Shown one piece after another: positions 1-20,074 of a stretch of 20,074 nucleotides of DNA. Every line of letters begins with the position of its first letter. Position 1 is the stretch's first letter. The notes under the pieces were generated by a model. It was not told the DNA's origin. It did no database searches and was given only the letters and a program-made list of their open reading frames with translations. Both the position numbers and the translations under genes were made by a program. The stretch spans positions 1 through 20,074 of IMG/VR virus record IMGVR_UViG_3300027659_000281; one strand, written 5' to 3'. The DNA comes from a virus.

Positions 1-478
1 CTATTATTTGTGGAGTACATAATTGTAAATATATATCTCTATCTACAACATCATATCCTGTTGTAGTTTTTATAACCAGACCATCTACTATTTTCAAGTA
101 GTATTGAGTAAATTGATATTTTTGAGTATTCTCCAGCAAAGTTTTAATCATTTCTGGAGTAATGTACGGCCTTGCCGCGTCATGTATTAAAAGATTTGAT
201 ATGGTATCTGTGTTTTTTAAAGCATCAAGCCCAGCCTTTATAGAATCTAATCTATTATCAATATCATTAACGACTAGAATAGTTTTTTTACTAAGTATTT
301 TTTTAACTTTAGTATAATCTTTACTATTCACTACTACAATAATTTTATCTAAATATTTTGATAGTAGATCGGTTGAGCATTTTATAAGAGGTTGACTATT
401 TATTTTATATAAAATTTTAGATATTTTACCGCCAAACCTGCTACTGTTTCCTGCTGCTAGTACAATTCCTGTATTCAT
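1..478 (-). CDS. IspD/TarI-like cytidylyltransferase, 3' end outside window
   Basis: Starts at the ATG at 478 and stays open to position 1, giving 159 residues with the C-terminus missing. The N-terminus LAAGNSSRFGG (residues 7-17) is the glycine-rich nucleotide-binding loop of MEP/ribitol-phosphate cytidylyltransferases. RLDSIKAGL (76-84) and IHDAARP (98-104) match the family's R-x-x-S-x-x-x-G-L and DAARP motifs, and LCTPQ (153-157) matches the usual Q-T-P-Q. Such enzymes join CTP to an alcohol phosphate: methylerythritol phosphate in isoprenoid synthesis, or ribitol phosphate in wall polymers. Which one applies cannot be decided here. In a phage it could serve surface-sugar or isoprenoid metabolism. 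No clear Shine-Dalgarno precedes the start. The family call is fairly sure, the substrate is not. Confidence 0.82.
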   Translation of the reverse strand, partial: MNTGIVLAAGNSSRFGGKISKILYKINSQPLIKCSTDLLSKYLDKIIVVVNSKDYTKVKKILSKKTILVVNDIDNRLDSIKAGLDALKNTDTISNLLIHDAARPYITPEMIKTLLENTQKYQFTQYYLKIVDGLVIKTTTGYDVVDRDIYLQLCTPQII

Positions 479-565
479 TTGTAAATTTTTTGTTTAACAA
501 TATCTAGGAGTTTTATCTTAATATGAATACCCTTAGTCCAGTTAGCACGGTGAACAAGAACAGGA

Positions 566-751
566 TTATAAATTTTTTATATAATCTCCTAAAAAATTAT
601 ATAGATCATTAAGTTGTTCTTTATCTAGCCTAAGTTCATATTGTTCATTATTAAAATTATTAAATCTTAGTAAATATGGACGATAGGATAATAGCGAATT
701 GTGTAATATGTCTAGCGAATCATTGGTTAAGTCTAAGGTTGCTTTATTCAT
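566..751 (-). CDS. Small hypothetical protein, 61 aa
   Basis: Unrecognised. I place the start at the ATG at 751, just after the TAA of the phosphoribosyltransferase gene (754-756). A longer frame from a GTG at 787 would overlap that gene and has no better ribosome site. The sequence has two helix-like ends, NDSLDILHNSLLSY and DKEQLNDLYNFLGDYIKNL, separated by about 17 residues. The C-terminal block resembles the E-x-L-x-x-L-x-x-F motif of the small-protein family at 4.9-9.2 kb, but lacks the LADFIY core, so membership is uncertain. Confidence 0.7.
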   Translation of the reverse strand: MNKATLDLTNDSLDILHNSLLSYRPYLLRFNNFNNEQYELRLDKEQLNDLYNFLGDYIKNL

Positions 752-753
752 AG

Positions 754-1218
754 TTAATTGTCTTTTTCCCATGGAAAACTTATCCACTGATTATTAGTTA
801 GTCTATTTATAGATCTTGCTTTATAGTCAATAGCGAAATCTTGAGATACATTATAAAATAATGAACAAGATTTAATTTGACTAAAACCACTATCTTTTAG
901 TTTTTGTGCTATTTTTTGAAATGTTTGTCCACTATCACAAATATCGTCTACAACTAAAACCCTTTTATCCTTTGGTAATTCCTCTACTTCATATAGTCTA
1001 ACCTCAGTATCATCACTATCTCTTAGCTGGCAACTCATCATTATGAGAGGCTTATTTAAAAGATGACTCAACTTGATAGCTGGGATTAAACCGCCCCTTT
1101 TGACACCTACGATATAGTCTGGAATCCAATCACTAGCATATAGTTGTCTTCCCAAGTATAAAATATCATGATCAAAATTTTTCCAAGAATAGACTAACTG
1201 ATCCATAGTTTTAGTCAT
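754..1218 (-). CDS. Phosphoribosyltransferase (purine type)
   Basis: A 154-residue type I phosphoribosyltransferase. The PRPP-binding loop VLVVDDICDSGQT (87-99) carries the two acidic residues and the small/Thr end typical of the family. VGVKRGGLIPA (38-48) fits the pyrophosphate loop. Length and layout resemble bacterial xanthine-guanine or hypoxanthine phosphoribosyltransferases, which convert a free base plus PRPP to a nucleotide; the base is not readable from sequence. It would fit purine salvage during phage DNA synthesis. The start is weakly marked; Met5 (1206) is an alternative. It precedes the 61-aa ORF without a gap. A second, degraded-looking relative lies at 15939-16436. Confidence 0.85.
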   Translation of the reverse strand: MTKTMDQLVYSWKNFDHDILYLGRQLYASDWIPDYIVGVKRGGLIPAIKLSHLLNKPLIMMSCQLRDSDDTEVRLYEVEELPKDKRVLVVDDICDSGQTFQKIAQKLKDSGFSQIKSCSLFYNVSQDFAIDYKARSINRLTNNQWISFPWEKDN

Positions 1219-1232
1219 GATAATTATAGTCT

Positions 1233-1508
1233 TTAGTTAACAGTAATATCTAGAGTATGTGTTTCTGAAACCCCGAAAGCGTTCTTACAAGAGAACTTTA
1301 GGGTGACAGTATTTCCTTTAACTAGAGTATGAAAATCATGAAAAAATAGAGTGTCTGGATAATTCACCATAGCCCTAACAATATCCTTAGCCTTTAAGAT
1401 TTTTTCAATGTCGGCATCATTAATACTAACAATATCAGCAGCATAAAATTTATGACTCGCAACTCCAGACAGAGCCAGAATAAAAACCAAGATCAACTTC
1501 TTCATCAT
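1233..1508 (-). CDS. Small exported protein with signal peptide
   Basis: 91 residues. The N-terminus MMKKLILVFILALSGVASHKFYA is a clear signal peptide: lysines, a hydrophobic core, then A-x-A-like cleavage before ADIVSIND. The mature protein is about 68 residues and ends in beta-rich sequence with a KNAFG motif. I recall K-N-A/S-F-G in small periplasmic bacterial and phage proteins, without a known function. The start (1508, or the adjacent ATG at 1505) follows GGAG and overlaps the ASCH gene stop. Phage genes of this sort often act in the envelope, but nothing here proves a role. Confidence 0.75.
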   Translation of the reverse strand: MMKKLILVFILALSGVASHKFYAADIVSINDADIEKILKAKDIVRAMVNYPDTLFFHDFHTLVKGNTVTLKFSCKNAFGVSETHTLDITVN

Positions 1509-1906
1509 TTAGTCTCCTGTGTTAAACAATTGTTAGTAAAAACTATTCCTTTTTTAGTCGGCGGATCAACCGGATTATCGAACTTAATAACGTCTGATAC
1601 TACCCACCCATATTTAAGTTTATTGTCATTCCATCCATAGTCTTTATCATCTTCTTCTACTTTGTGTCTTTGATAATCATCAATCCATGATTGTTTGTTG
1701 GGATAAGTGAAAGAATGACTAAAAGTAATAATTCCAATAATGCGACTTTTAAACTTCCCTTTCTTGCCGGGAGTTTCTATGAGTGCCAAAGGCTCCCCAT
1801 TATACTTGTCAGGAAGCTGGTACGTTCTCGTTTCAACGGTTTTCAAGCCATTAATTAAAAGAATACTCCACGGGGCTTGAACATTTAAACCACTCAAACT
1901 ATTCAC
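1505..1906 (-). CDS. ASCH domain protein
   Basis: 133 residues. The N-terminal QAPWSILLINGLKTVETR (10-27) is the hallmark of ASCH domains (PUA-like beta barrels), followed by the LALIET strand (40-45) and an IIGIITF strand. ASCH proteins bind RNA or modified nucleosides, and some hydrolyse N4-acetylcytidine; they are common in phages. The start is a GTG at 1906 inside the end of the upstream gene (1899-2117), so the two are translationally coupled. The stop overlaps the next gene start. The domain call is strong; the substrate is unknown. Confidence 0.82.
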   Translation of the reverse strand: MNSLSGLNVQAPWSILLINGLKTVETRTYQLPDKYNGEPLALIETPGKKGKFKSRIIGIITFSHSFTYPNKQSWIDDYQRHKVEEDDKDYGWNDNKLKYGWVVSDVIKFDNPVDPPTKKGIVFTNNCLTQETK

Positions 1907-2117
1907 AGTTTTCTTTCATCCACAGACGGTTCAGTTTAATATAGTTCATAATATAATTAGCCGCATTATTTACACTATCTTTAGATTCATAATGGGCTTG
2001 TAGCATATTTTTAATAGCGTACTTTTCATCATCTGTCATCAAACCATCTTTACTAAATCCATCATACTCATCACTAATATAGTCGGCAACAAGATTAGTA
2101 TACTTTTCAAGTTTCAT
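1899..2117 (-). CDS. Hypothetical protein, 72 aa
   Basis: Unrecognised, acidic and probably helical (for example DDEKYAIKNMLQAHYESKDS). It is the first gene after the promoter at 2139-2167, and its ATG at 2117 follows an AAGGAG ribosome site at ideal spacing, so expression is well supported. It overlaps the ASCH gene by 8 bases and probably forms an operon with it and with the exported protein downstream. Confidence 0.78.
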   Translation of the reverse strand: MKLEKYTNLVADYISDEYDGFSKDGLMTDDEKYAIKNMLQAHYESKDSVNNAANYIMNYIKLNRLWMKENCE

Positions 2118-2138
2118 AAGTGTTCTCCTTGTAGTACA

Positions 2139-2167
2139 AGCATATCGTACTTATCGGCTTTTGTCAA
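2139..2167 (-). promoter_or_regulatory. sigma70-type promoter P1
   Basis: Minus strand: TTGACA at 2167-2162, a 17-base spacer, then TATGCT at 2144-2139, followed about 20 bases later by a ribosome site and the ATG at 2117. The spacer contains GCCGAT ending 8 bases before the -10, a placement shared with the promoters at 11527 and 12291. Confidence 0.75.
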
Positions 2168-2203
2168 GATCACACTTTAAAAATTATTCTTTATCTCCAT
2201 ATT

Positions 2204-2416
2204 TTACTGCTCGTCAACCTTAACTCTATGCTCTTTTACTTCTTTAATCAATTTCTTTAGAGTATCATTGTTTTTCAATTCTGATAAAGTATAATTTACT
2301 TTTTGATTATTTCTAGAGTCTGGATTTAGATCTCCCATAAATAGCATACTGAGAGCCAAACCAGAAGCAACAATCAACATCATAATTACGCCAGCACCAA
2401 AAATATAGATTTCCAT
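2204..2416 (-). CDS. Small single-pass membrane protein
   Basis: 70 residues. Residues about 2-27 form one membrane helix (IFGAGVIMMLIVASGLALSM). A soluble charged tail follows, with a Lys/Glu-rich helix (LKKLIKEVKEHRVKVDEQ). No family recognised. It sits one base after the stop of the 58-aa membrane gene (2418-2594), under promoter P6 (2638-2667). A role at the inner membrane is likely from topology only. Confidence 0.72.
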   Translation of the reverse strand: MEIYIFGAGVIMMLIVASGLALSMLFMGDLNPDSRNNQKVNYTLSELKNNDTLKKLIKEVKEHRVKVDEQ

Positions 2417-2417
2417 A

Positions 2418-2594
2418 TTAATCTCCTTTGCTGTTTTTTAGCAACAGATTTCCAAGAGATAAGAAACTAGGAACCCATAATCCTACGAACAACCCGCAGT
2501 CTTTTGCGTTTTCAACTCCACTAAACCATAATCCTGTACTTAAAGAGAAACTTAGAAAAGCAGCAACAAGAATACTAATCTTAAATGGCGTCAT
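2418..2594 (-). CDS. Small two-helix membrane protein
   Basis: 58 residues from the ATG at 2594. That start is chosen because AAGGAG lies six bases upstream; an in-frame GTG at 2630 would sit at or before the predicted transcript start of promoter P6. Two membrane helices are visible, about residues 5-25 and 35-52, with GLFVGLWVPS at the start of the second. Function unknown. It is the first gene of a two-gene membrane-protein operon with 2204-2416. Confidence 0.75.
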   Translation of the reverse strand: MTPFKISILVAAFLSFSLSTGLWFSGVENAKDCGLFVGLWVPSFLSLGNLLLKNSKGD

Positions 2595-2637
2595 AACAAA
2601 CTCCTTAAAGGTTGGTAAAATTTTTCTCACAAAAAGT

Positions 2638-2667
2638 ATTATACCATACCGTTCTTGGTAGTGTCAA
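2638..2667 (-). promoter_or_regulatory. sigma70-type promoter P6
   Basis: Minus strand: TTGACA at 2667-2662, an 18-base spacer, then TATAAT at 2643-2638 with an extended -10 (TGG before TATAAT). The -10 context GTATGGTATAATA is nearly identical to that of the promoter at 18378. It would start a transcript about 35 bases before the ATG at 2594. Confidence 0.78.
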
Positions 2668-2689
2668 CAACCATCTTAAAAATTGTTGA
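2664..2689. repeat. Inverted repeat over the -35 of P6
   Basis: TCAACAA (2664-2670) and TTGTTGA (2683-2689) are perfect 7-base arms around a 12-base loop. One arm covers most of the -35 of P6. It could be a repressor operator, or a weak hairpin at the end of the methyltransferase transcript; there is no U-run to make a convincing terminator. Confidence 0.4.
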
Positions 2690-2694
2690 GTTTC

Positions 2695-3399
2695 TCATAA
2701 TCCAATATCTATATATGTTAAATGCCATTTTAAAGAGATATTATCTTTATTCTGTTCATATCCTATATATTTTTCTAAACCATCAAGTATTTGATTGTCA
2801 GAAATATTTCTTAAATCAAATAATAATCTACAATAATTAATCATATCGTTTTTTGAACTAAAAACCCAAGGACATTTTATGTCAGCAATATTTAATACAG
2901 ATAAACCTTTGGGGAATCGTACATCGCACCAGTTATGGTATAATCCTTTATGTTCGCCCGTTGACGTATATTGACCAATAAAATTATCTAAAAATAAAGA
3001 AATATTACTATTTAACGAAACATCTGCCAAATGAATAAGACCTTTATCTTTCATATGTAATGAAATATTCTCTAAAAAAAGATCTAATTTTTCTATATGA
3101 TGTATAGAAGCCAAGCATACAATTCTATCAACATTAGGAATATCCCACTTTTCATATGGAGAAACTACTGATATATTATTAATAGATTCAGAAAAGTCTA
3201 ATGACAATACTGTACTATCTTCTGGACAATATTTTTTTAAATATCCTCCTAGAGATGGTATGTCTAATATTATTTCATTATTTTTTATAGGACATCTAGA
3301 AAAAAGTTGATAAAATTCTTGATCCCTAGCATTAGGATACAGACTCATTGCCAAATCATAAGACTGTCCTCTGTGCCTAAAAATATTACTATATTCCAT
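2695..3399 (-). CDS. SAM-dependent methyltransferase-like protein
   Basis: 234 residues with class I methyltransferase layout. Motif I is degenerate: ILDIPSLGGYL (44-54) in place of D-x-G-x-G-x-G. An acidic strand end LSLDFS (65-70) follows, then IVCLASIHHIEKLDLFL (93-109) as motif IV, and MKDKGLIHLADV (116-127), the usual 'L-K-pG-G' strand. This last pair resembles BioC/UbiE-type enzymes that methylate small molecules. The substrate is unknown. The start lies 4 bases after the QueC-like gene and has no Shine-Dalgarno, so it may be coupled to it. The altered motif I makes activity uncertain. Confidence 0.72.
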   Translation of the reverse strand: MEYSNIFRHRGQSYDLAMSLYPNARDQEFYQLFSRCPIKNNEIILDIPSLGGYLKKYCPEDSTVLSLDFSESINNISVVSPYEKWDIPNVDRIVCLASIHHIEKLDLFLENISLHMKDKGLIHLADVSLNSNISLFLDNFIGQYTSTGEHKGLYHNWCDVRFPKGLSVLNIADIKCPWVFSSKNDMINYCRLLFDLRNISDNQILDGLEKYIGYEQNKDNISLKWHLTYIDIGL

Positions 3400-3403
3400 G
3401 TTT

Positions 3404-4057
3404 TTAATTTTTGATCTTATTGAGTTCTATACAAGTTTTACATTTTCCACATTCTTTAAATATATCCTTATCACTAATAATAGGAGTCCTACAACTCCAA
3501 GTCATGTTTCTTAGTTCTGTAGGAATAGTATTATATATCTCTGCTTTTGTTAAATGTTCAACAGGATATACTTTTTCAACATTTGGAACAAATAGTTTCA
3601 ATATTTGTGTTCCCCTAATAGCTCTTTCTTCTATATCTGCACCCATATCAGATTTTGTACGACCTACAGCAATTTTTTTAATATTAGGTAAACACTTACA
3701 AATAGAAGCCGCAATAAAATTGTATATATCACTATCAAACATAAAATTTTGATTAATAACTATAGCATCCGCCGTTTCTGTTAAATACGAATAAAAAGGA
3801 TATTCATGATAACTTTGACTATATTTAACCTTGTATGATTGAGATACATACGAAAGAATATTTCTAACAGACCGCTGCTCCGCTTCTGCTCTTTGTTCTT
3901 TATTCAGAAGATATAAATGATGTAGATGTATTTTGTTCTCTTTGTTCTGCAATAATTGCCATAAAGCCCCAGTAGAATCTAATCCACCAGAAAACATCAG
4001 TAATATATTTGAATCATCAATATCTATATTTTGTTTTTTTAATATATCTTCTATCAT
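3404..4057 (-). CDS. QueC-like PP-loop ATPase
   Basis: 217 residues. The ATP-binding PP-loop SGGLDST lies at 23-29, and a C-terminal zinc site is formed by Cys189 (TWSC), Cys203, Cys206 and Cys209 (CGKCKTC). This arrangement is that of QueC, which makes 7-cyano-7-deazaguanine (preQ0) for queuosine or for 7-deazaguanine in DNA. The spacing between the first two cysteines (13 residues) is wider than I recall for E. coli QueC, so a related amidating PP-loop enzyme is possible. No queD, queE, folE or transglycosylase gene is seen in this window. No strong ribosome site precedes the ATG at 4057. Confidence 0.75.
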   Translation of the reverse strand: MIEDILKKQNIDIDDSNILLMFSGGLDSTGALWQLLQNKENKIHLHHLYLLNKEQRAEAEQRSVRNILSYVSQSYKVKYSQSYHEYPFYSYLTETADAIVINQNFMFDSDIYNFIAASICKCLPNIKKIAVGRTKSDMGADIEERAIRGTQILKLFVPNVEKVYPVEHLTKAEIYNTIPTELRNMTWSCRTPIISDKDIFKECGKCKTCIELNKIKN

Positions 4058-4120
4058 TAATTATATTCTTTCATTCATCTTTAGTAATATTATATCTAAA
4101 CTCTAATTATGTGATAATAA

Positions 4121-4807
4121 CTATACAAACTTTTCTAAAGTTATTATACCATCTTTTATCCCTAAATAAGTGCAGGTTTTTTCTGTCCAACATCCACTAT
4201 TAGCATACCATACAGAATGGTTTTTATCTAGTAAAGGATAATGAGTATGACCCAAACAAACACAATGAATTTGTTTACCTATTGAATAGTTTCTGGATTT
4301 TTCCATCATATTCTCATTACATCTTAAATAAGTCTTTGAGCGATGTTTAATAAATTTGGGCAAAAATCTTTTATCAAGTCTCTGAATTGTTCTATAAATA
4401 AAATCTGCTACTCTTGTAGTATTAGGATATTTATATATAAAATCGTCAAATTGATCTCCATGCAAGCACAAGAAGTTTTTATCTCCACTAGAAAAGATAT
4501 ACTCATTCTTAAAATCTAATCCTATTAGATGAGATATGTTTTCAGCATCTCCATCATGGTTCCCTCTTATCCAGACTATTTCTACATATTTACTCATTCG
4601 TCGTAATAAAGACAATATTTTCCAATGATTTTTCTTTATTCTACGAAAATCTAAGTTATCAAAAAAATCCCCATTAATAATCAATTTATTTGTTTTAGTA
4701 TAAACTAATCCTAAAAAAGCATATAATTGTTTGCTCTCACAAACACTACTTCCTAAATGAGTATCGCTTATTATTATTGCATCCAGCAATTTTGAATTTT
4801 TGGTCAT
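4121..4807 (-). CDS. Calcineurin-like metallophosphoesterase (LpxH-like)
   Basis: 228 residues with all metal-binding motifs: SDTHLGS (14-20), NGDFFDN (45-51), RGNHD (81-85), HGDQFD (116-121) and GHTH (186-189). The set and spacing resemble UDP-2,3-diacylglucosamine pyrophosphatases and their relatives, which cleave UDP-linked lipid A precursors in Gram-negative bacteria. Many phage phosphoesterases of this fold instead act on nucleotides, so the substrate is open. It is the first gene of the block 4807-2695. It starts just after an inverted repeat (4819-4850), with only a weak GAG-type ribosome site. Confidence 0.82.
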   Translation of the reverse strand: MTKNSKLLDAIIISDTHLGSSVCESKQLYAFLGLVYTKTNKLIINGDFFDNLDFRRIKKNHWKILSLLRRMSKYVEIVWIRGNHDGDAENISHLIGLDFKNEYIFSSGDKNFLCLHGDQFDDFIYKYPNTTRVADFIYRTIQRLDKRFLPKFIKHRSKTYLRCNENMMEKSRNYSIGKQIHCVCLGHTHYPLLDKNHSVWYANSGCWTEKTCTYLGIKDGIITLEKFV

Positions 4808-4818
4808 TTTCTCAATAC

Positions 4819-4850
4819 TTTAGAGTAATTTAACCCCTTGATACTCTAAA
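4819..4850. repeat. 9-base inverted repeat at module boundary
   Basis: TTTAGAGTA (4819-4827) and TACTCTAAA (4842-4850) are perfect 9-base arms around a 14-base loop, in the 79-base gap between the tiny-gene chain and the phosphoesterase gene. The stem is AT-rich and no U-run follows, so a terminator is doubtful. An operator or an RNA hairpin in the 5' leader of the phosphoesterase gene are alternatives. A second small repeat, CACTA...TAGTG, lies next to it at 4854-4869. Confidence 0.5.
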
Positions 4851-4886
4851 ATACACTAATTTAGTAGTGAATATAATTCTCAATAT

Positions 4887-5180
4887 TCATTTCTTTTCCC
4901 CAATAGTTTCATATTCTTGTATCCAAGCATTATAAACATCTTTAGCCTGTTGATGAGTATCACAAGAATAAATTATCCTAAATTTATGAAGATCAACTTC
5001 CCTAACAATATCGTTACCGTCTATTTCTTCATTAAACTGAGGAAGCCCCAATAGTTCTATCCAAGTTTTTTGTTTTATTGTAGATTCTCCAGACAAAAGC
5101 ATATCTTCTTCTAGTTCGTTTGGAATATATAGTGGGGGCCATCTCCATGAACGAGATGAACTAAAATCTTGATTATTCAT
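4887..5180 (-). CDS. Hypothetical protein, 97 aa, last gene of the chain
   Basis: Unrecognised. It has a polar N-terminus with SRSWRWPPLYIP, then a mixed alpha/beta body (KFRIIYSCDTHQQAKDVYNAW) and ends ETIGEKK, like tails in the chain. Its ATG at 5180 overlaps the TGA of the upstream gene (ATGA), and its ribosome site GGAG is part of that gene's last codons (Leu-Glu-His). It ends the run of overlapping genes; the inverted repeat at 4819-4850 follows. Confidence 0.75.
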   Translation of the reverse strand: MNNQDFSSSRSWRWPPLYIPNELEEDMLLSGESTIKQKTWIELLGLPQFNEEIDGNDIVREVDLHKFRIIYSCDTHQQAKDVYNAWIQEYETIGEKK

Positions 5181-5380
5181 TGATTATGCTCCAAATACTT
5201 ATATATAAAATCGGCCAGACCTTTTAATTCTTCCCTACTAATTGGTGGATGGGCATAATTTTTAGTACAGCCTAACATTAAGCCATAATTATCAGTAAAC
5301 ATCATGCCTTTATGAAATAGATGAAGATTAAAAGAGTCTGCTCTAAATGTACTCTTGTTTGATAAATTTTTATTTTCCAT
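5177..5380 (-). CDS. LADFIY-motif small protein (paralog 1)
   Basis: 67 residues from the ATG at 5380, chosen because GGGGAG lies upstream and the start forms TAATG with the preceding 29-aa ORF. The C-terminus SREELKGLADFIYKYLEHN carries the shared motif of this family. The N-terminal part is beta-like (FNLHLFHKGMMFTDNYGLML) and ends in a Pro-Pro turn before the motif, as in the copy at 8056-8274. The family is not known to me. From the sequence, a variable sheet followed by a conserved C-terminal helix is the likely build. No membrane segment or signal peptide. Confidence 0.78.
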   Translation of the reverse strand: MENKNLSNKSTFRADSFNLHLFHKGMMFTDNYGLMLGCTKNYAHPPISREELKGLADFIYKYLEHNQ

Positions 5381-5469
5381 TAAAACAACTCCCCATATCC
5401 ATTCCACCAATCATAAATACGAATACTAGCCATATAACCAAGAATAGCAAACAATACAAGACCAGCCAC
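5380..5469 (-). CDS. 29-aa membrane peptide, GTG start
   Basis: A tiny ORF from a GTG at 5469 to a TAA overlapping the next ATG. It begins with a hydrophobic helix (AGLVLFAILGYMASI) followed by RIYDWWNGYGELF. Evidence that it is real: it fits exactly between two genes with TAGTG and TAATG overlaps, has GGAG eight bases before the GTG, and its end contains the GGGGAG ribosome site of the next gene. Function unknown; probably inner membrane. Confidence 0.62.
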   Translation of the reverse strand: MAGLVLFAILGYMASIRIYDWWNGYGELF

Positions 5470-5678
5470 TAGTTATTCTCCAAATTTTTATTAAGAAAAT
5501 CGGCTAAACCCTTTAACTTATCTTTAGTCACTTGAAAGGCAACACTCTTATCATTTCGATCATTATAAATCGAAACATAACAAGAATTTCCATTCGTTAC
5601 CATTTCCACACTAATATCCTTATCAATATCATAATGAGCAGGATTAACTGTTTGCATATAATAATCTCTATCAACCAT
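5469..5678 (-). CDS. LADF-motif small protein (paralog 2)
   Basis: 69 residues. The C-terminal helix TKDKLKGLADFLNKNLENN belongs to the family, here with FLN in place of FIY. The N-terminal part includes beta-like ISVEMVTNGNSCYVSIYND. The final codons Leu-Glu-Asn-Asn contain GGAGAA, the ribosome site of the 29-aa ORF. Start and stop overlap the neighbours. Adjacent to paralog 3, which shares TKD-[KE]-L-[KR]-G-L, so the two probably arose by tandem duplication. Confidence 0.78.
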   Translation of the reverse strand: MVDRDYYMQTVNPAHYDIDKDISVEMVTNGNSCYVSIYNDRNDKSVAFQVTKDKLKGLADFLNKNLENN

Positions 5679-5869
5679 TAGTTATTTTCTCCTAGAAAGC
5701 TTTTAATAAAGTTCCCCAATCCCCTTAACTCATCCTTGGTCATTCTAACAGCTAGATATTCCCAACTAATAACATTACTAACATCAAACTTGACCATATT
5801 TTCCGACAGCATTTCAATATCAAATCGGGTAACATCAGCCTTATAAAAGTCTTTCATCACAATACTCAT
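5678..5869 (-). CDS. LADF-related small protein (paralog 3)
   Basis: 63 residues. The C-terminus TKDELRGLGNFIKSFLGENN is a diverged copy of the family motif (GLGNFI for GLADFI). The N-terminal half includes FDIEMLSENMVKFDVSNV, similar in pattern to the DIDKDISVEMV stretch of paralog 2. The start at 5869 follows GGAGAATCTTTA. The last codons (Gly-Glu-Asn-Asn) are close to the next start. Function unknown. Confidence 0.75.
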   Translation of the reverse strand: MSIVMKDFYKADVTRFDIEMLSENMVKFDVSNVISWEYLAVRMTKDELRGLGNFIKSFLGENN

Positions 5870-5900
5870 TAAAGATTCTCCAAATTTTTGATTCTGTTAG

Positions 5901-6176
5901 TTATACAACAACGCCAGATCTTCCAAGAGCAATTCTTACTCCCAACTTCTTATCATAATTATCATTTCTGCTACAAAGAGCAACTCCCTCAAAATGAAAT
6001 CCATTAGGACTATCAATAATGATATGAGTTGATCCACCCTTAGTATCTGGCTCAAGTGGATAGGAGCCAATAATAACTGAAGGATTAGCAGTTTGCCACT
6101 TAAATCTGCCCATATAAAGTCGATTATGAAGAACCTTTACCTTAAAACCTTTATTACGAAGTTCTTGAACGGTCAT
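5901..6176 (-). CDS. Conserved-looking hypothetical protein, 91 aa
   Basis: Basic, beta-rich protein: VKVLHNRLYMGRFKW near the N-terminus, GGSTHIIIDSPNGFHFEGVALCSRNDNYDKK in the middle, and GVRIALGR near the C-terminus. I recall phage hypotheticals with the order LHNRLY / GVAxCSxxDNxxxKLGVRIALGR, but no function. The start has a GGAG site encoded by the end of the upstream ORF (6176-6328). A 31-base untranslated gap separates it from paralog 3. Confidence 0.78.
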   Translation of the reverse strand: MTVQELRNKGFKVKVLHNRLYMGRFKWQTANPSVIIGSYPLEPDTKGGSTHIIIDSPNGFHFEGVALCSRNDNYDKKLGVRIALGRSGVVV

Positions 6177-6328
6177 TATTTATTCTCCAAAACTATTTGT
6201 TTAAAAATATTGATTTGTACTAAAACATCCCACAAACTATATCCATAGCCCTCTTGCAATCTCAAATCTTCTCCATAAAAAATATTATAACAATATCTGT
6301 TATCATAACGATAGATGCTAATCTTCAT
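6176..6328 (-). CDS. Small protein, 50 aa, paired with the ORF at 6868
   Basis: Starts at 6328 with an ATGA overlap of the upstream stop and ends in TAATG with the next gene. The N-terminus MKISIYRYDNRYCYNIFYGED aligns with MSISILYKNGEYRWELYDGPD of the ORF at 6868-7023, and both have a later D-[VA]-[LF]-x-Q-I, so they look like paralogs of about 50 residues. The tail Leu-Glu-Asn-Lys encodes the next ribosome site. Function unknown. Confidence 0.68.
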   Translation of the reverse strand: MKISIYRYDNRYCYNIFYGEDLRLQEGYGYSLWDVLVQINIFKQIVLENK

Positions 6329-6600
6329 TTATTTGTTTCTTTAAATTTGAATTGACCATATAAAGACTCAAACATATGATTAACCACTATGCCAGCAATA
6401 TTACTAATGCTATTTTTTGGATCAGCCATTACCCCAATTAACAAATGAAATTCGTGTTTATGAAGGGGGTCCAACTGAATTAGTAATGATCCATTCCTCA
6501 TTCTGTTAAAGTGAAAATCTTTATACTCTGAACAGATATACTTTAATACTCTTGCGTGATATTTCTTATAATCTGCTTTACTATCAAATTTTTTAAACAT
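6325..6600 (-). CDS. Hypothetical protein, 91 aa
   Basis: Unrecognised. A basic helical N-terminus (KKFDSKADYKKYHARVLKYICSEY) is followed by a strand-rich part (GSLLIQLDPLHKHEFHLLIGVM) and a helical C-terminus. The start at 6600 overlaps the end of the upstream gene by 8 bases. No catalytic motif, signal peptide or membrane segment is visible. Confidence 0.75.
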   Translation of the reverse strand: MFKKFDSKADYKKYHARVLKYICSEYKDFHFNRMRNGSLLIQLDPLHKHEFHLLIGVMADPKNSISNIAGIVVNHMFESLYGQFKFKETNK

Positions 6601-6868
6601 ACTTCAAATCTCTAACATGATCCTTACTAGCCTCTCTTACTGTAGGAAGATAGTAATACTCATAAATATCTTGCCATGAAGGAAACTCATAAAATGGTTC
6701 GCCCTCATTTATACACAATCCACTATTGTCATAGACATCGTAAAAACTTACTTTACGATTATCGTAATCTTCCATACTATCATAACAAGCAAAAACAGTA
6801 TAAATGCCATAATCTACATTTGGTTCATAGATATACGACGCCACACTCTCTGTCGTGCTTTTACCCAT
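6593..6868 (-). CDS. Acidic hypothetical protein, 91 aa
   Basis: Tyr- and Asp-rich: PNVDYGIYTVFACYDSMEDYD, VYDNSGLCINEGEPFYEFPSWQDIYEYYYL. No family recognised. The segment INEGEPFYEFPSWQDIYEYY looks like a surface that could mimic nucleic acid or bind a partner, but this is only composition. The ATG at 6868 is in a TAATG overlap with the 51-aa ORF upstream; AGGATG, part of that gene's end, serves as ribosome site. Confidence 0.74.
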   Translation of the reverse strand: MGKSTTESVASYIYEPNVDYGIYTVFACYDSMEDYDNRKVSFYDVYDNSGLCINEGEPFYEFPSWQDIYEYYYLPTVREASKDHVRDLKYV

Positions 6869-7023
6869 TAGTAATTCATCCTATTTTTGAGTTGAGAGAT
6901 AAGAATTTGCTCAAAAGCATCACCAAGATTAATGGCTATGCCAGTAAAATGATCTATACCGTCTGGCCCATCATATAACTCCCAGCGATATTCGCCATTC
7001 TTATAAAGAATAGAGATACTCAT
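6868..7023 (-). CDS. Small protein, 51 aa, paired with the ORF at 6176
   Basis: An ORF filling the gap between two genes with TAATG overlaps on both sides. The N-terminus ISILYKNGEYRWELYDGPDG is a beta-hairpin-like sequence related to the ORF at 6176-6328. The C-terminus GDAFEQILISQLKNRMN is probably helical. The ribosome site GGGAGAA lies in the last codons of the upstream gene (Trp-Glu-Asn). Function unknown. Confidence 0.68.
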   Translation of the reverse strand: MSISILYKNGEYRWELYDGPDGIDHFTGIAINLGDAFEQILISQLKNRMNY

Positions 7024-7226
7024 TAGGTATTCTCCCATAATGGATATTGTTTTTCGTTATTATCTAATTCATCGGCCAATTCTGCCACTTGTCTTTCGCT
7101 CCACCCGGCAAAATAACCCCTCATAAATATTTGAGTTAGTTCATTACGATCTTTTTCACGCTCATAATATTTTTGCACAGCTTCTATCCAAGCTTTTGTT
7201 GCTAATTGAAGTGGGTTTTCGGTCAT
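7023..7226 (-). CDS. Helical hypothetical protein, 67 aa
   Basis: Unrecognised, mostly charged helices: AWIEAVQKYYEREKDRNELTQ and a middle MRGYFAGWSERQVAELADEL. The A-G-W-S/x-R/E pattern is seen in small phage proteins of unknown role. Start at 7226 with GGAGAAAAATA before it. The end (PLWENT) overlaps the next gene start as TAATG. Confidence 0.74.
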   Translation of the reverse strand: MTENPLQLATKAWIEAVQKYYEREKDRNELTQIFMRGYFAGWSERQVAELADELDNNEKQYPLWENT

Positions 7227-7243
7227 TATTTTTCTCCTATAGT

Positions 7244-7399
7244 CTAAATTTCTTTGCGATCAGTTATTTTAACCACATAAGTGGCACGATCTTCATTAAG
7301 ACTATTTTCAATATTCATCCAAATAGTATCTATATCAGACTGAGTATTAGCTCTTATCTCAATAGTAATAATATAATTTTTTGTAATTTGATCAATCAT
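7244..7399 (-). CDS. Small hypothetical protein, 51 aa
   Basis: Starts at 7399 in TAATG overlap with the upstream LADFIY protein and ends in a TAG at 7244, 18 bases before the next gene. It alternates strand (NYIITIEIRANT), helix (DIDTIWMNIENSLNED) and strand (ATYVVKIT), a compact beta-alpha-beta arrangement. No known family. The GGGGAAAAA site upstream supports translation. Confidence 0.68.
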   Translation of the reverse strand: MIDQITKNYIITIEIRANTQSDIDTIWMNIENSLNEDRATYVVKITDRKEI

Positions 7400-7596
7400 T
7401 ATTTTTCCCCAATAGTCTCATAAATAAAATCGGCCAACGCCTTTAGTTCAAACTCATTAGCATTAGGATAAACATAGCCCCTTGTTGGAGCCAAAACAAT
7501 GTTGTATGGTTTTCCTGTAAAACTCTTTTGATAATCATCATTCTTATTAATAAAGAACCTGAACTGATTAGCATTAAAGACTGTGCCTGTGGTCAT
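7399..7596 (-). CDS. LADFIY-motif small protein (paralog 4)
   Basis: 65 residues. The C-terminal helix NEFELKALADFIYETIGEK is a close family member. The N-terminal part (FRFFINKNDDYQKSFTGKP) differs in sequence but keeps the strand-turn-strand look of the other copies. The terminal Ile-Gly-Glu-Lys codons (GGGGAAAAA) form the ribosome site of the next gene. The start at 7596 is in the chain, preceded by the 30-aa ORF. Confidence 0.78.
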   Translation of the reverse strand: MTTGTVFNANQFRFFINKNDDYQKSFTGKPYNIVLAPTRGYVYPNANEFELKALADFIYETIGEK

Positions 7597-7599
7597 TAT

Positions 7600-7692
7600 T
7601 TATTTTCCAAATATCCTATCTATAAAATGTAAACACTGCATAAATGCAATAAAATAAAGTAGATAATACTCCCATAATGGAATAGTTATCAT
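7600..7692 (-). CDS. 30-aa hydrophobic peptide
   Basis: A tiny ORF between 7692 (TAATG overlap with the upstream stop) and 7600. Mostly hydrophobic and aromatic: PLWEYYLLYFIAFMQCLHFI, then DRIFGK. It probably spans or lies on the membrane. Its last codons supply GGAAAATAA, a ribosome site for paralog 4. The exact fit between neighbours is the main evidence; function unknown. Confidence 0.6.
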   Translation of the reverse strand: MITIPLWEYYLLYFIAFMQCLHFIDRIFGK

Positions 7693-7901
7693 TATTCGCC
7701 CCAACTATAAACATTAATCATAATAACTTTATCACTAAGTTTTACATTATTCCACACCCAATCAATAGCACCATTTTCGTTTTCGCTTGGAGTTCCACCA
7801 GTACAAATTTCTTCTGGAATATCAATAAATTCTGTATGCCAAGTATAATCATCCAGAATAAAAGCGAATTCAACAGTTGTATTTGTAGCAATATTAGTCA
7901 T
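7692..7901 (-). CDS. Acidic hypothetical protein, 69 aa
   Basis: Unrecognised. A strand-rich N-terminus (TVEFAFILDDYTWHTEFIDIP) is followed by a Gly/Pro/Asn-rich loop (TGGTPSENENG) and a C-terminal part with DWVWNNVKLSDKVIMINVYSWGE. No signal peptide or motif known to me. The start at 7901 follows GGAGAAAAATA, encoded by the end of the 52-aa ORF upstream, which it overlaps by 8 bases. Confidence 0.74.
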   Translation of the reverse strand: MTNIATNTTVEFAFILDDYTWHTEFIDIPEEICTGGTPSENENGAIDWVWNNVKLSDKVIMINVYSWGE

Positions 7902-8052
7902 TATTTTTCTCCAAGATTGTTAAAATATCAACAACAATACTCAAAAGATAACTACGTTGATTATGACTCATTGGCCTAAGAATAGGCATTTCATTAGCCT
8001 GTTCATAAACGGTCAAAAAAGTTTGTATAGTCTCTTTAAGTTCGTTACTCAT
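7894..8052 (-). CDS. Helical hypothetical protein, 52 aa
   Basis: Starts at 8052 after GGAGAATAAATA and overlaps the next gene. Two helices are likely: NELKETIQTFLTVYEQANE, then NQRSYLLSIVVDILTILEKN, with a Pro/Met/Ser linker. No match known. The final Leu-Glu-Lys-Asn codons carry the GGAG site for the gene at 7692-7901. Confidence 0.68.
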   Translation of the reverse strand: MSNELKETIQTFLTVYEQANEMPILRPMSHNQRSYLLSIVVDILTILEKNND

Positions 8053-8055
8053 TAT

Positions 8056-8274
8056 TTATTCTCCAACAGTATCATATATAAAATCCGCCAATGCTAGTAA
8101 TTCTTCTTTTGTGGTTGGTGGATTGATTACATTATGCTTCTTGTTTGTTCTAAAGACCATACCATACTCATAACTGGTTAAGTTATCAGAATATCCACCA
8201 AAACGATCACGCTCTATGGCAAGATCAAAATATTCACCATCAAAAATATTCTGTTTAGGTATATAGTTACTCAT
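8056..8274 (-). CDS. LADFIY-motif small protein (paralog 5)
   Basis: 72 residues. The C-terminus TKEELLALADFIYDTVGE is a family member, preceded by NPP as paralog 1 has HPP. The middle holds SYEYGMVFRTN, matching NYGLMLGCTK of paralog 1. The ATG at 8274 overlaps the TGA of the frameshifted tail at 8271-8324, so that tail provides its purine-rich ribosome site. The last codons (Val-Gly-Glu) give GGAGAA for the next gene. Confidence 0.78.
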   Translation of the reverse strand: MSNYIPKQNIFDGEYFDLAIERDRFGGYSDNLTSYEYGMVFRTNKKHNVINPPTTKEELLALADFIYDTVGE

Positions 8275-8324
8275 TTCTTTTCTTCTTCAAGAGTTTTATA
8301 AATAAAATCGGCCAAACCCTTTAT
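8271..8324 (-). pseudogene. Out-of-frame LADFIY tail of the 8321-8563 gene
   Basis: A 17-codon open stretch reading IKGLADFIYKTLEEEKK, then TGA, with no start codon of its own. It is in the -1 frame of the upstream ORF (8321-8563), whose frame ends in ...TRYE-stop exactly here. Joining them by a -1 shift gives RYE-IKGLADFIYK, the family motif without a gap. A loss of one A in GAAATAAAG explains it simply. It retains the junction with the start of paralog 5. Alternatives are programmed frameshifting or a sequencing error. Confidence 0.7.
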
Positions 8325-8563
8325 TCATATCTAGTCTCCCATATAACATCGTTAAAATCTACTAAACCATAATCGCTACATATCATCGGATAATATCCCC
8401 ACAAATAAATAGTCTCACCCCTAGTCCAGCATAACTGATCTGGAATATAAAACCATAATGGAGTATTTTGTTCTAAAGCATACTGTTGACCACAAGGTTT
8501 GTTATTATTGATATAGCTATCCAAAGGAACAGACATTAATAGTAATATATAAACATATTTCAT
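8321..8563 (-). CDS. Probable frameshifted LADFIY-family member, 80 aa
   Basis: 80 residues in its own frame. The N-terminus MKYVYILLLMSVPLDSYINN is hydrophobic, like a short signal peptide or anchor. The rest is Trp/Tyr/Cys-rich (LWFYIPDQLCWTRGETIYLWGYY) and ends SDYGLVDFNDVIWETRYE. The SDYGLV segment lines up with NYGLML and EYGMVF of paralogs 1 and 5, and the missing C-terminal helix follows in the -1 frame (8271-8324). Start at 8563 in ATGA overlap with the upstream ORF. It may still be translated as the 80-aa form. Confidence 0.7.
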   Translation of the reverse strand: MKYVYILLLMSVPLDSYINNNKPCGQQYALEQNTPLWFYIPDQLCWTRGETIYLWGYYPMICSDYGLVDFNDVIWETRYE

Positions 8564-8730
8564 TTATTTTCCTCCAGAATACCATTCAAATATTTAGCCA
8601 AAATCTCCACTTCAACTTCAGTCCAAACATACTCATAGCCATTATCATTACCATGCTCAATATCAAGTTGGTAACTTTCCAGAGAGTCAAGAATTAGGCC
8701 AATTTCATGCTTATCAAGATTAATGTTCAT
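8560..8730 (-). CDS. Small hypothetical protein, 56 aa
   Basis: Found between 8749 and 8563. It begins MNINLDKHEIGLILDSLESY and ends TEVEVEILAKYLNGILEENK. The end resembles the family motif in pattern (E-x-E-I-L-A-x-Y-L) but lacks LADFIY. The N-terminal helix resembles those at 566-751 and 18150-18335 (hydrophobic heptads ending S/W-Y). The last codons (Leu-Glu-Glu-Asn-Lys) contain GGAGGAAA, the site for the next start. Function unknown. Confidence 0.68.
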   Translation of the reverse strand: MNINLDKHEIGLILDSLESYQLDIEHGNDNGYEYVWTEVEVEILAKYLNGILEENK

Positions 8731-8748
8731 TGTTCATCTCTTATTTGA

Positions 8749-8979
8749 TTACCACCCACGAACAATACATTTCATACCGGGATTCATCTCAACACATACA
8801 TGGTTTGTAACAACTGAGATAATTTTCCACCAACAATCGTTTTCAGATAGACCAATATCGGCCAATCGCTTAAACCACTCATCTGCAACATCTTCAAAAC
8901 ACAAAGCATCAATCTTCTCTTTGACGATTGAGTTATTTTGATACTTTTCGCTTTTCCATGAAAGTTCAAACTTGGTCAT
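8749..8979 (-). CDS. Hypothetical protein, 76 aa
   Basis: I choose the ATG at 8979 (MTKFELSW), which has GGAGAAAATA directly before it; a longer frame would need TTG. A helical part KIDALCFEDVADEWFKRLADI is followed by NDCWWKIISVVTNHVCVEMNPG and a basic end. No family known. It overlaps the upstream paralog 6 by 14 bases. Confidence 0.74.
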   Translation of the reverse strand: MTKFELSWKSEKYQNNSIVKEKIDALCFEDVADEWFKRLADIGLSENDCWWKIISVVTNHVCVEMNPGMKCIVRGW

Positions 8980-9223
8980 TATTTTCTCCAATAGATTTAT
9001 AAATAAAATCGGCCATTCCCTTTAGAGTTTCCCTATTCATATCTAATATATAATCATTAAGAATATCACCATTATCCCAAAAGTCCACCCTAAACATCTC
9101 CCCATTCTTTAGAGAGGTTTTATCTATGATTAAAAATAGATCATGATCAATTTGGTATTGATTATTGGATTGATGACCCTTTTTGATATTAGATTTATAG
9201 TTCTTGTTTGATTTAGTATTCAT
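8966..9223 (-). CDS. LADFIY-motif small protein (paralog 6)
   Basis: 85 residues, the longest member. A Lys/Asn/Ser-rich N-terminus (TKSNKNYKSNIKKGHQSNN) is followed by a strand-rich middle (DLFLIIDKTSLKNGEMFRVDFWDNG) and the motif NRETLKGMADFIYKSIGENN (M for L). The GGAG of the Ile-Gly-Glu-Asn codons is the ribosome site for the overlapping gene at 8749-8979. Function unknown. Second gene after promoter P5. Confidence 0.77.
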   Translation of the reverse strand: MNTKSNKNYKSNIKKGHQSNNQYQIDHDLFLIIDKTSLKNGEMFRVDFWDNGDILNDYILDMNRETLKGMADFIYKSIGENNDQV

Positions 9224-9228
9224 TTGTT

Positions 9229-9396
9229 TTAATCTATACTTTGATTATAAGTATGAGTAGGCTTGATTTCTCGTAAACGATTCAAAATAATGGTCAAGTT
9301 ATTACGGTCAACGCTCAATTTTTCATGCAAAGTTTGATTAATAACACTCTTGAGAATAGCAATTTCTTTATCGGTAAACAAAACATTTTTATACAT
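9229..9396 (-). CDS. Small helical protein, first gene of the tiny-gene chain
   Basis: 55 residues from the ATG at 9396, with AAGGTG six bases before it, about 47 bases after the -10 of promoter P5. Sequence: FTDKEIAILKSVINQTLHEK, then DRNNLTIILNRLREIK, a two-helix protein with heptad-like leucines. Similar in pattern to other small helical ORFs of the window (18150-18335). No function known. Confidence 0.7.
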   Translation of the reverse strand: MYKNVLFTDKEIAILKSVINQTLHEKLSVDRNNLTIILNRLREIKPTHTYNQSID

Positions 9397-9442
9397 TTTT
9401 CACCTTCGCACACCTATGAATATTACTCTTGCCAGTAGCAGT

Positions 9443-9471
9443 AGTATATCACAACGCATGGTGGCTGTCAA
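9443..9471 (-). promoter_or_regulatory. sigma70-type promoter P5, heads the tiny-gene chain
   Basis: Minus strand: TTGACA at 9471-9466, a 17-base spacer, TATACT at 9448-9443 with extended -10 TGA. It starts 8 bases past the 3' end of the tmRNA gene and faces the 22-gene chain 9396-4887. The 12-base context TGTGATATACTA is identical in promoter P7 at 12772. One of the best-matching promoters in the window. Confidence 0.85.
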
Positions 9472-9478
9472 TATTGAA

Positions 9479-9831
9479 TGGAGGCGGGGGAAGTCGAATC
9501 CCCGTCCTGTGATAATTCTAATTACATCTTCTACAAGTTTATTTTATTCATAAAATTTTGGATATGACTAAAGAATAAAAAACATTCATCAATCCTAGTG
9601 ACACATCTTAGCCTGTTAACCGTCACCACTAACAGGAGCCAAAGGATTTTACGACAATCTTTTGGACGCTACCTTTATCGCTTCCTAAGATTGTTGCTGT
9701 TATTTAATTAAGCAGCAAGGGCTAACTGATTTACGCCAGTTAAGCGTTTAATCTGGTTTTAAAGTAGCCACCAGATCAACTACTACTTGCTAATATAATC
9801 TTCCCTATCCAGTCGATACCGTTACGCCCCC
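9479..9831 (-). ncRNA. ssrA: tmRNA (transfer-messenger RNA)
   Basis: A complete one-piece tmRNA, 353 bases. The 5' end GGGGGCG (9831-9825) pairs with CGCCTCC near the 3' end, with a G-U wobble at the third pair (G3-U70), the alanine identity element. The T-arm is a GGGGA stem, TTCGACT loop and TCCCC stem, and A follows as discriminator; CCA is not encoded. The GGTATCGACTGG near the 5' end is the usual tmRNA 5' domain. The tag frame at 9737-9708 reads GGC GTA AAT CAG TTA GCC CTT GCT GCT TAA, that is GVNQLALAA, with TAACT just before the resume codon, like TAGTC in E. coli. CCTGTTA/TAACAGG and AACAATCTT/AAGATTGT pairs fit the later pseudoknot and helix region. It rescues stalled ribosomes and tags the product for proteolysis. 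Confidence 0.93.
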
Positions 9832-9837
9832 ATATAT

Positions 9838-10041
9838 TTATTCGTATTTAACCTTTTCAAGTCTCAAAAGCTCTTTTTTAATTTCACTATATTCTTGATC
9901 AGTAATCCAGTGATTATTTTGTAATGAATTTTCTAGTTTACTAATATAATTAATTAAATGCAAATTATAACCAAGAGATAAGAATAATGCACCAAAGAAC
10001 AAAACAAAAAAACTTAGTTTCCATATTGGCCTATTACACAT
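9838..10041 (-). CDS. Single-pass membrane protein with coiled-coil tail
   Basis: 67 residues. A short basic N-terminus is followed by a helix of about 20 residues (LSFFVLFFGALFLSLGYNL), then a polar helical tail (YSEIKKELLRLEKVK). Its stop lies 6 bases before the tmRNA 5' end, so the tmRNA may be cut from the same transcript; I see no separate promoter for it. The start overlaps the upstream gene by 8 bases. It resembles small phage inner-membrane proteins by form only. Confidence 0.72.
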   Translation of the reverse strand: MCNRPIWKLSFFVLFFGALFLSLGYNLHLINYISKLENSLQNNHWITDQEYSEIKKELLRLEKVKYE

Positions 10042-10297
10042 TTATATTTCCTTTTCTAATCATATTATGATATTCTATATCTGATAACCAGATATCATCA
10101 TTCATTTGTCGCCCATTATCTATAATACTCCAAATTTTTTTTCTTCCACGATAAGCTAATTTAAACCATAAATTTTTTCCAGAAAGATAACAGCATCTTT
10201 TATTGAAAGATAGTTGAAGACTCCATTCCCTATTGTCTAGTATACAACCTACTGATCTATTAAAAGGTTGGTCAAATCTGCAAGTTGTTTGAGACAT
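10034..10297 (-). CDS. Basic hypothetical protein, 87 aa
   Basis: Trp/Arg/Lys-rich and probably beta-rich: REWSLQLSFNKRCCYLSGKN, LWFKLAYRGRKKIWSIIDNG, then DDIWLSDIEYHNMIRKG. No family recognised. The ATG at 10297 lies inside the 58-codon frame at 10249-10425; an internal start would avoid the overlap, but none looks better. Co-transcribed with the membrane protein downstream. Confidence 0.68.
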   Translation of the reverse strand: MSQTTCRFDQPFNRSVGCILDNREWSLQLSFNKRCCYLSGKNLWFKLAYRGRKKIWSIIDNGRQMNDDIWLSDIEYHNMIRKGNINV

Positions 10298-10425
10298 CCT
10301 TGTATTTCCGATTCTACGTTTCTACATTTAATACAATTATCAGAATAAAAATATTCTTTTAATTCATCTAGCCTAGCTTTTAGGCTTGTTATTTCTTTTA
10401 GAAGTTTTTCGTTTTGGTTCATCAT
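10249..10425 (-). CDS. Possible overlapping coiled-coil ORF, 58 aa
   Basis: A frame overlapping the 3' end of the 10373-10774 gene and the 5' end of 10034-10297. It reads as a good heptad coiled coil (NEKLLKEITSLKARLDELKE), then CIKC, then EIQGCLKQLADLTNLLID. Its coherent amphipathic pattern argues it is real. Against: no clear ribosome site and overlap with two other ORFs. A weaker alternative is that it is chance. Confidence 0.5.
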   Translation of the reverse strand: MMNQNEKLLKEITSLKARLDELKEYFYSDNCIKCRNVESEIQGCLKQLADLTNLLIDQ

Positions 10426-10774
10426 CTTGAGTCTTTAATGTTAGTTCACTAGAAGGTATCCAGAAAATCATTTCGTTGAGTTCATCATCCCAAGCACATT
10501 CTACTCTACCAACAGCAGCAAGTTTTGCCAGACCAACATTATAAAGCCATACTCTAACTTCATCAAAAGTTTTATTATAGCTATCTTCATCAATCAATAG
10601 ATTACCATCCTCATCTTCACCAACACAGTTGGTTTTAATTAAGCCAACCATTTGATTTATGCTAATAAAATCATCCAAGTTTTCAGTATACAACTCTGTA
10701 AAAGACAAAGCAGCATTTTTTCTCATGCTTTTTGCATACATATCCAAATCACTAATTGAATAAATCTCACTCAT
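10373..10774 (-). CDS. Hypothetical protein, 133 aa
   Basis: Start at the ATG at 10774 (MSEIYSISDLD); a longer frame needs TTG. A helical N-terminal half (ISDLDMYAKSMRKNAALSFTELY) is followed by acidic DEDGNLLIDEDSYNKTFDEV, a strand region ending ECAWDDELNEMIFWIPSS, and a basic, probably disordered tail (KRKTSKRNNKPKS). No family recognised. The tail could bind nucleic acid. It follows the 96-aa gene by 15 bases. Confidence 0.74.
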   Translation of the reverse strand: MSEIYSISDLDMYAKSMRKNAALSFTELYTENLDDFISINQMVGLIKTNCVGEDEDGNLLIDEDSYNKTFDEVRVWLYNVGLAKLAAVGRVECAWDDELNEMIFWIPSSELTLKTQDDEPKRKTSKRNNKPKS

Positions 10775-10789
10775 ATTAATATACCCCAA

Positions 10790-11080
10790 TTAGATAAATT
10801 TTTGAACTGTTTGGCCTATTTTTTGACTACTTTTATCCAATAATCTATTCAAAGTTTTTTGCATAGTTTGATCTCCTCTAGGCAACCAACGACCATCTTC
10901 ATAAAGAGCAGTAATAATTTGCGGAATCCAATGTTGATACGCTAATTCAAACTCTTCTGGAAAATATACTTTGAGTATTCTTTCTATATGATATAAGTTA
11001 TTAACTATAGAATCCCTATGATCCAACAGATTATTTAATTGGTCTTTTTGGGTTTTAGTAAAACCTCCTTCAAGACTCAT
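10790..11080 (-). CDS. Helical hypothetical protein, 96 aa
   Basis: Mostly helical: TKTQKDQLNNLLDHRDSIVN, HIERILKVYFPEEFELAYQHW, then a Trp/Leu/Pro turn (GRWLPRGDQ) and a last helix. No known family. It starts in a TAATG overlap with the zinc-ribbon gene, whose last codons (Thr-Glu-Thr) contain the GGAG ribosome site. Confidence 0.74.
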   Translation of the reverse strand: MSLEGGFTKTQKDQLNNLLDHRDSIVNNLYHIERILKVYFPEEFELAYQHWIPQIITALYEDGRWLPRGDQTMQKTLNRLLDKSSQKIGQTVQKFI

Positions 11081-11493
11081 TAGACAGTCTCCGTTTTAGG
11101 TTTAAGTTTCATCAGTTTGTGCTTTGTTTTCCAAACTCCTGTTTCTGGATTTTGAAAATCCCTTCCCATATAAATGTGGCAGAAGCCGCTGGACTTGTCA
11201 AGGCCATAGGCACGAATACCTTTATCGTCTACGCTCTCAACAACAAAACGCCCCCTATATCCCATAGGAATAAATTCGCCCTTGGATACATAATACGGTC
11301 CACCAGCAACCTTTATTCTCTCTCCCTTGACTAGAGTTTTCCAATCAACCTTTTGAATGATCTTAGTATTCTTAGCCTCTTTGCTCTTGGGCTTAAATAT
11401 AAAAATATGATTGCACTTTTTGCAACAATATGCTCTTGGGCCAGTTGTGGTTCCGCAGTCTGGACAAGCCTTTTTACCTTTACCAAGTCCCAT
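11080..11493 (-). CDS. Zinc-ribbon protein, 137 aa
   Basis: The N-terminus has Cys10-x2-Cys13 and Cys24-x2-Cys27 (CPDCG ... CKKC), a zinc ribbon. After a basic linker comes a beta-rich domain with GERIKVAGGPYYVSKGEFIP and MGYRGRFVVESVDDKGIRAYG, which looks like a small barrel. I recall phage hypotheticals combining a zinc ribbon with this kind of G-x-R-I-K-V ... M-G-Y-R-G-x-F barrel, with no function. Nucleic-acid binding is plausible. First gene after promoter P2, with GGAG before the ATG at 11493. Confidence 0.78.
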   Translation of the reverse strand: MGLGKGKKACPDCGTTTGPRAYCCKKCNHIFIFKPKSKEAKNTKIIQKVDWKTLVKGERIKVAGGPYYVSKGEFIPMGYRGRFVVESVDDKGIRAYGLDKSSGFCHIYMGRDFQNPETGVWKTKHKLMKLKPKTETV

Positions 11494-11526
11494 TTTAGTT
11501 CTCCTATGAGTTAGTGATATGCTCTA

Positions 11527-11554
11527 AGTATAACAGAGTTATCGGCGTTGTCAA
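11527..11554 (-). promoter_or_regulatory. sigma70-type promoter P2
   Basis: Minus strand: TTGACA at 11554-11549, a 16-base spacer, TATACT at 11532-11527, with TGT as extended -10. The spacer has GCCGATAA, placed 8 bases before the -10 as in P1 and P3; P1 and P2 share it with the preceding TTGACAA. It drives the zinc-ribbon gene at 11493. Confidence 0.8.
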
Positions 11555-11616
11555 GAGGATTTCTTTAGACGGTTTCTGATTTTTTTCAATGTAGCCCTGT
11601 TTGTATCCTATTAGGC

Positions 11617-11835
11617 TTACTTCATAATTTTTTCTTTTATAAGAGTTAGCTTACCAGTATCATAATGACAAAAATAACTACTATCAATACGCTTTTTAAT
11701 TAGACTGTCTTCTTCTATTTGAATATAAATATTAAGTCTAAATCTATTATCCCATAGCTTATTAATTTTAGTCATCAAATAATGCTTGGGCTTCGTTACC
11801 TGTTTAAAAAGCAAGCTTTCAATCTCTAATTCCAT
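11617..11835 (-). CDS. Hypothetical protein, 72 aa
   Basis: Basic and beta-rich (KLWDNRFRLNIYIQIEEDSL, SSYFCHYDTGKLTLIKEK). No family recognised. The start at 11835 overlaps the upstream stop (TAATG) and uses GAGGAG encoded by that gene's end (Glu-Glu-Asn-Ser). It ends 60 bases upstream of the -35 of P2. Confidence 0.72.
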   Translation of the reverse strand: MELEIESLLFKQVTKPKHYLMTKINKLWDNRFRLNIYIQIEEDSLIKKRIDSSYFCHYDTGKLTLIKEKIMK

Positions 11836-12056
11836 TAAGAGTTCTCCTCAAAAATCTTTTCAATATTAGTAATAAGCACAAGCCTATCATCTCCACGATT
11901 ATCTGTCACATAATATGTATCGCACATAAATTCATCACCAGTATCAGCATCATGTACCAAAACGGGACGATTCCAGTCAAAAGTACCAATAGATTTAACG
12001 CTATTAGCTTTTTCATTCAGAAAAGTATAAAGATCAAGCCAAGTCATTTTGTTCAT
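11835..12056 (-). CDS. Hypothetical protein, 73 aa
   Basis: Helical N-terminus (MTWLDLYTFLNEKAN) and a beta-rich rest (RPVLVHDADTGDEFMCDTYYV, DDRLVLIT). The layout, a W-x-x-L-x-x-F-L helix followed by V-x-V-x-D-x-x-T-G-D/E-E, is one I associate with small phage proteins of unknown role. Start at 12056 in ATGA overlap with the upstream zinc-finger gene, whose last codons hold AGGAGA. Confidence 0.76.
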   Translation of the reverse strand: MNKMTWLDLYTFLNEKANSVKSIGTFDWNRPVLVHDADTGDEFMCDTYYVTDNRGDDRLVLITNIEKIFEENS

Positions 12057-12271
12057 CTGCTTCTCCTATTTGCTCTATCTAAAATACGAATAGTTTCTTT
12101 AGCGTTACTAGGAACCATAACAAGTTGTGGTGCTGTTTTGTGATTGAAGTCCATGTACCCCACAGCACGATCCTCAACGCTACATTCTTTGCAAATAACT
12201 TTACGACCAGTTTCTACAAGAAATTCGTAACGGTCAACACCAACGCAATTTTTGCAATAAATACAATTCAT
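12053..12271 (-). CDS. Four-cysteine zinc-finger protein, 72 aa
   Basis: Cys3-x2-Cys6 and Cys27-x2-Cys30 (CIYC ... CKEC; Cys9 is additional) form a treble-clef-like zinc site. The rest is GYMDFNHKTAPQLVMVP, then a helix ending in RANRRSR. DFNHKTAPQLV looks like a conserved core. DNA or RNA binding is likely by analogy with other small zinc fingers, not proven. Start at 12271 with GGAGG upstream; P3 lies just before. Confidence 0.78.
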   Translation of the reverse strand: MNCIYCKNCVGVDRYEFLVETGRKVICKECSVEDRAVGYMDFNHKTAPQLVMVPSNAKETIRILDRANRRSR

Positions 12272-12290
12272 AGGTAGCCTCCGTTTACGG

Positions 12291-12318
12291 ATTATACCAT
12301 CATCATCGGCATTGTCAA
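12291..12318 (-). promoter_or_regulatory. sigma70-type promoter P3, inside deaminase 3' end
   Basis: Minus strand: TTGACA at 12318-12313, a 16-base spacer, TATAAT at 12296-12291, with TGG extended -10 and GCCGAT eight bases before the -10. It lies almost wholly within the last codons of the deaminase gene, whose C-terminus LTMPMMMV is what these bases encode. It serves the gene at 12271. CCGT-AA-ACGG follows the -10. Confidence 0.8.
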
Positions 12319-12747
12319 TGCGTCAACTTTGATAGTTTTGGTAGGACAAACGAAATTACCATTATCATCACTATAACTAATATTGTAAAGATCAAGAGCA
12401 TTTAATATTTTTTGACAATTATTACAAGGCTTACTTCCCAATATCAATCCTTTTCTATTAATTCGCAAGACGCATATACTCCAATTAGGATCAATGGAAT
12501 TATAGCGATCAAGTAATTTAGATATAAGATGAGATTCAGCATGTGGATATGAATATTCTATATAAGTTGGAATGTTAAATTTTTGACCAATACGATGAGC
12601 CTTTCTGCTCATTTTGATAGGATTATTTTGTGCAAATGCTATCATTTTATTACCATCAAACGCAGCAGCATAATGATACGTTCTAATTTCCCTACAAGGT
12701 TGCCAATTATCGTATGCTTTCTTAATAGTTTTTTGAATTATCTTCAT
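12292..12747 (-). CDS. Cytidine/deoxycytidylate deaminase-fold protein
   Basis: 151 residues. Zinc and catalytic motifs are H69-A-E71 (PHAES) and P107-C108-x-x-C111 (SKPCNNC), as in the CMP/dCMP/CDA deaminase superfamily. The protein is shorter than most dCMP deaminases and lacks their N-terminal zinc site, so the substrate (dCMP, cytidine, or a modified base) is open. dCMP deaminase would make dUMP, which ThyX at 15307 needs. It starts at 12747, about 25 bases after promoter P7. Confidence 0.82.
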   Translation of the reverse strand: MKIIQKTIKKAYDNWQPCREIRTYHYAAAFDGNKMIAFAQNNPIKMSRKAHRIGQKFNIPTYIEYSYPHAESHLISKLLDRYNSIDPNWSICVLRINRKGLILGSKPCNNCQKILNALDLYNISYSDDNGNFVCPTKTIKVDALTMPMMMV

Positions 12748-12771
12748 AAACTTCTCTGTTAGTGAGACTCT

Positions 12772-12799
12772 AGTATATCACACTAAAAGGATTCGTCAA
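12772..12799 (-). promoter_or_regulatory. sigma70-type promoter P7
   Basis: Minus strand: TTGACG at 12799-12794, a 16-base spacer, TATACT at 12777-12772 with TGA extended -10. The context TGTGATATACTA equals that of P5 at 9443. The -35 lies in the last codons of the upstream gene (Ile-Asp-Glu-Ser-Phe). It drives the deaminase gene. Confidence 0.75.
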
Positions 12800-13022
12800 T
12801 AGCGTCTGGAACAGTTTGGAATCTTCCCTCAAAAAAGAAATAACATAAAGGCCAAGGAAGAATTTCCTTATGCACCTTGTAATGGTGAATTTCGGAGTTT
12901 GTTTTAACCATAAAATGAGGAACCATAGTTCCCGGTCTTGTTCTTAATATTAGCCTTGGTTTATGGTCTTTTTGTGTCCATAAGAGCATAATAGCTCCAG
13001 TCAAACAGTTACCATATTTCAT
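12783..13022 (-). CDS. Hypothetical protein, 79 aa
   Basis: Basic, aromatic-rich: GNCLTGAIMLLWTQKDHKPRLILRTRPGT, then VPHFMVKTNSEIHHYKVHKEILPWPLCYFFFEGRFQTV. I recall similar phage hypotheticals with R-P-G-T-x-V-P-H-F-M-V; no function known. The ATG at 13022 is preceded by AAGGATGCTATA, a good ribosome site. Its end carries the -35 of P7. Confidence 0.78.
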   Translation of the reverse strand: MKYGNCLTGAIMLLWTQKDHKPRLILRTRPGTMVPHFMVKTNSEIHHYKVHKEILPWPLCYFFFEGRFQTVPDAIDESF

Positions 13023-13040
13023 TATAGCATCCTTGCTATT

Positions 13041-13226
13041 TTAATTGTTTATAGAATTGTTTTGATTACTATCTTTATTAGAAATTATCTTATTAATTTC
13101 CTGCAAAGTATTAACATCGTCGCTCATTGTTTCTGGATATATAGAATCCACTGATGGTAGTGGAATTAAGTTCACACTTTTGCATATTGGCGAATCTGTT
13201 AATTTTATTTTTTTAGGTTCTTTCAT
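13041..13226 (-). CDS. Polar hypothetical protein, 61 aa
   Basis: Low-complexity, Ser/Asn/Lys/Pro-rich (KEPKKIKLTDSPICKS, SNQNNSINN), probably disordered. No family recognised. The start at 13226 directly follows the stop of the 48-aa membrane ORF, without a clear ribosome site, so it may depend on coupling. Moderate confidence. Confidence 0.6.
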   Translation of the reverse strand: MKEPKKIKLTDSPICKSVNLIPLPSVDSIYPETMSDDVNTLQEINKIISNKDSNQNNSINN

Positions 13227-13229
13227 AAA

Positions 13230-13376
13230 TTATTTCGATGCTAGTAAATATAGTCCTATATTAGCAAAAGCATATCCAGAGTATGCTATTAACATACCAA
13301 TATTGCCTCTGTACCCTTGTTCTACTGCCACATAAGCATATACGAAACCAGTAAAAATAATAAGCCATCCACTCAT
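13230..13376 (-). CDS. Two-helix membrane protein, 48 aa
   Basis: MSGWLIIFTGFVYAYVAVEQ is the first helix, then a short loop GYRGNIG, then MLIAYSGYAFANIGLYLLASK. Such very short two-helix proteins with 'E-Q-x-x-x-G-N-I/x-G-M' in the loop occur in phages, as I recall, but have no known function. It starts in TAATATG just after the upstream ORF and ends before 13226. Inner-membrane location is likely. Confidence 0.7.
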   Translation of the reverse strand: MSGWLIIFTGFVYAYVAVEQGYRGNIGMLIAYSGYAFANIGLYLLASK

Positions 13377-13377
13377 A

Positions 13378-13524
13378 TTAATTCTTTTCTATTGGGACGT
13401 ATCTAATACCATTTTCTGTAACCTGCTCCTTACCTATAGTAAGCTTAGGGTCTGTTTTGATCAAGTTAATCATAGCTTGGGTATTTACACTGTCGCTAAT
13501 AACAATCGTTCCAACTTGGGGCAT
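13378..13524 (-). CDS. Small hypothetical protein, 48 aa
   Basis: MPQVGTIVISDSVNTQAMINLIKTDP and KEQVTENGIRYVPIEKN: strand, helix, strand. No family recognised. AAGGATATAATT lies before the ATG at 13524. It ends two bases before the membrane ORF, and follows the uvsE gene by 13 bases, so it is probably in its operon. Confidence 0.68.
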   Translation of the reverse strand: MPQVGTIVISDSVNTQAMINLIKTDPKLTIGKEQVTENGIRYVPIEKN

Positions 13525-13537
13525 AATTATATCCTTA

Positions 13538-14449
13538 TTAAGAAAGTGAGGTTAAAAGTTCATTATATTCTGCAATTGCTAAATCCTTAGCTTTTAATTC
13601 CATGTCCACATCAAATTCTAAACCATAATTATCAAAAGTATTTTGAGGATAGTCAGCATGAGCGCGAGGATTATTACCTACCCTACTTTCACTATAATGA
13701 AATAGGCATCTGGTTTGCCAAGTATCATAACACATATTAATCGCTTCACGTTCTGTGAGATTATTAGGATGACACTTATGATGCAAGTAATCAAAACAGA
13801 TTGGAATACGAGTTATTGGATGAAAAATATCCACTAATTCTTTAACACTCCAGCAGTTTAGTTTATCGTCATTTTCAATGGTTAGTCTAGCTTGACAATT
13901 TTCATCTAGTTTTTTAAAGTTTGCATAAAATCTATGAGAAATTTCTTCTCTTGTACCATTATTGTTATGTACATGAAGATTCATAGGTGATCTAGTATCA
14001 GCCGGAAGTCCAATTCTGTCAAAGAAACTGCTGTAGAAGTTGAGTTCTGTGATTGTTTTCTCAACAACTTTTCCGTTGAGGCTTGACAAACTGTTAAATT
14101 CACTAGGATGAGCAGAAACACGAACATTAGTAGAGGAAATACTCTGTGCAATATTATCAAACTCATCTTGAATAGAGTCGTAGTTAGGTAAATCTTCTAG
14201 ATTAACATTTGCTGCGTCATAAGTAATTAAAGGGAAAATATCACTACTAACACGATAAACATAATTATTTTCCGCACAAAACTGTATGGTTTTATCTGTA
14301 ACCATTAGATTATTTTGAATTCTTGATCCAAGAATTTCCAATGCTTCTTCTCTAGGCAAAGAATTAAATCTTTTGAAAGTCATGGTTTGATGACCAAAAC
14401 CCTGCTCTTTGAGTTTAAGAGAAATACAGCAAAGACCGAACCTATTCAT
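13538..14449 (-). CDS. uvsE: UV-damage endonuclease (UvsE/UvdE)
   Basis: 303 residues, the full length of the bacterial enzyme. This TIM-barrel metal nuclease cuts 5' of UV photoproducts and starts alternative excision repair. Motifs in order: RVSSDIFPL (66-74), VSAHPSEF (111-118), NLHVHNNNG (157-165), TIENDD (190-195), CFDYLHHKCHP (218-228), HYSESR (251-256) and AHADY (263-267); the His, Glu and Asp metal ligands of the family are all present. Start at 14449 follows AGGAG, 20 bases after P4. Phages may carry it to protect genomes or virions damaged by sunlight, in line with a surface-water habitat (inference). Confidence 0.93.
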   Translation of the reverse strand: MNRFGLCCISLKLKEQGFGHQTMTFKRFNSLPREEALEILGSRIQNNLMVTDKTIQFCAENNYVYRVSSDIFPLITYDAANVNLEDLPNYDSIQDEFDNIAQSISSTNVRVSAHPSEFNSLSSLNGKVVEKTITELNFYSSFFDRIGLPADTRSPMNLHVHNNNGTREEISHRFYANFKKLDENCQARLTIENDDKLNCWSVKELVDIFHPITRIPICFDYLHHKCHPNNLTEREAINMCYDTWQTRCLFHYSESRVGNNPRAHADYPQNTFDNYGLEFDVDMELKAKDLAIAEYNELLTSLS

Positions 14450-14468
14450 AAAATGCTCCTGTGAACGG

Positions 14469-14496
14469 ATTATATCCTTTATCGTCAGTTTGTCAA
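14469..14496 (-). promoter_or_regulatory. sigma70-type promoter P4, upstream of uvsE
   Basis: Minus strand: TTGACA at 14496-14491, a 16-base spacer, TATAAT at 14474-14469. It has ACGATAA in the spacer, close to the GCCGAT element of P1-P3 but shifted by two bases. TATAATCCGT is shared with P3. It drives uvsE at 14449. Confidence 0.8.
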
Positions 14497-14513
14497 TACC
14501 AACTTGAGCATTT

Positions 14514-15116
14514 TTAGTATTCAGCCAACAGTGTTTGTTTCATAGATTGTGTTAGATTATTCTTATCTAAGTAATAATTTAAATCTTTATGAAAGATATT
14601 TGGCATATTTTCTAGGACTCTTGGAGAATATATTGGATTTTTTGGTCTTTTTCTTAGTTCTCTATTTAAATGATAACTCCACAAATAAGCATTAACTGCC
14701 CGGATATATTTGTCAGTATCAAAATTTTCTATAGGATTATTTGCTACTAATTTTAGAACTCTTTTTTCACAATCATGCTCGATCTCCAATATATCATGAA
14801 GGCTAGTGTTTAAAGCTTCATCAGTAATGTCCAAACTTTTATCTTCCACCCAATTAAATAGGATATCATAAGTTAAGGTACTCTTATCCCATAATTTACG
14901 ATCATATTTCCACTGTAAGAAATGACAGTATTCATGAATAAATATCTCAAAACCCATATGATGTTTCATGGCAACTACAAATTCTTCCTCACCCTCATCA
15001 GTGCCAAACCATCCTCCATAACCATCAATGTTGTCCACATTTAATAGCTTAACGGAAAACTTGTGATGTAGTAATTCTTTTACTACTTTTAGAGTAAAGT
15101 CTAATTTGGTATCCAT
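14514..15116 (-). CDS. HExxH metallopeptidase-like protein, 200 aa
   Basis: H61-EYC-H65 (FIHEYCHFLQW) gives a zincin core, with a helical C-terminal part. A third ligand could be a Glu in ILEIEHDCEKRVLKL. Such HExxH proteins are common in phage genomes as unknowns; whether they cut host proteins is not known. No signal peptide, so it acts in the cytoplasm if at all. Start at 15116 overlaps the upstream gene by one base. A second unrelated-looking HExxH protein is at 16904. Confidence 0.75.
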   Translation of the reverse strand: MDTKLDFTLKVVKELLHHKFSVKLLNVDNIDGYGGWFGTDEGEEEFVVAMKHHMGFEIFIHEYCHFLQWKYDRKLWDKSTLTYDILFNWVEDKSLDITDEALNTSLHDILEIEHDCEKRVLKLVANNPIENFDTDKYIRAVNAYLWSYHLNRELRKRPKNPIYSPRVLENMPNIFHKDLNYYLDKNNLTQSMKQTLLAEY

Positions 15117-15313
15117 TATACTAAAATTCCTTTATCGTCTACTACAGAAAAAATCTTGACAACTTTTAGTTTTGGCTCAAAATAATCATGAAAATTTTTA
15201 ATAGCCTGTTCTTTGGACGAAGCAAAAAAAGAATGATGTAAAATTAGTATCTGTTTATCTTCTCCAGAAGTTTCTTTAAGTTGTCCAGTTACAGTGAACT
15301 CTTTCTCTACCAT
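15116..15313 (-). CDS. Small beta-rich protein, 65 aa
   Basis: Strand-helix-strand pattern: KEFTVTGQLKETSGEDKQILIL, ASSKEQAIKNFHDYF, then KLKVVKIFSVVD. This resembles a small alpha/beta fold I have seen in phage hypotheticals near thyX genes, without a known role. GGAGG before the start at 15313, which overlaps the thyX stop by 7 bases, so it is coupled to thyX. Confidence 0.74.
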   Translation of the reverse strand: MVEKEFTVTGQLKETSGEDKQILILHHSFFASSKEQAIKNFHDYFEPKLKVVKIFSVVDDKGILV

Positions 15314-15942
15314 GACAAAGCCTCCGATATAATGGGAAATTGAGTTTTAAAAATTTCTTTAGCTTCATTAGCAATAATCATATGTTCTTTTTGAGTTCCA
15401 TGAGCAGACCTTAGATTAATATAATGTATCCACGATCTGATTGTGCCATTCATATAAAGTTTTGTTGGAGTGGCTAATGGCAATATAAATCTAGCACATT
15501 CTTTGGCTATTCCATCAGCTATCATACCATCATAAAGAGCCTTGCTTTTAGCAAAATGTTCACGGATTTTAGTATTCCATTTAACTCTTGTTTCGTCGGT
15601 TATATCATCTATACTATTTTGTCTATTCTTAGTATCTTGGCGACGTAATTCAAATACTGGAATTTCTTCTGATAACAATGTGGTATCCGCATATCTTTGT
15701 GAAAACTCTTGAAAATTGAAAGACCTATGACGTAAAATTTGTGCAGCTATACCTCTGGTTGTATTTATCTCAAGACTCATACTAGCCATTTCAAATATAG
15801 ACCAGTGCTGATGATCTATACAATATTTCAATAGTTTAGCATAGTTATCACTGTCTTGATTACTAGGATTTGAAACCCTAGCACAATAAGCCATCAATTT
15901 TTCTGCATCTGGAGTAACACTTACCAATTTCACTGAACTCAT
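15307..15942 (-). CDS. thyX: Flavin-dependent thymidylate synthase ThyX
   Basis: 211 residues. The signature RHR-x7-S is present: RHRSFNFQEFSQRY (71-84), with N76 and Q78 where many bacterial enzymes have Ser and Asn. ARVSN near residue 21 and RSWIHYINLR (in the C-terminal third) complete the FAD and dUMP sites. It methylates dUMP to dTMP with methylene-tetrahydrofolate and NADPH, supplying T for an AT-rich phage genome. The start is at 15942, after AGGAGAG, overlapping the upstream gene by 4 bases. Strong call. Confidence 0.95.
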   Translation of the reverse strand: MSSVKLVSVTPDAEKLMAYCARVSNPSNQDSDNYAKLLKYCIDHQHWSIFEMASMSLEINTTRGIAAQILRHRSFNFQEFSQRYADTTLLSEEIPVFELRRQDTKNRQNSIDDITDETRVKWNTKIREHFAKSKALYDGMIADGIAKECARFILPLATPTKLYMNGTIRSWIHYINLRSAHGTQKEHMIIANEAKEIFKTQFPIISEALSW

Positions 15943-16436
15943 TGTTCTCTCCTGAATTTATCTGTTTTTGTTTCCCACCAGAAATGAACCATCTGTTCAT
16001 CTCCATTAAAATATATTGGACAAAAATCTGGACGAAAAATACTATTAAGATCACAGGCTACGCATGTAAAATATAATTGTGATCTTGGAAAACCATAATC
16101 TAAAAGCTTTTCCTCTATTTTTCTAAAATTATTTCCACTAAGACATCCACTATCTACAACAATTAATGAGTAGTATAGATCTAATTGATTTGGATGAATA
16201 AAAGCCTCGAACTCATCTTTGTATGGAATATTTACCGGCTCTATATCTAGAGGCTCATCCTTATCAGATAGTTTATGGGCCATTAATTGAGCCATAAGTC
16301 CAGAATATTCATAACTTAATTGTAATACTGCTGTTTTACTAGCTAAGTTAATAAGACTATTATTACGAATTTCTTTACATATTCTATCTATACATTTAGT
16401 TTCCCACTCTCTGTCAATAAAAAGATTATTTTTCAT
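15939..16436 (-). CDS. Phosphoribosyltransferase-like protein, altered PRPP loop
   Basis: 165 residues. LIVVDSGCLSGNNFRKIEEKL (91-111) sits where PRTases have V-V-D-D-x-x-x-[ST]-G-x-T, and is followed by the usual strand. It shares the ending style H-F-W-W-E with I-S-F-P-W-E of the PRTase at 754-1218. The second Asp and the final Thr of the PRPP loop are replaced (DSG..SGNN), so it probably does not transfer phosphoribose and may be regulatory or a relic. It overlaps thyX by 4 bases. Confidence 0.65.
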   Translation of the reverse strand: MKNNLFIDREWETKCIDRICKEIRNNSLINLASKTAVLQLSYEYSGLMAQLMAHKLSDKDEPLDIEPVNIPYKDEFEAFIHPNQLDLYYSLIVVDSGCLSGNNFRKIEEKLLDYGFPRSQLYFTCVACDLNSIFRPDFCPIYFNGDEQMVHFWWETKTDKFRREQ

Positions 16437-16582
16437 TTTTTATTCCAGTAAGAAACCAGCTTATCCCATAATGGTTGAAAAAAATAAACGGCTATATATC
16501 CTATAATACCATGTAGACAGGATGCTAAAATACTTCCAACAGTAATAGTGATTGATTGTTTCTTAAAATTATCATTATCCAT
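16433..16582 (-). CDS. Small membrane protein, 49 aa
   Basis: MDNDNFKKQSITITVGSILASC begins polar, then LHGIIGYIAVYFFQPLWDKLV gives one or two short helices. The GGA just upstream of the next start lies in its last codons (Trp-Asn-Lys-Lys, TGG AAT AAA AAA TGA), forming ATGA overlap. Probably inner membrane; function unknown. Confidence 0.66.
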   Translation of the reverse strand: MDNDNFKKQSITITVGSILASCLHGIIGYIAVYFFQPLWDKLVSYWNKK

Positions 16583-16587
16583 ATAAA

Positions 16588-16938
16588 TTATAACTTTCTG
16601 TGACCTATTTCGTATCCTTTATTAAAGCCATATAAAAAACAATCTAATATTGAATTTAATTGATCATGTGGCATAATTTCTATTGGTAGAGATAACTTAT
16701 GATTTTTAATAAATCTATAGAATTCAAGTTCAGCATCAGATAAATCATTTAAATCAGTATATAAATACTTATGACTAACATCTATAGTTGATATATTATG
16801 ATTTTGTAGACGAAAATTAACTTCACTCAATTTGCCGTCATCAAAAAAACACTTATAACCTATAATCGTATACTCTCTATGCAGAATATCGTATACAGTA
16901 CTATTATTTGTCAATTTTTCGGCTTGTTTTAGTAACAT
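16588..16938 (-). CDS. Hypothetical protein, 116 aa
   Basis: Alpha/beta protein: YTIIGYKCFFDDGKLSEVNF, then LNDLSDAELEFYRFIKNHKL, and a Gly-rich C-terminal helix FLYGFNKGYEIGHRK. No family recognised. The ATG at 16938 follows AGGA and overlaps the 3' end of the metallopeptidase-like gene by 35 bases in another frame. Confidence 0.72.
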   Translation of the reverse strand: MLLKQAEKLTNNSTVYDILHREYTIIGYKCFFDDGKLSEVNFRLQNHNISTIDVSHKYLYTDLNDLSDAELEFYRFIKNHKLSLPIEIMPHDQLNSILDCFLYGFNKGYEIGHRKL

Positions 16939-17542
16939 ACCAGTATTTCCTTTGAATTCTTTTGAATTTATTTACAATATCTATTGATAAATTGGTAGAT
17001 ATGAATTCATCACCATTATCTGTAATATAAGCTTGTAATTCATCATTTATTACATCTTTATGATAACCTCTGTTAAGAAGATATCTACTAATTTTACTAA
17101 GTTGTACACTATATTTTTTACATAAACTATCTACGTCTTGTTTATATTTAGTATTATACCAGTATAAAGCATGTGTTAATTCATGTTTTGTAACATTATC
17201 ATTATTTGCTCCTATTATATAGAAATTATCGTCCCTGTACCTAAACAGCTCCAATAATGCCACTTCTTCCTCTGTTAATGGATCAAATAGGCCATTTTTA
17301 AATGGATTCAGTACATAGCTTGGGAAATTAAAACCAGACCAATCTCTATAATATGTGTTTGCCCCATATTTTACACTGTACCAATGTCTAAGTTGTCCTA
17401 ATGTAAAGATTTTCCCCCTAAATTTTAGACCTTCATAATGTTCTTGAAATCTTATAAAGATTTTACACAAAGTTTCCCTAGATTGTGTCTGTATAAGTAC
17501 GGAGTTAAATTTTAAAGGCTTAATTACTCTTATAATAGACAT
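16904..17542 (-). CDS. HExxH metallopeptidase-like protein, 212 aa
   Basis: H120-ELT-H124 (KHELTHALYW) is a zincin motif, with E168 in DELQAY (44 residues on) as a likely third ligand, as in gluzincins. No signal peptide or membrane helix. I recall phage proteins of about this size with H-E-L-T/x-H-A-L-Y and D-E-x-x-A-Y; targets unknown. The ATG at 17542 lacks a clear ribosome site. It is not similar by eye to the HExxH protein at 14514 outside the motif. Confidence 0.78.
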   Translation of the reverse strand: MSIIRVIKPLKFNSVLIQTQSRETLCKIFIRFQEHYEGLKFRGKIFTLGQLRHWYSVKYGANTYYRDWSGFNFPSYVLNPFKNGLFDPLTEEEVALLELFRYRDDNFYIIGANNDNVTKHELTHALYWYNTKYKQDVDSLCKKYSVQLSKISRYLLNRGYHKDVINDELQAYITDNGDEFISTNLSIDIVNKFKRIQRKYWYVTKTSRKIDK

Positions 17543-17547
17543 ATTGT

Positions 17548-17772
17548 TTATTTTTTACCATATTTGCTTTGTAACAGATCAACAATTTGCCCAGCAGTAA
17601 ACGGGACAGTATTATTTGCCCGAAAATAATTAGTTATTAAATCTACTAATTTTTCTGATATATCTGAATCTGTTAGAAGCTTAGTATACTTGGGCTTATA
17701 TTCCATTTCAATATAAGAATATACTTGTAAATAAAATTCATGTGCAAGCATTTGTGCTTTTTTATTTCTCAT
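17548..17772 (-). CDS. Helical hypothetical protein, 74 aa
   Basis: Helical: AQMLAHEFYLQVYSYIEMEYKPK, then ISEKLVDLITNYFRAN, ending AGQIVDLLQSKYGKK. The next-upstream protein (17769-17966) also has an F/Y-x-Q/F-V-[FY]-x-[FY] helix and an Ile-rich end, so they may be distant paralogs. Function unknown. Start at 17772 overlaps that gene by 4 bases. Confidence 0.72.
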   Translation of the reverse strand: MRNKKAQMLAHEFYLQVYSYIEMEYKPKYTKLLTDSDISEKLVDLITNYFRANNTVPFTAGQIVDLLQSKYGKK

Positions 17773-17966
17773 GGATTTAGCCTTAACATAGCTATAATCT
17801 TGTTCCCAGTGTGTTCTATTGTATCATTTTTTCTAGATGAAGACTCTATTAATTTATTAACTGTGTTTTTATTACGGTCTAATTTTATATTTTCAACCAT
17901 TTGTTTACCATATTGCTTATAAACAAAATCAAAAACCTGATTACCAAAATTATCAGACGTTACCAT
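17769..17966 (-). CDS. Hypothetical protein, 65 aa
   Basis: N-terminal FGNQVFDFVYKQYGKQMVEN helix, polar middle (SSRKNDTIEHTGN) and IIAMLRLNP end. Start at 17966 with AAGGAG six bases upstream; the candidate promoter at 18051-18078 lies before it. It may be related to the 74-aa protein downstream. No function known. Confidence 0.72.
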   Translation of the reverse strand: MVTSDNFGNQVFDFVYKQYGKQMVENIKLDRNKNTVNKLIESSSRKNDTIEHTGNKIIAMLRLNP

Positions 17967-18050
17967 ATCAACTCCTTATTAGAACTAAAAAGAAACAATA
18001 ATTAATAAGACTATTCCAATAACACATTGGCCGGTTTTCCCCATAGAGTT

Positions 18051-18078
18051 ATTATAGCATTTGAGATACAAAGAACAA
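18051..18078 (-). promoter_or_regulatory. Candidate promoter P9
   Basis: Minus strand: TATAAT at 18056-18051 with TGC extended -10; a weak -35 TTGTTC at 18078-18073, 16-base spacer. It would start transcription near 18044, upstream of the gene at 17966. A 19-codon frame (18044-17985, MGKTGQCVIGIVLL...) begins at that point without a leader and may be chance. The rest of the gap 17967-18149 shows only the tRNA-like segment at 18094. Confidence 0.55.
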
Positions 18079-18093
18079 GACATTCTTACTATT

Positions 18094-18120
18094 GGACCAC
18101 CATAACTCAGTGGATTCTAT
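18094..18120 (+). other. tRNA 5'-half-like segment
   Basis: The plus strand reads ACCATAACTCAGTGGATTC, similar to the 5' acceptor and D-arm of many tRNAs (TAGCTCAGTGG-A). No anticodon arm, T-loop TTCGA or matching acceptor strand follows within 80 bases. It may be a recombination remnant or chance. I do not call a tRNA gene. Confidence 0.3.
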
Positions 18121-18149
18121 TTATTTTTGATTTGAGTTTGATTTATGGT

Positions 18150-18335
18150 TCATTTCCCACAGAATATTATCTGATTTGTATCATTATGGGTTAATGATCC
18201 ATTTGTTTGGGTTATTATCAAAGAACCAGAATTGTATTTTGGGTCATTTTTTAATCTTTTTTCTGTTAAATACCATCCTAAAACCTTGTGTAAAAGCTCT
18301 AGTTCTTGGTCAGTTAATTGAATGGTTTTATACAT
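18150..18335 (-). CDS. Small hypothetical protein, 61 aa
   Basis: N-terminal amphipathic helix QLTDQELELLHKVLGWYLTEK, then a polar C-terminus (SLIITQTNGSLTHNDTNQII). The helix is of the same pattern as those at 566-751 and 8560-8730. It stands alone between P8 (18378-18406) and the gap at 17967. No clear Shine-Dalgarno. Function unknown. Confidence 0.68.
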   Translation of the reverse strand: MYKTIQLTDQELELLHKVLGWYLTEKRLKNDPKYNSGSLIITQTNGSLTHNDTNQIIFCGK

Positions 18336-18377
18336 ACAAAATATTCATTTTTCAGCCTAAAAATAACACTTTCTACT

Positions 18378-18406
18378 ACTATACCATACAACCATAGTAA
18401 AGTCAA
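18378..18406 (-). promoter_or_regulatory. sigma70-type promoter P8
   Basis: Minus strand: TTGACT at 18406-18401, a 17-base spacer, TATAGT at 18383-18378, extended -10 TGG. The context GTATGGTATAGTA matches P6 at 2638 in 12 of 13 bases. It faces the gene at 18335. Confidence 0.72.
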
Positions 18407-18447
18407 TAGTAACTAATAAGCCAAAGGGTAGATATGATTGTGGGAAG

Positions 18448-18527
18448 GCCGATTTTTCCCCCTTAAACTAATATTTTAGACGATTTTCACCACCGGCAAT
18501 TACAATAAGTTAAAATATGGCGATTTT
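18448..18527 (+). repeat. Three GNCGATTTT motifs in a non-coding gap
   Basis: GCCGATTTT (18448-18456), GACGATTTT (18479-18487) and GGCGATTTT (18519-18527), 31 and 40 bases apart, in a 227-base stretch (18336-18562) without a gene. Next to them is a perfect 12-base palindrome, TTTAAGCTTAAA (18545-18556). They could be binding sites for a regulator or replication protein; AT-rich DNA makes chance possible. Apart from these and promoter P8, I see nothing in this gap. Confidence 0.4.
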
Positions 18528-18562
18528 AAGTAATCTTAGTTGAATTTAAGCTTAAAAACCCC

Positions 18563-18739
18563 TTACTTTACCAGACTATGTGATGTATCAGATGTATATG
18601 AGGATGTTTCTTGGGGGGTAAATTTATGTTTTTCTATAAAAAATCGTATAGAAATCATAGAAACTATAGTAATTAGGCCCACAAATACCAGTTCTTTGAT
18701 AAAAGGAACGTGAAATTCATTAATTTTGATTTTGGTCAT
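18563..18739 (-). CDS. Single-pass membrane protein, 58 aa
   Basis: The ATG at 18739 is chosen: GAGGA lies nine bases before it, and an in-frame ATG at 18754 precedes that site. FIKELVFVGLITIVSMISIRFFIE holds the membrane helix; the tail is Ser/Thr-rich (PQETSSYTSDTSHS). Function unknown. Last of four overlapping small ORFs; it overlaps the preceding one by 20 bases. Confidence 0.7.
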   Translation of the reverse strand: MTKIKINEFHVPFIKELVFVGLITIVSMISIRFFIEKHKFTPQETSSYTSDTSHSLVK

Positions 18740-18854
18740 AATTATCGTCCTCATAAAGATAATCTTGTAAATAGTTAACTAATGCCCAATGAATTATGGT
18801 GCAGGAAAGAATTATATGTGGGCCATATAAAATTAGGGGATCATTATTAAGCAT
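18720..18854 (-). CDS. Small hydrophobic protein, 44 aa
   Basis: MLNNDPLILYGPHIILSCTIIHWALVNYL is hydrophobic in the middle, then DYLYEDDNYDQNQN is acidic. GGTGG lies upstream of the ATG at 18854. It overlaps both neighbours (8 bases at its start, 20 at its end). Its end encodes the ribosome site of the 58-aa gene (Tyr-Glu-Asp, TATGAGGAC). Function unknown. Confidence 0.6.
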   Translation of the reverse strand: MLNNDPLILYGPHIILSCTIIHWALVNYLQDYLYEDDNYDQNQN

Positions 18855-18999
18855 TATAATAGTCCACCACCCTACTAAAAATATAGCATACTACTATTAT
18901 TCCTAAAATACTAATTATTAGTCGGGATAGATCGTCATGTATATATGTTGGTAGTAGTGGTCTGCTTACTACTGTATTTTGAAAAAATAAAGGTATCAT
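18847..18999 (-). CDS. Single-pass membrane protein, 50 aa
   Basis: Polar N-terminus (QNTVVSRPLLPTYIHDD), then a membrane helix LIISILGIIVVCYIF and RVVDYYNA. The ATG at 18999 overlaps the upstream TGA (ATGA). The ends of this chain are as in the 4.9-9.4 kb array, by overlap. Function unknown. Confidence 0.62.
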   Translation of the reverse strand: MIPLFFQNTVVSRPLLPTYIHDDLSRLIISILGIIVVCYIFSRVVDYYNA

Positions 19000-19130
19000 T
19001 TTTTATATCCGTTTTTATCCCGTGTGCTTGGACCGGCTGGATCAACAGTTCCTATAAGGGATATGAATGTTACTATGGCTAAAACTATACTAACTATAAT
19101 TATAATAGAAAAATTAAAAACTAAATCCAT
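18996..19130 (-). CDS. Single-pass membrane protein, 44 aa
   Basis: One long N-terminal helix (LVFNFSIIIIVSIVLAIVTF) followed by a short polar tail VDPAGPSTRDKNGYKK. First of the four-ORF cassette, 13 bases after the beta-propeller gene. Ribosome site not clear. The short polar tail with Pro-Gly is reminiscent of small phage membrane proteins; no known homolog comes to mind. Confidence 0.6.
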   Translation of the reverse strand: MDLVFNFSIIIIVSIVLAIVTFISLIGTVDPAGPSTRDKNGYKK

Positions 19131-19143
19131 ATTTTGATTCCAA

Positions 19144-20074
19144 CTATTTAATGGGTATAAACTTATTTATTAGCAATACTATCAACTCAATAGAGATCAT
19201 TCCTATGATAACATATAGTATACTTATTAGGGTATCTGTCATATTCCAAATCCTATGATATAATGACTTATAACTATTAATTATAAATTCTATGAATGAT
19301 AATGGTGAAGGTAGTATATGTTCTGGTATATAATGTATTTCATAAACATTGGTTATATAATCTTGATCTCTATCCCAAGAATGAATACTTTCTGCTGTAA
19401 CCAAATATTCTATATTGTTAATTTCTATAATACTAGTAGGATCAGTAATCTGTTTGGCCGATTTTGGTTTGACTATATTTCTTATATATATACTTGGATA
19501 TTCGCCCCTAAAATCTACTTCCCAATAATAAATATCATGAACCAAACCTTGTCTAGTATTATGAGTTCTATGTCCAAATCCATAATAGGTTTTATTATCT
19601 TTAGTATACCCCGGAGTTCCTCCTCTATACTGTTTATTTTCTTGATATGGTGAGTTTGTTGGTATTTTGGTGAGTTTTTTAGAAACTATATCAAAACTAT
19701 AAAGCACAAATGGCCTCATAGTATGAATAATATATAGTTGATTATTATGACTAATAAAAGAAAAGTTTTTCCCGCTTAGTGGAATTTTAAAACGTTTTTT
19801 AGTTTCATAATTAATTAAATGTATGTCGTCACAATAATTATCTACAACATATAATTCATTATTATGAATAAAACATCTAGGATCTTCACCTTTTAGTAAG
19901 TCTTTATTTTCTGTAGTAATATTAAAATCTGAATCTAAAATTACAGTCTTAATATTGCGGCCCGATCCGTAGTATTTGCGGGCAAAACCAAGTATTTGAT
20001 TATTATAATGAATTAGAGCATAAAAAATAGAATGTATAGTAGTTTCTATTTTTTTATAGAACCTTAGTTGTATT
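19144..20074 (-). CDS. Beta-propeller-like protein with C-terminal membrane anchor, 5' end outside
   Basis: 309 residues visible; the frame is open to the window's right edge, so the N-terminus is missing. It has repeated strand pairs of the propeller kind: NNQILGFARKYY, LKGEDPRCFIHNNELYVVDN, FSFISHNNQLYIIHTM, YTKDNKTYYGFGHRTHN, and NIEYLVTAESIHSWDRD. The G-E-D-P-R motif before a strand is like that in five-bladed propellers of glycoside phosphorylases and hydrolases (GH130-like). A hydrophobic helix (LISILYVIIGMISIELIVLLI) lies in the last 30 residues. Possibly surface-sugar related; fold call moderate, function open. An internal ATG at 19719 is not the start. Confidence 0.68.
   Translation of the reverse strand, partial: IQLRFYKKIETTIHSIFYALIHYNNQILGFARKYYGSGRNIKTVILDSDFNITTENKDLLKGEDPRCFIHNNELYVVDNYCDDIHLINYETKKRFKIPLSGKNFSFISHNNQLYIIHTMRPFVLYSFDIVSKKLTKIPTNSPYQENKQYRGGTPGYTKDNKTYYGFGHRTHNTRQGLVHDIYYWEVDFRGEYPSIYIRNIVKPKSAKQITDPTSIIEINNIEYLVTAESIHSWDRDQDYITNVYEIHYIPEHILPSPLSFIEFIINSYKSLYHRIWNMTDTLISILYVIIGMISIELIVLLINKFIPIK

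Follow-up and report, generated by a model that had tools for sequence, protein, structure and literature searches.

In a large tailed phage, tiny genes of a putative early operon share a coding 3' end that looks largely swapped

Results and Discussion

Six tiny genes in the viral DNA analysed here (the window, i.e. the whole 20,074-nt stretch of IMG/VR record IMGVR_UViG_3300027659_000281) end in a common C-terminal helix of the ELKGLADFIY type, and the conservation extends to the DNA: an element of about 45-60 nt holds the codons of the helix and, after them, the Shine-Dalgarno sequence of the next gene, which often overlaps. In large part this shared tail resembles an exchanged gene end rather than the relic of a single duplicated gene, since in a group of large uncultured phages many unrelated tiny genes end in the same DNA stretch and gene order differs among close relatives at these and other junctions. 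We consider it likely that the genes form part of an early operon that exchanges tiny genes end-to-start, in which the tail is a reusable coding 3' end kept for both the helix and the ribosome-binding site.

The gene chain and its promoter

The tail genes are interspersed with unrelated tiny genes, as the preliminary description had it; the 22 genes counted there are about 21 in our gene call.

4887..9396, minus strand: chain of about 21 tiny genes, mostly overlapping or abutting
9443..9471, minus strand: early-type promoter TTGACA-N17-TATACT, heading the chain
4887..5180, minus strand: unrelated gene whose end, YETIGEKK, corresponds to the Shine-Dalgarno-encoding end of the tail alone
7227..7243, minus strand: 17-nt leader ACTATAGGAGAAAAATA preceding gene 7023-7226, which has just the final, Shine-Dalgarno portion of a tail in it

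Shine-Dalgarno sequences of the GGAG/GGGG type are found at about 12 starts of the chain. The same promoter hexamers precede the first chain gene, at -70 to -75, in 7/7 phages compared, in sequence that has otherwise diverged. Promoter-like sites number 22 against 26.9 in shuffles, the head of the chain being the sole strong one, and terminator-like sites number 2 against 1.6 expected. A T4-type late promoter (TATAAATA) within the tail was rejected on sequence inspection, as it is lost in the FIYETIGEK variant. We infer that the chain is an early operon, presumably early in timing as well, of a large tailed phage. One strong sigma-70-type promoter would transcribe the whole chain, and its tiny genes, presumably coupled in translation, would be exchanged as cassettes.

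Tail genes and their N-terminal types

All six genes named in the preliminary description are present as minus-strand open reading frames, at the coordinates and with the ends reported. A tail profile was built from 52 tails, none of them from a phage of the window's own near-identical group. Of the 371 six-frame segments of the window, it picks out these six and no others. The next-best segment, the 4124 phosphoesterase, has E=0.0024, and the best value in 50 shuffled sets is 0.076.

5177..5410, minus strand: tail gene, type A, E=1.4e-13; probably starting at ATG 5380 rather than TTG 5410
5469..5678, minus strand: tail gene, type B, E=2.5e-10; modelled
5678..5869, minus strand: tail gene, type C, E=8.1e-8; divergent tail RGLGNFIKSFL
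7399..7596, minus strand: tail gene, type A, E=3.0e-9
8056..8274, minus strand: tail gene, type A, E=3.6e-9; modelled
8966..9223, minus strand: tail gene, type D, E=1.1e-10

The N-terminal halves had been described as different, and this holds in a larger sample: once the tail is removed, the 72 members that were collected fall into four mutually non-alignable types and single chimeras. All four types occur among the six window genes, the types of 5177 and 5678 being assigned via their near-identical orthologues. Tails are also grafted on other N-termini (G006_24821, G008_125802, L089_500).

The tail as a DNA element

The DNA of the tail was scored by nhmmer with the external tails, and this 46-nt repeat has seven copies in the chain, one of which is untranslated in the tail frame and had been missed before.

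5193..5238, minus strand: tail DNA copy, translated, E=1.9e-12
5482..5528, minus strand: tail DNA copy, translated, E=3.7e-11
5694..5740, minus strand: tail DNA copy, translated, divergent, E=1.5e-4
7412..7450, minus strand: tail DNA copy, translated, E=8.8e-12
8066..8111, minus strand: tail DNA copy, translated, E=1.8e-4
8278..8334 (tail copy 8278-8323), minus strand: seventh copy, untranslated in the tail frame, E=1.5e-10
8991..9036, minus strand: tail DNA copy, translated, E=3.2e-11

The seventh copy forms the leader between gene 8321-8563, which ends at its TAA, and gene 8056-8274. It is also a rearrangement junction relative to contig G003, with a 29-nt stretch in common. Six separate copies of this leader type follow the stop codons of other genes (window/G003, L088 4177, L088 4476, G007 143752, L097 2533 and L090 1047), and in L073 the tail is grafted in frame onto a truncated MNINL gene. 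Most tails carry an out-of-frame TAA, TAG or TGA over Leu-Lys.

The tail favours rare codons, and does so across the N-terminal types. Its Ala codon is GCC in 66/71 cases (background 14%; by type, A 21/25, B 13/13 and C 10/11), its Leu codon TTG in 48/74 (14%) and its Arg codon AGG in 27/42 (9%), and outside the tails LAD is encoded by TTGGCCGAT in 1/63 occurrences. Some N-terminal positions of type B also retain rare codons, so shared ancestry accounts for part of this signal.

It is improbable, in our judgement, that the tail is kept as such at the DNA or RNA level, e.g. as a site for a phage protein, TTGGCCGATTTTAT, or for a dedicated recombinase, with the helix being incidental. The fixation of GCC and TTG against the background would fit such a role. 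So would the early promoters of these phages, many of which have a GCCGAT-type motif within or close to them (CCGATA in 40/96 promoter spacers against 0.3 expected). However, the bases that follow the core differ, the promoter motif going on with A (GCCGATA in 42/46) and the tail with T. Moreover, neither an inverted repeat nor a stable RNA fold (z-scores 2.24, -1.14, 0.45 and 1.16) was seen at the tails, and the helix residues survive synonymous change. An RNA hairpin hiding the Shine-Dalgarno sequence was ruled out for the same lack of a stable fold.

Convergence on a common helix-plus-Shine-Dalgarno ending (an amphipathic helix and a Leu-Glu-Asn-Lys stop encoded by TTGGAGAATAAATAATG) is the least credible of the explanations. 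The final 5-6 residues (LENK, IGEK) do correspond to the translated Shine-Dalgarno sequence and are found on unrelated genes, but ELKGLADFIY, which lies upstream of it, has rare codons in common, and its DNA matches the tails of other phages with E-values down to 1e-12.

Duplication or exchange

The preliminary description suggested repeated duplication with fast divergence of the N-terminal sheet. In that case one would expect two tails of the same N-terminal type to resemble each other more closely than tails of different types do. The third-codon-position identity of the tails is, however, 0.584 within types and 0.578 between them (permutation p=0.29), i.e. the synonymous sites do not follow type. 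Unrelated genes precede the untranslated tail copies, close orthologues change their 3' end and next gene inside the tail, tails occur on other N-termini, and types A, B, C and D are not convincingly alignable once the tail is removed. We therefore regard it as unlikely that the genes are one paralogous family in which the helix was conserved for its function, e.g. docking to one partner, and the nucleotide likeness is a by-product. The helix itself is nevertheless constrained at the protein level, as detailed below, and the three subgroups of type A are mutually alignable, which both speak for such a family. Concerted evolution within a genome was also rejected, as tails of different types are less alike in one contig (0.698) than between phage groups (0.729).

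Predicted structure and selection on the protein

The shared end had been described as a helix behind a beta-sheet, and a C-terminal helix in this position is indeed predicted in models of two non-alignable types, A and B, in which the order of strands and helix is identical, as a paralogous family would have it. The helix would pack on the sheet, judging from these models. Among orthologous tail genes dN/dS is 0.15-0.54, and protein-level (purifying) selection on them is supported by these comparisons. The Leu, Gly and Ile codons of the tail (Leu0, Gly2 and Ile7) vary synonymously while the residue is kept, and the amino-acid similarity of the tails follows the N-terminal type weakly (p=0.002); the two observations together indicate that the protein-level constraint is real. 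Both the dN/dS values and the synonymous variation speak for the paralogous-family explanation.

With Foldseek, the type B model resembles small uncharacterised phage proteins in which strands are followed by a helix (best viral E=0.021) and Pur-alpha repeat III (E=0.22, TM about 0.5). Since there is no hit at E<0.001, we take these as resemblance only. A PDB hit to cytochrome c555 covers 15 helix residues only and was judged to be due to chance.

Gene-order breaks between related phages

The contigs compared are metagenome assemblies. Among 22 dereplicated rearrangement junctions between near-identical phages, 21 lie at -60 to +10 of a start codon, 6 of these in a tail, and the stretches common to both sides include TAAAGGGTTTGGCCGATTTTATTTATAAA. 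Breakpoints coincide with gene boundaries in 327/507 cases against 115 expected. The orthologues of gene 8966 are near-identical until GATTTTATTTATAAA, after which they run into three distinct 3' ends, and the genes that follow differ as well. Tail junctions are broken more often than others (28/46 vs 157/484, p=2.7e-4), but the fractions are 0.72 and 0.62 (p=0.22) once the count is restricted to junctions covered by homologous sequence, so these figures do not establish the tail as a hotspot. Ordinary junctions have overlaps of 12-16 nt, which may just reflect the need of each junction for a Shine-Dalgarno sequence. We note that the position of the breakpoints is also expected from random joining followed by selection for intact genes.

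In the exchange that we favour, a cassette would begin at one start codon and end just ahead of the following one, and the crossover zone would be the gene junction, i.e. the Shine-Dalgarno sequence and, in tail genes, about 40 nt coding for the helix (R/K)EELKGLADFIY. As the same tail stretch ends many genes, an N-terminal half can gain another 3' end and next gene: recombination within the tail would join it to these while preserving the frame, the helix and the ribosome-binding site. An unrelated gene joined out of frame could stop at the out-of-frame TAA, TAG or TGA, in which case the tail would stay as a leader. The tail would thus have spread at least partly via 3'-end exchange among different small beta-sheet proteins, and we propose that it is kept because the helix completes the fold and its end is the ribosome-binding site of the next gene. 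Homologous recombination is the presumed mechanism.

A further-reaching version is that the tail is a dual-use cassette joint selected as such, which completes the fold of different small proteins, halts joined genes that come in out of frame, contributes the ribosome-binding site for the gene after it and provides homology for reassortment behind a fixed promoter. We offer this only tentatively and on balance doubt it; if true, it would mean that a lineage of large phages reassorts its early accessory genes one by one.

Comparison with known systems

Phage mosaicism at gene borders is an old question, in which homologous recombination at short conserved boundary sequences is weighed against illegitimate recombination, i.e. 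random joining with selection (PMC3233612). As in the boundary-sequence model, module borders are gene borders here, short conserved sequences lie at the boundaries of unrelated genes, and rearrangement breakpoints fall on gene boundaries with such sequences. In contrast to that model, the boundary is partly coding, being the C-terminal helix of the upstream protein plus the next ribosome-binding site. Since this lineage offers near-identical relatives and many fresh junctions, and its boundary sequence is part of a protein, both models of mosaicism can be put to a direct test in it.

In T4-type phages, the PeSL promoter/stem-loop cassettes (Arbiol 2010, Comeau 2014, via PMC4503421) are likewise a repeated element between early genes, for which a role in the modular shuffling of an accessory region is proposed; compared with the cassettes as described there, the tail is coding and has neither an above-chance promoter nor a stable stem-loop. 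The SAS/ESAS of cluster K mycobacteriophages, which their authors suggest as possible targets of homologous recombination, are similar as repeated Shine-Dalgarno-like sequences before many small genes (PMC3203893). Here the consensus is another one and the upstream coding sequence takes in about 45 nt of the repeat; the consensus GGGATAGGAGCCC, which SAS/ESAS have at starts, gives 3 weak matches (chance mean 1.2), none of them at a tail, and no 17-bp imperfect inverted repeats of the kind next to SAS/ESAS were found at the tails. Nor was a palindromic site seen at the tails, as the structured attC sites of an integron-like cassette array would require. The ORFanage of cyanophage S-PM2, another large phage, is also made up of arrayed orphan genes, with gains and losses and synteny seldom kept, and the portion of PMC4503421 consulted makes no mention of shared gene ends. 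The present case is a warning that ORFan genes whose proteins have a conserved tail in common are not necessarily a single diverged family.

Distribution and family searches

The tails have homologues beyond chance, in about 47 IMG/VR loci; no relative was found at that sensitivity in the bacterial and archaeal genomes searched. A copy on a 222-aa protein (L094/L120) was excluded as a probable assembly chimera, the contig having 61% GC and an AT-rich end. Gene 566-787 was rejected as an extra member (E=2 with the external tail profile, 38% in hhalign); only the strand-plus-helix layout is common to it and a second family (VEIHHNP type).

The statement that no named family has this motif stands, as Pfam, PHROGs and PADLOC give no convincing match: the six window proteins reach E=0.035 at best against Pfam and E=0.016 against PHROGs, and PADLOC gives no hit at 0.1. 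Two type B relatives match PHROG 33806, which has no annotated function, with a best E of 9.2e-4.

The tail genes of the window and their relatives

The six reading frames with a shared C-terminal tail, reported in the preliminary description, are present at 5177, 5469, 5678, 7399, 8056 and 8966. Against circularity, a tail profile was derived exclusively from other phages (52 tails) and run against every one of the 371 six-frame segments in the window. It retrieved exactly these six genes (E=1.4e-13 to 8.1e-8); the best non-member segment had E=0.0024, and the best value over 50 shuffled sets was E=0.076. The genes had been placed in an overlapping chain at 4887-9396: overlap or abutment is found for most genes of this chain, whereas the proposed count of 22 becomes about 21 with our heuristic gene calls. 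It had also been suggested that the proteins belong to no named family, and indeed Pfam, PHROGs and PADLOC gave no convincing match for the six; an uncharacterised PHROG is touched by two type B relatives (E=9e-4).

A tail scan found 47 loci in viral contigs and, at its sensitivity, no locus in bacteria and archaea (one genome per species). Iterated profile searches of the retrieved DNA gave 128 ORFs, 1-7 per contig, VEIHHNP-type proteins (a type named by sequence) counted in; the tails were collected via protein search. Tblastn with members of three types gave no significant match in cultured phages.

The N-terminal halves differ, as first described. Without their tails the members form types A (5177, 7399 and 8056), B (5469), C (5678) and D (8966), which have no convincing mutual alignment, and besides these the grouping leaves single chimeras. 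Type A includes two alignable subgroups. In the type A model (pLDDT 78) three strands precede a C-terminal helix, and in the type B model (pLDDT 72, pTM 0.46) the helix comes with four strands; for each of these two types the tail is predicted to form the helix, in agreement with the earlier proposal. Foldseek found no significant neighbour of the models. Orthologues have dN/dS values of 0.15-0.54, which marks the tail genes as real genes.

Gene 566-787 was ruled out as a tail-family member (external tail profile, E=2). It belongs to the VEIHHNP type, another family of these clusters, which has the same layout and only marginal sequence similarity. In a related contig (L089 500-757) a complete VEIHHNP-type protein carries an extra ELKGLADFINNYLENN tail after its own helix.

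The tail as a DNA element

A repeat finder identified a 46-nt repeat with 7 copies within the chain, one more than the tail genes:

8278-8323, seventh tail copy, after the stop of gene 8321-8563 and before the start of gene 8056-8274, untranslated in the tail frame

This copy is matched by DNA profiles of other phages' tails (E=1.5e-10). The tail also stands as a leader after the stop codons of unrelated genes in related contigs (L088, twice, G007, L097, L090 and G003), four leader copies starting directly at the preceding gene's stop codon. In L073 the final portion of the tail is joined in frame to a truncated gene.

Synonymous codon choice is shared by tails of different N-terminal types. 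The Ala codon is GCC in 66/71 tails and the Leu codon TTG in 48/74, as compared to 14% each in long genes; the GCC preference is present within each of types A, B and C taken separately, and LAD outside tails is spelled TTGGCCGAT in just 1/63 cases. An out-of-frame stop lies over the Leu-Lys codons in 57/72 tails. The closing codons (TTGGAG, GGAGAA) double as the Shine-Dalgarno sequence for the gene that follows, which is why LENK/IGEK endings are shared, even by the unrelated gene 4887-5180. At L083 1449-1667 the final codons of a tail gene pass into an early promoter, not a Shine-Dalgarno junction.

Duplication or exchange of 3' ends

The preliminary description had suggested repeated duplication with N-terminal divergence as the origin of the family. 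Descent of the tail with its N-terminal type would make same-type tails more alike at synonymous sites; however, third-position identity is 0.584 within and 0.578 between types (p=0.29), i.e. there is no excess within types. Tail amino acids show a small effect of type (p=0.002). Moreover, orthologues of gene 8966 in four phages agree up to GATTTTATTTATAAA and then have three different 3' ends and different next genes, and the alignments of gene 8056 show a similar switch. The unlinked synonymous sites and the switching 3' ends, taken together, lead us to prefer exchange of 3' ends at gene junctions, which these comparisons favour over duplication with N-terminal divergence. In L100 5001-5108 and G001 71139-71408 an ORF N-terminus is an out-of-frame piece of the MNINL gene (another type named by sequence); these are apparent deletion fusions.

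The contigs compared are metagenome assemblies and the phages sampled are mutually related. Alignment ends between similar contigs lie at -60..+10 of a start codon in 327/507 cases, not all independent, vs 115 expected; so do 21/22 dereplicated rearrangement junctions. Shared stretches at these junctions have medians of 12-18 nt and a maximum of 35 nt, and at one junction the shared stretch is the 29-nt tail core found in the window. This clustering of breaks at gene starts, with shared stretches, is consistent with recombination at boundary sequences. Breaks at gene junctions would, however, also result from selection for intact genes, and among covered junctions those at tails were not clearly hotter than others, so our claim is that exchange occurs at the tail, and not that the tail is a proven hotspot. 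L120 / L094 (IMGVR_UViG_3300005805_002593), with 61% GC and an AT-rich end bearing the tail, is probably a chimeric assembly within the public collection.

Among known kinds of element, the boundary-sequence model of phage mosaicism (PMC3233612) best describes the tail. PeSL cassettes, as described in PMC4503421, require a promoter and a stem-loop, whereas the tail has neither; SAS/ESAS (PMC3203893) have their own consensus and inverted repeats, but at the tail the consensus is not matched and inverted repeats were not found. The new aspect is that one boundary sequence is both a protein helix and the next gene's ribosome-binding site. We know of no described case of this kind from a narrow literature search.

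Source phage and surroundings of the chain

The 20-kb IMG/VR record has a near-identical counterpart in contig G001 (186.5 kb), which codes for terminase large subunit, portal, DNA polymerase, DnaB-like helicase and ligase; judged by this gene content, the source is a large tailed phage. The closest terminases among cultured phages, those of Bacillus phage Slash and Microcystis phage MaeS, share only about 25% identity with that of G001, and the window has no DNA-level similarity to 50,697 phage records.

Two features stand at the head of the chain:

9471-9443, promoter TTGACA-N17-TATACT, head of chain
9476-9831, minus strand, full-length tmRNA (Rfam RF00023, 112.8 bits, E=8.6e-44), immediately ahead of chain

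The promoter hexamers lie 70-75 nt ahead of the first gene in 7/7 aligned phages, in diverged surroundings, and exact copies of the promoter stand before further small operons in accessory regions; this conservation and copying suggest that the chain is transcribed early by the host polymerase. CCGATA is in the spacer of 40/96 TTGACA-N16-18-TATACT promoters of related contigs (0.3 expected; e.g. L081 5276, L064 6634, G008 126773). Chain-head promoters often have the motif upstream of -35, and it looks like an operator common to early promoters.

The tmRNA holds a tag-like reading frame ending in QLALAA. It was missed by ARAGORN, and Rfam detected no tmRNA on matching tiles of seven related contigs. 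Pistol ribozymes adjoin tRNA genes in two related phages (L027 4546-4608, L055 16069-16131). Around the chain (3404-4807, 13538-14449, 15307-15942) there are a QueC-like protein, a phosphoesterase, a PHROG endonuclease, by our own reading resembling a UV-damage endonuclease, and a ThyX that is closest to those of cyanophages (about 70% identity).

Follow-up and report, generated by a model that had tools for sequence, protein, structure and literature searches.

A one-piece tmRNA with the tag GVNQLALAA in a lineage of uncultivated phages

Introduction

tmRNA genes are already known from phages, including Bacillus phage G and mycobacteriophages Bxz1 and Wildcat (PMC4131195), and tmRNA is present in 402 of 18,146 phage genomes (PMC9004378). 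At about 2% of that genome set, it was fair of the initial annotation of the locus described here to call a phage tmRNA uncommon. The sequence analyzed, referred to below as the window, is a 20,074-nucleotide stretch of the viral record IMGVR_UViG_3300027659_000281. Like the known cases, it carries a tmRNA gene in a phage and probably depends on host SmpB. It differs in its glycine-first tag and in having no DNA similarity to a collection of 50,697 phage records.

Melnitz-type marine myophages are also large aquatic phages with a tmRNA, and thyX occurs in both groups (PMC9004378). The Melnitz-type tmRNA is two-piece (permuted), has alphaproteobacterial affinity, and comes with a glutamine riboswitch, whereas the window has a one-piece tmRNA and yielded no riboswitch match.

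What is new here is a tmRNA from an uncultivated phage lineage that has a clear evolutionary record and tags absent from the bacterial genomes scanned. The tmRNA carriers thereby gain a lineage of phages that are uncultivated and mostly large. Its fixed gene position and unusually clear covariation make the lineage well suited to tests of why a tmRNA is retained in phages.

Identification and anatomy of the tmRNA gene

A search of the window with the RF00023 covariance model (cmscan) identified a full-length tmRNA on the minus strand, with its 5' end at 9831 and its 3' end at 9479. The match scores 112.8 bits (E 8.6e-44), where the gathering score, the curated cut-off for tmRNA calls, is 47 bits. 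It extends over 9476–9831 and covers model positions 1–374 of 374, the 5' and pseudoknot regions included. The match is one-piece, and the gene order is not permuted. The alpha, beta, and cyano (two-piece) tmRNA models did not match the window, and cmscan returned no other RNA-family match in it even at E values up to 1.

The mature tmRNA is 353 nucleotides in length and CCA is not encoded. The acceptor pairs GGGGGCG with CGCCUCC, including G3-U70, and is followed by the discriminator A. The T-loop is UUCGACU. All four pseudoknots (PK1–PK4) can form in the window sequence, and the tag is encoded by GGC GUA AAU CAG UUA GCC CUU GCU GCU UAA. The initial annotation, a complete phage-borne tmRNA with the tag GVNQLALAA, is thus borne out. 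Its coordinates were right, the minus strand was left unstated, and each part that it named (acceptor with G3-U70, T-arm TTCGACT, tag frame ending in LALAA, later paired domains) is present. The features are listed in Table 1.

Table 1. Features of the tmRNA gene and its surroundings in the window.
Feature	Position	Strand	Support
tmRNA (ssrA), 353 nt mature	9479..9831	-	RF00023, 112.8 bits; covariation in 21 relatives
5' acceptor strand GGGGGCG (G3 pairs with U70)	9825..9831	-	
Helix P2, 5' strand (3' strand at 9507-9538)	9785..9812	-	Fold and covariation
PK1 (AGUAG/CUACU and AUCUGGU/ACCAGAU)	9751..9784	-	Compensatory changes in both stems
Tag frame GVNQLALAA and UAA (resume codon GGC at 9737-9735)	9708..9737	-	
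PK2	9641..9693	-	Fold and covariation
PK3	9598..9636	-	One stem with 7/7 pairs changed on both sides
PK4	9543..9595	-	Weakest, with 74% of cells paired in stem a
T-arm GGGGA-UUCGACU-UCCCC (9487-9503) and 3' acceptor strand CGCCUCC (9480-9486)	9480..9503	-	
Upstream gene set that ends just before the tmRNA (ORFs 11080-11493, 10790-11080, 10373-10789, 10034-10297, 9838-10041)	9838..11493	-	
138-aa protein, function unknown; syntenic neighbor used to find relatives	10373..10789	-	36 viral loci
Sigma-70 promoter-like site TTGACA-16-TATACT before the upstream gene set	11527..11554	-	
Sigma-70 promoter-like site TTGACA-17-TATACT before the small-gene chain, 8 bases past the tmRNA 3' end	9443..9471	-	
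Tiny paralogues	566-787, 5177-5410, 5469-5678, 5678-5869, 7399-7596, 8056-8274, 8966-9223	-	Shared terminal motif
UV-damage endonuclease (UvdE), ThyX, QueC-like, phosphoribosyltransferase	13538-14449, 15307-15942, 3404-4057, 754-1218	-	

With default settings, ARAGORN called no tmRNA gene in the window. When it was run with relaxed settings on the isolated gene, GVNQLALAA was among the low-confidence permuted candidates. The tmRNAs that ARAGORN called in near relatives are one-piece, and almost all carry the same GVNQLALAA tag.

Covariation of the fold

A structure made up of the acceptor, T-arm, P2, and all four pseudoknots was drawn from the window sequence and tested on an alignment of 21 distinct phage copies. 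Under this structure 93.9% of alignment cells pair. Changes on both sides occur in 43 of 82 pairs, against 26.2 (s.d. 2.5) in shuffles, and the covariation score is 0.355, against 0.147 in shuffles; such shuffle tests are inflated by relatedness. The slid controls keep relatedness, yet the best of them reaches 0.093, far below the real score. Compensated pairs are present in all four pseudoknots and are weakest in PK4. The minimum free energy of the tmRNA is 3.6 s.d. below that of shuffles; the strong structural evidence is the covariation in relatives, which ranks above the free energy. RF00023 scores of the phage copies range from 73 to 134 bits, under most bacterial tmRNAs sampled.

G3-U70 is unchanged in 21 of 21 copies, while acceptor pairs 4, 5, and 6 covary. 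The acceptor variants include GGGGGCG/CGCCUCC, GGGUGCG/CGCAUCC, GGGCCGG/CCGGUCC, and GGGCGAG/CUCGUCC, with GGGCUAG/CUAGUCC in a second subfamily. A constant G3-U70 amid covarying pairs is as predicted by selection for alanine charging.

One related copy (L070, 1501-1858, minus strand) has mismatched acceptor halves, GGGGGCG with CUCGUCC. It may be a natural or assembly chimera of two alleles, or a damaged copy.

Tag peptide and resume context

Ten tag variants were read: GVNQLALAA, GVNQFALAA, GNNQLALAA, GNTQLALAA, GTNQLALAA, GTTQLALAA, GEVTLALAA, GEVTLTLALAA, GKTSLALAA, and GERTFALAA. All ten begin with Gly and end with ALAA, while positions 2–4 vary. ALAA is the usual end of a ClpX-type degron. 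The ALAA codons vary synonymously (GCC/GCA/GCU, CUU/CUC), and since the ends stay fixed despite these codon changes, selection appears to act on the tag peptide itself.

The resume codon GGC is preceded by UAACU, which has U in position -5 and A in position -4. Neither base varies among the unique copies read, and the two are equivalent to U85 and A86 of E. coli, the frame-setting bases (PMC2481249).

The exact GVNQLALAA pattern had no match in the bacterial genome set scanned, which agrees with the initial annotation that the tag is unlike known ones. The same annotation regarded a glycine resume codon as unusual, and this did not hold. The phage resume context followed by a Gly-first 9-amino-acid tag ending in ALAA has at least 120 matches in bacterial genomes, nearly all of them Bacteroidota among the matches listed, and several Ignavibacteria have Gly-first tags too. 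GENNYALAA is the most frequent tag among the Gly-first matches listed. A literature search for the Bacteroidota tag strings found no mention of them in the papers covered.

The tmRNAs of Bacteroidota and Ignavibacteria (GENNYALAA, GEYNYALAA) share with the phage copies the UUAAYU-GGC context, the initial Gly, and a 9-amino-acid tag ending in ALAA. Tag position 5 is Leu (or Phe) in the phages and mostly Tyr in these bacteria, and the phage tmRNAs are 352–359 nucleotides in length, as opposed to about 400 in most Bacteroidota measured. Tags of Ignavibacteria are Gly-, Asp-, or Ala-first, and those of Verrucomicrobiota are nearly always Ala-first.

Conservation in related phages

The window record is classed as viral, and relatives of the neighbor gene (Table 1) lie in viral contigs of up to 224 kb. 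The 224-kb relative (G019) carries terminase and portal genes; its terminase aligns to those of cultured phages over roughly 70% of its length, at approximately 24–26% identity. The tmRNA gene is located in a phage genome and not in host DNA.

Of the 36 phage contigs that share the neighbor gene, at least 31 contain a tmRNA over the cut-off; L030, which has the tag motif, brings the total to at least 32. In most loci the tag motif is on the same strand, 0.6–2.1 kb downstream of the neighbor. Of the four loci with neither, three (L035, L046, L054) end 0.07–0.9 kb past the neighbor. Among 24 larger or related records, 22 also contain a tmRNA over the cut-off, as do 11 of another 12 syntenic loci. 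A degenerate tag pattern matches 19 viral contigs, 18 of which have a tmRNA over the cut-off. The nineteenth, L005, is apparently not a tmRNA locus, as neither the contig nor its 230-kb record contains a match over the cut-off. That dozens of related phages share this gene at one fixed place indicates that the tmRNA is real and maintained, and it looks near-universal in this lineage.

A group I intron match was observed in a related 187-kb phage record (L009, 1436-1623, minus strand).

Apparent exchange of tmRNA alleles

Two relatives (L008 and L012) match the window at 97% and 94% identity in the tmRNA region, although the approximately 2 kb upstream of it is 72–74% identical. The reverse pattern is seen in L021, L023, and L009, which are 83–85% identical over stretches that include the tmRNA and only 74–78% within it. 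The tmRNA copies of L023 and L021 are identical. L011 differs from the window at 15 positions, of which 12 lie at 317–356, near the 3' end, and its 3' end is the same as that of L009. Recombination that swaps tmRNA alleles best explains the disagreement between tmRNA and backbone histories, and the alleles appear to be exchanged on their own between divergent phages.

Downstream of the tmRNA of L008 (2174-2529, minus strand), 15 bp of the tmRNA 3' end (CCCGCCTCCATTTTT) recur as a direct repeat about 21 bases further on, as if the copy were an insertion remnant. The tmRNA end is a common integration site in bacteria.

Candidate hosts

The tag and the resume context are a lead to the host. With a profile of the phage tmRNAs, the best bacterial locus is in an Ignavibacteria MAG (L180, 57 bits), and two Verrucomicrobiota score 55–56 bits (one 55.7). 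As these are close behind, the affinity to Bacteroidota and Ignavibacteria rests mainly on the resume context. On that basis the phage tmRNA looks Bacteroidota/Ignavibacteria-like.

The use of promoters and Shine-Dalgarno sequences does not match this affinity, which sharpens the host question. In 402 kb of these phages there are 70 TTGACA-16/18-TATANT sites against 1.5 expected, and 18 Bacteroidota-type promoters (TTTG...TAnnTTTG) against 11 expected. In the Bacteroidia loci, sigma-70 consensus sites number 3 against 2.2 expected and Bacteroidota-type promoters 105 against 27 expected. A Shine-Dalgarno sequence is present at 19% of phage ORFs and at 6% in Bacteroidia. This usage is the opposite of that in the Bacteroidia sampled, so Bacteroidia are unlikely hosts despite their similar tmRNA. 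In Ignavibacteria, Shine-Dalgarno sequences occur at 14% against a 2.4% background, sigma-70 consensus sites number 2 against 0.5 expected in 100 kb, and some tags are Gly-first. Ignavibacteria or another Gly-first group is a possible host.

Two other groups were considered and rejected. Verrucomicrobiota have a different resume context and nearly all their tags are Ala-first, though two of their tmRNAs are near the best profile score. A cyanobacterial host was hinted at by ThyX (approximately 70% identical to cyanophage proteins), but no psbA-type or NblA genes were found in 24 records. A search of the phage records for the T4-like major capsid protein (PF07068) gave no match, and no control matched either.

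Function and alternative explanations

SmpB was found in none of 14 phage records, with bacterial controls positive, the window being a 20-kb fragment and related records possibly incomplete. SspB was found in none of 11. Partners would therefore have to come from the host. The complete anatomy, conserved synteny, covarying fold, alanine determinant, and conserved frame with its degron end, together with the lack of a detected SmpB, suggest that this is probably a working tmRNA dependent on host SmpB, AlaRS, and protease.

As reconstructed from sequence, the tmRNA would be transcribed together with the phage genes upstream of it. Host enzymes would trim it and add CCA, and it would be charged with alanine by way of G3-U70. 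Together with host SmpB, it would be brought to ribosomes that have stalled on broken messages, where translation would resume at GGC, add (Ala)-GVNQLALAA, and end with release at UAA. A host ClpXP-type protease would then degrade the LAA-ended protein. For the phage, the gain would probably be more ribosome recycling while host mRNA and DNA are broken down. Rescue during host mRNA decay is plausible, and a comparable part in recycling was suggested for a different phage tmRNA (PMC9004378).

Ranked next after ordinary trans-translation, though unlikely, is a substitute role: defense nucleases, toxins, or phage shut-off would destroy or disable the host tmRNA during infection, and the phage copy, its sequence kept unlike that of the host, would replace it. 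The tag absent from the bacterial genomes scanned, the fast but compensated change of acceptor stem and T-arm, and the apparent exchange of alleles between phages would all fit such a role. Drift and recombination could explain the fast change, however, and no cleavage site or nuclease was identified. Less likely again is that the lineage keeps a Bacteroidota/Ignavibacteria-type tmRNA while infecting other bacteria, swapping alleles because a host-unlike tmRNA would escape a defense, toxin, or integrase acting on that of the host.

The initial annotation also suggested a different fate for tagged proteins, in which the altered tag would evade an adaptor such as SspB or lead to another protease. 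Tag positions 2–4 do vary and differ from those of the bacterial tags sampled, but bacterial tags are themselves highly variable in the middle, Bacteroidota commonly have short Gly-first tags, and the phage records searched lack SspB. With the ALAA end invariant, the suggestion is unsupported and more improbable still. The least probable account is a non-functional passenger or an inhibitor of the host tmRNA, for which the tRNA-like-domain-only molecule of mycobacteriophage DS6A is a precedent (PMC4131195). That molecule, a phage-borne tmRNA relative, lacks the mRNA-like part and barely exceeds the tRNA-like domain, whereas the window copy is full length with all parts, and its reading frame, resume context, and four pseudoknots appear to be under selection.

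Surrounding genes and promoters

The 5' end of the tmRNA lies 6 bases past the stop codon of the upstream ORF (end 9838), and the upstream gene set is probably co-transcribed with it. This gap, together with the promoter-like site beyond the 3' end, agrees with the placement first proposed, between the upstream operon and the promoter of the tiny-gene chain. The window contains five perfect or near-perfect sigma-70 sites, where 0.1 are expected: 14496-14469, 12318-12291, and 2667-2638 (all minus strand) and the two in Table 1. The tmRNA transcription unit is flanked by one consensus site on each side. A further 65 sigma-70 consensus sites are present in related phage loci, and the site past the tmRNA 3' end has no counterpart at the same place in relatives.

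Where the window has its promoter past the tmRNA, relatives including L009, L012, L013, L015, L004, L067, and L073 have a small conserved ORF of zinc-ribbon-like type (M(S)RKICTYCGKRK...), which starts a few bases after their tmRNA. A tRNA-Ile with anticodon UAU is located 0.2–0.5 kb before the tmRNA in L003, L007, L008, L012, L017-L019, L025, and L026, and is absent from the window. At least seven of the tiny genes after the tmRNA look like diverged paralogues ending in approximately LKGLADFIYKxxGEN, a small expanded family.
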